A stretch of DNA of 64,000 nucleotides from Flavobacterium sasangense DSM 21067 (GTDB lineage: Bacteria; Bacteroidota; Bacteroidia; Flavobacteriales; Flavobacteriaceae): positions 62,001 through 126,000 of the forward strand of contig NZ_JMLU01000002.1 in assembly GCF_000686885.1 (NCBI RefSeq), read 5' to 3'. Below are positions 1 to 64,000 of the stretch, one piece after another (within the stretch, counting starts at the first letter, position 1; the number at the start of each line of letters is the position of its first letter). The notes beneath the pieces were generated by a model. It had not been told where the DNA came from, made no database searches, and saw only the letters and a program-made list of their open reading frames with translations. Position numbers and translations under genes: made by a program.

Positions 1-344
1 CTGATGGCACAAGATATGCACTAACTACTGAATGGCCAACTGCGTTTGCCGATTATTTTGATAGAAGAAAAACTTATGGAATACCTGAAAGCCAAACTAA
101 TCTAGATTATAACAAAGCTCTCAAGTTAGACGCTCCTGAAAAAAAGTATTATAGCAATGCCCCATTAGCAAACAAAATCCATTTAACAAGTAATAAAAAT
201 GATGATTTAATAATCTTTTTAAAAATGCAAAAAGAGTTAAAATTAGATTTTACCTTATTTGAGGTTGACCCATCATTTTCAACCTATACAAAAGTGAGTT
301 TAAAAAGTGATGGAACTACTATAAAAAGAGAAACTTGTAACTAA
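1..344 (+). CDS. Hypothetical protein, 3' end only
   Basis: An open frame enters from the left edge (first full codon at base 3) and stops with TAA at 342-344, giving about 113 C-terminal residues. The stretch contains a polar, tyrosine- and lysine-rich segment and ends in the residues KRETCN. I do not recognise a family or a catalytic motif. It lies 12 bases upstream of the DUF6705-like gene at 357 on the same strand, so it may be co-transcribed with that secreted pair. It could be the tail of a larger surface or secreted protein, but nothing in the visible part decides this. Confidence 0.7.
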   Translation, partial: DGTRYALTTEWPTAFADYFDRRKTYGIPESQTNLDYNKALKLDAPEKKYYSNAPLANKIHLTSNKNDDLIIFLKMQKELKLDFTLFEVDPSFSTYTKVSLKSDGTTIKRETCN

Positions 345-356
345 AAAATCAATATT

Positions 357-983
357 ATGAAAAAAATAGCATTTTATTTATTAATATGCTTTGTGTCATT
401 AACAGCACAAGCACAAACTATAAAACCATTATCAAGTTTTTATACAGGTACACAAAATTACTCAAACGACGACACTGTATTAATACAACCAGTCTATTAT
501 AAAGACACCTTTAATCATTTTACTCCTTTTATAGGTTCATGGAAATATGTTGAAGGTAATAAAACATTTATTGTAACTTTATATAAGGTTACAAAAAAGC
601 CTATAACTCATAATAACAATGTTATATATTATATGGATTACATTTTTGGATATTATCGATTGGTGGAAAATTACGGATTATCTTCTGAAACTGAAATTTA
701 CAATTCGCAAGATTTAACTGGTAATAGACCAGCTGAAATAAATTCTATAAGTCCAACAACAACCTATATGAATATTGAATTTCGTATATATGACGTTGTA
801 GGGGTTAATTATAACCCTAATTTTGCAATGGGTATGACAGGCGATTTAAAGATAACCATAAATAATAGTACTAGTCCATTAACTGCACAATGGACAGTTA
901 CTCCTATTTATGAAAAATGGTATAAAGAAGGAGAACCTAATAGTTTTGTAGTGCCAACAAATATTGTATTAATAAAAATGTAA
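357..983 (+). CDS. Secreted DUF6705-like protein, copy 1
   Basis: A 208-residue protein with a clear signal peptide (residues 1-20, MKKIAFYLLICFVSL then AQAQ). The body carries the words YYKDTFNHFTPFIGSWKY and GNKTFIVTLYK near residues 48-77, which match my recollection of the Flavobacteriia family DUF6705, whose function is unknown. It is probably periplasmic or exported; no cysteine lipobox is present. The next gene is a diverged tandem duplicate. The ATG is preceded by AT-rich sequence without a Shine-Dalgarno motif, normal for this group. The family call comes from motif memory only. Confidence 0.8.
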   Translation: MKKIAFYLLICFVSLTAQAQTIKPLSSFYTGTQNYSNDDTVLIQPVYYKDTFNHFTPFIGSWKYVEGNKTFIVTLYKVTKKPITHNNNVIYYMDYIFGYYRLVENYGLSSETEIYNSQDLTGNRPAEINSISPTTTYMNIEFRIYDVVGVNYNPNFAMGMTGDLKITINNSTSPLTAQWTVTPIYEKWYKEGEPNSFVVPTNIVLIKM

Positions 984-1069
984 AATCTAAAAATAATAAG
1001 CTCTACCTATTTATTCGGTGTAGTTTATTATAAATTTTGTTTTCATAGAATAATTAAAGTTAAATATTT

Positions 1070-1696
1070 ATGAAAAAAATAACATTTTATTTATTAATAT
1101 GCTTTGTGTCATTAACAACACAAGCACAAAGTATAAAGCCTTTAAAAAGTTATTATACCGACTCTAAAGATTATTATGGCGATAATTTATTATTTGTACA
1201 ACCAGTATATTATAAAGACACATATAATCATTTTATTCCTTTTATCGGCTCATGGAAGTATGTTGAAGGTAATAAAACATTCATTGTAACTTTGTATAAA
1301 AAAACAAAAGAGGCTGCCTTTTGGAATGATAATATAGCCTATTATATGGATGATATTTATGGACATTATCGTCTAGTAGAAGACTTTGGACTCCCTACTG
1401 AAAATGAAATATACAATTCACAAGATTTGACAGGTAATAGACCTATGGAAATATTTTCATTAAGCCCTGAAACAAGCTATTTAAATATTATATGTCGAAT
1501 ATATGACGTGGTTGGAGCTAATAATAACCCAAACTTTGCAATGGGTATGGAAGGAGATTTAAAAATAACCATAAATAATAATACAAATCCATTAACGGCA
1601 AAATGGACGGTTACTCCTATTCATGAAAAATGGTATAAAGAAGGAGAACCTACTAGTTTTGTAGTACCAACAAATATCGTATTAACAAAAATGTAA
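1070..1696 (+). CDS. Secreted DUF6705-like protein, copy 2
   Basis: Also 208 residues, and about 75 percent identical by eye to the gene 86 bases upstream, without gaps. Signal peptide, the YYKDT/PFIGSWKY core and the C-terminal stretch EKWYKEGEP to KM are all kept. Divergence is concentrated in residues 26-46 and 78-95, while the core and tail are conserved, as expected if two related exported proteins are under selection in the scaffold and free in exposed loops. Function is unknown. It arose by local duplication; both copies are intact. Confidence 0.8.
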   Translation: MKKITFYLLICFVSLTTQAQSIKPLKSYYTDSKDYYGDNLLFVQPVYYKDTYNHFIPFIGSWKYVEGNKTFIVTLYKKTKEAAFWNDNIAYYMDDIYGHYRLVEDFGLPTENEIYNSQDLTGNRPMEIFSLSPETSYLNIICRIYDVVGANNNPNFAMGMEGDLKITINNNTNPLTAKWTVTPIHEKWYKEGEPTSFVVPTNIVLTKM

Positions 1697-1903
1697 AACT
1701 ACTTACAACTACAGTTTCTAGTAATAGCGGCTTTTGGTCTTGTCTGTAAGTCGCTTTTGTAATAAGCCAAAATTTACCGCTACTGATACAAGCTATCTAA
1801 CGTTTGAAAAAAAACGTTTAACTTTATGTAGCATTAAATAGTAAAGTTTGAGTTTGTTTATTAACTGTGCTTTATGCTGATAATTTACATGAAAGTGTTA
1901 ATT

Positions 1904-1940
1904 ACAAAAAAACTAAAAAGCCATTTCAAACGAAATGGCT
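1904..1940 (-). terminator. Rho-independent terminator of prfC
   Basis: A 9-bp perfect stem (1919-1927 with 1932-1940, AGCCATTTC/GAAATGGCT, loop AAAC) lies just beyond the prfC stop. On the minus strand it is followed by a T-rich tail (1905-1918), the classic intrinsic-terminator layout. On the plus strand the T tract is weak, so it mainly serves prfC. The 1697-1903 stretch beside it holds nothing else I can support. Confidence 0.8.
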
Positions 1941-1947
1941 TCTTTGC

Positions 1948-3543
1948 TTATCTCTTCTGATAATCCGAAGTAAAGAATAACTCTACTGTTGGATATTTTT
2001 GTTGCGTCATTTGGATAGAGAAATCGCTATCGGCTAAGAACACCAATTGCCCGTATTTGTCATGTCCTAAGAATTTTTGTTTCACACGTTTAAATTCGGC
2101 AAACTCAGTGTTTTTTGGATCTTGTGGTTTTACCCAACACGCTTTAAACGCAGGGAAAGTTTCATACGTACATTTCGCACCATATTCATGCTCTAAACGG
2201 TATTGGATAACTTCGTATTGAAGCGCTCCTACGGTTCCAATTACTTTTCTTCCATTCATTTCTAAGGTAAACAACTGGGCTACACCTTCGTCCATTAACT
2301 GGTCAACTCCTTTTTCTAGTTGTTTCGATTTTAATGGATCGGCGTTATTGATATATCTAAAATGCTCTGGAGAGAAACTTGGAATTCCTTTGAAATTCAT
2401 GATTTCGCCTTCGGTTAAGGTGTCTCCAATTTTGAAGTTACCCGTATCGTGCAAACCTACGATATCACCAGGATATGAAATATCTACAATCTCTTTTTTC
2501 TCCGCAAAAAACGCATTCGGACTCGAGAATTTTAAATTCTTTCCTAAACGAACGTGTAAATAGGGTTTGTTTTTTTCAAACGTTCCCGATACAATTTTAA
2601 TGAACGCCAAACGGTCTCTGTGTTTTGGATCCATGTTGGCATGAATTTTAAATACAAATCCGCTTAATTTTTCTTCTTCTGGTCTTACTAATCTAGTATC
2701 GGATTCTTTTGGTCTTGGAGTTGGAGCAATTTCAACGAAACAGTCTAACAATTCGCGAACTCCAAAATTGTTCAAAGCCGAACCAAAGAAAACAGGTTGT
2801 AAATCGCCTTCTAAATATTCTTCTCTACTAAATGGAGGATACACTTCATCGATTAATTCCAATTCTTCTCTTAATCGATTCGCTGGTTTTTCTCCAATAA
2901 TTCCTTCTAATTCAGGACTATTGATGTCGTTGAAAGCAATCGTTTCTTCAATATTTTTTCGGCTATCACCTTCGAAAAGGTTGATGTTCTTTTCCCAAAT
3001 ATTGTAAATTCCTTGAAAATCGTATCCCATTCCAATAGGAAAACTTAATGGTGTAACGCGAAGTTTTAATTTTTTCTCCACTTCATCCATTAAATCGAAG
3101 GCATCTTTACCTTCACGGTCTAATTTGTTAATGAAAACAATCATCGGAATGTTTCGCATTCTACAAACTTCCACTAATTTTTCAGTTTGTTCCTCAACCC
3201 CTTTTGCAACGTCGATTACTACGATAACACTATCTACGGCAGTTAAAGTTCTGAAAGTATCTTCAGCAAAGTCTTTGTGACCTGGCGTATCTAAGATGTT
3301 GATTTTTTTATCTTTATAATTAAAAGCTAAGACAGAAGTCGCTACCGAAATTCCTCTTTGTCTTTCAATCTCCATGAAATCGGAAGTAGCTCCTTTTTTA
3401 ATTTTGTTACTTTTTACAGCTCCAGCCTCTTGAATTGCGCCTCCAAACAACAATAATTTCTCGGTTAAAGTCGTTTTACCAGCATCGGGATGCGAGATAA
3501 TTCCAAAAGTTCGTCTTCTTGCTATTTCTTCTATAAAACTCAT
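1948..3543 (-). CDS. prfC: Peptide chain release factor 3 (RF3)
   Basis: A 531-residue translational GTPase, the usual RF3 length. The N-terminal G domain has G1 SHPDAGKTT (17-25), the RGIS switch I region (63-66), G3 DTPGH (85-89) and G4 NKLD (139-142); these are hallmark RF3 spellings, with SHPDAGKTT rather than the AHVDHGKTT of EF-Tu/EF-G. RF3 recycles RF1/RF2 from the ribosome after peptide release and acts in the cytoplasm. The gene is monocistronic on the minus strand, with its own terminator and a TAnnTTTG promoter element 17 bases from the ATG. Nothing appears broken. Confidence 0.97.
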   Translation of the reverse strand: MSFIEEIARRRTFGIISHPDAGKTTLTEKLLLFGGAIQEAGAVKSNKIKKGATSDFMEIERQRGISVATSVLAFNYKDKKINILDTPGHKDFAEDTFRTLTAVDSVIVVIDVAKGVEEQTEKLVEVCRMRNIPMIVFINKLDREGKDAFDLMDEVEKKLKLRVTPLSFPIGMGYDFQGIYNIWEKNINLFEGDSRKNIEETIAFNDINSPELEGIIGEKPANRLREELELIDEVYPPFSREEYLEGDLQPVFFGSALNNFGVRELLDCFVEIAPTPRPKESDTRLVRPEEEKLSGFVFKIHANMDPKHRDRLAFIKIVSGTFEKNKPYLHVRLGKNLKFSSPNAFFAEKKEIVDISYPGDIVGLHDTGNFKIGDTLTEGEIMNFKGIPSFSPEHFRYINNADPLKSKQLEKGVDQLMDEGVAQLFTLEMNGRKVIGTVGALQYEVIQYRLEHEYGAKCTYETFPAFKACWVKPQDPKNTEFAEFKRVKQKFLGHDKYGQLVFLADSDFSIQMTQQKYPTVELFFTSDYQKR

Positions 3544-3559
3544 TATTCAAAATTTTGTG

Positions 3560-3567
3560 CAAAAGTA
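3560..3567 (-). promoter_or_regulatory. Candidate -7 element for prfC
   Basis: The minus strand reads TACTTTTG, an exact match to the Bacteroidota -7 consensus TAnnTTTG, 17 bases upstream of the prfC ATG. No convincing -33 TTG is seen, so this rests on one element and its position. Confidence 0.5.
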
Positions 3568-3609
3568 ACTTTTTTTGCAGAAATTTCTGTTAATAGTAGC
3601 TTATAAATG

Positions 3610-3639
3610 TTGTGGAATAGTCTCGAATTGTTATTTTTG
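3610..3639 (+). promoter_or_regulatory. Candidate promoter of the periplasmic folding operon
   Basis: TTG (3610-3612), a 19-base spacer, then TATTTTTG (3632-3639) match the Bacteroidota sigma-70 layout. The predicted start of transcription would lie near 3646, about 24 bases before the ATG at 3670. It is divergent from the prfC promoter about 50 bases away. Confidence 0.6.
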
Positions 3640-3669
3640 TCGATTACAACTTAAAATGTATAAATTAAT

Positions 3670-5637
3670 ATGAAAATTAATCGCCTACTTATTTTTGGTT
3701 TTTTACTTGTTCAATCGTTTTTGTTTGCCCAAACGAAAGAAGTATTATTTACGATTGATAATCATCCGTATTATACAGATGAATTTATTAGAGTTTATAA
3801 TAAAAATTTAGATTTAGTTAAAGATGATTCTCAGAAAGATTTAGACAAATATTTGGATTTGTTTTTAGGGTACAAATTAAAAGTTGAAAAAGCGAATAAA
3901 ATAGGTTTGCAAAACGGAACTTCGTATCAAAACGAATTGAAATCATATAGAAATCAATTATCTAAGAATTATGTAAACGATTCTAAAGTTACCAACGAAT
4001 TGGTGCATGAAGCTTATGATAGAATGCAACAAGAAGTTAGAGCTTCACATATTTTAATTTTAGTTGACGAAGGCGCATCACCACAAGATACTTTAAAAGC
4101 TTACAATAAAATTTTAGATATTAAAAAAAGATTAGAAGCTGGAGAAGACTTCGTAACTGTTGCAAAACAAACATCTGAGGATCCATCGGTAAAAGAAAAT
4201 AATGGTGATTTAGGTTATTTTTCTGCTTTTAGAATGGTGTATCCGTTTGAAAATGCTGCTTTTAAAACTAATGTTGGAAAAATTTCAAAACCATTTCGTA
4301 CTCGTTTTGGATATCACATTGTAAAAGTAGTAGATAAAAGAGCAAATAGAGGTGAAGTTACGGTGGCTCACATTATGATTGTTAAGCCAAATGTTTCTGA
4401 TGCTGCTCAACAGGAAAAAGCAAAAGCTACTATTGAAGATATTTATAAAAAAATCCAACAAGGTGAAAATTTTGAGAGTTTAGCTCAGCAATTTTCTGAA
4501 GATAAATCTTCTGCTCCAAAGGGTGGTGTTTTACAACGTTTTGGTTCAGGACAATTGAGTTCTGAAGAATTTGAAAATGTAGCTTTTAGTTTGGCTAAAA
4601 AAGATGATATTTCGGCACCATTTCAATCGCAATTTGGATGGCATATTATTAAATTGATTGAGAAACATCCGGTTCGTTCTTTTGATGATATGAAAGGGGA
4701 ATTAGAAGATAAAATTAGAAAAGACGAGCGTTCTTTATTAATTACAAATTCATTAGCTAAAAAATTAAGAGCAAAATATACTGTTGTTAAAGATGTTAAA
4801 GCATTGGCTCAAGTTAAAAAGTCAATTACAGATGAATTTTATTCTCAGACTTGGCAAGTACCAGCAAATACAAAAGAAGGAAATGTAACCGTTTTAACTA
4901 TTGATAAAACAAAGAAAATAACTTCACCAGCATTTCTTAATTTTGTGTATTCGCAACAGAAAGCTAATATTAAAACAAAACCAATTGCTAAATTAACTGA
5001 TGAGTTGTTCGAGAAATTTACAGACGAGCAGTTGATTAGTTATTACAATGAAAATTTAGAAAATGAATTTCCTGAGTTTAGATATGTGATGGATGAATAT
5101 CGTGATGGTTTATTGTTATTCGATTTGATGGAAAAAGAAATTTGGAACAGAGCTAAATCCGATACAACAGGTTTAATGAATTTCCATAAAGCTAACATTC
5201 AAAACTATCAGTGGAAAAAAAGACATGATGTAGATATTTTATCATCAACGGATAAAGTTACAATTGAAAAAGCACAAAGTTTCCTTAAAAAAGGAAAATC
5301 TATCGATTATATCAAAGAGAAATTGAATAAAGATGGTAAGGTGAATATCATGGTAAAATCAGGTTTGTATGAAGAAGATTATGATGTTTTATCACAATAT
5401 CCAAATGTTGCAACAGGCGTAACTTCGGTGGTTTTAAAAGATAAATATTACTTTGTAGTTAATGTAAAAAGTACAAAAGAAGCAGGTCCTAAAGAATTTG
5501 CAGATTGTAAAGGAAAAGTGATTAGCGATTACCAACAGTATTTAGAGAATAATTGGGTTGGCGAATTAAAAAATGAGTTCCAAATAAAAGTTAATGCAGA
5601 TGTTTTTGCAAAAGTAAAACAACAATTATCGAAATAA
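3670..5637 (+). CDS. Periplasmic peptidyl-prolyl isomerase with two parvulin domains
   Basis: A 655-residue exported protein. After a signal peptide (1-20, ending FLFAQ) come two parvulin/PpiC domains, roughly 122-224 and 228-334. Each has the start word (ASHILIL, VAHIMIV), the GGxL/NGDLGYF strand and the end word FGYHIVKV or FGWHIIKL. The C-terminal 300 residues are a long non-catalytic region, probably a second chaperone or dimerisation module. It should assist folding of outer-membrane or secreted proteins in the periplasm. It is first of three co-directional genes (gap 4, then a 17-base overlap), all related to SurA-type chaperones, so they probably act on the same client flow. Confidence 0.9.
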   Translation: MKINRLLIFGFLLVQSFLFAQTKEVLFTIDNHPYYTDEFIRVYNKNLDLVKDDSQKDLDKYLDLFLGYKLKVEKANKIGLQNGTSYQNELKSYRNQLSKNYVNDSKVTNELVHEAYDRMQQEVRASHILILVDEGASPQDTLKAYNKILDIKKRLEAGEDFVTVAKQTSEDPSVKENNGDLGYFSAFRMVYPFENAAFKTNVGKISKPFRTRFGYHIVKVVDKRANRGEVTVAHIMIVKPNVSDAAQQEKAKATIEDIYKKIQQGENFESLAQQFSEDKSSAPKGGVLQRFGSGQLSSEEFENVAFSLAKKDDISAPFQSQFGWHIIKLIEKHPVRSFDDMKGELEDKIRKDERSLLITNSLAKKLRAKYTVVKDVKALAQVKKSITDEFYSQTWQVPANTKEGNVTVLTIDKTKKITSPAFLNFVYSQQKANIKTKPIAKLTDELFEKFTDEQLISYYNENLENEFPEFRYVMDEYRDGLLLFDLMEKEIWNRAKSDTTGLMNFHKANIQNYQWKKRHDVDILSSTDKVTIEKAQSFLKKGKSIDYIKEKLNKDGKVNIMVKSGLYEEDYDVLSQYPNVATGVTSVVLKDKYYFVVNVKSTKEAGPKEFADCKGKVISDYQQYLENNWVGELKNEFQIKVNADVFAKVKQQLSK

Positions 5638-5641
5638 ACAC

Positions 5642-6493
5642 ATGAAATTTTGGATATCCTTATTTTTACTTACCACTATGGTTACTTCGTGCGATTATTT
5701 TAGAGCACCTAAGAAACCAAAAGCCATCGCACGTGTAGGTGAAAGTTATTTATTTCAAGATGATATTGTAGACTTAGTACCTAAGGGAACTTCAAAAAAA
5801 GATAGTATTGCGATAGTAAAAGCGTTTATTGATAGATGGGCTACTCAAAAATTATTATTTGAAGCAGCGGAACGTAATATAGGAAAAGATAAGATATCAG
5901 AATTTAGTGCTTTAATAGATCAGTACAAAGTTGATTTATATACAAAAGATTATATTGAAAGTTTGGTAATAAGACAAATAGATACTGTTGTTACTGAGGA
6001 TCAGATTGAAGCGTATTATGCAAAAAATAAGCAGTATTTTAAAAATTCTTCAGAGTTGGTAAAACTTCGCTATATTAATTTAGTTAAAGAAAATCCAAAA
6101 TTCGCAAAAATTAAATCAAAGTTTAGTTCCTTTACCAAAAAAGATAGAAAAGAGTTAGAACAGCTTGCGGTTCAGTTCAAAAGTTATGCTTTTAATGATT
6201 CTATCTGGGTGGATATTAATCAGGTTTATGAAAAAATTCCTTTTATTAATTTAGAGAATAAGCAAAAATACATCTCTAGTGGAATAAATTTTCAATATCC
6301 AGATTCTACAACGGTTTGGTTGGTTAAGGTAAATAAAGTATTGCCAAAGGACAGTCCAACACCTTTAGAGTTTTTAAAACCAACAATAGAGCAAATTATA
6401 ATAAATAATAGAAAGTTAGAATTAATTAATACAATAGAAAAAGAGATTACCAATGACGCTATCAAAGACAATAAGTATGAAATTTATAAATAA
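5642..6493 (+). CDS. SurA-N-like periplasmic lipoprotein without PPIase domain
   Basis: A 283-residue protein with a lipoprotein signal (MKFWISLFLLTTMVTSC, lipobox VTSC, Cys17). Residues 30-110 (AIARVGESYLFQDDIVDLV followed by a helical segment) resemble the SurA N-terminal chaperone fold. I cannot find the parvulin signature words present in both flanking genes. It is therefore likely a membrane-anchored holdase rather than an isomerase. It follows the preceding PPIase by 4 bases and overlaps the start of the next by 17 bases, so the three are translationally coupled. The lipoprotein call is strong; the chaperone role is inferred from context and weak similarity. Confidence 0.8.
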   Translation: MKFWISLFLLTTMVTSCDYFRAPKKPKAIARVGESYLFQDDIVDLVPKGTSKKDSIAIVKAFIDRWATQKLLFEAAERNIGKDKISEFSALIDQYKVDLYTKDYIESLVIRQIDTVVTEDQIEAYYAKNKQYFKNSSELVKLRYINLVKENPKFAKIKSKFSSFTKKDRKELEQLAVQFKSYAFNDSIWVDINQVYEKIPFINLENKQKYISSGINFQYPDSTTVWLVKVNKVLPKDSPTPLEFLKPTIEQIIINNRKLELINTIEKEITNDAIKDNKYEIYK

Positions 6494-7835
6494 AAAATTC
6501 CTTTTTTCCCTTTTCATTTTAGTATCAACCACCGTTTTTGCACAGACAAAACGAGAAAAAGTGGACGGAGTAATAGGAGTTGTGGGAGATTATGTAGTAT
6601 TGGATTCCGATATTGATTTAGAATTAATTCAATTAAGAGCACAAGGAATTGATACCAAAAATATCACACGTTGTGAATTATTTGGTAAACAATTAGAAGA
6701 TAAATTATATGCACACCACGCTATTCAGGATAGTATTGTAGTTACAGATGCAGAAGTTAACAGCTACATGAATGAACAACTTGACGCTATGGTTGAGCAA
6801 GTAGGTTCGTTAGAAAAAGTAGTTAAGTTTTATAAGAAAAAAAATTTAGAAGAGTTTAAATCTTATTTCTTTGAAATTATCAAAATGAATAAGCTGACTT
6901 CTCAGATGCAAAAGAAAATTGTAGATGAAGTTACCATTACTCCTGAAGAAGTTAGAAATTTCTTTAAAGGAATTCCAGCTGATGAAATTCCAACTTTTGG
7001 AGCGGAAATGGAAGTAGCTCAAATAGTAGTTAAACCAGTTATTACAGAAGAAGAAAAGAAAAGAATTGTTGATAAATTGAATGAAATTCGTCAAGATGTA
7101 CTAAATGGTTCTAGTTTTTTTAGTAAAGCTGTTTTGTTTTCAGAAGATCCAGGGTCAAGTTCAAATGGAGGTTTTTATAAAATTAATAGAAAAACTGGAT
7201 TTGTTAAAGAATTCAAAGAAGTTGCGTTTAGCCTAGCTGAAGGAGAAATTTCGGAACCATTTGAAACAGAATTTGGATATCATATTATTATGGTAGAAAA
7301 AATTAAAGGTCAAGAAGTAGAGTTACGACACATTTTGATGTCTCCTAAAGTTTCAACTCAAGCAATGAAAGATGCTAAAGCTAAAATTGAAGCTATTCGA
7401 ACAAAAGTATTAAACAAAGAAATTACATTTGCAGATGCTGCTAAATCATCTTCAGATGAAAAAGAAACTAAAAATAATGGTGGGGTATTATTAAACCCAA
7501 GAACCATGGAGCCTCGTTTTGAATTAACAAAAATGGATCCTACATTGTATGCTCAGGTTTCTTCTTTAAAAGATGGTGATGTTTCTTTACCAATTTTAGA
7601 TGAAGAAAAAGGAGGAGGTGCCAAATTTTATAAAATCATTACAGTAAACAATAGAACAGAAGAACATACTGCTGATTTTTCTAAAGATTATTTAAAAATT
7701 AAAGAATTAGCTCTTAGAGATAAGCAAATTAAAGTAATTGCAAAATGGAGTGAAGAAAAAATCAAAGAAACTTACATTAAGATTTCAGATGATTATAAAG
7801 ATTGCAACTTTACTAATAATTGGTTAAAAAAATAA
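6477..7835 (+). CDS. SurA-like periplasmic chaperone/peptidyl-prolyl isomerase
   Basis: A 452-residue protein from the ATG at 6477. An in-frame upstream ATG (6453) would add eight residues before an otherwise perfect signal peptide (MKFINKKFLF to VFAQ), so 6477 is preferred. The N-terminal SurA-like chaperone region (25-160) includes GVIGVVGDYVVLDSDID. It is followed by parvulin domain 1 (about 178-276, end word FGYHIIMVE) and domain 2 (about 282-385, start word LRHILMS). This N-P1-P2 order is that of SurA, the outer-membrane protein chaperone, so it is the best SurA counterpart in the operon. Last gene of the operon, with a strong terminator downstream. Confidence 0.9.
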   Translation: MKFINKKFLFSLFILVSTTVFAQTKREKVDGVIGVVGDYVVLDSDIDLELIQLRAQGIDTKNITRCELFGKQLEDKLYAHHAIQDSIVVTDAEVNSYMNEQLDAMVEQVGSLEKVVKFYKKKNLEEFKSYFFEIIKMNKLTSQMQKKIVDEVTITPEEVRNFFKGIPADEIPTFGAEMEVAQIVVKPVITEEEKKRIVDKLNEIRQDVLNGSSFFSKAVLFSEDPGSSSNGGFYKINRKTGFVKEFKEVAFSLAEGEISEPFETEFGYHIIMVEKIKGQEVELRHILMSPKVSTQAMKDAKAKIEAIRTKVLNKEITFADAAKSSSDEKETKNNGGVLLNPRTMEPRFELTKMDPTLYAQVSSLKDGDVSLPILDEEKGGGAKFYKIITVNNRTEEHTADFSKDYLKIKELALRDKQIKVIAKWSEEKIKETYIKISDDYKDCNFTNNWLKK

Positions 7836-7842
7836 ATTGACT

Positions 7843-7872
7843 AACCCTTTGAGTTTTCAGAGGGTTTTTTAT
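7843..7872 (+). terminator. Terminator of the folding operon
   Basis: A 9-bp stem (AACCCTTTG 7843-7851 with CAGAGGGTT 7858-7866, one G-T pair, loop AGTTTT) is followed by a T run, 8 bases after the SurA-like stop codon. Confidence 0.85.
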
Positions 7873-7910
7873 TATTTTAGAGGTTTAATAATTAAGATCA
7901 ATTTTCCGAA

Positions 7911-7927
7911 TTCTAAATTCTAAATTC
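7911..7927 (+). repeat. Short word repeat in the moxR leader
   Basis: TTCTAAA is repeated 2.4 times in tandem (7911-7927), ending three bases before the moxR ATG. It is one of several degenerate word repeats in this window that abut start codons. Confidence 0.45.
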
Positions 7928-7930
7928 AAT

Positions 7931-8884
7931 ATGTCAGACGTAGCAGCCATTCAGGAATTAGTTCAAAGACAAAAAGCATTAAAACAAGAAATTGCTAAAG
8001 TAATCGTGGGTCAAGATGAAGTAGTACATCAAATTGTGATGAGTATTTTTTCTGGAGGTCACGCTTTGCTTATTGGTGTTCCTGGATTAGCAAAAACTTT
8101 GATGGTAAATACCATTTCACAAGCTTTAGGATTGAATTTTAAAAGAATTCAGTTCACGCCCGATTTGATGCCTTCGGATATTTTAGGAAGTGAAATTTTA
8201 GATGAAAATCGTCATTTTAAATTCATCAAAGGACCAATATTTTCCAATATTATCTTAGCAGATGAGATAAACAGAACGCCACCTAAAACGCAAGCTGCTT
8301 TATTAGAAGCCATGCAAGAACGTGCTGTAACCGTTGCGGGACATCATTATAAATTAGATTTGCCATATTTTGTTTTGGCAACACAAAATCCAATTGAGCA
8401 AGAAGGAACGTATCCGTTACCAGAAGCGCAATTAGACCGTTTTATGTTTGCGGTAAAATTAGATTACCCAAGTTTTCAAGAAGAAGTGAATGTGGTAAAA
8501 GCAACAACTTCTGATTTTAAACCTGTAGTGAACGCTTTATTTACAGCTCAGGAAATTATCGATTTTCAAAACGTAATTCGTAAGTTACCTGTAGCTGATA
8601 ATGTAATTGAATACGCCGTTTCGTTAGTAAGTAAAACGCGTCCCGATAATCCGTTATCTAATGAGTTTGTCAAGACTTATATTGATTGGGGTGCAGGTCC
8701 TCGTGCTTCTCAAAACTTAATTTTAGCAGCCAAAACTAATGCTGCTTTTAATGGGAAATTCTCTCCAGATATTGAAGATGTAAAAGCAGTAGCTGTTGGG
8801 ATTCTTCGACACAGAATCGTTAAAAATTATAAAGCGGACGCCGAAGGAATTTCGGAAGATGATATTATTAAAAAGCTGTTTTAA
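7931..8884 (+). CDS. MoxR-family AAA+ ATPase
   Basis: A 317-residue AAA+ protein with Walker A GVPGLAKT (49-56; the alanine-lysine spelling typical of MoxR), Walker B ILADEINR (108-115), sensor-1 ATQNP (151-155) and a C-terminal lid ending in the basic-acidic HRIVKNY region. MoxR proteins are chaperone ATPases that help assemble or activate partner complexes, often von Willebrand factor A-domain proteins. Here no VWA or DUF58 gene follows in the window, so the client is unknown. Its stop codon is embedded in a terminator hairpin, which makes it effectively a single-gene unit. The ATG is directly preceded by a TTCTAAA word repeat. Confidence 0.92.
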   Translation: MSDVAAIQELVQRQKALKQEIAKVIVGQDEVVHQIVMSIFSGGHALLIGVPGLAKTLMVNTISQALGLNFKRIQFTPDLMPSDILGSEILDENRHFKFIKGPIFSNIILADEINRTPPKTQAALLEAMQERAVTVAGHHYKLDLPYFVLATQNPIEQEGTYPLPEAQLDRFMFAVKLDYPSFQEEVNVVKATTSDFKPVVNALFTAQEIIDFQNVIRKLPVADNVIEYAVSLVSKTRPDNPLSNEFVKTYIDWGAGPRASQNLILAAKTNAAFNGKFSPDIEDVKAVAVGILRHRIVKNYKADAEGISEDDIIKKLF

Positions 8885-8896
8885 ACAGCTTTTTTT
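8871..8896 (+). terminator. Terminator overlapping the moxR stop codon
   Basis: AAAAGCTGTTT (8871-8881) is perfectly complementary to AAACAGCTTTT (8883-8893), and a T run follows. The TAA stop (8882-8884) sits in the loop and right arm, so the last three codons of moxR form the left arm. Confidence 0.8.
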
Positions 8897-8924
8897 ATTA
8901 CTTTAGTAAATCAATTACTGCAAT

Positions 8925-10034
8925 TTGGAACCCAATTTAAAACAAAGAATCTTCGGATTAGATGTCTTGAGAGCGACAGCTATTATCATGGTAGTTTGCT
9001 CGCATATCCTTTGGATTTATCCAAAAAGTAATGCGTTTATCCCAACATTATTTGAACTTTTTGGATTTTGGGGCGTAGAACTTTTCTTTGTTTTAAGCGG
9101 ATTTTTGATAGGTTCCATTTTATACAAAACTTTTGTAAATGAAAGTTTTACTTTAAAATCAGTTTTTTATTTTTTAAAAAGACGTTGGTTTCGAACATTA
9201 CCTAACTATTATTTGGTATTGCTTTTAAATATTTTGATTGCTTATTTGCTTGGATTTTCGATTGAAAATATGGGAAGTTATTTCCTCTTTTTGCAAAATT
9301 TTGCATCAAAATCACCAGTTTTTTTCCCAGAATCTTGGAGTTTGTCTATTGAAGAATTTACATATTTACTCTTACCATTATCATTGTTTTTTATCGGATT
9401 AATTAAAGTTAAAAACAAATCAAAAGCATTTTTGTTTGTTGTTGTAGCTTTAATTTTAGTTTTCTGGATGAATAAATTTTATTATCATTCCCAACATACC
9501 ATTTCGAATTTATTAGAATGGAATCTGAATTTAAAATCAGTTTTGATTTACAGAATTGATGCTATTTTGATGGGAGTTTTAGCTGCTTGGATTTCATTAA
9601 ATTTTAGTGAGTTTTGGAAAAAGTCAAAAACTATTTTTGCTTTGATAGGATTTGGATTTATATTCTTTTTAATGTTTGGAATTCTTCCTCTGAATTTAAC
9701 AATCGAGCAAAATCCGTTTTTTTGGAATGTTTTGTATTTGCCAATTACTTCAATCGCTTTCGCATTTTTGCTCCCTTTTTTCTCAAATTGGAAAACATAT
9801 ACTAATGCATTTTTATATCCTATTGAATTAATTAGTAAAATTTCATATTCTATTTATTTACTTCATTACAGTGTGATTTTATTACTCTTAAAAGCTTTTT
9901 TTGATTCTTCTCAAATGTCAGATTTCGAGCGTCATTTCTTTACTGTGGTTTATCTTTTAATTACTTTTTTATCATCGTATCTTTTATATCGATTCTATGA
10001 AAAACCAATCATGAATTGGAGAGATAAAAGATAA
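8925..10034 (+). CDS. Membrane-bound acyltransferase 3 family protein
   Basis: A 369-residue integral membrane protein with about ten hydrophobic segments. The N-terminal words IFGLDVLRATAIIMVVCSH carry the conserved Arg and the His (residue 27) of acyltransferase family 3 (OafA-like), followed by FFVLSGFLIG. These enzymes move acetyl or other acyl groups onto surface sugars at the cytoplasmic membrane. The start is TTG at 8925: the next in-frame ATG is inside the first membrane segment (residue 22) and would remove conserved residues. It sits alone between two terminated units, so no glycan cluster identifies its substrate. Confidence 0.88.
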   Translation: MEPNLKQRIFGLDVLRATAIIMVVCSHILWIYPKSNAFIPTLFELFGFWGVELFFVLSGFLIGSILYKTFVNESFTLKSVFYFLKRRWFRTLPNYYLVLLLNILIAYLLGFSIENMGSYFLFLQNFASKSPVFFPESWSLSIEEFTYLLLPLSLFFIGLIKVKNKSKAFLFVVVALILVFWMNKFYYHSQHTISNLLEWNLNLKSVLIYRIDAILMGVLAAWISLNFSEFWKKSKTIFALIGFGFIFFLMFGILPLNLTIEQNPFFWNVLYLPITSIAFAFLLPFFSNWKTYTNAFLYPIELISKISYSIYLLHYSVILLLLKAFFDSSQMSDFERHFFTVVYLLITFLSSYLLYRFYEKPIMNWRDKR

Positions 10035-10243
10035 TTTAATTCCTTCGTTTTGACACTCTTTTAAAATTGGATATCGTTTTTTGATAATTTAATAAAACTT
10101 TGATTTTAAATTACGAATTATTCAATATATTCTTGTTTTAATCATTTTTATTGAAAAATAAGTATTAAAATAGAATCTTTATAAATAATAATTCTTCTAT
10201 TTAGGCTTTTTATTAAAAATTTTTAAATCTGATTAAGATTTAT

Positions 10244-10251
10244 TAAATTTG
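10244..10251 (+). promoter_or_regulatory. Candidate -7 element for acnB
   Basis: TAAATTTG matches TAnnTTTG, 45 bases before the acnB ATG. A -33 TTG is not evident. The rest of the 262-base gap (10035-10296) is AT-rich and shows no other structure that I can support. Confidence 0.5.
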
Positions 10252-10296
10252 TACCACAAAAAAAATACAACAACCAATAATTAACCTATTTATAGT

Positions 10297-13086
10297 ATGG
10301 CGTTAGCTACTGAAATGAATCTTTATAACGAGTATATTAAAGAAATCGAAGAAAGAAAAGGTCAAGGGTTACACCCAAAACCAATTGATAGTGCTGATTT
10401 ATTAAACGAAATCATTGCTCAAATCAAAGATACAAACAACGCAAACAGACAAGATTGTTTGAAGTTTTTTATCTATAATACATTGCCAGGAACAACTCCT
10501 GCAGCTGGTGCTAAAGCAAAATTCTTAAAAGAGATTATCCTTGGTCAAGAAGCTGTTGCTGAAATCACTCCAACTTTTGCTTTTGAGTTATTATCTCACA
10601 TGAAAGGTGGACCTTCAATTGAAGTACTTTTAGATTTAGCATTAGGAAATGATTCAAATATTGCAAATCAAGCGGCTGAAGTTTTAAAAACACAAGTATA
10701 TCTTTACGATGCTGATATGGCTCGTATCAAAGAAGCTTTTGAAAACGGAAATGCTGTTGCTAAAAATATTTTAGAAAGTTATGCTAAAGCAGAATTCTTC
10801 ACTAAACTTCCTGAAATTGCAGAAGAAATTAAAGTAGTAACTTTCATCGCTGGAGAAGGTGATATTTCAACCGACTTATTATCTCCAGGAAATCAAGCGC
10901 ACTCGCGTTCTGACCGTGAATTACACGGAAAATGTATGATTACGCCTCAAGCGCAAGAAGAAATTAAAGCCTTACAAGCACAACATCCAGATAAATCAGT
11001 AATGTTAATTGCTGAAAAAGGTACGATGGGAGTTGGTTCTTCTCGTATGTCGGGTGTAAATAACGTAGCACTTTGGACAGGAAAACAAGCGAGTCCTTAT
11101 GTGCCATTTGTAAATTTCGCTCCAATTGTAGGAGGAACTAACGGAATTTCTCCAATTTTCTTAACGACAGTTGACGTAACAGGTGGTATCGGAATCGACT
11201 TGAAAAACTGGGTTAAAAAAACAGACGCAAACGGTGAATTAGTTCGTGATGAAAATGGAGAGCCAATTTTAGAGCAAGTATATTCAGTTGCAACTGGAAC
11301 AGTTTTAACTATCAATACAAAAACTAAAAAATTATACAATGGTGATAAAGAATTGATTGATATTTCAAGATCATTCACACCACAAAAAATGGAATTTATC
11401 AAAGCAGGTGGTTCTTACGCTATTGTTTTTGGTAAAAAACTACAAACATTTGCTGCTAAAACTTTAGGAATCGAAGCTCCTCTTGTTTATGCTCCTTCAA
11501 AAGAAATTCATAACGAAGGTCAAGGATTAACGGCGGTTGAAAAAATCTTCAACAAAAACGCTGTTGGGACACTTTCTAAAAATGTGTTACACGCAGGTTC
11601 TGATGTTCGTGTTACTGTAAACATTGTAGGTTCGCAAGATACTACAGGTTTAATGACTGCTCAAGAATTAGAATCGATGGCGGCTACTGTGATTTCTCCA
11701 ATTGTTGATGCAGCTTACCAATCTGGTTGTCATACAGCATCGGTTTGGGATAAAAAAGCACAAGCCAACATCCCGAAATTAATGAAATTCATGAACGATT
11801 TCGGATTGATTACAGCTCGTGATCCTAAAGGTGTTTACCATGCCATGACAGACGTAATTCACAAAGTATTAAATGATATTACAGTTGATGAATGGGCTAT
11901 TATTATTGGTGGTGACTCTCATACACGTATGTCTAAAGGTGTTGCGTTCGGAGCGGATTCAGGAACAGTTGCTCTTGCTTTAGCTACTGGAGAAGCTTCT
12001 ATGCCAATTCCGCAATCAGTAAAAGTGACTTTCAAAGGAAGTATGCCAGATTATATGGATTTCCGTGATGTAGTTCACGCAACTCAAGCGCAAATGTTGC
12101 ACCAATTTGGTGGTGAAAATGTTTTCCAAGGAAGAATTATTGAAGTTCACATTGGAACATTAACTGCTGATCAAGCGTTCACATTTACAGATTGGACTGC
12201 TGAAATGAAAGCAAAAGCTTCAATTTGTATTTCGGAAGATGAAACGTTAATCGAGTCATTAGAAATTGCAAAAGGAAGAATCCAAATCATGATTGACAAA
12301 GGTATGGATAACAAAAATCATGTACTTCAAGGATTAATCGACAAAGCAAACCAACGTATTGCAGAAATCCGTTCAGGTGAAAAACCAGCGTTACGTCCAG
12401 ATGCTAATGCAAAATATTATGCAGAAGTAGTGGTTGATTTAGATCAAATCGCTGAGCCAATGATTGCTGATCCAGATGTAAACAATAAAGATGTTTCAAA
12501 ACGTTATACGCACGATACAATTCGCCCACTTTCTTTCTATGGTGGTGACAAAAAAGTAGATTTAGGATTCATCGGATCTTGTATGGTTCACAAAGGCGAT
12601 ATGAAAATCTTAGCTCAGATGTTGAAAAATATCGAAAAACAACAAGGTAAAGTAGAATTCAAAGCACCATTAGTAGTGGCTCCTCCAACATACAACATCG
12701 TTGACGAATTGAAAGCAGAAGGTGATTGGGAAGTATTACAAAAATATTCAGGTTTCGAATTTGATGATAATGCACCAAAAGCTGTTGCTCGTACTGAGTA
12801 TGAAAATATGTTGTATTTAGAGCGTCCAGGTTGTAACCTTTGTATGGGGAACCAAGAAAAAGCGTCTAAAGGAGATACCGTTATGGCAACATCAACACGT
12901 TTATTCCAAGGTCGTGTAGTTGAAGATACAGCAGAGAAAAAAGGAGAATCATTATTATCATCTACTCCAGTTGTAGTGTTGTCTACTATTTTAGGTAGAA
13001 CACCTTCAATTGAAGAATACAAAAAAGCAGTAGAAGGAATCAACTTAACTAAATTTGCTCCATCGCATAAATTGTTAGTAGGATAA
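10297..13086 (+). CDS. acnB: Aconitate hydratase B / 2-methylisocitrate dehydratase
   Basis: A 929-residue AcnB-type aconitase with HEAT-like N-terminal, swivel (domain 4 before the core) and catalytic domains. The [4Fe-4S] ligands can be placed at Cys762 (FIGSCMVHKG) and Cys846/Cys849 (GCNLCMGNQ). The substrate-binding word GGDSHTRMSKG is also intact. It interconverts citrate and isocitrate in the TCA cycle and can also handle 2-methylisocitrate. The spacing between the first and second cysteine is 84 residues, longer than the 59 I recall for E. coli AcnB, which partly explains the larger size. It is followed by its own terminator and then by acnA. Confidence 0.96.
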   Translation: MALATEMNLYNEYIKEIEERKGQGLHPKPIDSADLLNEIIAQIKDTNNANRQDCLKFFIYNTLPGTTPAAGAKAKFLKEIILGQEAVAEITPTFAFELLSHMKGGPSIEVLLDLALGNDSNIANQAAEVLKTQVYLYDADMARIKEAFENGNAVAKNILESYAKAEFFTKLPEIAEEIKVVTFIAGEGDISTDLLSPGNQAHSRSDRELHGKCMITPQAQEEIKALQAQHPDKSVMLIAEKGTMGVGSSRMSGVNNVALWTGKQASPYVPFVNFAPIVGGTNGISPIFLTTVDVTGGIGIDLKNWVKKTDANGELVRDENGEPILEQVYSVATGTVLTINTKTKKLYNGDKELIDISRSFTPQKMEFIKAGGSYAIVFGKKLQTFAAKTLGIEAPLVYAPSKEIHNEGQGLTAVEKIFNKNAVGTLSKNVLHAGSDVRVTVNIVGSQDTTGLMTAQELESMAATVISPIVDAAYQSGCHTASVWDKKAQANIPKLMKFMNDFGLITARDPKGVYHAMTDVIHKVLNDITVDEWAIIIGGDSHTRMSKGVAFGADSGTVALALATGEASMPIPQSVKVTFKGSMPDYMDFRDVVHATQAQMLHQFGGENVFQGRIIEVHIGTLTADQAFTFTDWTAEMKAKASICISEDETLIESLEIAKGRIQIMIDKGMDNKNHVLQGLIDKANQRIAEIRSGEKPALRPDANAKYYAEVVVDLDQIAEPMIADPDVNNKDVSKRYTHDTIRPLSFYGGDKKVDLGFIGSCMVHKGDMKILAQMLKNIEKQQGKVEFKAPLVVAPPTYNIVDELKAEGDWEVLQKYSGFEFDDNAPKAVARTEYENMLYLERPGCNLCMGNQEKASKGDTVMATSTRLFQGRVVEDTAEKKGESLLSSTPVVVLSTILGRTPSIEEYKKAVEGINLTKFAPSHKLLVG

Positions 13087-13108
13087 TTAAACCTATGATA
13101 TCAAAATG

Positions 13109-13139
13109 AAAAGCTCAAGTTTTAACTTGGGCTTTTTTG
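13109..13139 (+). terminator. Terminator of acnB
   Basis: AAAAGCTCAAGTT (13109-13121) pairs with AACTTGGGCTTTT (13124-13136) through 13 pairs including one G-T, followed by T-rich sequence. It separates acnB from acnA, so the two are probably transcribed independently. Confidence 0.8.
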
Positions 13140-13200
13140 TTTTTATCTGTTCAATTTTTTGTAAATTAGTGGGATTAAATAACACACAAAATAAATTACT

Positions 13201-15465
13201 ATGGCATTTGATATTGAAATGATTGAGAAAGTGTACGCTAACATGGCAGCACGAGTAGATAAAGCTCGAGACGTAGTTGGTCATCCATTGACGTTGTCCG
13301 AGAAAATTTTGTATTCGCATTTATGGGAAGGGATGCCAACCCAAGCCTTCACAAGAGGAAAAGATTATGTTGATTTTGCTCCCGATAGAGTAGCTTGTCA
13401 GGATGCGACAGCGCAAATGGCATTATTACAATTTATGCATGCTGGAAAAAAAACGGTAGCAGTTCCAACTACGGTTCACTGTGACCACTTAATTTTAGCA
13501 AAAAATGGGGCAAAACAAGACTTGGAGTTAGCCAATAAACAATCAAAAGAAGTCTTCGATTTCTTATCATCAGTATCTAATAAATACGGCATTGGATTTT
13601 GGAAACCGGGTTCAGGAATTATTCATCAAATCGTTTTAGAAAACTACGCTTTTCCTGGTGGATTAATGATTGGAACTGATTCTCATACCGTAAATGCAGG
13701 TGGTTTAGGAATGCTAGCTATCGGTGTTGGTGGTGCTGATGCGGTTGACGTAATGTCAGGCATGTCTTGGGAATTGAAATTTCCAAAATTAATCGGAGTA
13801 AAGCTTACAGGAAAATTAAATGGTTGGACTGCTCCAAAAGATGTTATTCTAAAAGTTGCTGATATTTTAACCGTAAAGGGTGGAACCGGCGCAATTGTAG
13901 AATATTTCGGAGAAGGTGCTGAATCGATGTCGTGTACAGGAAAAGGAACTATTTGTAATATGGGAGCTGAAATTGGAGCTACGACTTCAACATTTGGTTA
14001 CGATGATTCTATGAGAAGATATTTAACCGCAACAGGTCGTCAAGATGTGGTAAATGCTGCCGATAAAGTAGCGTCTTACTTAACTGCTGATGCCGAAGTT
14101 TATGCGAATCCAGAAAAATATTTTGACCAATTAATCGAAATCAATTTATCTGAATTAGAGCCACACATCAATGGACCTTTTACTCCGGATAGAGGAACTC
14201 CAGTTTCCAAAATGAAAGCTGAAGTCCAAGCTAATGGTTGGCCAATAAAAGTCGAATGGGGATTAATCGGTTCGTGTACGAATTCTTCTTACGAAGATAT
14301 GTCGCGTGCAGCTTCCATTGTAAGACAAGCGGTGGCTCACGGAATTACTCCAAAAGCAGAATTCGGAATTAATCCAGGTTCGGAACAAATTCGTTACACT
14401 ATTGAAAGAGATGGAATTATTGCTGATTTCGAAAAAATGGGAACTAAAGTATTTACTAATGCTTGCGGACCTTGTATTGGACAATGGGATAGAGAAGGAG
14501 CGGACAAACAAGAAAAAAATACCATCGTGCATTCGTTCAACCGAAACTTTTCAAAAAGAGCCGATGGAAATCCAAATACGCATGCTTTTGTAACTTCGCC
14601 AGAAATGGTAGCGGCGTTAGCGATTTCAGGTCGTTTGGATTTTAATCCAATTACGGATACTTTGATAAATGATAAAGGAGAAGCGGTAAAATTAACTCCG
14701 CCTTTTGGAGATGAATTACCAACTAAAGGTTTTGATGTAAAAGATCCTGGTTTTCAAGCGCCTGCAGCTGATGGTTCTAAAGTAGAAGTTGTGGTTTCTC
14801 CAACTTCAGACCGATTACAGCTATTAGCGCCTTTTGAGGCTTGGGATGGTAAAAACTATACAGGTGCCAAATTGTTAATCAAAGCGTTCGGGAAATGTAC
14901 GACAGATCATATTTCGATGGCTGGACCTTGGTTGCGTTTCCGAGGCCATTTGGATAATATTTCGAATAACATGTTAATTGGTGCAGAAAATGCATTCAAT
15001 GGAAAAGCGAATTCAGTAAAAAATCAATTAACTGGCGCTTATGACGAAGTGCCAAAAGTACAAAGAGCTTACAAAGCTGCTGGGATTCCTTCCATTGTTG
15101 TTGGTGACCATAACTACGGAGAAGGTTCATCTCGTGAGCACGCGGCTATGGAACCTCGATTCTTAGGTGTGAAAGCGGTTTTAGTAAAATCATTCGCGCG
15201 TATTCATGAAACGAATTTAAAAAAACAAGGAATGTTAGCTTTAACCTTCGCAAACGAATTGGATTACGATAAAATTCAAGAAGACGACACGATTAATTTT
15301 CTTGATTTAACAGAATTTGCACCAGGAAAACCATTATCGTTAGAATTTGTTCACGCTGATGGTTCTAAGGATATAATTTTAGCGAATCACACTTATAATG
15401 ATAGCCAAATTGGCTGGTTTGTGGCTGGTTCTGCTTTAAACTTAATTGCAGCTGGAAAAGCGTAA
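13201..15465 (+). CDS. acnA: Aconitate hydratase, mitochondrial-type (AcnA)
   Basis: A 754-residue aconitase of the mitochondrial type. The [4Fe-4S] ligands are Cys359 ([11 protein letters not shown]), Cys422 and Cys425 (CGPCIGQW), only one residue off the mature pig-heart numbering (358, 421, 424). [13 protein letters not shown] and the C-terminal swivel word [19 protein letters not shown] are intact. It catalyses citrate to isocitrate in the cytoplasm. Together with acnB just upstream it gives the cell two unrelated-order aconitases, commonly divided between growth phases or oxidative-stress states. It is monocistronic, with a terminator on each side. Confidence 0.96.
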
Positions 15466-15482
15466 TTTAAATTATATTAAAC

Positions 15483-15516
15483 AAAAAGGGATAGAAGTTA
15501 ATTCTATCCCTTTTTT
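15483..15516. terminator. Bidirectional terminator between acnA and the DUF2807 gene
   Basis: AAAAAGGGATAGAA (15483-15496) is complementary to 15502-15515, giving a 14-bp stem with a 5-base loop and T runs on both strands. It lies between convergent genes and can stop both. Confidence 0.85.
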
Positions 15517-15533
15517 ATGTATTAAATACATGT

Positions 15534-16370
15534 TTATTTTTCTTTTTTATACAAAGTGGCGTTATTCATAAACTTTGTAATTTGAATTTTTGATTCCCCT
15601 AATAATTCTGTTTCTGTTTTTCCTGAAGCAGCTAAATTAAGAGTGTTTGTTACATTAATAAAGCTCTTAGCATAACTTTCGATAGATAATTCTAAAGTAG
15701 CAATTACTAGTTTTTTTGCAGTTAATACGGCATAATTATCTAATCTCATTTTAGCATTGTTTACATTTCCTTCTATTGTTGCTTGACTTTTTTGATACAT
15801 GTCAAGTTTCAATTCAGGAGAAGTTACTAATGCTTTTAATTCGGCATTTTTGCTTAATTCTAAAGAAGTGTTTTCTGCTTTTACGTTAATTTCTGCTTCT
15901 GCTTTATCGTTTAAAACCAATGCAAAATAATTTGCCTTTACATTTAAGAATGCTCTTGAATTATCGTAGTTTTTTATGGTAATGTTTTCTAATTCTAAAT
16001 CTGCCAAAGCATGAACTGAACTTTCGTTTTTAGCAGTAATTAATTTTAATTCGGAAGTATAGTTGATACGTAAAGCAAATTTTTTGGCACCAATTGCTTC
16101 TCTTAAAGAAGAAACTCTTAATGTTCCACCTGCTACTTCATAGTTGATGATTTCATGAAGGTTGTCATCAGCTTCAATTTCTAAGGATGGGTTGTCTGAT
16201 TTTACTAAAAAGACTTCAAAATTGTCATTGATTTCAATGTTTTCAAAAGATGGGATTTCTTTGATTGAAACCGTTACGATTTTTGAACCTTTGATTTTTT
16301 CTTTTTTTTGTGCTACAGCAATTGTAGTAAGAAATAAAAAAGTAAAAAATAATGCTATTTTTTTTGTCAT
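15534..16370 (-). CDS. Secreted DUF2807 (GIN-domain) protein
   Basis: A 278-residue exported protein with signal peptide MTKKIALFFTFLFLTTIAVAQ. The body from about residue 40 (FENIEINDNFEVFLVK, EIEADDNLHEII) is the DUF2807 'putative auto-transporter adhesin head' fold, a right-handed beta-helix made of short repeated strands. Function is unknown, probably an envelope protein. The start at 16370 is chosen because a longer frame to 16415 would begin upstream of the TATGTTTG promoter element (16391-16398) and spoil the signal peptide. It is a single gene converging on acnA. A second DUF2807 protein is encoded 285 bases upstream. Confidence 0.85.
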   Translation of the reverse strand: MTKKIALFFTFLFLTTIAVAQKKEKIKGSKIVTVSIKEIPSFENIEINDNFEVFLVKSDNPSLEIEADDNLHEIINYEVAGGTLRVSSLREAIGAKKFALRINYTSELKLITAKNESSVHALADLELENITIKNYDNSRAFLNVKANYFALVLNDKAEAEINVKAENTSLELSKNAELKALVTSPELKLDMYQKSQATIEGNVNNAKMRLDNYAVLTAKKLVIATLELSIESYAKSFINVTNTLNLAASGKTETELLGESKIQITKFMNNATLYKKEK

Positions 16371-16390
16371 TTTATGATGATTTGATATCA

Positions 16391-16398
16391 CAAACATA
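16391..16398 (-). promoter_or_regulatory. Candidate -7 element for the DUF2807 gene
   Basis: The minus strand reads TATGTTTG (TAnnTTTG), 20 bases upstream of the ATG at 16370. It supports the shorter start of that gene. Confidence 0.5.
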
Positions 16399-16461
16399 CA
16401 CAAAATTTGTTCCAAATTTCATTTTTTCAAGATCAGAAGTTCAATCTTTATGAAATTTAGT

Positions 16462-16494
16462 AAATAAAAAAGCACCAGTTTTAGCTGATGCTTT
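16462..16494 (-). terminator. Terminator downstream of the PadR-PspC-DUF2807 operon
   Basis: On the minus strand AAAGCATCAG pairs with CTGGTGCTTT (16469-16478 with 16485-16494, one G-T pair), followed by a T run. It lies about 160 bases beyond the stop at 16656. The sequence 16495-16655 shows no gene and would be a long 3' untranslated stretch. Confidence 0.7.
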
Positions 16495-16655
16495 AATGTT
16501 ATATGATGGATTCGATAAGATTTACTATCAAAGTAAAAACAAATTCTACGACTTGAATTATTAACTTAATCATGAGAGTTGAATTTTAGTTTATGCATGT
16601 AAAATTATAAAATGCTTAAAATAATGCTGTTAATTAAATACTAATTATTTGTTAA

Positions 16656-17381
16656 TTAGTTAAGGCTCACACTTCCACCAGAAGTTTCTTCCTTGATTAC
16701 TTTTTTGGGTTCTTTAATGTAATCAATTGAACTTCCACTTGAAGCTTTCGCGTTTAATAATACAATTGGATTTACAATTGTATTACTTCCGCTTGTTGAT
16801 TGTGCTGTAATTTCGTTTGCTGCTAAGTCTTTTGCATCTATTTCACTTCCGCTTGATGATTTAGTGTCTAATGCAAGTGCTTTTCCAGATAGTTTTATTT
16901 CGCTACCACTTGTTGATTCGCTACTTACCTTTTCGTATTCTAAATCTGTATTAATTGTAGCTCCACTGCTTGTTTTAACCATTAAGTTAGCTCCTTTTAA
17001 TGTGCTTTTTGAACGGATACTAGCGCCACTAGAAGATTCTAATCCTTCAATAGTTTTCGTGCTTACACGAACAATTGCGCTTTCCATTGTATTAATGTTG
17101 CCATCAATTTTTATAATTAATGTACCATTTTCAACTTTAGTAACAATATGTTCCATCAAGTTATCATCTACTTCCACTTCTACTTCTGTAGTTTCACTTT
17201 GATCTACAATTACTTCAACACCTGTACTGGCAGAAATTTTATTAAAAGGAGTAGTTATGTTTCTTTTTTCTGTAACTACGTTTCCGCTTCCATCAATACC
17301 ATCTCCTAAATTTAGGTTAGCATTGCAAGAGGCTAAAGTAAGTGTAATAAAGAGAGCGATTAGTTTTAGAGTCGTTTTCAT
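16656..17381 (-). CDS. DUF2807 lipoprotein
   Basis: A 241-residue lipoprotein (signal MKTTLKLIALFITLTLASC, Cys19). The whole body is a regular repeat of short strands punctuated by SSGAS, TSSGAT, STSGSE, SSSGSE, STSGSN and SSGSS, the ladder of a beta-helix of the DUF2807 type. It is the last gene of a three-gene minus-strand unit: PadR regulator, PspC-domain membrane protein (gap 2 bases), this protein. The arrangement suggests an envelope-stress or surface module under PadR control. Biochemical function is not known. Confidence 0.88.
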   Translation of the reverse strand: MKTTLKLIALFITLTLASCNANLNLGDGIDGSGNVVTEKRNITTPFNKISASTGVEVIVDQSETTEVEVEVDDNLMEHIVTKVENGTLIIKIDGNINTMESAIVRVSTKTIEGLESSSGASIRSKSTLKGANLMVKTSSGATINTDLEYEKVSSESTSGSEIKLSGKALALDTKSSSGSEIDAKDLAANEITAQSTSGSNTIVNPIVLLNAKASSGSSIDYIKEPKKVIKEETSGGSVSLN

Positions 17382-17383
17382 AA

Positions 17384-19141
17384 TTATTTATTTTTAGATG
17401 GTTCTTCTTTCTTTTGTATGTCTGGAGGTGTGTTTTCGATTGTTTCGATTTTTCTTTCACCATTATTTGTGACAGTTTTTTTTACCAAAACACCATTTTC
17501 ATCATAGTAAATAGTTGCCGAAGTGTCACCTGTTTCAACTTTTATACTTAAACTATCATCAAGCTCATCAGTTAAACAATTTAAGCATTTTACTTTATCA
17601 GAATCCACTCTATAAATTGGATTTTTCGTGTCATATTCATTTTCATCAAAAAAGTCGTAATCGCTTCTATCGTAATTGCTATAACTTTCATCGGTTTGGA
17701 AGATGGTTCCTTTTGGTAGGTACAAATAAATTTCTACTTCTTGACCTCTGAATTTATTTTCTACGGCGGTTAACAAATAATTGTCAAGAACAATAGTGTT
17801 TCCTTCAATTTTGTAATTATACTTAATTTTTTCAGCTCTTTTCTTAGCTTGAGAAGTTGATTTTCCGTTGGCTAATTTCTCAATTAACATGTATGGAGTT
17901 GCTTCATCTGTATATTTAACTTCGATAGAAACATTATTTGAATAGATAATTTCATTATCGGCTTCGTCTTGTGTTATCTTAAAATCGTGATCTCTGTAAT
18001 TGTTTTTCGAATAAAAATCATTGTTTTTGAATTTGATTTTTAAAGTATCAGTTGGCGCAATTGCAATCATTTCTTTTTGAACCGCTTTTCCTTCAAATGC
18101 TAACTGCGATGCTTCGTTAATTCCTAATGAAATTGCAATTCCTGAAGCAATTACCCATGTAGCAATTAATGTGTATGTAGCAATATTTCCTATTGATTTT
18201 AAATTGTTTACTAATAATTTTAATCCTAATAAAAGTAAGAAAAAGAACGGAATTCCGAATACTAAAATAAGCAATATTCCTTGAGCCCAAAGTGGAGTTT
18301 CTAATCCAATAGGAGTTTGAATATTATTTAAAATATAATTATCAGGCATTGTTGATGAAAACATCATTATTATACCAGTAATGAAAAATCCCAAAAGTGA
18401 AAACGAAGCAATTATTACAATTAATGCCCCAATAAATTTTGCAAATAATTTAAAAATGGTTCCTAAAATATCCGAAATTGTACTTCCCACTTTTTCAGCT
18501 CCATATTTTGCGTTATCGGCAATTTTTTGATGGTCTAAACTTCCTATTTTATCTGAAATTTCATCAATTCCTTCTTTTACTTTTCGTTCAATGTTGGAAA
18601 TATTGATAGGTTCGCCTTTCATTTCTAATTTTTGAGAAGTAGTAATTGCTTCAGGAATTAATATCCATAAAATCAAATAGATAATAATTGATGTACCAAA
18701 GCTGATAAACGGAGAGATGATAAATAAAATTCTTACCCATAAAGGATCGATATTTAAATAGTGACCAAAACCTGCGGCAACACCACCTAAAAGGGAGTTG
18801 TCTTTATCTCTATATAGTCTTTTTGCTCTTGTGTATATTTTATTTGTTGAGCTAAAGCTTGAACTTTTGGTAGCATCTTCATCTATTTTGTAATCTTCTG
18901 GTTGCCCCATGATTGCAATTACAGTATCAATTTCTACTAAACCAATGACTTGTTTTTCGTTTTGTATGCGCTCTTGGAATAATTCGGCGATGCGACTTTC
19001 TATATCTTTCATGATTTCGTCTCTTCCATCAGGCGAAAGTGAACGTTTCACCGCATCAAAATAACGCGATAATTTTTGATAGGCATCTTCGTCGATGTGA
19101 AAGAAAAATCCTCCTAAATTTATACTTATTGTTTTGTTCAT
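17384..19141 (-). CDS. PspC-domain membrane protein with DUF2154-like tail
   Basis: A 585-residue protein. The cytoplasmic N-terminus (1-100) is helical and acidic. A PspC domain follows at about 107-170 (KRLYRDKDNSLLGGVAAGFGHYLNIDPLWVRILFII), with its hydrophobic hairpin. Then come an amphipathic helix region with ISDKIGSLDHQKI and four further membrane segments around 230-345. The C-terminal 230 residues are soluble and beta-rich, probably a periplasmic sensor or adhesin-like domain, and end in a Lys/Glu-rich tail. PspC proteins sense or protect against inner-membrane stress. It sits between padR (gap 5) and the DUF2807 lipoprotein (gap 2). Confidence 0.88.
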   Translation of the reverse strand: MNKTISINLGGFFFHIDEDAYQKLSRYFDAVKRSLSPDGRDEIMKDIESRIAELFQERIQNEKQVIGLVEIDTVIAIMGQPEDYKIDEDATKSSSFSSTNKIYTRAKRLYRDKDNSLLGGVAAGFGHYLNIDPLWVRILFIISPFISFGTSIIIYLILWILIPEAITTSQKLEMKGEPINISNIERKVKEGIDEISDKIGSLDHQKIADNAKYGAEKVGSTISDILGTIFKLFAKFIGALIVIIASFSLLGFFITGIIMMFSSTMPDNYILNNIQTPIGLETPLWAQGILLILVFGIPFFFLLLLGLKLLVNNLKSIGNIATYTLIATWVIASGIAISLGINEASQLAFEGKAVQKEMIAIAPTDTLKIKFKNNDFYSKNNYRDHDFKITQDEADNEIIYSNNVSIEVKYTDEATPYMLIEKLANGKSTSQAKKRAEKIKYNYKIEGNTIVLDNYLLTAVENKFRGQEVEIYLYLPKGTIFQTDESYSNYDRSDYDFFDENEYDTKNPIYRVDSDKVKCLNCLTDELDDSLSIKVETGDTSATIYYDENGVLVKKTVTNNGERKIETIENTPPDIQKKEEPSKNK

Positions 19142-19146
19142 GACCT

Positions 19147-19476
19147 TTAGTTTTGACTTGTTATTATGTTTACTGCATCTGATAATTCTTTCCAGGTGCC
19201 ATTTAATTCTTGTAAAAATTCTTTGCCTTCATCGGTTAAACCGTAATATTTTCTTGGTGGACCCGATGTGGATTCTTCCCAACGATAATTTAATAATCCA
19301 TCGTTTTTTAATCTTGTTAGAAGTGGGTAAACGGTGCCTTCCACAACTAGTAATTTAGCATTCTTTAGCGTATCCAATATTTCAGAAGTATATGCATCTT
19401 TTTCTTTTAAGACTGATAAGATACAGAATTCTAAAACACCTTTTCGCATTTGTGCTTTAGTGTTTTCAATGTTCAT
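19147..19476 (-). CDS. PadR-family transcriptional regulator
   Basis: A 109-residue winged-helix protein with the PadR signature: KGVLEFCILSVLKEKDAYTSEIL (helix-turn-helix start), EGTVYPLLTRLKNDGLL (recognition helix) and GPPRKYYGLTDEGKE (wing). It is a short subfamily-2 type, without a long C-terminal dimer domain. As first gene of the operon with the PspC and DUF2807 proteins it is likely an autorepressor. A 25-bp inverted repeat (19601-19625) next to its -7 element is the obvious candidate operator. Confidence 0.93.
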   Translation of the reverse strand: MNIENTKAQMRKGVLEFCILSVLKEKDAYTSEILDTLKNAKLLVVEGTVYPLLTRLKNDGLLNYRWEESTSGPPRKYYGLTDEGKEFLQELNGTWKELSDAVNIITSQN

Positions 19477-19581
19477 AATTCCCCTTGTTTTTTTTAATTA
19501 GACTGTTCATTTTTTGATTCTTTTGCTTGCGCATTGATTGATTTGATGATTGAAAATTAGATTACCTATTATTTTCTTATA

Positions 19582-19625
19582 CAAAGATAAGTCTAAAAGC
19601 AGGTATTATGTTACGCATAGTACCT
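19582..19625 (-). promoter_or_regulatory. padR promoter -7 element and candidate PadR operator
   Basis: On the minus strand TATCTTTG (19582-19589) fits TAnnTTTG. Just upstream, where the -33 region should lie, is an inverted repeat AGGTATTATG (19601-19610) and CATAGTACCT (19616-19625) with a 5-base centre and one mismatch. The inner TATG/CATA words resemble ATGT/ACAT-type PadR sites. The half-site GCATAGTA recurs at 19667-19674, close to the divergent gene at 19708, so both directions may be controlled. Confidence 0.6.
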
Positions 19626-19707
19626 ATATTTAACAAAAAATTAACATTTAAAAAAATAGTAGGAATGCATAGTATTTTTTGTATTTTTACAACAAAATCA
19701 ATAAGAT

Positions 19708-20163
19708 ATGCAGTTTACACCATCAAAATTAAATGCTTTTATGTTTTTTAAATTACCTTCTGCTTTTTGGAGTGGGGTAAGAGTAAAATCAATTTCACCA
19801 GAAGTTTGTGAAGTAACCGTAAAACATCGTTGGTTTAACCAAAATCCATTTAACTCTATGTATTTTGCGGTGCAAGCTATGGCAGCCGAGTTTACTACTG
19901 GAGCTTTGGTTATGTTTCAAATTAAGCAAAGTGGAAAAAGTATATCAATGTTAGTAGCTCAAAATAAAAGTGTCTTTACAAAAAAAGCAACTGGAAGAAT
20001 TACTTTTACATGTAATCAAGGTGATTTAATTAAAGAAACCATCCAAAAAGCAATTGATTCGAATGAAGGACAAACGATTTGGTTGACTTCTATAGGTAAA
20101 AACGAAAAAGGCGAACAAGTTTCCGAAATGCAATTTGAGTGGACTATTAAAGTAAGAGCTTAG
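19708..20163 (+). CDS. DUF4442 hotdog-fold protein
   Basis: A 151-residue soluble protein whose layout (N-terminal helix, WFNQNPFNSMYFAVQAMAAEFTTGAL as the central hotdog helix, then strands ending SEMQFEWTIKVRA) fits DUF4442, a thioesterase-like hotdog family. A role on acyl-CoA or acyl-carrier thioesters is plausible but no substrate can be named, and the catalytic acid of classical thioesterases is not evident. It is transcribed divergently from padR, 231 bases away, and a copy of the candidate PadR half-site lies 34 bases before its ATG. Confidence 0.75.
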   Translation: MQFTPSKLNAFMFFKLPSAFWSGVRVKSISPEVCEVTVKHRWFNQNPFNSMYFAVQAMAAEFTTGALVMFQIKQSGKSISMLVAQNKSVFTKKATGRITFTCNQGDLIKETIQKAIDSNEGQTIWLTSIGKNEKGEQVSEMQFEWTIKVRA

Positions 20164-20249
20164 CAGTTTTAATTCTAAACTTTCTGTTACTAACTTAAAA
20201 CTAATCCTAAACATAAGTTAATTTGCTTTCATTACCAATTAATTGATAG

Positions 20250-20257
20250 TAAATTTG
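20250..20257 (+). promoter_or_regulatory. Candidate -7 element for the TIGR01777 gene
   Basis: TAAATTTG matches TAnnTTTG. A TTTG at 20222-20225 is 24 bases upstream, slightly long. It lies 19 bases before the ATG at 20276 and downstream of the alternative start at 20243, favouring the shorter protein. Confidence 0.5.
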
Positions 20258-20275
20258 AGGAAAAAGGAAAAGAAA

Positions 20276-21184
20276 ATGACGGTTTTAATTACAGGGGCTA
20301 CAGGATTAGTTGGACAAGAATTGGTAGGTTTATTACTTCAAAATGGATTTACAGTTCATTATTTGTCTACTTCAAAATCAAAGCTAGTTTCACAAAACAA
20401 TTACAAAGGTTTTTATTGGAATCCCAAAACATCTGAAATCGATTTAAATGCTTTAACAGATGTTGAGGTGATAGTGCATTTGGCTGGAGCTTCGGTTGCA
20501 AAAAAATGGACATCTTCTTACAAAGAAGAAATAATTGAAAGTAGAGTTTTATCTACAAGATTGCTTTATAAAACACTTCAAAAGAATTCGCATCAGGTAA
20601 AACAGATTATTTCAGCTTCTGCAATTGGGATTTATCCAGATGATTTAAATTATATTTATCATGAAACTGATAATAAGGTAGACAATTCATTTTTAGGAAA
20701 TGTAGTGCAACAATGGGAAGAGGAAGTGAACCAATTTGAAAAACTTCATATTAAGGTAGCTAAAATTAGAATTGGAATTGTTTTGGCGAAAAATGGTGGC
20801 GCACTACAAGAAATGGCAAAACCAATTAAAATAGGTGTTGGAGCTGCTTTTGGTTCAGGAGAACAATATCAATCTTGGATTCATATTCAGGATTTAGTAG
20901 GTATTTTTCAATTTGTAATTCAAAATCAACTTTCCGGAGTTTTTAATGGAGTTGCGCCTTACCCTGTTACGAATGCTGAATTAACAAAAGCGATTGCTAA
21001 AACTTTAGGAAAACCATTGTTTTTGCCAAATATTCCCCAATTTGTAATGAAACTTATTCTTGACGAAATGCATCAAATTCTATTTTCAAGTCAACATGTA
21101 AGTTGTAGAAAATTACTCGATTTGAAATACCAATTCAAATTTGCATCTTTAGACAAAGCTTTATGTGATTTGCTAAAGGAGTAA
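20276..21184 (+). CDS. TIGR01777-family NAD(P)-dependent epimerase/oxidoreductase
   Basis: A 302-residue short-chain-dehydrogenase-like protein beginning MTVLITGATGLVGQEL, the nucleotide-binding TGATGxxG loop. Further family words are HLAGASVAKKWTSSYKEEI, SASAIGIYP and the C-terminal DUF1731 region with FNGVAPYPVTNAEL. The family (SulA/YfcH-like) is widespread and its natural substrate is unclear. An in-frame upstream codon at 20243 would add eleven basic residues but precedes the putative promoter, so 20276 is preferred. It appears to be a single-gene unit with a terminator at 21211. Confidence 0.9.
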   Translation: MTVLITGATGLVGQELVGLLLQNGFTVHYLSTSKSKLVSQNNYKGFYWNPKTSEIDLNALTDVEVIVHLAGASVAKKWTSSYKEEIIESRVLSTRLLYKTLQKNSHQVKQIISASAIGIYPDDLNYIYHETDNKVDNSFLGNVVQQWEEEVNQFEKLHIKVAKIRIGIVLAKNGGALQEMAKPIKIGVGAAFGSGEQYQSWIHIQDLVGIFQFVIQNQLSGVFNGVAPYPVTNAELTKAIAKTLGKPLFLPNIPQFVMKLILDEMHQILFSSQHVSCRKLLDLKYQFKFASLDKALCDLLKE

Positions 21185-21210
21185 AACAATAGTTTAAACT
21201 TAATTATTTA

Positions 21211-21246
21211 AAATAGCAACGATGTAAATTGTTGCTATTTTTATTT
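21211..21246 (+). terminator. Terminator after the TIGR01777 gene
   Basis: AAATAGCAAC (21211-21220) is perfectly complementary to GTTGCTATTT (21231-21240), with a 10-base loop and a T-rich tail. Confidence 0.8.
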
Positions 21247-21269
21247 TCAGTCAACTTTTTCACTGACAA

Positions 21270-21302
21270 TTTGACATTTTTCAACTTTTGGCAATACATT
21301 TG
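21270..21302 (+). promoter_or_regulatory. Candidate promoter of grpE-dnaJ
   Basis: TTTG (21270-21273), 21-base spacer, TACATTTG (21295-21302) match the Bacteroidota promoter layout. No CIRCE heat-shock inverted repeat is visible between here and the ATG at 21326. Confidence 0.6.
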
Positions 21303-21325
21303 CAATCCCATTTACTAAAGTAAAA

Positions 21326-21889
21326 ATGTTTAAAAAAATATTCAAAAATATGAGTCAAGAAAGTACTGAAAACATCGAAAAGGAGAACATTAATGAGGAA
21401 AATGTTTCAGAAACTCAAGGAATTCCAACGCCAGAATTATCTTTAGAAGAGCAATTACAAGAAGAATTGAGCAATGAAAAAGATAAATTTTTGCGTCTTT
21501 TTGCTGAATTCGAAAATTATAAAAGAAGAACTGCTAAAGAACGTTTAGATTTATTTAAAACTGCTAATCAAGAGGTTTTACAAGCCATGTTGCCAGTTTT
21601 AGATGATTTTGACAGAGCTTGGGCGCAAATTTCAAATTCGGGAGATGAAGCATTGGTAACAGGTGTTCAATTGATTCATGATAAATTGAAATCGACTTTA
21701 GTTTCTAAAGGATTAGAAGAAGTAGAGGTTAAAGCGGGTGATGCTTTTGATGCTGATTTTGCAGAAGCTATTACCCAAATTCCAGCACCAAACGATAAAT
21801 TGAAAGGTAAAATTGTTGATGTAATTGAAAAAGGTTACAAATTAGGTGACAAAATTATCCGTTTTCCAAAGGTGGTAATCGGACAATAA
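21326..21889 (+). CDS. grpE: Nucleotide exchange factor GrpE
   Basis: A 187-residue GrpE. The acidic N-terminus is a long coiled coil (about 35-90, EEQLQEELSNEKDKFLRLFAEFENYKRRT), followed by the family words LPVLDDFDRAW and the beta-wing ending GYKLGDKIIRFPKVVIGQ. It releases ADP from DnaK in the cytoplasmic chaperone cycle. An alternative ATG at 21350 (MSQEST) is possible; the first is kept because it lies about 17 bases from the predicted transcription start. dnaJ follows 55 bases downstream. dnaK is not in the window. Confidence 0.96.
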   Translation: MFKKIFKNMSQESTENIEKENINEENVSETQGIPTPELSLEEQLQEELSNEKDKFLRLFAEFENYKRRTAKERLDLFKTANQEVLQAMLPVLDDFDRAWAQISNSGDEALVTGVQLIHDKLKSTLVSKGLEEVEVKAGDAFDADFAEAITQIPAPNDKLKGKIVDVIEKGYKLGDKIIRFPKVVIGQ

Positions 21890-21944
21890 TTTTACTGTAG
21901 AAACGTGATTCGTCGCGTTTTAATCATTATTATAATATTTTAAA

Positions 21945-23063
21945 ATGAAAAAAGATTTTTACGAAATATTAGGCATTTCAAAAAATGCTACAGCCGAAGA
22001 AATAAAGAAAGCCTATCGCAAGAAAGCAATTGAGTTTCATCCTGACAAAAATCCAGGTAATAAAGAAGCAGAAGAAAAGTTCAAAGAGGCTGCCGAAGCT
22101 TATGAAGTTTTAAGCGATGCCAACAAAAAAGCAAAATACGATCAATACGGTCACCAAGCTTTTGATGGTGGTGGATTTGGTGGTGGTCATCACATGAACA
22201 TGGATGATATCTTCAGTCAATTTGGTGATATTTTTGGTGGTGCTTTTGGTGGTGGCGGATTTTCAGGATTTGGCGGTGGCGGAGGTCAACGCAGAGTAAA
22301 AGGAAGTAACCTTCGTATCAAAGTAAAATTAACTTTGGAAGAGATTGCTAATGGAGTTGAAAAGAAAGTCAAAGTAAAACGTAAAGTTCAAGCTTCTGGT
22401 GTAACGTATAGAAGTTGTCCAACTTGTAATGGTTCTGGACAAATTATGAAAGTTGCTAATACCATTTTAGGTAGAATGCAAACTGCAACAACTTGTCATA
22501 CTTGTAGTGGTTCTGGTCAAATTTTAGATCAAAAACCTGCTGGAGCTGATGCACAAGGGATGTTGTTAGAAGATGATACTGTTTCAATCAAAATTCCAGC
22601 TGGAGTTGTAGATGGAATGCAGTTAAAAGTTGCCGGAAAAGGTAACGAAGCACCAGGTACAAACAGTATCCCAGGTGATTTAATAGTTGCTATTGAAGAA
22701 ATTGAACACGAATCTTTAAAACGCGAAGGCGAAAATTTACATTACGATTTATACATCAGTTTTGCAGAAGCAGCTTTAGGAGTTTCTAAAGAAATTGATA
22801 CTGTTTCAGGAAAAGTTCGTATTAAATTAGAAGAAGGAATTCAATCAGGTAAAATTCTTCGTTTAAAAGGAAAAGGAATTCCAAGTTTAAATTCTTACGG
22901 AAATGGTGATTTGTTAGTTCATGTAAATGTTTGGACTCCAAAAACTTTAAACAAAGAACAAAAGCAATTTTTTGAGAAAATGCTTACAGATGAAAACTTT
23001 ATTCCAAAGCCTGAAAAGTCAGACAAATCTTTTTTTGAAAAAGTTAAAGATATGTTTTCATAA
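21945..23063 (+). CDS. dnaJ: Co-chaperone DnaJ with only two zinc motifs
   Basis: A 372-residue type-A J protein. J domain 1-70 with HPD at 32-34; Gly/Phe-rich region about 75-117; central zinc region; then C-terminal peptide-binding domains and a short dimer tail. Only two CxxCxGxG motifs are present (158-165 CPTCNGSG and 184-191 CHTCSGSG). Canonical DnaJ has four. By position, motifs II and III (zinc site 2) remain, while I and IV (zinc site 1) are missing: the residues where they should stand read GVTYRS and [10 protein letters not shown]. It stimulates DnaK ATPase and delivers clients. It is downstream of grpE in the same operon. Confidence 0.95.
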
Positions 23064-23086
23064 TTAAATAAATATTAATACATTTG

Positions 23087-23122
23087 AAACTCACTTTCTT
23101 AGGAGAGTGAGTTTTTCTTTTT
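23087..23122 (+). terminator. First of two tandem terminators after dnaJ
   Basis: A 12-bp stem (23087-23098 with 23103-23114, loop TTAG) is followed by TTTTTCTTTTTC. Confidence 0.82.
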
Positions 23123-23135
23123 CATAGCAATTTTT

Positions 23136-23169
23136 CCCATCCTTTAGCAATAAAGGGTGGGTTTTTTTT
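23136..23169 (+). terminator. Second terminator after dnaJ
   Basis: CCCATCCTTTA (23136-23146) pairs with TAAAGGGTGGG (23151-23161), loop GCAA, followed by eight T. Tandem terminators isolate grpE-dnaJ from the ABC genes. Confidence 0.82.
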
Positions 23170-23226
23170 GTAACAAAATCCGTATATTTACTACTTATAA
23201 ATAACACAAATTCATACTTTTCATAT

Positions 23227-24147
23227 ATGAGCAATATTCTCGAAGTACAAAATGTAGTGAAACAATATGGCGATTATACCGCTTTAAATAATGTTTCGCT
23301 TCAAGTTCCAAAAGGTAGTATTTACGGACTTTTAGGTCCGAATGGCGCTGGAAAAACATCACTAATTCGAATTATCAACCAAATTACAATGCCTGATAGT
23401 GGGGTTGTTTTCTTAGATGGCGAAAAGTTAAATCCAGAACATGTAAAACACATTGGATACATGCCTGAAGAGCGCGGTTTGTATAAGACTATGAAAGTTG
23501 GCGAGCAATGTTTGTATTTGGCCCAACTTAAAGGAATGCCCGAAGCTGAAGCTAAAAAACAATTAAAATATTGGTTTGAAAAATTTGAAATTCAAGGTTG
23601 GTGGGACAAGAAAATTCAGGAACTTTCAAAAGGTATGGCTCAAAAAATTCAGTTTATTGTAACGGTTTTGCACCAACCTAAATTACTGATTTTAGACGAA
23701 CCATTTTCAGGTTTTGACCCTGTTAATGCGAATTTAATCAAGGACGAAATCATCGAACTAAATAAAAAAGGAACTTCTGTAATTTTTTCTACACACAGAA
23801 TGGAATCGGTAGAAGAAATGTGTGATTATATTGCGTTAATTCACAAATCGAATAAATTAATCGAAGGTAAGTTAGAAGATGTAAAACGCCAACATCGTAC
23901 CAACACATTCCAAGTAGGAATTGTAACCAATAATATTGAAGGTTTAATGTTGCAACTGACGCATAAATTCACATTAAATCAAACCAATTTCAAATCGTTA
24001 AATGATGATTTAAAATTAGAAGTGCATTTAGGTCAGTACAATTCAAATGAGTTACTTTCAATTCTAACTCAATTCGGACAAGTAACTCATTTTGTAGAAA
24101 AAATTCCAAGTGTAAACGATATATTCATTCAAACTGTTAGTCAATAA
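23227..24147 (+). CDS. ABC transporter ATP-binding protein (NatA-like)
   Basis: A 306-residue ATPase with Walker A GPNGAGKT (37-44), signature LSKGM (133-137, in place of LSGGQ), Walker B LLILDEP (153-159) and the H-loop in STHRME. The last 80 residues form the C-terminal extension typical of NatA/CcmA-like exporters. It drives the permease encoded three bases downstream. Substrate is unknown; NatAB-type systems export sodium or peptides, so that assignment would be a guess. It is isolated from dnaJ by two terminators. Confidence 0.93.
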   Translation: MSNILEVQNVVKQYGDYTALNNVSLQVPKGSIYGLLGPNGAGKTSLIRIINQITMPDSGVVFLDGEKLNPEHVKHIGYMPEERGLYKTMKVGEQCLYLAQLKGMPEAEAKKQLKYWFEKFEIQGWWDKKIQELSKGMAQKIQFIVTVLHQPKLLILDEPFSGFDPVNANLIKDEIIELNKKGTSVIFSTHRMESVEEMCDYIALIHKSNKLIEGKLEDVKRQHRTNTFQVGIVTNNIEGLMLQLTHKFTLNQTNFKSLNDDLKLEVHLGQYNSNELLSILTQFGQVTHFVEKIPSVNDIFIQTVSQ

Positions 24148-24149
24148 TT

Positions 24150-25448
24150 ATGAGCGTATTATCTTTAATTATCAAGAGAGAATTTATTGCAAAAGTACGC
24201 AATAAATCATTTATCGTAATGACGTTTTTAGGTCCGTTATTGATTGTAGGAATGACCTTTTTAATTGCTTATTTATCTAGTGTAAACAAAGGAGAAGTTA
24301 AAACAATTGGAGTTCACGATAGAGCTAATGTGTTTGTAAACGATTTTAAAAATTCGGAAGATATCAAGTATGTAAATCTTTCAGGTTTGTCATTTGATAA
24401 GGCAAAAGATTCATCAAGTAACGCTTTTGAGGGTTTAATTTATGTGCCAGAAGTTCAAAATATCGAAGAATTGGCTACTAAAACTACTTATATTTCAGAT
24501 GATAGTCCGAAAATGGATTTCTTAATGAATTTACAAAAAGTTATTGATACTAAATTAAACAAAGAGAATTTAGAAAAGTTAGGATTTAATGCCGATACCA
24601 TTGAAAAAGCAAAAATTAAGTCAGAAGTTCAATTTGCGAAATTTTCAGGAGAAGACGGATTAAAATATTTAAATGAAATCAAAATCGGAATTGGTTTCGC
24701 TTTCGGATATTTAATCATGATGTTCATTATTATTTACGGAAACATGGTAATGCGAAGTGTTATTGAAGAAAAAACGAATCGTATTATTGAAATTATCATT
24801 TCTTCGGTAAAACCTTTCCAATTGATGATGGGAAAAATCATAGGAACCTCATTAGCCGGAATTTTGCAGTTTTTAATTTGGATTATCTTAGGAAGCATTA
24901 TAATGATTGGGGCTACTTTTTTTATGGGAGGCAACCAAGAAGCTGTGGCTACATCACAAATTACTGCTGAACAAGCTGTAGTGGCAACTAATTTTATGAG
25001 TCAAATTCAATTATATTTGCATGAAATTCCATTGGCTTCTATTTTAATTTCATTTGTAATTTTCTTTATTGGAGGTTACTTTTTATACAGTTCGTTCTAC
25101 GCTGCTATTGGAGCTGCAGTAGATTCTGAAACTGATTCCCAACAGTTTTTAATGCCAATCATCATGCCTTTGATGTTAGCAGTTTATGTTGGTTTTTTAA
25201 CGGTTATGAATGATCCTCATGGAACGGTTGCTGTAATCTTTTCATTAATCCCATTAACATCTCCAATTGTGATGTTGATGCGTATTCCTTTTGGAGTGCC
25301 ATTATGGCAATTAGCACTTTCTGTAGTTTTATTGTACGGAACGTTTATCTTTGTAGTCTGGTTTGCGGCAAAAATCTACCGAGTAGGTATTTTAATGTAC
25401 GGAAAAAAACCAAGTTGGAAAGAATTATATAAATGGTTGAAATATTAA
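24150..25448 (+). CDS. ABC-2 family permease (NatB-like)
   Basis: A 432-residue membrane protein with the ABC-2 exporter layout: one N-terminal membrane helix (about 20-40), a large extracytoplasmic domain (about 45-175), then five or six helices in the C-terminal half. The words MRSVIEEKTNRIIEIIISSVKPFQLMMGKIIG are diagnostic of this permease family. It forms an exporter with the ATPase that ends two bases upstream. A palindromic repeat element begins right after its stop codon and runs to the next gene's start. Confidence 0.92.
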   Translation: MSVLSLIIKREFIAKVRNKSFIVMTFLGPLLIVGMTFLIAYLSSVNKGEVKTIGVHDRANVFVNDFKNSEDIKYVNLSGLSFDKAKDSSSNAFEGLIYVPEVQNIEELATKTTYISDDSPKMDFLMNLQKVIDTKLNKENLEKLGFNADTIEKAKIKSEVQFAKFSGEDGLKYLNEIKIGIGFAFGYLIMMFIIIYGNMVMRSVIEEKTNRIIEIIISSVKPFQLMMGKIIGTSLAGILQFLIWIILGSIIMIGATFFMGGNQEAVATSQITAEQAVVATNFMSQIQLYLHEIPLASILISFVIFFIGGYFLYSSFYAAIGAAVDSETDSQQFLMPIIMPLMLAVYVGFLTVMNDPHGTVAVIFSLIPLTSPIVMLMRIPFGVPLWQLALSVVLLYGTFIFVVWFAAKIYRVGILMYGKKPSWKELYKWLKY

Positions 25449-25449
25449 A

Positions 25450-25513
25450 GTAAGTTTAAAGTTAAGGAGTTTAAAAGTAAACCTTTAGCCTTTTACCCTT
25501 AACCTATTACCTA
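25450..25513. repeat. Leader repeat element A
   Basis: The whole gap between the permease and the response regulator is built from degenerate GTTAAGG/CCTTAAC words: GTTAAGG at 25461-25467 and CCTTAAC at 25497-25503. Its right half (25480-25513) matches 27 of 34 positions, without gaps and in the same sense, a stretch inside the methyltransferase gene (minus strand, 50438-50471). It ends five bases before the ATG at 25519. Confidence 0.65.
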
Positions 25514-25518
25514 AAAAA

Positions 25519-26682
25519 ATGAGTAAAATCCTTATCATAGAAGACGAAGCAGCTATTCGAAGAGTATTAACAAAAATACTTTCCGAAGAAAATGATTCGT
25601 ATAAAGTTGAAGAAGCAGAAGACGGTTTACAAGGAATTGAAAAAGTCAAAAATGAAGATTATGACTTGATTCTTTGTGATATCAAAATGCCAAAAATGGA
25701 CGGTGTTGAGGTATTAGAAGCCGTTAAAAAAATCAAACCTGAGATTCCAATGGTGATGATTTCAGGTCATGGTGATTTGGAAACTGCTATTAATACGATG
25801 CGTTTAGGAGCTTTTGATTACATATCAAAACCACCTGATTTAAATCGTTTATTGAATACGGTCCGAAACGCTTTAGATAAAAAGCAATTAGTAGTAGAGA
25901 ACAAAATCTTGAAAAAGAAAGTCTCTAAAAACTACGAAATGATTGGAAATAGCGAAGCTATCAATCACATCAAGACAATGATTGATAAAGTCGCTCCAAC
26001 CGATGCCCGAGTTTTAATCACAGGTCCGAACGGAACTGGAAAAGAATTAGTAGCGCATCAATTACACGAAAGAAGCGAGCGCTCATCAGCTCCTATTATT
26101 GAAGTGAATTGTGCGGCTATTCCATCTGAATTAATTGAAAGCGAATTGTTTGGTCACGTTAAAGGTGCTTTTACTTCAGCTGTGAAAGACAGAGCTGGTA
26201 AGTTTGAAGCTGCTGATGGCGGAACCATTTTCTTAGATGAAATTGGCGACATGAGTTTATCGGCTCAAGCCAAAGTGTTACGTGCTTTACAAGAAAATTT
26301 AATTCAACGTGTTGGTGCTGACAAAGACATTAAAGTCAATGTTCGTGTGGTTGCTGCAACCAATAAAGATTTGAAAAAAGAAATCGAAGAAGGTAGATTT
26401 AGAGAAGATTTATATCATCGTTTAGCTGTGATTTTAATCAAAGTTCCAGCTTTAAATGATAGAAGAGACGATATTCCAGAATTAATTGAGCATTTTGCTG
26501 CTAAGATTGCTTCGGAACAAGGAACTTCTCCAAAATCATTTTCAAAATCAGCCATCAAATTATTACAAGAATACGATTGGACAGGAAATATCCGTGAATT
26601 ACGAAATGTAGTAGAACGCTTAATTATTTTAGGAGGAAATGAAATTTCGGAACAAGATGTAAAACTGTTTGCGAGTAAATAA
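25519..26682 (+). CDS. Sigma-54-type response regulator lacking a DNA-binding domain
   Basis: 387 residues. Receiver domain 1-120: acid pair E8/D9/E10, phospho-acceptor Asp54 (LILCDIKMPKMDG), Ser82 and Lys104. AAA+ domain from about 143: Walker A GPNGTGKE (169-176), loop GAFTSA (216-221, where the sigma-54 contact loop is normally GAFTGA), Walker B GTIFLDE (235-241), then the lid with WTGNIRELRNVVERL. The protein ends about 20 residues after the lid, where NtrC relatives have a Fis helix-turn-helix. It may act on RNA polymerase-sigma-54 from solution, or on other partners. No kinase gene is adjacent. Confidence 0.92.
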   Translation: MSKILIIEDEAAIRRVLTKILSEENDSYKVEEAEDGLQGIEKVKNEDYDLILCDIKMPKMDGVEVLEAVKKIKPEIPMVMISGHGDLETAINTMRLGAFDYISKPPDLNRLLNTVRNALDKKQLVVENKILKKKVSKNYEMIGNSEAINHIKTMIDKVAPTDARVLITGPNGTGKELVAHQLHERSERSSAPIIEVNCAAIPSELIESELFGHVKGAFTSAVKDRAGKFEAADGGTIFLDEIGDMSLSAQAKVLRALQENLIQRVGADKDIKVNVRVVAATNKDLKKEIEEGRFREDLYHRLAVILIKVPALNDRRDDIPELIEHFAAKIASEQGTSPKSFSKSAIKLLQEYDWTGNIRELRNVVERLIILGGNEISEQDVKLFASK

Positions 26683-26687
26683 TATCA

Positions 26688-26751
26688 AGTGAATAGTGAT
26701 AAGTAATTAGTGATAAGTTTGCTATTTACTCATCACTATTCACTAATTACT
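26688..26751. repeat. Leader hairpin element B
   Basis: AGTGAATAGTGAT (26688-26700) has a perfect 13-bp inverted partner at 26732-26744. AGTAATTAGTGA (26702-26713) has a perfect 12-bp partner at 26740-26751, which overlaps the first, so the two stems exclude each other. The element begins 5 bases after one stop codon and ends 9 bases before the next ATG. It is clearly homologous (about 80 percent over 65 bases by eye) to the element at 56458-56520. Confidence 0.8.
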
Positions 26752-26760
26752 AAATAAAAA

Positions 26761-27375
26761 ATGCAATTAAAAAAAATAAATCCCAATCTTCAAAAAGCAC
26801 TTATTGAAAACGATTTAATCGAAGCGAATGAGTTGCAACAAGAGACTTTTTCAACCATCAAGAGTGGTGTTGATGCCGTTATTCAAGCGCCAAATGGTTC
26901 TGGAAAAACCACTACTATTTTGATGAATGTGATTCAGAAAATGGAAAAGCCGGTTGGAGAAAGTACACGCGCTTTAATTTTAGTTCAAGATAAAGAGAAA
27001 GTACTTGAAGCAGTTGAAACTTTTAAGAAATTGAACCGTTATAACAACTTAAGAGTTTTTGGTGCTCACGAAAAAGGGGATATCGATTACGATAAAAACC
27101 AAATTTCCTTAGGAATGGATGTATTGATTGGAACGCCAATTCGTATCAACGAAATGTTTTCATCAGCCGGATTCAATATGACTACCATTAAAATGTTTGT
27201 GGTAGATGATGTGGATGAAATGTTGCGTAAACGAGAAGATTCAATCATTCAAAGACTTTCTATGAGTGCAGAAAAAACCCAACGTTTATTCTTCTGTTCC
27301 CAAATTACAGAAAGAGTGGAAGTTTTAGCTGATAGAATAATGATTGAACCGCTTTTCTTTGAAATGGAAGATTAA
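26761..27375 (+). CDS. DEAD-box-like ATPase with a single RecA domain
   Basis: 204 residues that correspond only to helicase domain 1. Visible are a Q-motif-like start (ANELQQETFSTI), motif I APNGSGKTT (43-51), Ib-like TPIRI, and motif II DDVDE in place of DEAD. Motif III is FFCSQ rather than SAT. The second RecA domain (motifs IV-VI) is absent, and a terminator follows after five bases, so this is not a frameshifted longer gene. It may bind RNA or another helicase as a regulator rather than unwind. It lies behind the response regulator, separated by hairpin element B. Confidence 0.8.
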   Translation: MQLKKINPNLQKALIENDLIEANELQQETFSTIKSGVDAVIQAPNGSGKTTTILMNVIQKMEKPVGESTRALILVQDKEKVLEAVETFKKLNRYNNLRVFGAHEKGDIDYDKNQISLGMDVLIGTPIRINEMFSSAGFNMTTIKMFVVDDVDEMLRKREDSIIQRLSMSAEKTQRLFFCSQITERVEVLADRIMIEPLFFEMED

Positions 27376-27380
27376 AATAA

Positions 27381-27409
27381 AAAACGCCTGAAGTAATTCA
27401 GGCGTTTTT
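27381..27409. terminator. Bidirectional terminator
   Basis: AAAACGCCTGAA (27381-27392) pairs perfectly with 27397-27408, loop GTAA. T runs exist on both strands, and the hairpin lies between convergent genes (the DEAD-like gene and the M3 peptidase). Confidence 0.88.
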
Positions 27410-27413
27410 GTTA

Positions 27414-29534
27414 TTATTTAGCTTGGTCTAAACCTCTTTTTCTTAGTAATGGTTCTGTACTTGGTTCAGCACCTCTAAAGCTTTTGTAAAGTTCCATTGG
27501 ATCTTCAGTTCCTCCTTTTTCTAATACATTTTTTCGGAATGATTTTGCGTAATCTTGGTTGAATAATCCGTTTATTTTGAATACTTCAAACGCATCGGTA
27601 TCTAAAACTCCAGACCAAATATAGCTGTAATATCCTGCTGAATAACCGCCCGCAAAAATATGATTGAAATAGGTACTTCTATATCTTGGAATTATGGTAC
27701 TTGGTAAGTTAATTTTGTTCATCGCTTCTTTTTCAAAAGTTTCAGCATTAACCGTAATGTTTCCTTTTTGAGTGTGATATTGCATATCTAAAAGTGAAGC
27801 CGCTAAATATTCTGTAGTAGCAAATCCTTGATCAAAAGTTCCCGCTTTTTGCATTTTTTCAATTAACGCATCCGGAATAACTTCTCCTGTTTTATAGTGT
27901 TTTGCATACATTTTCATTACTTCTGGTTCGGCTGCCCAGTTTTCCATAATTTGCGATGGTAATTCTACGAAATCTCTCGGAACACTTGTTCCTGCTAAGC
28001 TTTCATAATTTACATTTGATAATAATCCGTGTAAAGCGTGTCCGAATTCATGGAAGAACGTACTTACTTCATCAAAAGTTAATAAAGCTGGAGCGTTTTC
28101 TGTTGGTTTGGTGAAATTACAAACGATTGAAACTACTGGAGCAATTCGTTTTCCGTTCTCCATTTTTTGAGTACGATACGATGTCATCCAAGCGCCACCT
28201 CTTTTAGAAGCTCTTGGGTGGAAATCCATGTATAAAATTCCGACATGATTTCCGTTAGCTTCTATAACTTCCCAAACGGTTACGTCTTCATGATATTTTG
28301 GTACATTATTTAATTGTTTGAATTGTAAGCCATATAAATTTTTACAAACCGTAAAAACACCTTCTCTTGTTTTTTCTAAACTGAAGTAAGGTTTCATTTC
28401 TTGTTCATCCAAATCAAAACGTTCCTTTCTGATTTTTTCAGCGTAATACCTCCAGTCATAAGGTTGAACTTCATCTTTGATTCCGTCTTTTAACATCATT
28501 TCTTTGATGTCAGCTGCTTCTTTGTTAGCCATGTTTAAAGCTGGAGTCCATAAATCCATCAGCAATTTAGTAGCGGTTTCAGGATTTTTAGCCATCGATT
28601 TTTCTAACACATAATCTGCGTGTGTTTCATAACCCAAAAGACGTGCTTTTTCACTTCTTAAGTTTGCAATTTTGATTGCTAATTCTTTGTTGTCTTTGTC
28701 GTTATTGTTGTTCGCTCGCAGTTGGTAAGCATTCCAAATTTCCTTACGTAAGTTTCTGTTTGAACTGTATTGTAAAAATGGCATCACACTAGAATTAGAT
28801 AACGTAAATACCCATTTTCCAGCTTTTCCTTTCGCTTTAGCATCAGCAGCAGCTGTTTCAATAAGTTCGTTTGGTAATCCAGCTAAATCTTTTGCGTCAG
28901 AAATTATTAATTCATACGAATTGGTTTCGGCTAAGATATTTTGTCCGTATTTTAAAGTAGCAACCGCCATTTCAGAGTTGATTTCTCTTAAGCGTTTTTT
29001 ATTTTCTTCTGATAAATTAGCACCACTTCTAACAAAGTTTTTGTAAAGATTCTCTAAAATCTTAGCTTGTTCTTTATTTAACTTAAAGTTTTTTTGGTTG
29101 TCCCAAACGCTTTTTACTCTTTGGAATAAAGCATCATTCAAATAAATATTATCGTTATGTGCTGATAATTTTGGAGCCAATTCTTTTGCAATTGCCTGAA
29201 TATCTTCGTTGGTATTCGCACTGTTTAAATTGTAAAAAACGGTGCTTACTCTAGCTAATAATTTTCCCGAATTTTCCATTGCTAAAACCGTGTTGTCAAA
29301 CGATGGTTTTTGTTTATTGGAAACTATCGCATTGATTTCGGCTTCTTGTTTTTTTATTCCTTCTAAAATGGCAGGTTTAAAATGCTCATTTTTAATTAAA
29401 TCGAATGGCGGAACTTGATAAGGCGTAGTATATGTTTCAAAAAACGGATTCATAACGGTTTTGTTTTTGTCTTGTGAATTAACTATGACAGCACTTGTTA
29501 AGGCTGAAAATAAAAGTAATGTTTTGATTTTCAT
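27414..29534 (-). CDS. M3-family metallopeptidase (peptidyl-dipeptidase Dcp-like)
   Basis: 706 residues with an N-terminal signal sequence (MKIKTLLLFSALTSAVIVNSQ), so probably periplasmic, whereas E. coli Dcp is mainly cytoplasmic. The zinc site HEFGH is at 495-499 (FFHEFGHALHGLLS), with the third ligand glutamate expected in the following helix (ESLAGTSVPRDFVELPSQIMENW). Length and the C-terminal words FAGGYSAGYYSYIWSGVLDTDAF match the Dcp branch, which trims dipeptides from peptide C-termini. It is a single gene between a bidirectional terminator and an ABC-F gene that is transcribed away from it. Confidence 0.94.
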   Translation of the reverse strand: MKIKTLLLFSALTSAVIVNSQDKNKTVMNPFFETYTTPYQVPPFDLIKNEHFKPAILEGIKKQEAEINAIVSNKQKPSFDNTVLAMENSGKLLARVSTVFYNLNSANTNEDIQAIAKELAPKLSAHNDNIYLNDALFQRVKSVWDNQKNFKLNKEQAKILENLYKNFVRSGANLSEENKKRLREINSEMAVATLKYGQNILAETNSYELIISDAKDLAGLPNELIETAAADAKAKGKAGKWVFTLSNSSVMPFLQYSSNRNLRKEIWNAYQLRANNNNDKDNKELAIKIANLRSEKARLLGYETHADYVLEKSMAKNPETATKLLMDLWTPALNMANKEAADIKEMMLKDGIKDEVQPYDWRYYAEKIRKERFDLDEQEMKPYFSLEKTREGVFTVCKNLYGLQFKQLNNVPKYHEDVTVWEVIEANGNHVGILYMDFHPRASKRGGAWMTSYRTQKMENGKRIAPVVSIVCNFTKPTENAPALLTFDEVSTFFHEFGHALHGLLSNVNYESLAGTSVPRDFVELPSQIMENWAAEPEVMKMYAKHYKTGEVIPDALIEKMQKAGTFDQGFATTEYLAASLLDMQYHTQKGNITVNAETFEKEAMNKINLPSTIIPRYRSTYFNHIFAGGYSAGYYSYIWSGVLDTDAFEVFKINGLFNQDYAKSFRKNVLEKGGTEDPMELYKSFRGAEPSTEPLLRKRGLDQAK

Positions 29535-29643
29535 TTTGGTGAAATTTAAAACGTAAAAATAAGAGATTTCTATTGCTAAGTCTAAAACTTAACGATATTT
29601 TATGAAATGTGTTCACAGCATTCCAAAATCTGAATTTTAAAGT

Positions 29644-29651
29644 TATCTTTG
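29644..29651 (+). promoter_or_regulatory. Candidate -7 element for the first ABC-F gene
   Basis: TATCTTTG, followed by CACC, fits TAnnTTTG. The predicted leader (about 29658-29715) consists mainly of the word repeat at 29664-29711. Confidence 0.5.
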
Positions 29652-29663
29652 CACCTTCAAAAA

Positions 29664-29711
29664 TTTAAGGAAACACTTTTAACCTTTTTAAACCTTAAAC
29701 TTTTAAACTTA
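29664..29711 (+). repeat. Leader word repeat C
   Basis: Degenerate CTTTTAAAC/CCTTAAAC words fill the leader. TTTAAGG (29664-29670) is complementary to CCTTAAA (29693-29699). It ends five bases before the ABC-F ATG and has the same vocabulary as element A at 25450. Confidence 0.45.
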
Positions 29712-29715
29712 CATT

Positions 29716-31350
29716 ATGATTACAGTAAACGACATTGCCGTAGAATTTGGCGGAACCACTCTTTTTAGCGAAGTAACTTTTGCCATTAATGAATCCGATA
29801 AAATTGCCCTTATGGGTAAAAATGGAGCAGGAAAATCTACGCTTTTAAAAATTGTTGCAGGAGTAAATAAACCAACTCGTGGTGTTATTTCGGCGCCAAG
29901 TGATGCTGTAATTGCTTATTTACCGCAGCATTTGCTAACGGAAGATAATTGCACTGTAATGGAAGAAACATCAAAAGCATTTGCTTCGGTGTTGAACATG
30001 AAAAAAGAAATCGACGAAATCAATGAACAATTGACTGTTCGTACCGATTATGAAAGCGATGAGTACATGAAATTGATTGAAAAAGTTTCGGAATTATCTG
30101 AAAAATATTATTCAATTGAAGAAGTAAATTATGAAGCCGAAGTTGAAAAAATATTAAAAGGATTAGGATTTGAAAGAGAAGATTTCAATCGCCCAACAAA
30201 AGAATTTTCTGGAGGTTGGAGAATGCGAATTGAATTGGCAAAAATTCTATTAACAAAACCTGATTTAATTCTTCTAGATGAGCCAACCAATCACTTGGAT
30301 ATGGACAGTATAGAATGGTTGGAAGAATTTTTGATTACCCAAGCCAAAGCAGTTATGGTAATTTCGCACGATAGAGCGTTTGTTGATAATATCACAAATC
30401 GTACTATCGAAGTTACAATGGGAAGAATTTATGATTATAAAGCCAAATATTCTCATTATTTAGAATTGCGAAAAGACAGACGCGTTCACCAGCAAAAAGC
30501 ATACGAAGAACAACAAAAATTCATTGCAGATAATCAAGCGTTTATTGAACGTTTTAGAGGAACATTTTCTAAAACGGAGCAAGTACAATCACGTGTTCGA
30601 ATGTTAGAAAAAATTGTTCCTATTGAGGTTGATGAAATAGATACTTCTGCTTTAAAATTGAAATTTCCACCATCTGCGCGTTCAGGACAATATCCTGTAA
30701 TTGTTAAAGATTTAGAAAAATCGTATGGAGATAAACTAATTTTTAAAGATGCGAATTTAGTTATAGAACGCGGTCAAAAAGTAGCTTTCGTGGGGAAAAA
30801 TGGTGAAGGTAAATCAACTATGATTAAAACCATTATGAAAGAAATTGAAATTAATGGCGGTTCGGTAGAAATTGGTCACAATGCACAAATTGGGTATTTT
30901 GCTCAAAATCAAGCCGCACAATTAGACGAAAATGCAACTATTTTTGAAACGATTGATAGAATTGCTGTTGGCGATGTTCGAACACAAATTAAAAATATTT
31001 TGGGTGCCTTTATGTTTCAAGGTGATGATATTCAAAAGAAAGTGAAAGTGCTTTCTGGAGGAGAAAAAACGCGTTTAGCAATGATTAAATTATTGTTAGA
31101 ACCCGTGAATCTTTTAATTTTAGATGAGCCTTCGAACCATTTAGATATGAAAACGAAAGACATCATCAAAGATGCATTGCGTGATTTTGATGGAACTTTA
31201 ATTTTAGTTTCTCACGATCGTGATTTCTTAGATGGTTTAGCTGAAAAAGTATTTGAATTTGGAAATAAACGTGTGAAAGAACATTTCGAAGATATTAAAG
31301 GATTCTTAGCGCACAAGAAAATGGAATCGTTGAAAGAGATTGAAAAATAA
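29716..31350 (+). CDS. ABC-F family ATPase (ribosome-associated type)
   Basis: 544 residues, two ABC domains and no membrane segments. Domain 1: Walker A GKNGAGKS (34-41), signature FSGGWRMRIELA, Walker B LILLDEPTNHLD. Domain 2: Walker A GKNGEGKST, signature LSGGEKTRLAM, LLILDEPSNHLD. The linker between domains (the P-site tRNA interaction motif in this superfamily) is rich in charged residues (HYLELRKDRRVHQQKAYEEQ). ABC-F proteins act on the ribosome to relieve stalling or mediate antibiotic protection; which branch this is cannot be decided here. Single gene with a terminator. Confidence 0.94.
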   Translation: MITVNDIAVEFGGTTLFSEVTFAINESDKIALMGKNGAGKSTLLKIVAGVNKPTRGVISAPSDAVIAYLPQHLLTEDNCTVMEETSKAFASVLNMKKEIDEINEQLTVRTDYESDEYMKLIEKVSELSEKYYSIEEVNYEAEVEKILKGLGFEREDFNRPTKEFSGGWRMRIELAKILLTKPDLILLDEPTNHLDMDSIEWLEEFLITQAKAVMVISHDRAFVDNITNRTIEVTMGRIYDYKAKYSHYLELRKDRRVHQQKAYEEQQKFIADNQAFIERFRGTFSKTEQVQSRVRMLEKIVPIEVDEIDTSALKLKFPPSARSGQYPVIVKDLEKSYGDKLIFKDANLVIERGQKVAFVGKNGEGKSTMIKTIMKEIEINGGSVEIGHNAQIGYFAQNQAAQLDENATIFETIDRIAVGDVRTQIKNILGAFMFQGDDIQKKVKVLSGGEKTRLAMIKLLLEPVNLLILDEPSNHLDMKTKDIIKDALRDFDGTLILVSHDRDFLDGLAEKVFEFGNKRVKEHFEDIKGFLAHKKMESLKEIEK

Positions 31351-31354
31351 AATG

Positions 31355-31376
31355 AAAGCTCCAATTGGAGCTTTTT
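31355..31376. terminator. Terminator overlapping the end of the sigma operon
   Basis: AAAGCTCC (31355-31362) and GGAGCTTT (31367-31374) with loop AATT, flanked by T-rich sequence both ways. It ends at the stop codon of the convergent gene (31375-31377). Confidence 0.8.
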
Positions 31377-31911
31377 AATTTTTAGTGCTTATTGAATAAT
31401 TAATTAACGTTTTGTAAAATCTAGGAAAACCAATATTGTTAATTTCTGTTGTTTCTAATTTTAGATTATTTGCTACATTCAAAGTGTCAGCTCTTTTGTC
31501 ATTATATAAAGGCATTTGAATACTAACTAATTTATTGTTAGACAAGTTCAGATTTTTGATAATTCCATTTGTGTAATAGAAAGATACTATTTTATTGTCA
31601 GAAAAATTAACAGCTTCAAGATTTCTAACCTCATTAAAAACAACTTTTTTTGAAATTCTATTATGACTAAAATTTAGTTTTTGAATTCCTTTAGGTAATT
31701 TATTTTCATCGAAAGTAGTAATTCTATTTTTAGAAATATTAAGTTCAATTATCGTGAATTTTGATAAATCAGGTTGTGTTTTTAAATTTCTATTCGATAA
31801 ATCAAGATGATAAATTGTATCGGATTGACTTAATTCATTACTATTGAATTTTGTGTAAGTTTTGCAGCTTGATAGTTGGAAAAGTAGAAGTAATACGATG
31901 ATTTTATTCAT
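31375..31911 (-). CDS. Leucine-rich-repeat lipoprotein, short copy
   Basis: 178 residues with a lipoprotein signal (MNKIIVLLLLFQLSSC, Cys16). From residue 34 onwards there are leucine-rich repeats: LDLSNRNLKTQPDLSKF, IIELNISKNRIT, IQKLNFSHNRIS, LEAVNFSDNKIV, IKNLNLSNNKLV, DTLNVANNLKL. The fold is a small LRR solenoid anchored to a membrane, suited to protein binding. It follows a related, slightly larger LRR lipoprotein by 15 bases at the distal end of the ECF sigma operon. Function is unknown. Confidence 0.85.
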   Translation of the reverse strand: MNKIIVLLLLFQLSSCKTYTKFNSNELSQSDTIYHLDLSNRNLKTQPDLSKFTIIELNISKNRITTFDENKLPKGIQKLNFSHNRISKKVVFNEVRNLEAVNFSDNKIVSFYYTNGIIKNLNLSNNKLVSIQMPLYNDKRADTLNVANNLKLETTEINNIGFPRFYKTLINYSISTKN

Positions 31912-31926
31912 AAGGTTTAAATTAAT

Positions 31927-32589
31927 TTAAAAACAAATAATTGGTTTTGTTGGTCGAGGAATTCGTTTAGTTTTTAATTTCTTTGGATTGTTAGTTTGTA
32001 TTAAAGTGTCAATTTTTTCAACAGCGAATAAAACTTCGGAATTAATATTTGGATTATTTGAAATGTCTAAATAATGGATATTGTCATGTAAATGAATATT
32101 TTCAATTAAATTGTTTGAAAGGACTGTCTTTCTTAGGGTTGATTTATTATCAAAAAAACTATATGAGAAGAGTTTTAATTTATTATTTGACAAATCAATT
32201 TCTTCAAAATTAATGGTAGTATTATTTTTTATTTCTTTTTCCTTTATTCCAAAGAACGAATTTTTACTGTTAAAAACATAAAAGTTTCGTAAAGTGTTAT
32301 CTGTACATCTCAATTTTCTCAATGTCAAAGGTAATTTGCTAAGTGGTATTGTGTCTAAATTATTGTGTGATACATCCAATGCAATAATTTTATACATAGA
32401 TAAATCAGGAAGTGAGTCTAATTTTTTATAGGATAAATCTAATTTTAGTATGGTATCAGTTTTGCTTAGATTTGATAAAATTTCAGCAACACTTTTCTCT
32501 TTTTCTTGTTGAGGTAAATTTGTTTTCATTTGGATTTCCTTTTTACAAGAAATTAAAAATGAAGCGAGTAAAATTAGTACACTTTTCAT
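31927..32589 (-). CDS. Leucine-rich-repeat lipoprotein, long copy
   Basis: 220 residues with lipobox LISC (Cys15) and the LRR words LKLDLSYKKLDSLPDLSMY, IIALDVSHNNLDTIPLSKLP, LRKLRCTDNTLRNF, NFEEIDLSNNKLKLF, LRKTVLSNNLIENI, HYLDISNNPNI. It shares its early layout (SDTI/TDTILKLDLSYKKL then LPDLS) with the next gene, so the two are diverged duplicates. It is probably an outer-membrane or periplasmic lipoprotein binding another protein. It lies 43 bases behind a small secreted protein in the same minus-strand unit. Confidence 0.85.
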   Translation of the reverse strand: MKSVLILLASFLISCKKEIQMKTNLPQQEKEKSVAEILSNLSKTDTILKLDLSYKKLDSLPDLSMYKIIALDVSHNNLDTIPLSKLPLTLRKLRCTDNTLRNFYVFNSKNSFFGIKEKEIKNNTTINFEEIDLSNNKLKLFSYSFFDNKSTLRKTVLSNNLIENIHLHDNIHYLDISNNPNINSEVLFAVEKIDTLIQTNNPKKLKTKRIPRPTKPIICF

Positions 32590-32632
32590 AATGCCGTTTT
32601 GTATATATTTACTTCAAATTTCATTCCAAAAC

Positions 32633-32974
32633 TTATTTCTTCTTCCACTTCTCAAAACCTAAAACACTTGGCTTGATTTCTTTTTGCCATTGATTTCCGT
32701 AATTTTTGTTTAAATATTCAAAAACCAATTCATTTTTAGCTTCATATTCTTCAAAATTAGTTGGAGCAATGCAACCAAAATCGTGAAATTGAATATTGTA
32801 TTTTTTAGCAAAAGCTAAATCTTCTTTTGTGATTACAGAGGCAATTCCGCCTAAAACATAAATCGTTTTGGTGTTCGAATTGATTTCGATTTTAATCGTG
32901 TCGTTTTGTTTTTTCTCTTGTGCATGGATTGCAAAGGAGAAAAATAATGCTATGGTTGTTAATTTAAAGTTCAT
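32633..32974 (-). CDS. Small secreted protein of unknown function
   Basis: 113 residues from the ATG at 32974, giving a good signal peptide (MNFKLTTIALFFSFAIHAQ). A longer frame to 33019 overlaps the previous gene more and hides this signal, so it was not used. The mature part contains TIYVLGGIASVITKEDLAFAKKYNIQFHDFGCIAP and ends FEKWKKK. I do not recognise the family. It overlaps the stop of the upstream plug-domain gene by 11 bases, so it is translationally coupled to it. Confidence 0.75.
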   Translation of the reverse strand: MNFKLTTIALFFSFAIHAQEKKQNDTIKIEINSNTKTIYVLGGIASVITKEDLAFAKKYNIQFHDFGCIAPTNFEEYEAKNELVFEYLNKNYGNQWQKEIKPSVLGFEKWKKK

Positions 32975-34088
32975 TGTTTTTAATTTTTGATGAAACATCT
33001 GAACCTCCCCATTCGACAAGTGTAAAACCTTTTCTTTCGGTTTTTGGAAGTTGTTGTTCGTTAATTTGAGTAAAATTTTCTAAACCATAAAAATCCATAT
33101 AAATTCTAATTGTAGTTTCTGGTTTTGGATTTACCTTTAAAGTAGCTATTTCATTACATTCTTCATTGATTAAGAAATGAATAAAATTATATTTATTTCG
33201 TTCTAATATGTGTAACCAATATTGAATAAATTCATTCGTTTCCTGATTGTTTAAACCAATGTATTCAAGTTTTTCGATGAAAAATTCAGTTAACTTTTCT
33301 TTTGGAACAATAAAACCATCTTCATATTTATAATGTGCTGAAGGAAAATCAATGGTTCCGTCCCAAAATAAAGAACTATAATAACGATTGGTTTTCTTGT
33401 CAAAGATTTGTCCGTTTGGTTCAGCAATTACTTCCCACTTTTTATCGTATTTAGGAAAAGTAGTTAGTAATTTTCCTTTTAAATCGAGTTTTATATCAAT
33501 TGCTGTTTTTTCAGTTGGATAAAGATAAATCACTGGTTTTTCCAACATAATTTGTTGGTCGGCTTTGAGATTAACTACAAGATTCTCATTGTTTTCTATT
33601 TTAATTTTATGTGATTTAAATTCTAAAAATGAAATTTCTAAAATGTCATTTATTTTAACTTCAATAGAAAATTTCCCATCAAAATCGGCTTGTGTTTCTG
33701 CTTTTGAATTTAAATTTTTTATATAGGCTCCAGGTATTGGAAGTTTCTCGCAATCGTAAACTGTTCCAGAAATTTTAAAAACATCGCTTTCGTTTTTTAT
33801 TGAATTTTCAGGGGAATATTTTTTATATAATTTCTTTAATTCTCGTTTAGAAATATCTTTTGTAGTAATTAGAATGGCACCGTTTTTACCAATTTGTCCA
33901 TAGATTGCTATTGCCTCTTTATCTTTTAAAACATTTACAGATTCAATATTTTTTGGATCAATTGCATTTAAAATATCTTTATGAACAATTTTTTCGTTTA
34001 CAACAATTAGAGCTTCATTGTTTGGTTTTTCTTGTCCAAAGGTGGTTATCGTGAATAGATAAAACAGTAGTATTTTTAATGATTCCAT
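32964..34088 (-). CDS. TonB-plug-like / carboxypeptidase-regulatory fusion with KPVIYLYP domain
   Basis: 374 residues with a signal peptide (to TTFGQ). Residues 25-80 have the TonB-receptor plug word (IDPKNIESVNVLKDKEAIAIYG, GKNGAILITTK). Residues 103-172 are a CarboxypepD_reg-like beta-sandwich (ISGTVYDCEKLPIPGAYI to GKFSIEV). From about 181 comes a third domain opening KPVIYLYP with a later YYSSLFWDG word, which I recall from other bacterial surface proteins. There is no beta barrel, so it is not a transporter. It is the third gene of the ECF sigma operon and may sense or couple through the plug module. Confidence 0.75.
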   Translation of the reverse strand: MESLKILLFYLFTITTFGQEKPNNEALIVVNEKIVHKDILNAIDPKNIESVNVLKDKEAIAIYGQIGKNGAILITTKDISKRELKKLYKKYSPENSIKNESDVFKISGTVYDCEKLPIPGAYIKNLNSKAETQADFDGKFSIEVKINDILEISFLEFKSHKIKIENNENLVVNLKADQQIMLEKPVIYLYPTEKTAIDIKLDLKGKLLTTFPKYDKKWEVIAEPNGQIFDKKTNRYYSSLFWDGTIDFPSAHYKYEDGFIVPKEKLTEFFIEKLEYIGLNNQETNEFIQYWLHILERNKYNFIHFLINEECNEIATLKVNPKPETTIRIYMDFYGLENFTQINEQQLPKTERKGFTLVEWGGSDVSSKIKNNEL

Positions 34089-34127
34089 TATTTTGTTTTT
34101 TTTAAATTTGTTTTAAACCTATTCTTG

Positions 34128-35021
34128 TTATTTCTTAATCGTAATAATCACAACTCCTTTTTTCCCTTTTTCGCCATAAATCGGAATAGCTCTTTCAGGT
34201 TCTAAAATAATGATGGTGTCAATTTTTTGTTTACTCAATGGTGCATATGGACTTGTAGGATTTTCTCCAAATAGTGATTCTTCCGAATATTCAACACCAT
34301 TTATATAATAAATAGGTTCTTTTAATTCCACCACCGACTCAATTTCATCTGGATTCAAATTATTTAGCGATTTTTTACTCAATTTTCCATCAATAAGTAA
34401 TAAATCATCATTTGCTACTTTTTTATCTTTTTCTTGGGTTGTCTCTGCCGATTTCATTGTAATATCATAACGTTTTACTTTAGCTAAATAACCTGAATTA
34501 TTCGTTGTAGCTGAATTAGACATACTATTATTGTAACTAGGAACTAAACTCGTTTTAGCCACTTCTTGAACTTCTTCCATGGCAATTGGAGCAGAAAGAA
34601 CAACTTCTTTTTTCGATTTGTAATTGATGGTGTCGTTAATTACAATGTTGTTTTGAATTACGATTTGTTGTTGTAAAATTTGTTCCGCTTCTTTTTTAAT
34701 TTCCGGAGTCGTATTTACAAATCCATTAGCCGATTCTGGTGTTGGAATCGTGTTTTTTGATGAATCAATAGTAGTAACTGTATTTTCAGGAACAACTACA
34801 TTTTCTTTTTCTTGCAATAAGAAAAGCGTTAATGTTCCTACCAAAATTATCGATGCTGCCACTGCCAATTTTTTCCACAAATGTTTCTCTTTTTGAAGCG
34901 TTTGTGTTTCTAGCTTGTCTTCCACTCGAGCCCAAATCTTCTCCATACCTGGAAAGTCTTTTTGCTCGGCGTTTTCGGTAGCTTGTTGTATTTTTTTATA
35001 TAATTTTTCTTCTGTTCCCAT
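34128..35021 (-). CDS. Membrane anti-sigma-like protein with plug-like C-terminus
   Basis: 297 residues. The cytoplasmic N-terminus (1-46) is helical with FPGMEKIWARVEDKLE. One membrane helix follows (about 48-66, LAVAASIILVGTLTLFLL), then a long polar periplasmic region. The end (about 235-297) carries the same plug-like word as the next gene (IYYINGVEYSEESL, IPIYGEKGKKGVVIITIK). Position two bases after an ECF sigma gene and single-pass topology make an anti-sigma role likely, although no zinc anti-sigma (HxxxCxxC) motif is present. The plug word at the end could be where a periplasmic signal is read. Confidence 0.75.
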   Translation of the reverse strand: MGTEEKLYKKIQQATENAEQKDFPGMEKIWARVEDKLETQTLQKEKHLWKKLAVAASIILVGTLTLFLLQEKENVVVPENTVTTIDSSKNTIPTPESANGFVNTTPEIKKEAEQILQQQIVIQNNIVINDTINYKSKKEVVLSAPIAMEEVQEVAKTSLVPSYNNSMSNSATTNNSGYLAKVKRYDITMKSAETTQEKDKKVANDDLLLIDGKLSKKSLNNLNPDEIESVVELKEPIYYINGVEYSEESLFGENPTSPYAPLSKQKIDTIIILEPERAIPIYGEKGKKGVVIITIKK

Positions 35022-35023
35022 GA

Positions 35024-35557
35024 CTATTTTGCTTTTTGATAATAAAAAGTTCTTACCAATTCTTTTAATTTACTTTTTGCCGCATTCAATTGCGATTTCG
35101 ATGTGCCTTTGCTAATACCAAGTTGTTCTGCAATTTCTTTGTGTGAATAGCCTTCAATCACAAACAAATTAAAAATCGTTTGGCATCCATCAGGAATATA
35201 ATTCAGTAAATTGAGCAAATCTTCTTCTTCTAAATCAGTGACTTCATCTGCTAAAGGTTGCGAATTGTAGCTCACATCTTCCAAATACAAATTAAAGTTG
35301 ATGTTCTTTTTAATTTGTAACAGACAATTGTTTACGGTTATTTTTCGCGCCCAAGCTTCAAAAGCCAAATCTTCTTTTAGTTGATCTATTTTTGTAAATA
35401 GGGTAAAAAAAGCATCGGCCAATACTTCTTCTATTTCTTCCTCCTTTTTTAAATACCGTTTGCACAAACGATAAAGTTTTGGCGCCATAATTTCATACAC
35501 CATGCGTTGCGCTTCGCGGTGTTGTTTTCGGCAGCCTTGTATGTGTTTTACATCCAT
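35024..35557 (-). CDS. ECF-type RNA polymerase sigma factor
   Basis: 177 residues with sigma region 2 (about 15-85: MVYEIMAPKLYRLCKRYLKKEEEIEEVLADAFF, FEAWARKITVNNCL) and region 4 (about 115-170: YIPDGCQTIFNLFVIEGYSHKEIAEQLGISKGTSKSQL, helix-turn-helix). No region 1.1 or 3, as expected for the ECF group. It should direct RNA polymerase to a small regulon and be held by the membrane protein that starts two bases downstream. It heads a possible six-gene unit down to 31375. The leader upstream is a repeat element instead of a recognisable promoter. Confidence 0.93.
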   Translation of the reverse strand: MDVKHIQGCRKQHREAQRMVYEIMAPKLYRLCKRYLKKEEEIEEVLADAFFTLFTKIDQLKEDLAFEAWARKITVNNCLLQIKKNINFNLYLEDVSYNSQPLADEVTDLEEEDLLNLLNYIPDGCQTIFNLFVIEGYSHKEIAEQLGISKGTSKSQLNAAKSKLKELVRTFYYQKAK

Positions 35558-35576
35558 AAAGTATTTTTTTCAAAAA

Positions 35577-35651
35577 TCAAGTTCAATTTCAACTTCAATG
35601 TTCAATTTTTTACTTTTTGTACTTGAACTTGACATTGTACTTGAACTTGAC
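35577..35651. repeat. Leader repeat element G
   Basis: TTGTACTTGAACTTGAC is present twice, exactly (35617-35633 and 35635-35651, 18-base period). TCAAGTTCAA (35577-35586) is its inverted complement (TTGAACTTGA at 35623-35632 and 35641-35650). It lies 19 bases upstream of the ECF sigma start and can form a long imperfect hairpin. Confidence 0.75.
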
Positions 35652-35709
35652 TTCCTTTTTTATATAGAGCAGAAAAGTTGGTAAAAGGTTGGGAAGGAAG
35701 TGAAAAAAA

Positions 35710-36531
35710 TTATTTTTTCAATGTTAATTGGTATATTGTAGTTTCTAAAGTCTCCGTATCATTGTCTTCGCACAATAAAAATTCTAATTCGGTTTCTGAT
35801 TCTTTGTAAAACGTAATGCCTTCAAATTTCTGATGTTCCGATAATAATTGCACATTAATAATTTCAAATGTCGGTGCGTGCATGATTCCTAAAACGGTTC
35901 CTAAGACTTCGCCATCTTCATAAGTAGATTCGGTGTTTTCGGCGCAAGCCAAGAAATAAATTTTATCGTTCACTAAAATCGCATCAGTAAAAGTGGTTTC
36001 AATATCATCTAACGTTGGAAGTGAAATCGGTACAAATCGAATACCGTCTTCTTGATTGTTTGGAATAATAAAAATGCCATTTTGACTGTTTTTTGAATTT
36101 CCTCTTTGGAACAACAACATCGTTTGATGCGCATAAATAGCGCCTTCAATATTCAATTGGTCATCCGAAAACGAACCAACGGTTTTTAAATTTTGGTATA
36201 ATGCGGTTAAATCTTGCGTTTGTAAAGCATCCGAACCCAAATCTAAAGTAAACATCGTATTACGTTTTTGGGTTGAACCCGAACCTAACATAATTAGTTG
36301 ATTTCCATATTGGGTAATGCTCTCTAAATCAGGTTTATTTTCTTTTTCAATGTTTTCTCTCGCTTCTTTTACCAATGGAAATTTCAACAAAAGTTTCTTG
36401 TCGATGTCGAATTGGTACAAAAAGTTACTCGAATCCGAAATAACAAATAAAACATTTTGGGAATACACCAATCCAGATGCTGAAGAAATGCCTTGTATGG
36501 TTACGAAAGTAGTAAGTTTAAAATTTTCCAT
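35710..36531 (-). CDS. Predicted beta-propeller protein of unknown function
   Basis: 273 residues, no signal peptide. It is made of repeated four-strand-like segments (LVYSQNVLFVISDSSNFLYQFD, ESITQYGNQLIMLGSGS, AIYAHQTMLLFQRGN, AILVNDKIYFLACAEN, FEGITFYKESETELEFLLCEDN), the pattern of a six-bladed propeller resembling SdiA-regulated or phytase-like proteins. It may be DUF6929, but that is from memory and uncertain. No catalytic residues can be named. It is divergent from PPK2, with 65 bases between, and separate from the sigma operon. Confidence 0.7.
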   Translation of the reverse strand: MENFKLTTFVTIQGISSASGLVYSQNVLFVISDSSNFLYQFDIDKKLLLKFPLVKEARENIEKENKPDLESITQYGNQLIMLGSGSTQKRNTMFTLDLGSDALQTQDLTALYQNLKTVGSFSDDQLNIEGAIYAHQTMLLFQRGNSKNSQNGIFIIPNNQEDGIRFVPISLPTLDDIETTFTDAILVNDKIYFLACAENTESTYEDGEVLGTVLGIMHAPTFEIINVQLLSEHQKFEGITFYKESETELEFLLCEDNDTETLETTIYQLTLKK

Positions 36532-36596
36532 ATTTTTACAAATGCGATTTTTTAAGATTTAAAAATACTAACTTTACCACATTATTACCTATAAAA

Positions 36597-37478
36597 ATGA
36601 AAAATATCGAAATTGATCACCTAAAAGTTTCTTCAAATATTAAATTGAGTTCAATTCCAACTCATATGAATGTTAAGGCTTCGAAAAAGAAAAAGGAAAA
36701 AGAACTCGATAAAATCAGAATTAAATTAAGTAAATTACAAGATAAACTTTATGCGCACAATAAATATGGTGTGCTTATTTGTTTACAAGGTATGGATACT
36801 GCCGGAAAAGATAGTCTTGTTCGTGAAGTATTTAAAGAATTTAATGCACGTGGAGTAGTGGTACATAGTTTTAAAACACCAAACGCAAACGAATTAGAGC
36901 ATGATTTTCTATGGCGTCATTACATAGCTTTACCAGAAAAAGGCAAATTTTCTGTTTTTAACAGAACACATTATGAAAATGTTTTGGTAACCAGAGTGCA
37001 TCCTAATTATATTTTAAATGAGAATATTCCAGGTATTACAACTGTAGAAGACATTACAACTGAATTTTGGGAAAATCGTTTTGAAAGTATTAATAATTTT
37101 GAAAAACATATTTCTCAAAATGGCATTATCATATTGAAGTTTTTCTTGCATTTAAGCAAAGAAGAACAAAGACACCGCTTGATTAGAAGATTAGAAACTG
37201 AAAAACATAATTGGAAATTTTCTCCAAGTGATTTAAACGAAAGGGAATTGTGGGATGAATATCAAAGATGTTATGAAGAAGCAATCAATAAAACATCTAA
37301 AGCATATGCTCCTTGGTATATAATTCCAGCAGATAATAAAGAAACAGCTCGATATTTAGTAGCAAAATCAATCTTAGAAGAACTAGAAAAATATACGGAT
37401 ATAAAAGAACCAGAGCTTGAGCAAGAAATAAAAGATAATATTAAAATGTATCGAGATAAACTGGCAAGTGAACAATAA
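36597..37478 (+). CDS. Polyphosphate kinase 2 family protein
   Basis: 293 residues with the PPK2 P-loop kinase core: Walker A GMDTAGKDS (65-73), the lid-side word PNANELEHDFLWRH (95-108), the Walker-B-like FNRTHYE (121-127) and the downstream RRLETEKHNWKFSPSDLNER. PPK2 enzymes phosphorylate nucleoside mono- or diphosphates using polyphosphate. Size and motifs fit the short one-domain enzymes of class I/III, so AMP or ADP phosphorylation is likely, but class cannot be fixed by eye. Cytoplasmic. The adenosyltransferase gene follows 68 bases later. Confidence 0.92.
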   Translation: MKNIEIDHLKVSSNIKLSSIPTHMNVKASKKKKEKELDKIRIKLSKLQDKLYAHNKYGVLICLQGMDTAGKDSLVREVFKEFNARGVVVHSFKTPNANELEHDFLWRHYIALPEKGKFSVFNRTHYENVLVTRVHPNYILNENIPGITTVEDITTEFWENRFESINNFEKHISQNGIIILKFFLHLSKEEQRHRLIRRLETEKHNWKFSPSDLNERELWDEYQRCYEEAINKTSKAYAPWYIIPADNKETARYLVAKSILEELEKYTDIKEPELEQEIKDNIKMYRDKLASEQ

Positions 37479-37546
37479 ATTTGAAAGAGTCAAGAACAAT
37501 TTCAAGTTATATGAATAACTAAAATTAAAAACAATAAACTGATACA

Positions 37547-38116
37547 ATGAAAGTATATACGAAAACAGGTGACACCGGAACCACAGCATTATTTGGCGGA
37601 ACGCGTGTACCCAAACATCATATCCGAATAGAAAGTTATGGAACAGTTGATGAATTAAATTCGCATATCGGATTAATTCGCGACCAAGATATGAGCGATT
37701 TATACAAAAAAGTACTAATCGAAGTTCAAGATAGATTATTCACAGTCGGAGCTATTTTAGCCACACCACCCGAAAAAGAAACTCTTAAAAACGGTCAACC
37801 ACGCTTGCAAAACCTTGGAATTGTGGAATCAGATATTGAATTTTTGGAAAACGAAATCGATACCATGGAAGAAGCGTTACCGCCAATGACACATTTTGTT
37901 TTGCCAGGAGGTCATACAACGGTGTCATATTGTCATATTGCACGCTGTGTGTGCCGTAGAGCCGAGCGTTTAGCTGTTCATTTGAATGACATAGAACCGA
38001 CAGATGAACGTGTAATTAAGTACCTAAACCGACTTTCTGACTATCTTTTTGTGTTGGCACGAAAGTTGTCCCATGATTTGAACGCTGACGAAGTACAATG
38101 GATTCCTAGAAAATAG
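37547..38116 (+). CDS. PduO-type cob(I)yrinate/cobalamin adenosyltransferase
   Basis: 189 residues beginning MKVYTKTGDTGTTALFGGTR, the ATP-binding signature of the PduO/MMAB family. It also has VDELNSHIGLIR, FVLPGG and the C-terminal RCVCRRAERLAVHL...YLNRLSDYLFVLAR. It transfers the adenosyl group from ATP to cob(I)alamin, making the cofactor for methylmalonyl-CoA mutase. The MeaB chaperone for that mutase is encoded 8 kb away (45978). No mutase gene or B12 riboswitch is in the window. Full length. Confidence 0.95.
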   Translation: MKVYTKTGDTGTTALFGGTRVPKHHIRIESYGTVDELNSHIGLIRDQDMSDLYKKVLIEVQDRLFTVGAILATPPEKETLKNGQPRLQNLGIVESDIEFLENEIDTMEEALPPMTHFVLPGGHTTVSYCHIARCVCRRAERLAVHLNDIEPTDERVIKYLNRLSDYLFVLARKLSHDLNADEVQWIPRK

Positions 38117-38231
38117 TGTTCAGTAATCAGTTTTAAGTGTTCATTATGTCTGAAAACAGCGATGAAAAGTCATGTTTTGAGTACTTAAAAAAAAACGTTC
38201 TTAAATTTTAATAAAAAAAGTAAAAAAAAAC

Positions 38232-38261
38232 TTGCCTTATTGGGTAATAAATTTATTTTTG
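38232..38261 (+). promoter_or_regulatory. Candidate promoter of the DUF2795 gene
   Basis: TTG (38232-38234), 19-base spacer, TATTTTTG (38254-38261), 22 bases before the ATG. The rest of the 167-base gap carries a loose direct repeat (AGTGTTCA at about 38115 and 38137) and poly-A runs. Confidence 0.6.
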
Positions 38262-38283
38262 CATAAACTTAAATCGATAAAAG

Positions 38284-38505
38284 ATGTATTGGACATTAGA
38301 ATTAGCGTCATACTTAAGTGATGCGCCTTGGCCAGCAACCAAAGATGAACTTATCGACTATGCTATCAGAACTGGAGCTCCATTAGAAGTAGTGGAAAAC
38401 TTACAATCTATAGAAGACGAAGGAGAAATCTATGAATCAATGGAAGAGATTTGGCCTGATTATCCTACTGACGAAGATTATCTTTGGAATGAGGATGAAT
38501 ATTAA
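38284..38505 (+). CDS. DUF2795 small acidic protein
   Basis: 73 residues: YWTLELASYLSDAPWPATKDELIDYAIRTGAP followed by VVENLQSI and a strongly acidic tail (DEDYLWNEDEY). The SYLxxxxWPATKxELIxYA pattern is the DUF2795 core, a small helical fold of unknown function that is near-universal in Bacteroidota. It has its own promoter, and a terminator sits 24 bases behind its stop, ahead of secA. Confidence 0.88.
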   Translation: MYWTLELASYLSDAPWPATKDELIDYAIRTGAPLEVVENLQSIEDEGEIYESMEEIWPDYPTDEDYLWNEDEY

Positions 38506-38529
38506 AAAATAAATAAACACAACAGAAAC

Positions 38530-38554
38530 AAGTCTCTTTACTGAGACTTTTTTT
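38530..38554 (+). terminator. Terminator between the DUF2795 gene and secA
   Basis: AAGTCTC (38530-38536) pairs with GAGACTT (38543-38549), loop TTTACT, followed by a T run. Confidence 0.8.
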
Positions 38555-38559
38555 GTGGT

Positions 38560-38567
38560 TATATTTG
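38560..38567 (+). promoter_or_regulatory. Candidate -7 element for secA
   Basis: TATATTTG fits TAnnTTTG and lies 25 bases before the secA ATG, directly after the T tract of the preceding terminator. Confidence 0.5.
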
Positions 38568-38592
38568 CAAACCTTTTAGAAAATAAAAAATT

Positions 38593-41500
38593 ATGAGTAT
38601 CATAAATTCCATATTGAAAGCTTTTGTGGGAGACAAATCGGAGAAAGATGTAAAAGCGATTCAACCACTTATTAACAAAGTAAAATCTTTTGAGAGTGCT
38701 TTACAAGCATTGTCTCATGATGAATTGCGTGCTAAAACAGCCGAATTCAAAGCTAAAATTCAACAAGCTCGCGCTGACAAAGACGCTAAAATTGCTTCTT
38801 TAAAACAAGACGCAGAACAAACTCAAGACATCGATGCGCGTGAAGATATTTATGCTGAAATCGATAAAATTGAGAAAGAAGCTTATGAGATTTCTGAGAA
38901 AGTATTAAACGAAATTCTTCCAGAAGCGTTTGCAGTTGTAAAAGAAACAGCGCGTCGTTTTAAAGATAATACAACGATTACAGTTACTGCTACTCCAAAA
39001 GACAGAGAGTTATCAGCAACTAAATCGTATATCACAATTGAAGGTGATAATGCTACTTGGGCAAACTCTTGGAATGCGGCTGGAAAAGCTATCACTTGGG
39101 ATATGATTCACTACGACGTTCAGTTGATTGGTGGAGTGGTTTTGCATCAAGGTAAAATTGCCGAAATGCAAACAGGTGAAGGAAAAACATTAGTAGCAAC
39201 ATTACCATTATACTTAAATGCTTTAACAGGAAACGGAGTGCATTTAGTAACAGTGAATGACTACTTAGCAAAACGTGATAGTACGTGGAAAGCTCCTTTA
39301 TTTGAGTTCCATGGTTTAACAGTTGATTGTATTGATAATCACCAACCAAACTCTCCAGAAAGAAGAAAAGCATACGAAGCGGATATTACTTATGGTACTA
39401 ATAACGAATTTGGCTTCGATTATTTGAGAGATAACATGGCGCATGCTCCAGAAGATTTGGTACAACGCAAACACAATTATGCAATTGTCGATGAGGTTGA
39501 CTCGGTATTAATTGATGATGCTAGAACGCCATTGATTATTTCTGGTCCAGTGCCGCAAGGAGATCGTCACGAGTTCTTAGAATTAAAGCCAAAAGTTGAA
39601 AACTTAGTTACGTTACAACGTAAATTAGCTACAGATTGTTTAACGGAAGCTAAACGTTTATTCAAAGAAGGAAATACTAAAGATGCTGGATTCAACTTAT
39701 ATCGTTCATACAGAGCGTTACCAAAAAGTAAAGCGTTAATTAAATTCTTATCGGAAGAAGGAGTAAAACAATTACTTCAAAAAACAGAGAATTACTACAT
39801 GCAAGATAACAACAGAGAAATGCCAAAAATCGATGAGGCGTTGTACTTTGTTATCGAAGAAAAAAATAACCAAGTTGAATTAACAGATAACGGAATTCAG
39901 TTTTTATCAACCGATACGGATTCTCAATTCTTCGTTTTACCTGATATTGGTTCAGGAATTGCCCAAATCGAAAAAGAAAATTTATCTCCGGAAGAAGCAG
40001 CTGAGAAAAAAGAAGAATTATTCCGTGATTTCTCTGTAAAATCTGAACGTATTCATACGTTAACGCAGTTATTAAAAGCGTATACGTTATTCGAAAAAGA
40101 TACAGAATACGTTATCATGGACAATAAAGTAATGATTGTAGATGAGCAAACAGGACGTATCATGGATGGTCGTCGTTACTCGGATGGTTTACACCAAGCA
40201 ATCGAAGCTAAAGAAAACGTAAAAATTGAAGCAGCAACGCAAACTTTTGCAACAATTACGTTACAGAATTATTTCCGTATGTATAATAAGTTGGGAGGTA
40301 TGACGGGAACAGCTTCAACCGAAGCAGGAGAGTTCTGGGAAATCTACAAATTAGATGTAGTAGAAATTCCAACTAACCGTCCAATTGCTCGTAAAGATAA
40401 AGACGATTTAATTTATAGAACTGTTCGTGAGAAATTCAACGCTGTTATCGAAGATGTAGTACAATTATCAAATGCAGGAAGACCGGTATTGATTGGAACA
40501 ACTTCAGTAGAGATTTCGGAATTATTAAGCCGAATGTTGAAATTAAGAGGTATTCAACACAATGTATTGAATGCTAAAATGCACAAAAGCGAGGCTGAAA
40601 TTGTAGCAGAAGCAGGTAAGCCTGGAGTAGTTACGATTGCAACCAACATGGCAGGTCGTGGTACCGATATTAAATTATCTGATGAAGTTAAAAAAGCAGG
40701 TGGTTTAGCTATTATCGGAACAGAACGTCATGATTCACGTCGTGTTGACCGTCAGTTACGTGGTCGTGCGGGTCGTCAAGGAGATGTGGGTAGTTCGCAA
40801 TTCTATGTTTCTTTGGAAGATAACTTAATGCGTTTATTCGGTTCAGAAAGAGTAGCGAAAGTTATGGATAGAATTGGTCTGAAAGAAGGAGAAGTGATTC
40901 AACATTCGATGATGACAAAATCTATCGAAAGAGCGCAGAAAAAAGTAGAAGAAAATAACTTTGGTGTTCGTAAACGTTTGTTAGAATACGACGACGTAAT
41001 GAATGCACAAAGAGAAGTAGTATACAAAAGAAGACGTCACGCTTTGCACGGAGAACGTTTGAAAGTGGATATTGCGAACATGATGTACGATACGTGCGAA
41101 TTAGTTGTTGAGCAAAACAAACTAGCAGATGATTTCAAAAACTTCGAGTTTGAATTGATTCGTTACTTCTCAATCAGTGCACCAGTTACACCAGCGGAAT
41201 TTGCAAAATTATCAGCAAGAGAAATTACTGGAAAAACATATAAAGCAGTTTTAGCTCATTATGAGGAAAAAATTGCGAGAGATGCTCGTGAAGCGTATCC
41301 AATCATCAAAAATGTGTACGAAAACAATAATGGTCAGTACCAAAGAATTATTGTGCCTTTCTCTGACGGAATCAAATCATTAAATGTGGTTACCGATTTA
41401 GAAAAAGCATATACTTCAGAAGGACGTTCGTTAGTGGCAGATTTCGAGAAAAACATCACATTAGCAATTGTGGATGAAGCTTGGAAAAAACACTTACGTA

Positions 41501-41949
41501 AAATGGACGAATTGAAACAATCGGTTCAGTTAGCGGTTCACGAACAAAAAGATCCTTTATTGATTTACAAATTTGAAGCGTTCAACTTGTTCAAGAAAAT
41601 GATTGACGATGTGAATAAAGAAGTAATTTCGTTCTTGTTCAAAGGTGATTTACCTTCTCATAATACATCGGAAATTCAGGAAGCTAAGCAAGTGCAACAA
41701 AAAGAAAACTATACTGAATCTAAAGAAGATTTAGATAGCGAAGATACAGCAGCACAAGCAAGAAGAGCCGGAGAAATGGCAAGTCAAAGACCTCAAGTAA
41801 CGGAAACAATTACTAGAGAAATGCCAAAAATCAATCGTAATGACACTGTTACTATCAAACACGTAATGAGTGGCAAAAGCGAAACCATGAAATACAAAAA
41901 AGCAGAAAGCATGATTGCTTCTGGCGAATGGGTTTTGGTTAACGAATAA
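38593..41949 (+). CDS. secA: Protein translocase ATPase SecA
   Basis: 1118 residues, about 200 longer than E. coli SecA, as is common in Bacteroidota. N-terminal region with helical insertions (40-110); NBD1 Walker A GEGKT at 195-199 ([11 protein letters not shown]), the VNDYLAKRD word and [22 protein letters not shown]2 with [17 protein letters not shown] and [12 protein letters not shown]. The wing and scaffold end in a long acidic linker. The C-terminal zinc finger of E. coli SecA is replaced by a segment ending [17 protein letters not shown]. It drives preproteins through SecYEG. Single gene, followed by a terminator. Confidence 0.97.
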
Positions 41950-41972
41950 TCAAAAACACATAAAAATAAACT

Positions 41973-42007
41973 AATCCTCAATTGCTAAAAGTAGTTGGGG
42001 ATTTTTT
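41973..42007 (+). terminator. Terminator of secA
   Basis: AATCCTCAA (41973-41981) pairs with TTGGGGATT (41995-42003, one G-T), followed by TTTT; its T tract runs into the next promoter element. Confidence 0.75.
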
Positions 42008-42014
42008 ATCTTTG
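42007..42014 (+). promoter_or_regulatory. Candidate -7 element for the gene at 42037
   Basis: TATCTTTG (TAnnTTTG) lies 22 bases before the ATG and begins at the last T of the secA terminator. Confidence 0.5.
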
Positions 42015-42036
42015 GTAAAATTATAAATCTCCCAAA

Positions 42037-42609
42037 ATGAAATCTAAATTCCTATTTGTCGTATTATTTCTTTTTCAAACTATTGCTGTTTTAGCACAAG
42101 ATATGGCTTCATTAAAAACGGAAGCTTTAAAATCATACAAAGCGAGTGTAAATATGAATTTTGACGATATTTTCGCTACTACCTATCCAAAAGTGTTTGA
42201 TATTATTCCGCAAGACCAAATGAAAAAAATGTTTGGTCAAATGATGGAAAATGAACAATTTTCAATAAAGTTAGTGGAAGTAGAGCCTAATTTTTCATTT
42301 GGCGAAATCAAAAAAATAGAAGGAAAATCGTTTTGTATGGTAACGTACAATAACGTAATGACGATGAAATTCAAACAACCAATGGATGATGCAGAATCTA
42401 TGGTAGATATTTTCAGATCGTCTATGGAAGCAGATAAAGTTACCTATGATAAGTTAACCAATACATTCCGTATCGAAATGCGTTCTACACTAATCGCAGT
42501 TGCGGATGATTTGACAAAAAACCAATGGAAATTTTTAAATAAAGACAAAGAAAACAAAATGTTTTCGATGTTATTTGATGCAAAAATTTTAAAAGCTTTA
42601 GGATTGTAA
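42037..42609 (+). CDS. Secreted protein of unknown function
   Basis: 190 residues with signal peptide MKSKFLFVVLFLFQTIAVLAQ. The mature part is mixed helix and strand with many methionines (QDQMKKMFGQMMENEQF, DAESMVDIFRSSMEADK). The early part resembles short DUF2059-like helical pairs, but I would not claim the family. Probably periplasmic. It is followed after one base by a small cytoplasmic protein, forming a two- or three-gene unit. Confidence 0.75.
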   Translation: MKSKFLFVVLFLFQTIAVLAQDMASLKTEALKSYKASVNMNFDDIFATTYPKVFDIIPQDQMKKMFGQMMENEQFSIKLVEVEPNFSFGEIKKIEGKSFCMVTYNNVMTMKFKQPMDDAESMVDIFRSSMEADKVTYDKLTNTFRIEMRSTLIAVADDLTKNQWKFLNKDKENKMFSMLFDAKILKALGL

Positions 42610-42610
42610 T

Positions 42611-43012
42611 ATGAACGAAAATAATATCACTTACACCGAATTTTTCAACCAAGTTAGAGCGAGTATTGCGAATGGCACATTTGCTAAATTAACGCTAGCC
42701 AAAACCGTTGGAAAACCCGAATTACAAAATATTTACGTAAAAACTATCGTAGAAGACAACATCTTAAAATTGTCGATGACGTATAAAATTTACACGACTG
42801 AAAAGCAAGAATTGGTAAAAATTTGTAAATTAGACGATTTAGAAGCAGAGTTAATTCCGCACATCAATAATCCATTTTTATCTGCTCTGTTATTTACTAC
42901 CGAAGCCGATATTACCATGAAATTAAATAAAAAACGCGTGGCAAGTATTATCGAACAACCGCCAACGTTTAAAAATGCAGATGCAAATTTATTGGAGTTT
43001 TTGAATAGATAA
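42611..43012 (+). CDS. Conserved protein of unknown function
   Basis: 133 residues, no signal peptide or membrane segment, beginning one base after the preceding stop. The sequence FFNQVRASIANGTFAKLTLAKTVGKPELQNIYVKTIV, then LSMTYKIYT and FLSALLFTTEADITMKLNKK, resembles a stand-alone version of the domain found N-terminal to some SAM-dependent methyltransferases. This is a weak recollection and no methyltransferase motif is present here. Function is unknown. Confidence 0.7.
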   Translation: MNENNITYTEFFNQVRASIANGTFAKLTLAKTVGKPELQNIYVKTIVEDNILKLSMTYKIYTTEKQELVKICKLDDLEAELIPHINNPFLSALLFTTEADITMKLNKKRVASIIEQPPTFKNADANLLEFLNR

Positions 43013-43036
43013 TTATAGTTAAATAATAGAATTCTT

Positions 43037-43516
43037 ATGAAGTGTTATTCTATAATTTTATTGTTGTTTTGTTCTTTTTTTTCTCATGGGCAAGTAAATT
43101 CTGCAAATATTAAAATTGATAGCATTACTTCGTTACATCTTGTTAGAGAAAAATTTAATCCTGAAATAAATAAACTCGAGATAAAGAACGGTTTTGTTTT
43201 AGGAATTAATGATTCTCCTTTATTCGGTTCTGATGGTGAAATTCCAAAATATAAATTGATTAAAGCTACACTTAAAATTAAAGATAAAAGTTATAATTTA
43301 CAAGTTGACAATATGTATAATCCTTGGACAGGAGATCAATTAAATGTTAATTTTTTTAAAATAATTCATAGTGGAGAAAATCATCATCTTCTCAAATGTA
43401 TCTTTTCTGATGGAGCAGGAACTTATGCTGCACAATGGTTAATTGAATGGAATTCAAGCATTAGAGATATTATTACAAAAGATGAATTAATTATTGAATC
43501 ATATTTTCAAAAATAA
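43037..43516 (+). CDS. Secreted protein of unknown function
   Basis: 159 residues with a signal peptide (MKCYSIILLLFCSFFSHGQ). The mature part is beta-rich (FVLGINDSPLFGSDGEIPKYKLIKATLKIKDKSYNLQV, HHLLKCIFSDGAGTYAAQWLIEW). Similar small exported proteins occur singly in Flavobacteriia; I cannot assign a family. Lower GC and isoleucine/asparagine-rich composition compared with the flanking metabolic genes hint at an accessory gene. It ends 30 bases before the convergent FAD oxidase gene. Confidence 0.7.
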   Translation: MKCYSIILLLFCSFFSHGQVNSANIKIDSITSLHLVREKFNPEINKLEIKNGFVLGINDSPLFGSDGEIPKYKLIKATLKIKDKSYNLQVDNMYNPWTGDQLNVNFFKIIHSGENHHLLKCIFSDGAGTYAAQWLIEWNSSIRDIITKDELIIESYFQK

Positions 43517-43546
43517 GAGAAATTCTGTGTCAATATTCTTTATAAT

Positions 43547-44944
43547 CTATTCCCCATCCGGAAAAATTTTCCCAGGATTCAACACATTATTGGGGTCAAA
43601 AATCGCTTTGATGCGTTCCATTAATTCCAAATGTACTTTTGAAAAGGCAATATCCATGTAGTTTTTTTGTACTAAACCAATACCGTGTTCGCCAGAAAGT
43701 GTTCCTTTTAAACCAACCGTCAATTCAAAAATCTCGCGAATACCTTTTGGAACTTCAGTTTTCCAATTGTCATCGCTCATGTTACCTTTGATGATGTTAA
43801 CGTGTAAATTACCATCGCCCGCATGGCCATAACACACGGATTGAAACCCATATTTTGCTCCAATTTCTTTGATACCTTTTAATAGTTTTGGTAATTCATA
43901 TCTTGGTACAACCGTATCTTCTTCTTTATAAATCGAATTCGCTTTTACTGCTTCTGCCACAGAACGACGCATTTTCCAAAGTGCATTTTTTTGTTCTTCG
44001 GTATCAGCAAACAAAACTTCGTCGATTTCAAATTGTTCTACGACTGCTAAAATTTGTTCAGCTTCTTGCATCAAAATTTCTGGGTAATTTCCATCTACTT
44101 CAATCAACAAATGCGCTTGAACGATCTCTTTTACTTTCACATTTAAACCATCGACAAATTTCAATGTCCAATCAATCGCATCGCGTTCCATAAACTCTAA
44201 AGCACTTGGTACAATTCCGGCTCTAAAAATGGCTGAAACCGCTTCACACGCTTGTTCCGCTTTATAAAACGGAACCAAAAGCAATACGTTATGTTTGTTT
44301 TGAGGTAATAATTTCAATACAATTTTAGTTACGATTCCCAAAGTTCCTTCGCTACCCACCATCAATTGGGTAATGTTGTAACCAGTCGAATTTTTCAAGG
44401 TATTCGCACCTGTCCAAATGATATCGCCTGTTGGTAAAACTACTTCTAAATTTAAGACATAATCTTTGGTAACACCATATTTCAAAGCTCTCGCACCACC
44501 CGAATTTTCTGCAATATTTCCACCAATAAAACAACTTCCCATGCTACTTGGATCTACAGGATAAAACAAGCTTTTTTCAGCAACAGCTTCACGTAAAACT
44601 TGTGTAATTACGCCAGGTTCGGTAGTAACTTGTAAATTTTGCTCGTCAATTTCAATAATTTGATTAAATCTCTCCATCGAAATCGCAATACCACCATAAA
44701 TCGATAAAGCACCACCACTCAAACCAGTACGCGCACCAATCGGAGTTGTGGGAATTTTATAAGTGTTGGAAACTTTTAAAATTTGCGCCACTTCTTCCGT
44801 ATTCGCAGGTTTTACCACAACATGAGGTGGAAAACTCAAATCTTCCGTTTCATCATGTCCATACGCTTTTCGAGTAGCCTCATCAGTAAAAATATAAGCC
44901 GAACCTACAATGTTTTCAAGCGCCAGTATTATTTCAGGATTCAT
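43547..44944 (-). CDS. FAD-linked oxidase, GlcD/D-lactate dehydrogenase type
   Basis: 465 residues: PCMH-type FAD domain (PTTPIGARTGLSGGAL, PVDPSSMGSCFIGGNIAENSGG), then the FAD-oxidase C-terminal domain with GHAGDGNLHVNI and SGEHGIG. These are the words of glycolate oxidase subunit GlcD and D-2-hydroxyacid dehydrogenases, which oxidise D-lactate, glycolate or D-2-hydroxyglutarate to keto acids. It lies 25 bases behind an AEC-family carrier on the same strand, so a 2-hydroxyacid uptake and oxidation pair is a reasonable inference. No iron-sulphur GlcF partner is adjacent. Confidence 0.9.
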   Translation of the reverse strand: MNPEIILALENIVGSAYIFTDEATRKAYGHDETEDLSFPPHVVVKPANTEEVAQILKVSNTYKIPTTPIGARTGLSGGALSIYGGIAISMERFNQIIEIDEQNLQVTTEPGVITQVLREAVAEKSLFYPVDPSSMGSCFIGGNIAENSGGARALKYGVTKDYVLNLEVVLPTGDIIWTGANTLKNSTGYNITQLMVGSEGTLGIVTKIVLKLLPQNKHNVLLLVPFYKAEQACEAVSAIFRAGIVPSALEFMERDAIDWTLKFVDGLNVKVKEIVQAHLLIEVDGNYPEILMQEAEQILAVVEQFEIDEVLFADTEEQKNALWKMRRSVAEAVKANSIYKEEDTVVPRYELPKLLKGIKEIGAKYGFQSVCYGHAGDGNLHVNIIKGNMSDDNWKTEVPKGIREIFELTVGLKGTLSGEHGIGLVQKNYMDIAFSKVHLELMERIKAIFDPNNVLNPGKIFPDGE

Positions 44945-44969
44945 AGTGTAAAATTGAAAAGTAAAGATA

Positions 44970-45881
44970 TTAAAAACTACTTAAAACCCAATACCAAATA
45001 GCAATAGTAATCAACGACAATGGAATTCCAATCCCAATCATCATACTACTTAATTTCGGTTTTAATCCGTAGTTAGAGGCTAAAATCGCACCCGTAATCA
45101 TCGGCGCCATGGCAGATTCCATAATAGAAACATCAATTTCTAAACCTTTTCCGTTTAATACGATTTTGTATAGCAAAAAGAAAAAAGCGGGCATTAAAAT
45201 CAATTTGAAAAGTAAGCCTAAAGTTAGAAAACGCCAATGTTTGCTTCGCGTATCAATTTTTAATTGCAATCCAACAGCTACTAAAGCAACTGGAGTTACG
45301 GTGTTTCCAATTCTTAAAAACGAGTTTTGTAATGCTTCTGGAAATTCTAAAGTGAATATGGTACAGAGAAGAGCAATCGTAAACGCAATAAAAGGTGGGA
45401 ATTTTACAATTTTTAATACGATTTCAGAAGTACTTAAATTTCCTCTTGAAAAACTAGCTGCAACTAATATTCCTAAGGTAGTTACTACTACGAATGAACC
45501 AGGTTGGTCTACGATAATGGCAGTTTTCAATCCTTCAGATCCAAATAAAGCTTCAATGATGGGAAATCCTACGAATGAAGTATTGCTCAATCCACCAGTC
45601 AAAATCAAACAACCAATTAACTTTTTTGACCATTTGAAATAGGTTCCCAACGCATAGAAAAATACGAACGATAATCCGAAACCTAACCATGCAATTCCTA
45701 AAGGATAAAGCAGAGCCAATGAAATAGTGATTTTCGGAATATAATACAACGCCATAGCCGGAAGCGAAACGTAAATCACGTATTGATTCAAACTTTGATA
45801 GGCGTTTTTAGGAAATTGCGGCACTTTTTGAAGCGCAACGCCTAAAATCAAACATAAAAATAAAAGAATGATGTTTTCCAT
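44970..45881 (-). CDS. AEC-family (auxin efflux carrier) transporter
   Basis: 303 residues with about ten membrane helices. The words NQYVIYVSLPAMALYYIP, GGLSNTSFVGFPIIEALFG and APMITGAILASNYGL are the AEC family pattern, with the NTSFVG/GFP crossover region. Bacterial members carry malate, malonate and other organic acids. It is the first gene of a minus-strand pair with the GlcD-like oxidase, and a TACCTTTG element lies 20 bases upstream of its ATG. Confidence 0.9.
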   Translation of the reverse strand: MENIILLFLCLILGVALQKVPQFPKNAYQSLNQYVIYVSLPAMALYYIPKITISLALLYPLGIAWLGFGLSFVFFYALGTYFKWSKKLIGCLILTGGLSNTSFVGFPIIEALFGSEGLKTAIIVDQPGSFVVVTTLGILVAASFSRGNLSTSEIVLKIVKFPPFIAFTIALLCTIFTLEFPEALQNSFLRIGNTVTPVALVAVGLQLKIDTRSKHWRFLTLGLLFKLILMPAFFFLLYKIVLNGKGLEIDVSIMESAMAPMITGAILASNYGLKPKLSSMMIGIGIPLSLITIAIWYWVLSSF

Positions 45882-45900
45882 ATGTCGAAAATCGAGAATA

Positions 45901-45908
45901 CAAAGGTA
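45901..45908 (-). promoter_or_regulatory. Candidate -7 element for the AEC transporter
   Basis: Minus strand TACCTTTG matches TAnnTTTG at a suitable distance from the start at 45881. Confidence 0.5.
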
Positions 45909-45977
45909 ATTAAACCTTGAGATTTCGATGTTTCATATTCCTACATTTTTTGTATTTTTACACAAAGCAAAACTCTT

Positions 45978-47069
45978 TTGAAAACACCTAATAAAAAATC
46001 GGCACTTTCAGAAATTCACGGCGTTGCCCAACCCGAAACTTTGAGTGCGGTTGTCGCACATCAAATTCAACAATTCCGAAGAAAACAACCTTCGGCAGAA
46101 GAATTAATTGCTGGAATTTTAAATGGTGATAAAACCGCTTTGAGTCGCGCTATTACTTTGGTTGAAAGTACGAATCCTGAACATTTAGCCAAAGCGAATG
46201 AAGTGATAAAAGGTTGTTTGCCACATGCAAATAACTCTGTTCGTATAGGAATTACGGGTGTTCCTGGTGTTGGAAAAAGTACATTTATTGAAGCTTTTGG
46301 AAAATATCTAACTTCTATCGGAAAGAAAGTGGCTGTTTTAGCTGTTGACCCAAGTTCTTCTATTAGTCACGGAAGTATTTTGGGCGATAAAACCCGAATG
46401 GAAGAATTGGTAAAAGATGAAAATGCTTATATCCGACCAAGTGCTTCGGGCGATACGTTAGGTGGCGTTGCTAGGAAAACGCGTGAAACTATTATTTTGT
46501 GTGAAGCTTGTGGTTTCGATACGATAATTATTGAAACCGTTGGAGTAGGACAAAGCGAAACGGCTGTTCACAGTATGGTTGATTTCTTTTTGTTGCTTAA
46601 AATTTCAGGTGCTGGTGATGAATTACAAGGCATCAAACGCGGCATCATGGAAATGGCAGACACTATCGTAATCAATAAAGCCGATGGCGATAATGTTGCG
46701 AAAGCCAAATTAGCGAAAACCGAATTCAATAGAGCGTTACATTTATTTCCAGCCAAATCTTCAGGTTGGATTCCGAAAGTGACGACTTGTAGTGCTTATG
46801 AGAAAACAGGAATTGATGCGATTTGGGACATTATTTCCGAATATTTTGAATTGGTAAAAGCAAATCATTATTTCGAAGAAAAACGTCAAAATCAAAACCA
46901 ATTTTGGATGATGGAAACGATTAATGAACAATTGAAATCACATTTTTATAATCATCCGAATATCATTCAATTATTAGAAGAAAATAAAAAAGCCGTGCAA
47001 AACAATGAAATTTCACCTTTTGCAGCGGCTATGAGTTTGTTGGAACAGTATTTTAATAATGACAGGTAG
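45978..47069 (+). CDS. meaB: MeaB/ArgK-family GTPase, chaperone of methylmalonyl-CoA mutase
   Basis: 363 residues: Walker A GVPGVGKS (94-101), DPSSSISHGSILGDKTRM, ETVGVGQSE (G3) and NKAD (G4). MeaB loads and protects the B12 cofactor of methylmalonyl-CoA mutase. The start is TTG at 45978; the leader is short and no ATG precedes the conserved part. The last codons and the TAG stop (47067-47069) lie inside a near-perfect palindrome (47066-47094), so the C-terminus of this protein may have been set by that element. The adenosyltransferase at 37547 belongs to the same pathway. Confidence 0.93.
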   Translation: MKTPNKKSALSEIHGVAQPETLSAVVAHQIQQFRRKQPSAEELIAGILNGDKTALSRAITLVESTNPEHLAKANEVIKGCLPHANNSVRIGITGVPGVGKSTFIEAFGKYLTSIGKKVAVLAVDPSSSISHGSILGDKTRMEELVKDENAYIRPSASGDTLGGVARKTRETIILCEACGFDTIIIETVGVGQSETAVHSMVDFFLLLKISGAGDELQGIKRGIMEMADTIVINKADGDNVAKAKLAKTEFNRALHLFPAKSSGWIPKVTTCSAYEKTGIDAIWDIISEYFELVKANHYFEEKRQNQNQFWMMETINEQLKSHFYNHPNIIQLLEENKKAVQNNEISPFAAAMSLLEQYFNNDR

Positions 47070-47094
47070 GGATCAAGTCGCGACTTGTCCCTAC
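47066..47094. repeat. Palindrome I-1 carrying the meaB stop codon
   Basis: GTAGGGA, a bulged T, CAAGTCG (47066-47080) then CGACTTG TCCCTAC (47081-47094): 14 bp of perfect self-complementarity with no loop. It contains the meaB TAG and lies between convergent genes. The ACAAGTC/GACTTGT core recurs at 47360-47380. Confidence 0.8.
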
Positions 47095-47111
47095 GTAATC
47101 ATAATCAAAGA

Positions 47112-47342
47112 TTATTCTTGCTCGTAACGTTCAATTTCTCTATCGTAGAATTCCCCAGCAATGGTAATTAAATGTTCCATTTCTGATTCTAATTCTTTTT
47201 CGTCTTCTTCTTCAATATCTTCTAAAAATTCTACTTCGTCATCTTTTAAATTGATTACGAATCGTGGATATTCTAAATGGATTACGAAAATATCTTCTGG
47301 AAAATCGGTATTATCTCCGATAACAAATTTTGGTAAGTTCAT
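47112..47342 (-). CDS. Small acidic conserved protein
   Basis: 76 residues, no signal peptide. It has a folded-looking N-terminal half (PKFVIGDNTDFPEDIFVIHLEYPRFVINL) and a strongly acidic helix (DDEVEFLEDIEEEDEKELESEMEHL). I recall similar short proteins in Flavobacteriia but know no function. It is flanked on both sides by related palindromes (47066-47094 and 47360-47380) and lies 46 bases behind the MATE gene on the same strand. Confidence 0.75.
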   Translation of the reverse strand: MNLPKFVIGDNTDFPEDIFVIHLEYPRFVINLKDDEVEFLEDIEEEDEKELESEMEHLITIAGEFYDREIERYEQE

Positions 47343-47359
47343 GTTTTTAAATTTAGTTG

Positions 47360-47380
47360 AGACAAGTCAATGGCTTGTCT
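47360..47380. repeat. Palindrome I-2 in the leader of the small acidic gene
   Basis: AGACAAG (47360-47366) pairs with CTTGTCT (47374-47380), followed by GTACGTTATT. Compare TCCCTACGTAATC after the palindrome at 47066. It starts 17 bases upstream of the ATG at 47342. Confidence 0.6.
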
Positions 47381-47388
47381 GTACGTTA

Positions 47389-48759
47389 TTAATTTTTAAT
47401 CAATTTTTTCGTTAAGTAATTAAAGCGAATATACAAAAATATCGCTGCAGCTGTTAATCCGGCCAAAAGTCCAATCCAAACGCCAACGGCTTTTAATTCG
47501 GTTTCTAATCCTAAGTAAATCGATATTGGAAAACCAATTACCCAATATGCTACAAAGGTTATATACATTGGAATTTTCGCATCTTGCAAACCACGAAGTG
47601 CACCTAAAACCACCACTTGCAAGCCATCGGAAATTTGAAAAACAGCCGCTACTAAAAGTAAGTTAGCCGAAATTGCGATTACTTCTAAGTTTTCGGTTAG
47701 GTTTTTAAAATCGTTAATATCTACGAAAATATAGGGTAAACTCGTATGTAATAGTACAAATAACAAGGCGAAAACTACTTCAATTATTATCGTTAATAAG
47801 AAGATGGAAATTGCAACTTTTCGTAAGGTAACATAATCTTCTAATCCTTTTTGGTTTCCAATACGAATCATAGCTGTAACGCTCAATCCCATGGCAAACA
47901 TAAAGGTTAACGAAGCCAAACTCAACGCAATTTGGTTTGCAGCTTGACTTGTAGTTCCAATCATTCCACATAACCAAATGGCTCCTGTAAATAAAGCGAC
48001 TTCAAAGAACATTTGCATAGCAGAAGGCATTCCAATTTTAATGATTTTTTGGTTGACTTCTTTTTTAATTTCTTTCAAGCTAAATCCTTTAAAATACGGA
48101 TGAAATTTTGGTTTTAAATTCATCATATAATGCATAAAACCTAACATCACAAAACGAGAAGCGATAGTTCCTACGGCAGCTCCAACGATGCCCCATTTTG
48201 GGAAGATCCAAATTCCGTAAATTAAAAAATAGTTGATAACTACATTGGTAATATTTCCAATGATAGTAGCCCACATGGAATATTTAGTTTCGCTCAAACC
48301 ATCAGCAAACTGTTTGTAAGCTTGGTACATAATTAACGGAATCAACGAAAAACCAACAATATCTAAATACGGTTTTGCCATATCCACTACAGCTTCCGGT
48401 TGCCCCATGTATGCAATAAGTGGTTTCGAAAAGAAAATTAAGGTAAATAAAGCGACACCCAAAATCGTACACAAATACAACCCATGATGAAAAGCCGAAC
48501 GACCACCAGCTACATCATTTTTTCCATCAGATTCGGCTACTAAAGGTGTAATGGCTGTTGAAAATCCAATTCCTAATGACATGGCAATGAAGACAAAACT
48601 GTTTCCTAATGAAACCGCCGCTAATTCTGTTGGACCTAATTTTCCGACCATGATGTTATCCACAATTCCCACAATGGTATGACCTAACATTCCTAAAATA
48701 ATAGGGTAGGCGAGTTTTAAGTTTTGTGAAAATTCTTTTGTGTAGTCGGAAAAAGTCAT
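47389..48759 (-). CDS. MATE-family efflux transporter (NorM-like)
   Basis: 456 residues, twelve predicted membrane helices, with the MATE words YPIILGMLGHTIVGIVDNIMVGKLG and the internal repeat GMIGTTSQAANQIALSLASL. It exports cationic drugs or metabolites with H+ or Na+. The start at 48759 (MTFSDYT) is chosen because an in-frame codon at 48777 falls inside the TACCTTTG promoter element (48775-48782). The small acidic gene at 47112 follows on the same strand. Confidence 0.92.
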   Translation of the reverse strand: MTFSDYTKEFSQNLKLAYPIILGMLGHTIVGIVDNIMVGKLGPTELAAVSLGNSFVFIAMSLGIGFSTAITPLVAESDGKNDVAGGRSAFHHGLYLCTILGVALFTLIFFSKPLIAYMGQPEAVVDMAKPYLDIVGFSLIPLIMYQAYKQFADGLSETKYSMWATIIGNITNVVINYFLIYGIWIFPKWGIVGAAVGTIASRFVMLGFMHYMMNLKPKFHPYFKGFSLKEIKKEVNQKIIKIGMPSAMQMFFEVALFTGAIWLCGMIGTTSQAANQIALSLASLTFMFAMGLSVTAMIRIGNQKGLEDYVTLRKVAISIFLLTIIIEVVFALLFVLLHTSLPYIFVDINDFKNLTENLEVIAISANLLLVAAVFQISDGLQVVVLGALRGLQDAKIPMYITFVAYWVIGFPISIYLGLETELKAVGVWIGLLAGLTAAAIFLYIRFNYLTKKLIKN

Positions 48760-48774
48760 TTTGGCAATTTTGAG

Positions 48775-48782
48775 CAAAGGTA
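48775..48782 (-). promoter_or_regulatory. Candidate -7 element for the MATE gene
   Basis: Minus strand TACCTTTG matches TAnnTTTG. It lies 16 bases upstream of the chosen ATG and overlaps the alternative upstream start. Confidence 0.5.
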
Positions 48783-48820
48783 GTTATTTTGAAAAAGATT
48801 TTTCAATAATAAAATATTAC

Positions 48821-49330
48821 TTAATGAACTTGATTACTAGAAATTTTCTCTTCAAGAAATGAGTAAATATCATTTGTGTCATGAAAAGTAAATTGTTTTC
48901 CCTTTGTGAATTTATTTGGATGAGAATTTTCTATATCCGATACAAAAATTGTTTTTAAAGTAAATAGACTTTTTGAATTTGGTTTTTTAGTTTCAAAATA
49001 AGAAACTGAACCATATCCATTTCCAATTGTATCGTAAATTCTAAATGTTTTAATTTCAGAATATTTCAATTCTTTTCTGCTAAATGGAACTTTTCGTATT
49101 ATAGAATCATTAGTTAATATTATTTTAGATTTTATAATAAAAAATATTATATAAGGTGATAATAAAATAAAGGGTAAAGTGAAAAAAGATATTTTCCAAT
49201 ATCCATCTTTAATTAAAGTATATGCAAAAATTGAAGCAATTACCGATACTGCAAGTCCAATGATAGTCCAAAAAAGTGTGACAAATGATTTTACATTTAC
49301 TGCCGAATATATCTTTATTACATTATTCAT
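48821..49330 (-). CDS. Two-helix membrane protein, PH-like domain
   Basis: 169 residues. Two membrane helices (about 17-40 and 47-66) are followed by a soluble beta-rich domain of about 100 residues (KIILTNDSIIRKVPFSRKELKYSEIKTFRIYDTIGNGYGSVSYFET) that has the feel of bacterial PH domains of the YdbT type. Function is unknown. It starts 27 bases after the LolD-like ATPase stop on the same strand, but does not look like its permease partner. Confidence 0.7.
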   Translation of the reverse strand: MNNVIKIYSAVNVKSFVTLFWTIIGLAVSVIASIFAYTLIKDGYWKISFFTLPFILLSPYIIFFIIKSKIILTNDSIIRKVPFSRKELKYSEIKTFRIYDTIGNGYGSVSYFETKKPNSKSLFTLKTIFVSDIENSHPNKFTKGKQFTFHDTNDIYSFLEEKISSNQVH

Positions 49331-49357
49331 TTATGCAATTGAGGATTGAAAGTAACT

Positions 49358-50059
49358 TTACTTTTTAATATTCGGATTTTGTGAATCACTTTCAATAAGT
49401 CCGTCGCGTAAACGAATGATTCTGTGAGCGTAAGCGGCAATATCTTCTTCGTGAGTTACAAGAATTACAGTGTTTCCGTTGGCGTGAATTTCGTTGAATA
49501 AATTCATGATTTCTACTGAAGTTTTACTGTCTAAGTTTCCTGTTGGCTCATCGGCTAAAATGATAGAAGGCTTGTTAACCAAAGCTCTCGCAACCGCAAC
49601 ACGCTGACGTTGACCACCCGATAACTGATTCGGTTTGTGATCCATACGGTCTTGAAGTCCCACTTGTGTCAATACTTCAGTTGCACGTTCCACGCGTTCC
49701 GATTTAGAATGACCTGCATAAACCATTGGTAAAGCTACATTATCCAAAGCCGTTGTTCTAGGCATTAAGTTAAACGTTTGAAAAACGAATCCAATTTCTT
49801 TATTACGAATTCCCGCCAATTCATCGTCTTGCATTTCACTTACGTGTTTTCCGTTCAAAATGTAAGTTCCTGAAGTTGGCGTATCCAAACAACCTAAAAT
49901 ATTCATCAAAGTGGATTTTCCAGAACCTGAAGGTCCCATCAACGCTACATATTCCCCTTTATTAATTTCTAAATCGATGCCTTTTAACACATACACGATT
50001 TCGTTTCCTAAAGGGAAATCTCTTTTGATATTGGTTATTTTGATTAACGGATTTGCCAT
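49358..50059 (-). CDS. ABC transporter ATP-binding protein, LolD/MacB type
   Basis: 233 residues: Walker A GPSGSGKS (42-49), signature [15 protein letters not shown], Walker [14 protein letters not shown] and the H-loop VTHEED. This spelling marks the LolD/MacB/FtsE group, which powers lipoprotein release or macrolide and peptide export. No permease gene is adjacent, so its partner is elsewhere. Its leader carries a short GAATGT word repeat (50059-50080) right against the ATG. Confidence 0.93.
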
Positions 50060-50080
50060 GTTGAATGTCGAATGTTGATT
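50059..50080 (-). repeat. Short word repeat in the LolD-like gene leader
   Basis: Degenerate TTGAATGT/TCGAATGT words directly abut the start codon (plus-strand GAATGT at 50063 and 50070). The level of support is low because the unit is short. Confidence 0.35.
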
Positions 50081-50152
50081 AACGAATTATGATTTCAGAA
50101 GTTTTAAATTCCGATTCTATTATAAGTAGAAAAAGAAAGGAATTTGTTACAA

Positions 50153-50977
50153 CTAAAAACGAATTCTTTCAAACAAGTGTGAACTAATCGTTTTATTCGG
50201 ATTGATGATGAAATGTTCTTTTTGTTGTTCGGCTCTAAAGAATATGATTCCCCATTGAAAAGTATCAATCGTAACGGAAACTTTTGGATGATTTTTTATG
50301 ATTTCCCAAGCTTCTTCCATATCAGTTGACCAATGAATATCATCGAAAATCCAAACAGAATCATTTGAAATCGTAGGAAGTAAGGCTTCAAAATAATCTA
50401 AAGTCGCTTTTTTGGAATGATTGCCATCGAAATAGATTAGGTGATGGGTTATGGGTGAAAGGTCAAGGGTTTTAAAATAGCTTGAAAATTCGGTATTAAC
50501 GAATTCAATATTTTGAAAATTTGAATTTTGTTCTTGCAATTGAACTTGCGCTTGCTTTTGCGTATTTGGACAACCTTCTAAAGTGATAATGTCCGAATTT
50601 TTATTTCCCAATGAAAGTGCAGAAGTAGCCAATCCTAATGAAGTGCCAATTTCTAAAACGCTTTTTGGTTGAAAATAACGAACAATTCTAAAAAGTAGTT
50701 CTGCATTTTTTGGAGTAATTCCAGCGGTTTGTGCGATTTTTGAAATTGCTCTGGTATTTGATTTAAAAACTCGTGAACCAGCACCAAAATCGGTTACTTC
50801 AATCGTGTTTTTATTTTCTAAAAGCGATTTTCTATACGATTTTAAGGTTTCGTATTCTGGATATTTGGTGTTGTCATAAAAACATTTCGTAACTAAATCA
50901 AACACAAATGGCGAATGCACTCCATGTTCGTTTTTGGAATGGAAAAGGAATTTTATGTAGGATTTAATTATAGTCAC
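50153..50977 (-). CDS. Class I SAM-dependent methyltransferase
   Basis: 274 residues with the Rossmann motif VLEIGTSLGLATSALSLG (about 117-134) and IITLEGCPNTQKQAQVQL. The N-terminal word KNEHGVHSPFVFDLVTKCFYD and the LIYFDGNHSKKATLDYFEALLP word place it in an O-methyltransferase-like Bacteroidota family. The start is GTG (50975-50977), inside the first plus-strand copy of a 13-bp tandem repeat; an in-frame stop lies four codons upstream. Residues KTLDLSPITHHLI are encoded by a 34-bp sequence that matches intergenic element A, suggesting a repeat absorbed into the protein. Substrate is unknown. Confidence 0.85.
   Translation of the reverse strand: MTIIKSYIKFLFHSKNEHGVHSPFVFDLVTKCFYDNTKYPEYETLKSYRKSLLENKNTIEVTDFGAGSRVFKSNTRAISKIAQTAGITPKNAELLFRIVRYFQPKSVLEIGTSLGLATSALSLGNKNSDIITLEGCPNTQKQAQVQLQEQNSNFQNIEFVNTEFSSYFKTLDLSPITHHLIYFDGNHSKKATLDYFEALLPTISNDSVWIFDDIHWSTDMEEAWEIIKNHPKVSVTIDTFQWGIIFFRAEQQKEHFIINPNKTISSHLFERIRF
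50438..50471 (-). repeat. Repeat element D inside the methyltransferase coding sequence
   Basis: 34 bases that match element A (25480-25513) at 27 of 34 positions with no gap, in the same sense relative to the gene. Translated, it adds the low-complexity segment TLDLSPITHHL just before the conserved YFDG word. Confidence 0.6.
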
Positions 50978-51048
50978 AGTTTTCAGTCACAGTTTTCAGT
51001 CACAGTTTTCAGTCACAGTTTTCTCTGCTTACTGCGACTGCGACTGAA
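50972..51048. repeat. Tandem repeat element E over the methyltransferase start
   Basis: AGTCACAGTTTTC occurs four times exactly in tandem (50972-51023, 13-bp unit). A right arm ACTGCGACTGCGACTGAA (51031-51048) is complementary to the units: 11 of 12 match for TTCAGTCACAGT. The GTG start of the methyltransferase lies in the first plus-strand unit. The element fills the gap to the ABC-F gene. Confidence 0.85.
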
Positions 51049-51057
51049 TACTAATTA

Positions 51058-52920
51058 TTATTCCATTTTGCTCGATAATTCAAACCAACGTTCTTCTTTT
51101 TCTTCTAAAGTTTGAATGATTTTTTGTAATTCATTCGCTTTTGCTTCAATTTTATCATCAGCAACTTTTCCGTCGGCGAATTCTTGTTCGATGGTTTTCT
51201 TTTGAATTTCTAAATCTTTGATTTCTCTTTCAATTTTATTGAATTCCTTCTGTTCGTTGAAACTTAATCCAGTTGAAGCCGTTTGTTTTTCCTTCCAATT
51301 TGTTTTTTCAGTACTTACCGAATTTAAAACTTTTGGTTCCGCCGAATCTTCATACGCTCTAAAATCAGAATAATTTCCTGGGAAATCTTCAATTTCGCCT
51401 TCACCTCTAAAAACAAATAAGTGATCTACAATTTTATCCATGAAATATCTGTCGTGACTTACGACTAATAAACATCCTGGATAATCTAAAAGAAAACTTT
51501 CTAAAACGTTTAATGTTACAATATCCAAATCATTCGTTGGCTCATCCAGAATCAAGAAATTCGGATTTTGAATTAAAACAGTACATAAATACAAACGTTT
51601 CAATTCGCCACCGCTTAATTTTTCAACGAAATCGTATTGTTTTTTGGCATCAAATAAAAAGCGTTCCAATAATTGCGAAGCCGAAATAATTTTTCCTTTA
51701 GTTAACGGAATATATTCGCCATATTCTTTGATGATATCAATTACTTTTTGTCCTGGTTTCGGGTTGATACCACTTTGTGTGTAATACCCAATTTTAATCG
51801 TGTCACCAATAATCACTTTACCCGAATCAGGTTGAATGGTTTGGGTTAAAATATTTAAAAAAGTCGATTTTCCGGTTCCGTTTTTACCAATAATTCCAAT
51901 GCGTTCGCCACGTTGAAAGGAATAGCTGAAATCTTTTAAAATGGTTCGGTCAGGGAAATTCTTATTCAATTTTACCATTTCGATAATCTTGCTTCCCATG
52001 CGTTCCATGTTGATTTCGAGCTCTACAACATTTTCTTTTCTTCGACTTTCGGCAACTTCTTTAATTTTGTAAAAATCATCTTGACGCGATTTTGATTTCG
52101 TCGTTCTAGCTTTTGGTTGACGGCGCATCCATGCCAATTCCTTTACGAATAAGTTTTGTGCTTTGTCAATTGTTGCATTTTCTGAAGCCAAACGTTCTTC
52201 TTTTTTGGCTAGATAATAAGAATAATTGCCTTTGTATTGGTAGATTTTTCCGTTGTCTAATTCGATAATTTCGTTACAAACGCGTTCCAAAAAGAAACGG
52301 TCGTGCGTTACCATAAACAACGTGATGTTTTCTTTTGCAAAATAATCTTCTAACCATTCAATCATTTCTAAATCAAGGTGATTGGTTGGCTCGTCTAAAA
52401 TTAATAAATCAGGTTTACTAATTAAAATAATGGCTAGCGAAAGACGTTTTTTTTGTCCACCCGACATGTTTTTGACTTTCATTTTTAAGTCTTCCAACTT
52501 TAGCTTGTATAGAATTTGCTTGAATTGCGTTTCAAAATCCCAAGCGTTATGGCGGTCCATATCGTCAAAAGCTCTTTGATACGCTTCTTCGTCATTCGGA
52601 TTTTCTAAAGCTTTTTCGTAGCGTTCAATTACCTTCAGAATTTCATTATCCGAAGCAAAAATATTTTCCTCAATGGTTAATTCGTCTTGCAAATTATTGT
52701 TTTGCGACAAAAACGCCATATTAATCTCTTTTCGAACTACCACTTGACCGGTATCAGGTTCGTCCAAACCATTAATCATGTTCATAATCGTGGTTTTTCC
52801 TGAACCGTTTTTAGCGATAAAAGCTATTTTTTGATCTTTGTTAATTCCGAACGAAACGTTGTCAAATAACACACGTTCGCCATAAGATTTTGATATATTT
52901 TCGACTGATAGGTAATTCAT
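51058..52920 (-). CDS. ABC-F family ATPase with C-terminal coiled coil (Uup-like)
   Basis: 620 residues. Domain 1: Walker A AKNGSGKT (36-43), MSGGQKKRLSLA, LLILDEPTNHLD. Domain 2: Walker A GKNGTGKST, LSGGELKRLYL, FLILDEPTNDLD. The linker contains KNLFVKELAWMRRQPKARTTKSKSRQ, a DNA/RNA-binding-type basic stretch. The last 75 residues form a charged coiled coil (FNEQKEFNKIEREIKDLEIQKKTIEQEF) as in Uup, a soluble ABC-F protein linked to ribosome function and transposon excision. Divergent from the glycosyltransferase gene. Confidence 0.94.
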   Translation of the reverse strand: MNYLSVENISKSYGERVLFDNVSFGINKDQKIAFIAKNGSGKTTIMNMINGLDEPDTGQVVVRKEINMAFLSQNNNLQDELTIEENIFASDNEILKVIERYEKALENPNDEEAYQRAFDDMDRHNAWDFETQFKQILYKLKLEDLKMKVKNMSGGQKKRLSLAIILISKPDLLILDEPTNHLDLEMIEWLEDYFAKENITLFMVTHDRFFLERVCNEIIELDNGKIYQYKGNYSYYLAKKEERLASENATIDKAQNLFVKELAWMRRQPKARTTKSKSRQDDFYKIKEVAESRRKENVVELEINMERMGSKIIEMVKLNKNFPDRTILKDFSYSFQRGERIGIIGKNGTGKSTFLNILTQTIQPDSGKVIIGDTIKIGYYTQSGINPKPGQKVIDIIKEYGEYIPLTKGKIISASQLLERFLFDAKKQYDFVEKLSGGELKRLYLCTVLIQNPNFLILDEPTNDLDIVTLNVLESFLLDYPGCLLVVSHDRYFMDKIVDHLFVFRGEGEIEDFPGNYSDFRAYEDSAEPKVLNSVSTEKTNWKEKQTASTGLSFNEQKEFNKIEREIKDLEIQKKTIEQEFADGKVADDKIEAKANELQKIIQTLEEKEERWFELSSKME

Positions 52921-52932
52921 TATTTTAATTTG

Positions 52933-53085
52933 TCAATTAGACAATATGGCAATTCCAACTTTCGGAACAAGTTGAGCCAATCGTTTTGCAAAAATAGCTT
53001 TATTATTTCAAATTCGTATTTTTGTATTTTATAAATAAATATTGCAACTTTGACTTATCAATTAATTGGCACATTGACTAATTGA
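52933..53085. repeat. Inverted leader repeat pair J around a divergent promoter region
   Basis: A 22-base word (52933-52954, minus sense) and its counterpart (53064-53085, plus sense) are inverted copies with three mismatches. The shared core in mRNA sense is ATTGnCTAATTGA. One lies 12 bases before the ABC-F start and the other 18 bases before the glycosyltransferase start, so both mRNAs carry the same leader word. Confidence 0.7.
52989..53024. promoter_or_regulatory. Divergent -7 elements (ABC-F minus, glycosyltransferase plus)
   Basis: Minus strand TATTTTTG at 52989-52996 and plus strand TATTTTTG at 53017-53024, each pointing to its gene. -33 matches are poor for both. Confidence 0.45.
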
Positions 53086-53103
53086 ATATTGAAAATTAAA
53101 TCC

Positions 53104-54222
53104 ATGCAACTATCCGTAATCATTCTCAACTACAATGTGCGCTATTTTTTAGAGCAGTGTGTGCTAAGTGTCCAAAAAGCATTGGAAGGCATTGACGGTG
53201 AAATTATTGTCATTGACAACGCATCATCAGATGATAGTTGTGAGATGATGAAAACCAAATTTCCGCACATCAAACTCATTGAAAATAAAGATAATTTAGG
53301 TTTCCCAAAAGGAAATAACATTGGAGTTGCTCAAGCCAAAGGTGAATACGTTTGCGTTTTAAATCCTGATACCGTTGTTGCAGAAGATACTTTTTCAAAA
53401 ATACTGAACACTAAAAACTGGCAACTGAACACTGGAATTATCGGTTGTAAATTAATTGATGGTGCAGGAAATTTCCTTCCCGAAAGCAAACGTGGCGTTC
53501 CAACACCTTGGGTGGCTTTTACTAAGATTTTCGGATTGTATAAAATTTCCAATTATTTTGGAAAATATTATGCCCAGCATTTATCGGAGAACGAATCTGG
53601 GAAAGTAGATATTTTGGTAGGAGCTTTTATGGTAATGAAGCGCGAATTGTATCTTGAAGTCGGTGGTTTTGATGAAAATTGCTTCATGTATTCGGATGAT
53701 ATTGATTTGAGTTATTTGGTTTTGAAAACGGGAAAATCGAATTATTATTTTCACGAAACTTCGGTAATTCATTATAAAGGCGAGAGTACTGTTCGAGATG
53801 GAATGTATATGAAACGTTTCCGTGAAGCGATGCAGTTTTTCTATAAAAAACATTTCAAGAAATCATGGTTTTTTGATCTGATGATGCAAGTTGGAAGTTT
53901 CGCTTTTAGTCTTTTGAAGAAGAATCAACAAAAGAATGAAGTTCGGATTATTGATGAATATATCGTTTTTTCAAGAGAAAATTTAGAATTGAATCTATCA
54001 AAAAAAGCAACTTATTTGTCTGATTTTAATCAATTTGAGAATCAATCCCAAAAAAATCTTGAAATAATATTCGATACCACTACTTTTAGTTTTGCTGAAA
54101 TTATTACTTTTATGCAGTTAAATAAGAGTAAAAATCTAAGTTTTAAGAATTACATTTCGAGTTCGAATTACTTAATTGGAAGCAATAATTCGAGCGATAG
54201 AGGACAAATAATTTTGTTATAA
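53104..54222 (+). CDS. Family 2 glycosyltransferase
   Basis: 372 residues from ATG 53104 (MQLSVIILNYNVRYFLEQC). A TTG five codons upstream is less likely. GT-A motifs: IVIDNASSDDS, NPDTV (the DxD region), GAFMVMKRELYLEVGGFDE and the acceptor-side YSDDIDLSYLVLKTG. This is the dTDP-rhamnosyl/mannosyl branch of GT2, cytoplasmic-face sugar transfer onto surface polymers. Residues LNTKNWQLNTG are encoded by an ACTGAACACT direct repeat (53403-53433), which looks like inserted low-complexity sequence. No other glycan genes are adjacent. Confidence 0.92.
   Translation: MQLSVIILNYNVRYFLEQCVLSVQKALEGIDGEIIVIDNASSDDSCEMMKTKFPHIKLIENKDNLGFPKGNNIGVAQAKGEYVCVLNPDTVVAEDTFSKILNTKNWQLNTGIIGCKLIDGAGNFLPESKRGVPTPWVAFTKIFGLYKISNYFGKYYAQHLSENESGKVDILVGAFMVMKRELYLEVGGFDENCFMYSDDIDLSYLVLKTGKSNYYFHETSVIHYKGESTVRDGMYMKRFREAMQFFYKKHFKKSWFFDLMMQVGSFAFSLLKKNQQKNEVRIIDEYIVFSRENLELNLSKKATYLSDFNQFENQSQKNLEIIFDTTTFSFAEIITFMQLNKSKNLSFKNYISSSNYLIGSNNSSDRGQIILL
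53403..53433 (+). repeat. Word repeat H inside the glycosyltransferase gene
   Basis: ACTGAACACT at 53403-53412 recurs exactly at 53424-53433 (21-base period, in frame), with further ACTG words between. It encodes a non-conserved loop ahead of the IIGCKL word. Confidence 0.5.
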
Positions 54223-54261
54223 AAAATTATTGATTTCTTTAAAAATCGAACGAAAAATTAG

Positions 54262-54269
54262 TATTTTTG
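54262..54269 (+). promoter_or_regulatory. Candidate -7 element for the E2 gene
   Basis: TATTTTTG followed by CAAACC, 38 bases before the ATG at 54307; fits TAnnTTTG. Confidence 0.5.
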
Positions 54270-54306
54270 CAAACCAAATACAAAAACACAACTTTAGTTT
54301 AAAGAT

Positions 54307-55605
54307 ATGGCAAAGTTTGAATTGAAATTACCTAAAATGGGTGAAAGTGTTGCAGAAGCAACAGTTACTAACTGGTTAAAAAAAGTTGGTGATAAAATTG
54401 AAATGGACGAAGCAGTACTTGAAATTGCTACTGATAAAGTAGACAGCGAAGTGCCTTCAGAAGTTGCAGGAACACTTGTTGAAATTTTATTTAATACCGA
54501 TGATGTAGTTCAAGTGGGACAAACAATCGCTATTATCGAAACGGAAGGTGGAGCCGTTGCAGCAACTCCAGAAGTTAAAGTAGAAGCGCCAGTTGCTGTT
54601 GCAGAAGTAGCGAAAGCAGTTGAAGTTGCAAAGGAAACTGTAGCTCCAGCTGATTTTTCGGCATCAGATAAATTCTTTTCACCTTTAGTTAAAAACATTG
54701 CGAAAGAAGAAGGAATTTCTTTAGCAGAACTAGAATCTATTGCTGGTTCTGGTAAAGATGGTCGTGTAAACAAAGAAGATTTACTAAATTACATTAAAAA
54801 TAGAGGAAGTCAGCCTGCAGTTGTGGCGACACCAGCGGCGGCTCCAAAAGCAACTCCAGCTCCAGTAGCTCAAGCTGTTCCAGTTTCTGTAAATGGTGGT
54901 GATGAGATTGTGGAAATGGACAGAATGCGTAAGTTGATTTCGGGTTACATGGTAGCTTCGGTACAAACTTCGGCTCACGTTCAGTCGTTCATTGAAGTTG
55001 ACGTTACTAACATCGTAAAATGGAGAGATAAAGTTAAGAATGCTTTCGAAAAGAGAGAAGGTGAGAAGTTAACTTTTACGCCAATTTTCATGGAAGCAGT
55101 TGCAAAAGCTTTGAAAGATTTCCCAGGAATGAATATTTCGGTTGATGGTGAGTTTATCATCAAACGTAAAAATATTAATTTAGGAATGGCGGCAGCTTTA
55201 CCAAACGGAAACTTAATCGTTCCTGTAATTAAAAACGCAGACCAATTAAACTTAGTTGGAATGGCAAAAGCGGTTAACGATTTAGGAAACCGTGCAAAAG
55301 CAGGAAAATTAAAACCAGACGATACACAAGGCGGAACTTACACGGTAACGAATGTAGGAACTTTTGGTTCTGTTTTTGGAACGCCAATTATTAACCAACC
55401 ACAAGTAGGTATTTTGGCTTTAGGAGCTATCAGAAAAGTGCCTGCTGTTATTGAAACTCCAGAAGGTGATTTCATTGGAATCCGTCAAAAAATGTTCTTA
55501 TCGCACTCGTATGACCACAGAGTTGTTGATGGAGCATTAGGAGGAAGTTTTGTAAAACGTGTTGCGGATTATTTAGAAGCGTTTGACGTAAATAGAGATT
55601 TCTAA
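54307..55605 (+). CDS. Dihydrolipoamide acyltransferase (E2) of a 2-oxoacid dehydrogenase
   Basis: 432 residues. Lipoyl domain 1-78 with the lipoylated lysine 44 (EIATDKVDSEVPSE), an Ala/Val/Pro-rich linker, the E3-binding domain about 123-163 (FFSPLVKNIAKEEGISLAELESI, GRVNKEDLL), a second Ala/Pro linker and the catalytic domain ending in HRVVDG with His404 and Asp408. The DKVDSE spelling and IIETEG edge are typical of the branched-chain (BkdB) or mixed type in Flavobacteriia, although a succinyltransferase cannot be excluded. E1 and E3 are not in the window. Single gene with terminator. Confidence 0.93.
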   Translation: MAKFELKLPKMGESVAEATVTNWLKKVGDKIEMDEAVLEIATDKVDSEVPSEVAGTLVEILFNTDDVVQVGQTIAIIETEGGAVAATPEVKVEAPVAVAEVAKAVEVAKETVAPADFSASDKFFSPLVKNIAKEEGISLAELESIAGSGKDGRVNKEDLLNYIKNRGSQPAVVATPAAAPKATPAPVAQAVPVSVNGGDEIVEMDRMRKLISGYMVASVQTSAHVQSFIEVDVTNIVKWRDKVKNAFEKREGEKLTFTPIFMEAVAKALKDFPGMNISVDGEFIIKRKNINLGMAAALPNGNLIVPVIKNADQLNLVGMAKAVNDLGNRAKAGKLKPDDTQGGTYTVTNVGTFGSVFGTPIINQPQVGILALGAIRKVPAVIETPEGDFIGIRQKMFLSHSYDHRVVDGALGGSFVKRVADYLEAFDVNRDF

Positions 55606-55627
55606 TCTTAGAATAAATTATAAATGT

Positions 55628-55660
55628 AAACCCGATAGTTTTAAAAGCTATCGGGTTTTT
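55628..55660 (+). terminator. Terminator of the E2 gene
   Basis: AAACCCGATAG (55628-55638) pairs perfectly with CTATCGGGTTT (55648-55658), followed by T's. Confidence 0.88.
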
Positions 55661-55661
55661 C

Positions 55662-55669
55662 TATCTTTG
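55662..55669 (+). promoter_or_regulatory. Candidate -7 element for the exonuclease gene
   Basis: TATCTTTG directly behind the preceding terminator, 17 bases before the ATG at 55687. Confidence 0.5.
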
Positions 55670-55686
55670 TCACATATAAAATCAAT

Positions 55687-56457
55687 ATGGAATTAAAATT
55701 AACACGCCCAATCTGCTTTTTCGACCTTGAAACTACAGGAATTGATGTAGCAAGAGACCGAATCGTTGAAATCTCAATATTTAAAGTATATCCAAACGGA
55801 AATAAAGAAAGTAAAACATGGTTGGTAAATCCTACTATTCCAATTCCGCCACAAACTACAGCAGTTCATGGAATTACGGATGAAAAAGTAGCGAATGAGC
55901 CAACATTCAAAGAATTGGCTTCTCAAATCCATAACATGATTAAAGATTCAGATTTGGCTGGATTTAATTCGGACCGATTTGATATTCCGCTTTTAGCAGA
56001 AGAATTACTTCGTGCTGAAGTTGATTTTGATATGAAAAACAGAGTTTCGGTTGATGTGCAAACGATTTTCCATAAAATGGAAGAACGAACTTTAAGTGCG
56101 GCTTACAAGTTCTATTGCGGACAAAGTTTAGAAAACGCCCACAGTGCTGAAGCAGATACGATGGCAACCTACGAAATCTTAAAATCGCAATTAGATCGTT
56201 ATGATAATTTAGAAAATGATATGAAATCATTATCTGAATTTACAACGCGTAAAAAATCGGTTGACTTTGCTGGATTCATCGCATTAAATAACGATGGAAA
56301 AGAAATTTTTACTTTTGGAAAACATAAAGGCGCTTTGGTTGAAGAAGTTTTTGATAAAGAACCAGGTTATTTTGGCTGGATTCAAAACGCTGATTTTCCA
56401 TTATATACTAAAAAAGTACTAACAGGAATTAAATTAAGAAAGTTAAATACTAAATAA
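55687..56457 (+). CDS. DnaQ-like 3'-5' exonuclease
   Basis: 256 residues of the DEDDh superfamily: motif I FFDLETTG (Asp13, Glu15), HGITDE, motif II GFNSDRFDIPLL and motif III NAHSAEADTMAT (His, Asp). The C-terminal 60 residues (FTFGKHKGALVEEVFDKEPGYFGWI) form the ExoX-like C-terminal domain. It likely trims DNA 3' ends in proofreading or repair, or acts as an oligonucleotide exonuclease; it is not fused to polymerase. Its TAA abuts hairpin element F. Confidence 0.92.
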   Translation: MELKLTRPICFFDLETTGIDVARDRIVEISIFKVYPNGNKESKTWLVNPTIPIPPQTTAVHGITDEKVANEPTFKELASQIHNMIKDSDLAGFNSDRFDIPLLAEELLRAEVDFDMKNRVSVDVQTIFHKMEERTLSAAYKFYCGQSLENAHSAEADTMATYEILKSQLDRYDNLENDMKSLSEFTTRKKSVDFAGFIALNNDGKEIFTFGKHKGALVEEVFDKEPGYFGWIQNADFPLYTKKVLTGIKLRKLNTK

Positions 56458-56520
56458 AGTGATTAGTGAAAAGTAATTGGTGAATAGTTGCTAATTACTT
56501 TTTACTAATCACTAATCACT
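56458..56520. repeat. Leader hairpin element F
   Basis: A 21-bp inverted repeat with one mismatch (56458-56478 with 56493-56513, 14-base loop), plus a perfect outer pair AGTGATTAGTGA (56458-56469) and TCACTAATCACT (56509-56520). It begins at the base after the exonuclease stop and ends six bases before the FAH ATG. Homologous to element B at 26688. Confidence 0.85.
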
Positions 56521-56526
56521 AGAATT

Positions 56527-57138
56527 ATGAAAATAATCTGTATCGGACGTAACTACGCTGACCATATTTCGGAATTAAATAATGAAAGACCAACAGAACC
56601 GGTTATCTTCATGAAACCTGATTCGTCGATTTTGCCAAATAAGAATCCATTTGTAATTCCTGCTTTTAGTAATGATATTCATCACGAGGTGGAAATTTTA
56701 GTTAAGATTTGTAAAGTCGGGAAACATATTGATACTAAATTTGCTCATAAATATTATGAAGAAATTGGATTAGGAATCGATTTTACAGCTCGAGATGTAC
56801 AAAGTAAGTTGAAAGAGAAGGGTTTACCTTGGGAAAAAGCAAAGGCGTTTGACCATTCAGCGGTAATTGGAAGCTTTACATCGAAAAAAAATTATACTTC
56901 GTTAGAAAATATTAACTTTGAGTTAAAATCAAATGGAACCACCGTTCAGGAAGGTAACACGAGTTTAATGTTGTGGAAAATAGATGAGTTAATTTCGTAT
57001 GTTTCACAATATTTTACATTAAAAATTGGAGATATTATTTTTACAGGAACTCCAAAAGGTGTTGCAAAAGTGACTGAAGGTGATGTTTTAGAGGGTTTTA
57101 TTGAAGGAAAATCGATGTTTAAAATTCAAATTAGGTAG
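56527..57138 (+). CDS. Fumarylacetoacetate hydrolase (FAH) family protein
   Basis: 203 residues with the one-domain FAH core: CIGRNYADH, PVIFMKPDSS, the metal-ligand word HHEVEILVKI (Glu-x-Glu), GIDFTARDVQ and the C-terminal GDIIFTGTPKGVAKV. Small members are acylpyruvate hydrolases or oxaloacetate decarboxylases (FAHD1-like), cytoplasmic and Mg-dependent. The metal ligands appear intact. It starts six bases behind hairpin element F, and an Hpt protein follows two bases after it. Confidence 0.92.
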   Translation: MKIICIGRNYADHISELNNERPTEPVIFMKPDSSILPNKNPFVIPAFSNDIHHEVEILVKICKVGKHIDTKFAHKYYEEIGLGIDFTARDVQSKLKEKGLPWEKAKAFDHSAVIGSFTSKKNYTSLENINFELKSNGTTVQEGNTSLMLWKIDELISYVSQYFTLKIGDIIFTGTPKGVAKVTEGDVLEGFIEGKSMFKIQIR

Positions 57139-57140
57139 TT

Positions 57141-57485
57141 ATGGCATTACAATATAATTTAGCGAAAGTGTATGAAATTTCAGAAAATGATATTGAATTT
57201 GCATTACAAATTGTGACTTTGTTTTTAGAGGAAGTTCCCGCTGAAATAAAATCAATTAAAGTTGCAATTGAAGAAAAAGACTACACAAGAACGTATTCTT
57301 CATGTCATAAAATAAAACCTACATTGGATTTGCTTGGTATGGATTTAGCTTACGAAGAAAATATCCAAATTATGACTTGGGCAAAAGCTGAAGGCAAACG
57401 AAAAGAAATTAAAGAAGTATTCAAATCATTGAAAGATAGAATTGATTTAGCAGTTAAAGAAATCAAGAAAGATTTTAAACTGTAA
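57141..57485 (+). CDS. Stand-alone histidine phosphotransfer (Hpt) protein
   Basis: 114 residues, all helical. His56 in YSSCHKIKPTLDLLGM corresponds to the Hpt phospho-site, with the usual xxHKLKG sequence changed to HKIKP (the small residue after the lysine is replaced by proline). Hpt proteins relay phosphate between receiver domains. Two bases separate it from the FAH gene, so the two are probably co-transcribed. No kinase or regulator is adjacent; the only response regulator in the window is at 25519. Confidence 0.82.
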   Translation: MALQYNLAKVYEISENDIEFALQIVTLFLEEVPAEIKSIKVAIEEKDYTRTYSSCHKIKPTLDLLGMDLAYEENIQIMTWAKAEGKRKEIKEVFKSLKDRIDLAVKEIKKDFKL

Positions 57486-57528
57486 AGTTATTTTTCATAA
57501 ATCTCCCCAAATCTATTAAATATTTAAA

Positions 57529-58776
57529 ATGAAAGCTGCTATAGTTACCATTGGCGATGAGATACTTATTGGCCAAATTGTTGATACGAACTCTTCTTAC
57601 ATTGCAAAAGCATTAGATAAAATTGGGATTGCAACGCATGAAATGTTGTCAATTTCCGATGATAAGCAACATATTTTAGATACGTTTTATTCGTTACAAA
57701 ATAAAGTGAATGTTGTTATCGTAACAGGTGGATTAGGTCCAACAAAAGATGATATTACGAAGAAAACTTTTTGCGACTATTTTGATGATGAATTGATTGA
57801 AAACGAAGCGGTTTTAACACATGTAAAATCTATAATTGAAGGTTTTTATAAGCGTCCAATTACTCAAATTAATAGAGAACAAGCTTTAGTTCCAACAAAA
57901 GCAAAAGTACTTTTTAATCAAGCAGGAACGGCGCCAGGAATGTGGATGGAGAAAGAAAATACGGTTTTTATTTCGTTGCCTGGAGTTCCATACGAAATGA
58001 AGTATTTGATTGATAACGAAGTTATTCCAAATTTAGTTCAAAAATTTGAACGTCCTTATATTGTGCATCAAACTATTATGACGTATGGTCGAGGAGAAAG
58101 TATGATTGCAGAACAAATTGAAGAATGGGAAGATAATTTGCCTGATTTTATAAAATTGGCTTATTTACCTAGTCCGGGAAAAGTTCGCTTGAGGTTAACA
58201 GCAAGAGGTACGAATGAAGAGTTGTTGAAAAATGAAATAAAACATCAAGTTGAAAAGCTTGATTTATTAATTCATGACGTTATTGTAGGCTATAATGAAG
58301 ATGAGCCAATTGAGGTGGTTTTAGGAAGATTGTTAACGGAAAAAAAACTAACAATTTCAACAGCCGAAAGTTGTACGGGGGGAAAAATTGCGGCAACTTT
58401 GTCGGCTGTACCTGGGGCTTCAAATTATTTTAGAGGAAGTGTTGTGAGTTATGCAACACAAGCTAAAATTGATATTTTAGGTATAGATGAAAATTTGATT
58501 GCAAAACATGGAGTGGTGAGTGCTGAGGTAGCTTCTGAAATGGCTAAATCTGTTCAAAAAGTTATGAATTCTGATTGTGCTATTGCAACAACAGGAAATG
58601 CTGGTCCAACAAAAGGCGATGAAGATGCTGAATTAGGAATGGTTTTTATTGGAATTGCTACGCCTGATGAAGTTTTTGTTGAAGAATTTAACTTTGGTCA
58701 ACCACGTGAAAAGGTTATTGATAGAGGGGTGAGTAAAGCATTGGAACTCATTTATAAAGAAATTTTAAAAAAATAG
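57529..58776 (+). CDS. cinA: CinA-like protein (nicotinamide-nucleotide amidase type)
   Basis: 415 residues, two domains. N-terminal MoaB/MogA-like domain ([49 protein letters not shown]), acting on ADP-ribose-type pyrophosphates. C-terminal CinA domain (about 250-415, [47 protein letters not shown]), which deamidates nicotinamide mononucleotide. Full length for the two-domain form. Role: NAD salvage and housekeeping, with a historical link to competence. It is followed by the ribosomal protein genes with their own promoter. Confidence 0.95.
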
Positions 58777-58786
58777 TAAAAGATAG

Positions 58787-58817
58787 TTGTGTATATGAAA
58801 TCGATTTTGTTTCTTTG
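58787..58817 (+). promoter_or_regulatory. Candidate promoter of the rpmB operon
   Basis: TTG (58787-58789), 20-base spacer, TTTCTTTG (58810-58817; one mismatch to TAnnTTTG), 38 bases before the rpmB ATG. The cinA stop is at 58776. Confidence 0.45.
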
Positions 58818-58855
58818 CACCCTGATTTTAGATAACGAAATAAAGATTAGAAATA

Positions 58856-59098
58856 ATGTCAAGAGTTTGTGAACTTACAGGTAAAAGAGCGATGGTAGGA
58901 AACAATGTTTCTCACGCTATGAATAAAACAAAGAGAAAATTCTCTGTTAACTTAGTTAAAAAACGTTTTTATATTCCTGAAGAAGATAGATGGGTAACGT
59001 TGAAAATTTCAACTGCTGCTTTAAAAACGATTAATAAAAATGGAATTGCTGCTGTATTGAAAAATGCAAAAGCTAACGGATTTGTTAAATCTGTATAA
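58856..59098 (+). CDS. rpmB: 50S ribosomal protein L28
   Basis: 80 residues: SRVCELTGKRAMVGNNVSHAMNKTKRKF, the L28 signature, with the basic RNA-binding stretch and a C-terminal helix rich in lysine. Part of the large subunit near the E site. Heads a three-gene unit with rpmG and a DUF4295 gene (gaps 20 and 8 bases). Confidence 0.97.
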   Translation: MSRVCELTGKRAMVGNNVSHAMNKTKRKFSVNLVKKRFYIPEEDRWVTLKISTAALKTINKNGIAAVLKNAKANGFVKSV

Positions 59099-59118
59099 TC
59101 CTTAAAACATAGATCAAA

Positions 59119-59301
59119 ATGGCAAAGAAAGGTAATAGAATCCAAGTTATTTTAGAATGTACAGAGCACAAGACTTCAGGAGTTCCTGGAACATCTCGTT
59201 ACATTACTACAAAAAATAAAAAAAACACTCCAGATAGATTAGAGATTAAAAAATTTAATCCAATCTTAAAAAGAGTAACTGTTCACAAAGAAATTAAATA
59301 A
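59119..59301 (+). CDS. rpmG: 50S ribosomal protein L33
   Basis: 60 residues: [45 protein letters not shown], typical L33. The zinc-type CxxC pairs are missing: one Cys remains, in LECTEH. This is therefore a C-minus L33, which needs no zinc. Between rpmB and the DUF4295 gene. Confidence 0.96.
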
Positions 59302-59309
59302 GATAAGTC

Positions 59310-59462
59310 ATGGCAAAGAAAACCGTAGCAACTTTACAAACAGCTTCTAAAAGATTAACTAAAGCTATCAAAATGGTTAAGTCTCCAAAAACTGGTGCTT
59401 ATACTTTCGTTGAATCAGTTATGACTCCAGAAGAAGTTGATGAATTCTTGAAAAAGAAATAA
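59310..59462 (+). CDS. DUF4295 small basic protein
   Basis: 50 residues: MAKKTVATLQTASKRLTKAIKMVKSPKTGAYTFVESVMTPEEVDEFLKKK in sense and layout (described here as a lysine-rich start, a KSPKTGAYTF core and an acidic-then-lysine end). ATG at 59310, TAA at 59460-59462. This DUF4295 protein nearly always follows rpmB-rpmG in Bacteroidota and is thought to be ribosome-associated, though its role is not established to my knowledge. It starts 8 bases after the rpmG stop, and the terminator lies 21 bases behind. Confidence 0.92.
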   Translation: MAKKTVATLQTASKRLTKAIKMVKSPKTGAYTFVESVMTPEEVDEFLKKK

Positions 59463-59483
59463 TTCATTTTACATTATATAGAT

Positions 59484-59513
59484 AAGCTACTTTCGTTTGA
59501 AAGTAGCTTTTTT
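59484..59513 (+). terminator. Terminator of the rpmB-rpmG-DUF4295 unit
   Basis: AAGCTACTTTC (59484-59494) pairs perfectly with GAAAGTAGCTT (59499-59509), loop GTTT, T tract after. The loop also provides the -33 TTTG of the ftsY promoter. Confidence 0.88.
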
Positions 59514-59526
59514 ATTTTTACATTTG
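59496..59526 (+). promoter_or_regulatory. ftsY promoter embedded in the preceding terminator
   Basis: TTTG (59496-59499) lies in the loop of the terminator hairpin. After 19 bases comes TACATTTG (59519-59526), an exact TAnnTTTG. Predicted start of transcription near 59533, 54 bases before the ATG. Confidence 0.6.
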
Positions 59527-59586
59527 TCTGATAAATGGATTTGTGGGCAAATTGTTGGTAGTAAAAACTTAAATCCTGATTTTAGT

Positions 59587-60567
59587 ATGAGTTTTTTTAA
59601 AAAAATATTCTCTTCCGATAAGAAAGAACAAGCTATTAGCGAAGAGGCAAAACAAACTTTAGATAAAGGTTTAGAAAAATCGAAAACGTCTTTTTTTTCT
59701 AAGCTTACTAAAGCTGTAGCTGGAAAATCGAAAGTAGATGCAGAAGTTTTAGATAATTTAGAGGAAATTCTTGTTTCTTCTGATGTTGGTGTAAATACAA
59801 CATTAAAAATTATCGAGCGTATTGAAGAACGTGTTTCAAGGGACAAATATTTAGGAACCGATGAATTAAATGGTATTCTTCGAGAAGAAATTGCAGGTTT
59901 ATTATCGGAAACTAATTCAGGTGAAGCAACGCAGTTTGAAATTCCAGCGAATACAAAGCCATATGTGATTATGGTGGTTGGTGTTAATGGTGTGGGAAAA
60001 ACTACTACTATTGGTAAGTTGGCATATCAGTTTAAGAAAGCAGGTTATAATGTGGTTTTAGGTGCTGCTGATACTTTTAGAGCAGCTGCTATCGATCAAT
60101 TGCAAATTTGGGCAGATAGAGTTGGTGTACTAATCGTAAAACAACAAATGGGGAGCGATCCTGCATCTGTAGCTTTTGATACTTTGCAAAGTGCCGTAGC
60201 TCAAAATGCAGATGTGGTAATTATTGACACAGCAGGGCGTTTGCATAATAAAGTTGGTTTGATGAACGAACTTTCTAAAGTGAAAAAAGTAATGCAAAAA
60301 GTGGTGGAAAATACGCCAAATGATGTACTTTTGGTTTTAGATGGTTCAACAGGGCAAAATGCTTTTGAGCAAGCTAAGCAATTTACTGCAGCAACAGAAG
60401 TTTCATGTTTAGCGGTCACTAAGTTAGACGGAACTGCTAAAGGTGGTGTTGTTATTGGAATTTCAGATCAATTTCAAATTCCAGTGAAATACATTGGAGT
60501 AGGTGAAGGAATCGAGGATTTACAAGTGTTTAATAAATACGAATTTGTAGATTCGTTTTTTAAATAA
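59587..60567 (+). CDS. ftsY: Signal recognition particle receptor FtsY
   Basis: 326 residues from ATG 59587 (MSFFKKIFSS). A longer in-frame start at 59497 lies inside the terminator hairpin and upstream of the promoter element, so it is rejected. No long acidic A domain is present, as usual in Bacteroidota. N domain about 35-110; G domain with GVNGVGKTTTIGKLA, the insertion box with DTFRAAAIDQL, DTAGRLHNK and TKLDGTAKGG. It docks ribosome-SRP complexes at SecYEG. A small membrane protein gene follows 11 bases downstream. Confidence 0.96.
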   Translation: MSFFKKIFSSDKKEQAISEEAKQTLDKGLEKSKTSFFSKLTKAVAGKSKVDAEVLDNLEEILVSSDVGVNTTLKIIERIEERVSRDKYLGTDELNGILREEIAGLLSETNSGEATQFEIPANTKPYVIMVVGVNGVGKTTTIGKLAYQFKKAGYNVVLGAADTFRAAAIDQLQIWADRVGVLIVKQQMGSDPASVAFDTLQSAVAQNADVVIIDTAGRLHNKVGLMNELSKVKKVMQKVVENTPNDVLLVLDGSTGQNAFEQAKQFTAATEVSCLAVTKLDGTAKGGVVIGISDQFQIPVKYIGVGEGIEDLQVFNKYEFVDSFFK

Positions 60568-60578
60568 GATTTATTACA

Positions 60579-60761
60579 GTGAAAGAACTTTTAAAATACA
60601 GAACAGTACAACTACTTTTACTAGCTATCATTATGGCTTTAGTAGCAATTCCTTTTGAAGGTTATGATTATGTTTTCATTACATTGCGGTTAGCTTCTTT
60701 TGCTATATTAATGTATCTTTTAATTAAGTTTACCAGCGGTAAAAAGAAAGTTAAGAAATAA
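60579..60761 (+). CDS. Small two-helix membrane protein
   Basis: 60 residues, GTG start at 60579. Two hydrophobic helices (about 9-26 and 33-51: VQLLLLAIIMALVAIPF, and FITLRLASFAILMYLLI) and a lysine-rich tail (GKKKVKK). No family recognised. It follows ftsY by 11 bases and is probably co-transcribed with it. The terminator starts 9 bases after its stop. Confidence 0.65.
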   Translation: MKELLKYRTVQLLLLAIIMALVAIPFEGYDYVFITLRLASFAILMYLLIKFTSGKKKVKK

Positions 60762-60770
60762 AAAAATATA

Positions 60771-60811
60771 AAATAAGTGCTGTTAGTTAATAACAGCACT
60801 TATTTTTTCCC
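60771..60811. terminator. Bidirectional terminator overlapping the serine-hydrolase stop
   Basis: A 15-bp perfect stem (60771-60785 with 60791-60805, loop GTTAA) is followed by T's on the plus strand and preceded by A's. It contains the stop codon of the convergent gene (60783-60785). Confidence 0.88.
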
Positions 60812-61847
60812 ATAATACTTCATCAAAATCAGATAGCGCCATGTTTGAACCGTCGGCAGCATCTCCCATTCTAATAATTACTATTTTTCTACTTGGAATT
60901 ACATATATCTTTTGATCATCTTTTCCTAAAGCACAATACATATCAGATGGAGCGGTTGGGATTATACTTCCTGAAAATTGAAATTGTGTTTGAGGTAAAT
61001 GATAGCTTGACTTTCCGTTCAGCCACCATAAATAGCCGTATGATAAATTAATATTCTGTGAAGTTGTAGTCGCATTTTGCATATAACTTTCGGGAACAAT
61101 TTGATTGTTTTCCCATTTTCCTTTGTTTAAAGCTAATAGTCCAAATCGTGCCATACTTCTTGTGTTACTATTATAAACACTTAAATTTCCATCAACGGTA
61201 GCCCATAAGCCTGTCATTCCTATTTTGTTTTTCAGTTTGGTATTGAAATAATTATTCCAAGTTTGTCCAGTAGAAGCAGCTACAACATCTTGTAATTTAA
61301 CATAAACATTATGGTATGCCCATCGTGTTCCTGCATTAGCAACATATTGTAAGTTTGCGGGAGAAACATCATCACCTAAAGCATCGTTTAAACCTGATGT
61401 CATGGTTAAAAGGTGTTTATTGGTAATTAAATTCTCTTTTGCGAGCGGAGCACTTGTCCAGCCAGTTCCCAGATAATCGGAAACTTTGTCGTTGATGTTT
61501 AAATAGCCTTCTTGTTGAGCAATTCCTGTAACAGTAGCTGTTAATGTTTTTCCAGCGCTTGCCCAATACCAAGGATCTGTTGCACTATGACCATTAAAGT
61601 AATTCTCCATAACTATTTTTCCATTATGAAGAATTATGAAGCCTTTGGTGTGTTTTAATTCTAAATAATCTAGCAAGGGTTGTACTTGAGTTTCATTCCA
61701 TCCAAGGGATGCTACTGTTTTGGTTTCCCATGTTGATGAACCTATTGGAGGAAAATACATAGCTTCCTCATTTGATGAATTTCCATCATCTGAATTGCAA
61801 CTCCATAATGAAGTAACCAAGATAAAAAGTAATGATATTTTTTTCAT
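60783..61847 (-). CDS. Beta-lactamase-fold serine hydrolase lipoprotein
   Basis: 354 residues with a lipoprotein signal (lipobox LWSC, Cys17). Class C beta-lactamase/DD-peptidase fold (Pfam beta-lactamase): SxxK as SAGK (in WYWASAGKTLTATV) and a YxN-like YHN (in RWAYHNVYVKLQ); the third KTG-like box is not obvious. Members act as esterases, amidases or DD-peptidases and are usually not resistance enzymes. Anchored to a membrane, facing the periplasm. Its stop codon is part of a terminator hairpin shared with the ftsY unit. Confidence 0.88.
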   Translation of the reverse strand: MKKISLLFILVTSLWSCNSDDGNSSNEEAMYFPPIGSSTWETKTVASLGWNETQVQPLLDYLELKHTKGFIILHNGKIVMENYFNGHSATDPWYWASAGKTLTATVTGIAQQEGYLNINDKVSDYLGTGWTSAPLAKENLITNKHLLTMTSGLNDALGDDVSPANLQYVANAGTRWAYHNVYVKLQDVVAASTGQTWNNYFNTKLKNKIGMTGLWATVDGNLSVYNSNTRSMARFGLLALNKGKWENNQIVPESYMQNATTTSQNINLSYGYLWWLNGKSSYHLPQTQFQFSGSIIPTAPSDMYCALGKDDQKIYVIPSRKIVIIRMGDAADGSNMALSDFDEVLWEKISAVIN

Positions 61848-61955
61848 AGCTAAATTATTTTTAGAACTTATTAAAGTTAGACAATAAAAATACAGAATAG
61901 TTTAATTCAAATAAATTTTAATTGTAATTTTATGGTTTAATTTGATAATAATAGT

Positions 61956-62372
61956 ATGAAAAGAATTCTTTTGTTAATTGTTTTAGTGTCAGCTCTTTCG
62001 TGTAAGCAGAAGATTACCGAGGCTGATCTTTCAAATTTAAACGGTTATTGGGAAATTGAAAAAGTGGAGCTTCCCGATGGTGACAAGAAAGAATATAAAG
62101 TAAATGAAACTATTGATTTCTTTAAAATAGAAGCTAATAAAGGTTTTAGAAAGAAAGTAATGCCTCAATTAGATGGAACGTATTTAACTAATGATATCCA
62201 AGAAGATGTTGTTGTGGTTATTAAGGATGGTGATGCTTCACTTCAATACAAAACTACTTATGCTTCTTGGAAGGAAGAAATTATCGAGTTAACTAAGGAT
62301 AAATTAGTAGTAAAAAATCAACAAGAAATTGAATATTATTACAAAAGACCAGCAAAATTTTCAGTAAAATAA
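61956..62372 (+). CDS. Lipocalin-like lipoprotein
   Basis: 138 residues with lipobox ALSC (Cys16). The mature part opens with LNGYWEIEKVELPDGDKKEYKVNETIDFF and continues as alternating strands to VKNQQEIEYYYKRP, matching the small lipocalin-like beta-barrel proteins (DUF4923/lipocalin_4 type) common in Bacteroidota. Ligand unknown. One base separates it from the DciA-like gene, so they are translationally linked although unrelated in role. Confidence 0.8.
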   Translation: MKRILLLIVLVSALSCKQKITEADLSNLNGYWEIEKVELPDGDKKEYKVNETIDFFKIEANKGFRKKVMPQLDGTYLTNDIQEDVVVVIKDGDASLQYKTTYASWKEEIIELTKDKLVVKNQQEIEYYYKRPAKFSVK

Positions 62373-62373
62373 A

Positions 62374-62670
62374 ATGGCTAAGCGATTTAACGAAGAGAGT
62401 TCGATAGGAGATGTATTAAAACAATTTATTTCTCAAAATAAGCTGGAAGCAGGTATGGATGTAGTAAATGTTCGTGATGCTTGGAAAAATTTAATGGGAA
62501 ATGGAGTAAATAATTATACAACTGAAATTCAATTAAAAGGTTCTACATTGTATGTAGCTTTATCGTCAGCGGTTTTGCGTGAAGAATTAAGTTATGGAAA
62601 AGAAAAAATCATCAAGATGATTAATGAAGAACTCAGAAAAGATTTGGTAACAAATTTAGTTTTAAGGTAA
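62374..62670 (+). CDS. DUF721/DciA-like protein
   Basis: 98 residues: IGDVLKQFISQNKLEAGMDVVNVRDAWKNLMGNGVNNYT, then LYVALSSAVLREELSYGKEKIIKMINEEL, the DUF721 fold. The family includes DciA, the helicase operator that loads DnaB in bacteria lacking DnaC. Here it is shorter than the Proteobacteria type and has no C-terminal tail, so the replication role is an inference. The gene follows the lipocalin-like gene by one base. Confidence 0.85.
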   Translation: MAKRFNEESSIGDVLKQFISQNKLEAGMDVVNVRDAWKNLMGNGVNNYTTEIQLKGSTLYVALSSAVLREELSYGKEKIIKMINEELRKDLVTNLVLR

Positions 62671-62704
62671 AAAGAAGCCCCAAATCTTTATCAAATGGGG
62701 CTTC
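62666..62704 (-). terminator. Terminator of aceA
   Basis: GAAGCCCC (62674-62681) pairs with GGGGCTTC (62697-62704). On the minus strand the hairpin is followed by TTTTTAC, giving an intrinsic terminator 30 bases after the isocitrate lyase stop. The plus strand has no T tract. Confidence 0.75.
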
Positions 62705-62733
62705 AACAAACTCAAAATTAAAAATTAATAAGA

Positions 62734-64000
62734 TTAAAATTGTGCAGTTTCTGTAGAATCTTTCATAGCTACAGTTGAAGATAATCCTGCGGTCACAGCA
62801 TTTTGAACTTCATCAAAATAACTTGTTCCAACAAAATTTTGATGTTTTACAGCTCTAAATCCTTCAGCTTGTAAAGCAAACTCTTTCTCTTGTAATTCTG
62901 AATATCCTGCCATTCCTTTGCGTTTGTATGCTAAAGCTAATTCAAACATTGAAGTATTTAAAGCATGGAATCCAGCTAATGTTATGAATTGAAATTTATA
63001 TCCCAATTTAGCAATATCTTCACGGAATGTTTCCATTTGCTCAACTGATAATTTTGCTGCCCAATTGAATGATGGAGAACAATTATAAGCTAATAATTTT
63101 CCAGGATATTGTTTATGGATAGCCGCGGCAAATTTTCTTGCTTCTTCCAAATCGGGTGTAGAAGTTTCTAACCAAACTAAATCAGCATAAGGAGCATATG
63201 ACAATCCTCGGTCAATTCCTTGTTCAATTCCTGCTTCTACGTAAAAAAATCCTTCAGGAGTTCTCTCTCCAGTAATAAATTTTCTATCTCTTTCATCAAT
63301 GTCGCTGGTTAATAAATTGGCAGCATCAGCATCAGTTCGAGCCACAATTAATGTTGGAACTCCCATTGTGTCAGCCGCTAATCGTGCAGCAATTAATTTA
63401 TTGATGGCTTCTTGTGTTGGAACTAAAACTTTTCCGCCTAAATGCCCGCATTTTTTTGCAGATGAAAGTTGGTCTTCAAAGTGAACTCCTGCTGCCCCAG
63501 CTTCAATCATGCTTTTCATAAGTTCAAAAGCATTTAAGTTGCCTCCAAAACCCGCTTCAGCATCGGCAACAATTGGAACTAAATAATCTTTTTTGTTTTC
63601 AACTTTGTTCACAGACTGGATTTGGTCGGCGCGTAACAATGCGTTGTTAATACGCTTAACAACTAATGGAACACTGTTAGCAGGATATAACGATTGGTCA
63701 GGATACATTTCGCCAGCTACATTTGCATCTGCAGCTACTTGCCAGCCACTCAAATAAATAGCTTCTAATCCAGCTTCTACTTCTTGAATAGCTTGATTTC
63801 CTGTTAGTGCACCTAAACCAGCAACCCAATCCTGATTGTTTAATTTGTTCCAAAGAATTTCAGCTCCACGGCGCGCAATAGAATATTCTATTTGATATGA
63901 ACCTTGTAGTTCTATTACTTTTTCTGCAGTGTAAGGTCTTTCGATACCTTTCCATCTTGGATTTGTTGTCCAATCCGTAATTAATTGTTGAATTCTTTCT
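62734..64000 (-). CDS. aceA: Isocitrate lyase (5' end outside the window)
   Basis: 421 residues are visible and the frame stays open to the edge (last whole codon 63997-63999). Upstream residues read [19 protein letters not shown], the N-terminal word of AceA, so only a few residues are missing. Active-site motif KKCGHLGGK, with the catalytic Cys codon at 63448-63450; the downstream words YNCSPSFNW and the C-terminal tail AFKHQNF-like are intact. It splits isocitrate to glyoxylate and succinate in the glyoxylate shunt. Malate synthase (aceB) is expected to lie beyond the edge. Confidence 0.95.

Follow-up and report, generated by a model that had tools for sequence, protein, structure and literature searches.

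Hairpin spacers as probable interspecies alleles between an ABC-F gene and a methyltransferase gene in Flavobacterium

At one site, where an ABC-F type ATPase gene is followed by a methyltransferase gene, Flavobacterium species carry different, nonhomologous spacers between the two. On balance, we think it probable that these hairpin spacers are alleles exchanged between species, most likely by recombination in the ends of the flanking genes, and that their repeat units then slip. In our model, the spacer is a short intercistronic hairpin of 6-7 bp words, with a 13-bp array as one arm, and several different spacers would act as alleles at the same site. Incoming DNA would recombine by homology in the ends of both flanking genes, replacing a piece that begins near the ABC-F stop codon and ends a few codons into the methyltransferase gene, so that the spacer would bring its own start codon, GTG or ATG, together with the first residues. 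Once in place, the arms could gain or lose units by slippage, changing the leader length and leaving the frame intact. What the hairpin does is the least supported part of this model; our best guess is a role at the mRNA level between the two genes, and the hairpins may be neutral.

A repeat array that very probably holds the methyltransferase start codon

The window, a 64,000-nucleotide stretch of the Flavobacterium sasangense DSM 21067 genome, contains both genes in the same direction on the minus strand. The upstream gene (51058-52920) encodes an ATPase with two ABC_tran domains, which we take to be of the ABC-F type, and the downstream open reading frame (50153-50977) matches the Pfam family Methyltransf_24. 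The putatively exchangeable spacer, here a class A allele, occupies 50972-51057 on the minus strand, from the ABC-F stop codon to the methyltransferase start. Its gene-proximal arm consists of four 13-bp units at 50972-51023, reading AGTCACAGTTTTC on the plus strand and GAAAACTGTGACT on the minus strand. As originally predicted, all four are exact and lie head to tail. No other repeat in the window reaches the array's tandem-repeat score (104; the next is 70). Finding AGTCACAGTTTTC at four places with up to two mismatches is unremarkable alone, since 22 of 100 shuffles reached it; what is unusual is the exactness and adjacency of all four units.

In the methyltransferase frame, the minus strand reads TGA CTG AAA ACT GTG ACT ATA ATT AAA, with the anticipated in-frame stop four codons upstream of the GTG. 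Between this TGA and the conserved IKSY..HGVHSPF body of the protein, the GTG at 50977-50975 on the minus strand, inside the gene-proximal unit, is the only ATG, GTG or TTG. The original prediction that the first plus-strand unit contains the start codon is therefore very likely right, and, judging from the reading frame, the 13-bp repeat very probably supplies it. The same ACT GTG ACT context occurs in the window and in eight relatives (L105, L111, L113, L115, L119, L131, L138 and G082).

A partial inverted arm follows the array, again as predicted: ACTGCG is repeated 2.7 times at 51031-51046, within an opposite arm of 6-bp period at 51031-51052 (ACTGCGACTGCGACTGAATACT on the plus strand). 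The minus-strand RNA of 50960-51060 has a predicted folding energy of -30.9 kcal/mol (z -6.4), and none of 200 shuffles was equally stable. In the predicted fold, the opposite arm pairs with the ABC-F-proximal 13-bp units, and the array is one arm of a quasi-palindromic intercistronic spacer predicted to form a hairpin. We rejected burial of the start codon by the hairpin, because the lowest-energy fold uses the ABC-F-proximal units and leaves the start not strongly buried. In longer context, mean start-codon pairing ranged from 0.34 to 0.86 in class A and was similarly scattered in other classes, with no clear pattern. A known structured RNA was also rejected: the only Rfam match in 50000-53000 up to an E value of 1, isrI, scored below the gathering threshold and lies outside the spacer. 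A simple scan found no intrinsic terminator in 50800-51200.

Spacer classes at the same site in relatives

To compare this site among relatives, we kept the best 80 of 386 loci related by their methyltransferase and read them together with the window's own. The sample comprises one genome per species, and many of the relatives are metagenome-assembled genomes (MAGs). An ABC-F end was recognised by pattern upstream of the spacer in 58 of these 81 loci; the other 23, where the upstream gene differs or the pattern missed the ABC-F end, stand outside the class counts. The 58 spacers fall into eight classes, set by hand-chosen motifs and some manual labels: A (10 loci, with the 13-bp array), B (11, AATTAGT words), D (4), E (16, CACAAAG/CTCTGTG words, lumping sub-types), F (3), G (4), H (4, REPIN-like) and the singleton I (1). 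Five loci belong to none and are labelled J. Most of the 58 look by eye like arrays of words with inverted arms; fold z-scores cover the spacers of the window. Spacers of different classes align at about 48% identity. The larger difference between relatives is not in unit number: the entire spacer is replaced by another, and relatives that lack the 13-bp array still keep the methyltransferase gene.

Start codons differ along with the spacers. Across the 81 loci, an ATG stands four codons before IKSY in 60 and a GTG at the same place in 11; in eight loci, all of class A, the GTG lies one codon later, and the remaining two have TTG, one at each place. In 19 of the 26 loci of class A or E, the start closest to the conserved body is a GTG; no such GTG start occurs in the remaining 32 loci that share these flanks. 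Since GTG starts occur across both class A and class E, more than one class has repeat words that supply the GTG. In one spacer (L161, F. macrobrachii; before the match at 3001), a class A array meets an E-type start, GTG CTA CAA, at CTGTG; this spacer looks like a junction of two alleles, as if recombined at the start codon.

Spacer class hardly follows the flanking genes. With the J rows left out, the eight classes need 31 changes on the distal ABC-F tree, 31 on the proximal ABC-F tree and 32 on the methyltransferase tree. Shuffling labels on the latter two trees gave means of 32.0 and 32.6, with 73 and 87 of 200 shuffles, respectively, as low as the observed values. The 23 classed loci not titled as MAGs are likewise incongruent (ABC-F, 15 changes against 13.8 shuffled; methyltransferase, 14 against 14.1); therefore, mis-assembled metagenomes do not explain the scatter. 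The three rows of class F group as one clade on the proximal ABC-F tree (a count as low was reached in 0 of 500 shuffles), so some inheritance of spacer class does show, though they do not group on the methyltransferase tree. In MAFFT alignments, which replaced earlier gap-free identity values, a class is shared by 10 of 46 pairs with flanks at least 90% identical and by 27 of 108 pairs at 85-90%, where class frequencies predict a fraction of 0.186, close to the first of these. Strains BAL38 (L113, class A) and LMO8 (L114, class E) are sisters on the methyltransferase and joint trees, though not on the proximal ABC-F tree.

Spacers of the same class look like alleles shared between species. 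Their mean identity is 92% where the flanks are at least 90% identical, 87% at 85-90% and 66% below that, so that on average they are about as similar as their flanks, or less. Only 28 of 226 same-class pairs have a spacer more than 5 points closer than the flanks. However, 12 pairs combine spacers more than 95% identical with flanks at 85-92%, and the spacer and flank values stand at 99.1% against 91.2% for L108/L112, 96.6% against 86.8% for L105/L119 and 98.6% against 85.7% for L126/L175. The window's spacer is closest to that of the same locus in L115 (0.933), and six of the nine other class A loci reach at least 0.79. We also compared it with 14 other A-type elements of its own genome, over all windows and both strands, and the best reached 0.707. 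The recent alleles are therefore specific to the locus and shared among species, rather than new copies of a dispersed repeat. Three loci do not clearly surpass the own-genome best: L161 (0.72), L131 (0.674) and L127 (0.578), the last two being no nearer to the window's spacer than some elements of its own genome.

We estimated the edges of the exchanged piece by permuting class against identity over ungapped columns of 51 loci. In the four codons before IKSY, none of 200 permutations matched the observed association at any codon, a signal that partly follows from the arrays of class A themselves extending into these codons. The first methyltransferase codons are thus linked to class. In the next windows, up to 60 bases from the start of the stretch, the counts were 0, 2, 8 and 6 of 200, and at 60-108 bases the association was absent (63 of 200). 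On the ABC-F side, the lowest counts were 12 and 10 of 200, and same-class pairs had no consistent rise in flank identity there, even within 30 bp. From these alignments, we tentatively place the edges of the exchanged piece near the ABC-F stop codon and within the first methyltransferase codons. The flat ABC-F side counts against our model, as ordinary recombination would normally drag more flank with it.

Other array spacers in the window also switch. We found four array spacers in the window, each between co-directional genes. One, of AGTGATT/AGTAATT 7-bp words, lies at 56458-56526 on the plus strand, upstream of a gene for an FAA hydrolase, and is replaced by GGTAAAA-type arrays in G023, G012 and G047. 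Another, at 26683-26760 on the plus strand upstream of a DEAD-box protein gene, gives way to GCATTAG-type arrays in G023, G085 and G012 and to GGTAAAA-type arrays in G082 and G047. AGT-word arrays are kept at both sites in G203, G130 and G179, and at 56458 in G082. The protein encoded from 26761 is 100% identical in G023 despite the different spacer upstream. Across three relatives, replacement at similar length was seen for the four array spacers in 7 of 10 comparisons, to which the spacer at 35558 contributes a single one, and for the remaining spacers in 11 of 75 (Fisher p 0.0005); among co-directional spacers alone the figures are 7 of 10 and 10 of 56 (p 0.002). This control is not clean, as the comparisons are non-independent and switching at three of the four arrays was known before they were chosen. 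Nor is switching confined to array spacers: of the other window spacers, 12 of 32 dropped under 65% identity to at least one relative, some of them half or decayed arrays and several with DNA inserted.

The spacer at 35558-35709 contains TTGTACTTGAACTTGACA repeats and an inverted arm, and its array part is absent from G082, where a 66-bp spacer is left. Those at 25449-25518 and 20164-20242 look like half or decayed word arrays, with different versions in G082 and G047. At 47070-47160, 50060-50152 and 52921-53088, roughly 200-420 bp of extra DNA is present in G082, G012 or G047, with apparent small genes in places.

Slippage, mobility and old polymorphism as possible explanations

Unit number varies between species. 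Four units, some with variant letters, are present in the window and in L105, L111, L113, L115 and L119, three in G082, L138 and L161, and two in L131; the same count gives none in L127. Copy number is therefore not fixed among relatives, each species being represented by one genome. In G082, a near relative with 97% identical flanks, the array has three units and the opposite arm is shorter by one 6-bp unit. Simple-sequence-repeat phase variation likewise involves tandem units next to a start codon and differences in copy number, and on this reading slippage of the 13-bp units would turn methyltransferase expression on and off. Its attraction is that unit number does differ, from four here to three in a close relative and two to four elsewhere. 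But the frame does not include the array, and the GTG comes from the terminal, gene-proximal unit in each of the 10 spacers with two units or more (two to four). Unit gain or loss therefore alters only leader length and structure. This part of the original prediction stands; a switch that depends on 13 being no multiple of 3 is not supported, and we rejected a copy-number switch of the reading frame on these grounds. Moreover, six of the 10 spacers have four units though their flanks are only 84-91% identical to each other, and the gene is retained where the array is missing. We regard on/off switching as highly improbable.

Two further alternatives address the replacement of whole spacers. 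If selection or drift had maintained old alleles within species while recombination wore away their linkage to the flanks, class would be distributed nearly at random and flank linkage would be almost nil, as we observe; the 12 same-class pairs with spacers above 95% and flanks at 85-92% look recent, however, and such a trans-species polymorphism seems to us rather unlikely. Each class might instead be a transposable palindrome, REPIN- or MITE-like, that repeatedly enters and leaves this one site. The class A motif and AGTRAWN arrays are indeed dispersed in the genome (35 matches against 3 and 76 against 10 in the respective controls), and class H resembles REPIN palindromes. Against this, alleles at the same locus mostly resemble each other more than they do own-genome elements, the array flanks none of six Y1 transposase genes, five of which carry other repeats by eye, and two genomes have class A cores with no match to the Y1 family, the one we searched for. 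Mobility of this kind strikes us as unlikely. Our preferred reading, exchange of alleles by recombination in the flanking genes, has a more ambitious and doubtful extension, which we offer only tentatively: Flavobacterium may share a pool of gene-pair-specific hairpin cassettes, swapped between species near stop and start codons and carrying the start codon and first residues, whose diversity is kept by selection as a form of combinatorial operon tuning.

The data on dispersal are as follows. Matches to the CAGTCNCAGT core in the draft genome fall at 20 places, five inside ORFs and 15 intergenic, with ORFs called by a simple script; its control was the reversed motif. Nine of the intergenic places lie between co-directional genes, three between convergent and two between divergent ones, and one has a gene called on one side only. 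Across 16 genomes of the genus, including our own, the CAGTCRCAGT core occurs 2 to 88 times per genome (reversed controls, 1 to 10) and is not above control in six (G001, G002, G003, G005, G010 and G014). The second family, three consecutive AGTRAWN words, is built of 7-bp words; class A alternates 6 and 7 bp. Arrays of three GGTRAWN words gave only one match in our genome. A long array at G012:C1:652521-652660 has AGTGATT repeats in its left arm and the complement of AGTAAAA repeats in its right arm, and these arms look to have been homogenised separately, to judge from their words. Another, at G013:C4:228408-228630, exceeds 200 bp and passes from AGTGATT to AGTGATAAGTAATT units.

The listed matches to Y1_Tnp number 44, in 15 of 26 genomes. 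We read by eye flanks of up to 400 bp at six Y1 genes, two of our own genome and four of relatives, and found no 13-bp array beside any; two more loci of our genome, lying at contig starts, yielded no complete ORF. Palindromes of the GCACGGATTGCAAATCCG type flank the Y1 genes L213, L215 and L216, and TCCCTACGGGA-type repeats flank L212, from our own genome, and L214, again by eye. Class A core motifs number 54 in G004 and 19 in G011, two genomes with no Y1_Tnp match. Reading the spacer at 50972-51057 by eye, we found neither GTAG nor CTAC. With no such tag in the spacer and no RAYT adjacency at the six Y1 genes, a RAYT-mobilised REP is not supported.

Relation to known intergenic elements

The closest parallel is the within-species intergenic-region switching, or horizontal regulatory transfer, described with Piggy for E. 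coli and S. aureus, in which spacers are incongruent with gene trees (PMC5890482). Here, too, the same flanking genes enclose nonhomologous spacers, and the spacers are incongruent with gene trees, class F excepted. As far as that account describes them, those cases concern S. aureus and E. coli, whereas the Flavobacterium spacers differ between species of a genus and are distributed near-randomly on flank trees. They also differ from the switching described there in being mostly, by eye, word-array hairpins and in that each spacer brings the start codon and first residues along.

TAACTGA heptamer repeats form intergenic arrays in Beggiatoaceae, Cyanobacteria and five Bacteroidetes, many of them just upstream of start codons, with indels in 7-nt steps between two Cyanothece strains (PMC4679880). 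A likeness may lie in intergenic arrays of 7-bp words near start codons. In that description, almost all arrays repeat a single word in direct orientation, interrupted in some by related 7-mers, with one inverted repeat; the Flavobacterium spacers, in contrast, have varied words, inverted arms and class switching at sites. REP palindromes with RAYT transposases, as portrayed in PMC3733652, are similarly dispersed and intergenic and are tagged with GTAG, whereas the Flavobacterium spacer has multi-unit arms of 6-7 bp words, and we saw neither the tag nor RAYT adjacency. The matches listed in our literature searches included no report joining spacer switching, heptamer arrays and REPs in Flavobacterium.

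If species exchange the spacers between ordinary genes so freely, start codons and the signals between genes would evolve separately from the genes themselves. For a large genus, the consequences would reach start-site annotation, gene trees and models of operon regulation. This locus also offers a natural allele series, with eight motif classes, two to four units and GTG or ATG starts, for probing the effects of the hairpins.
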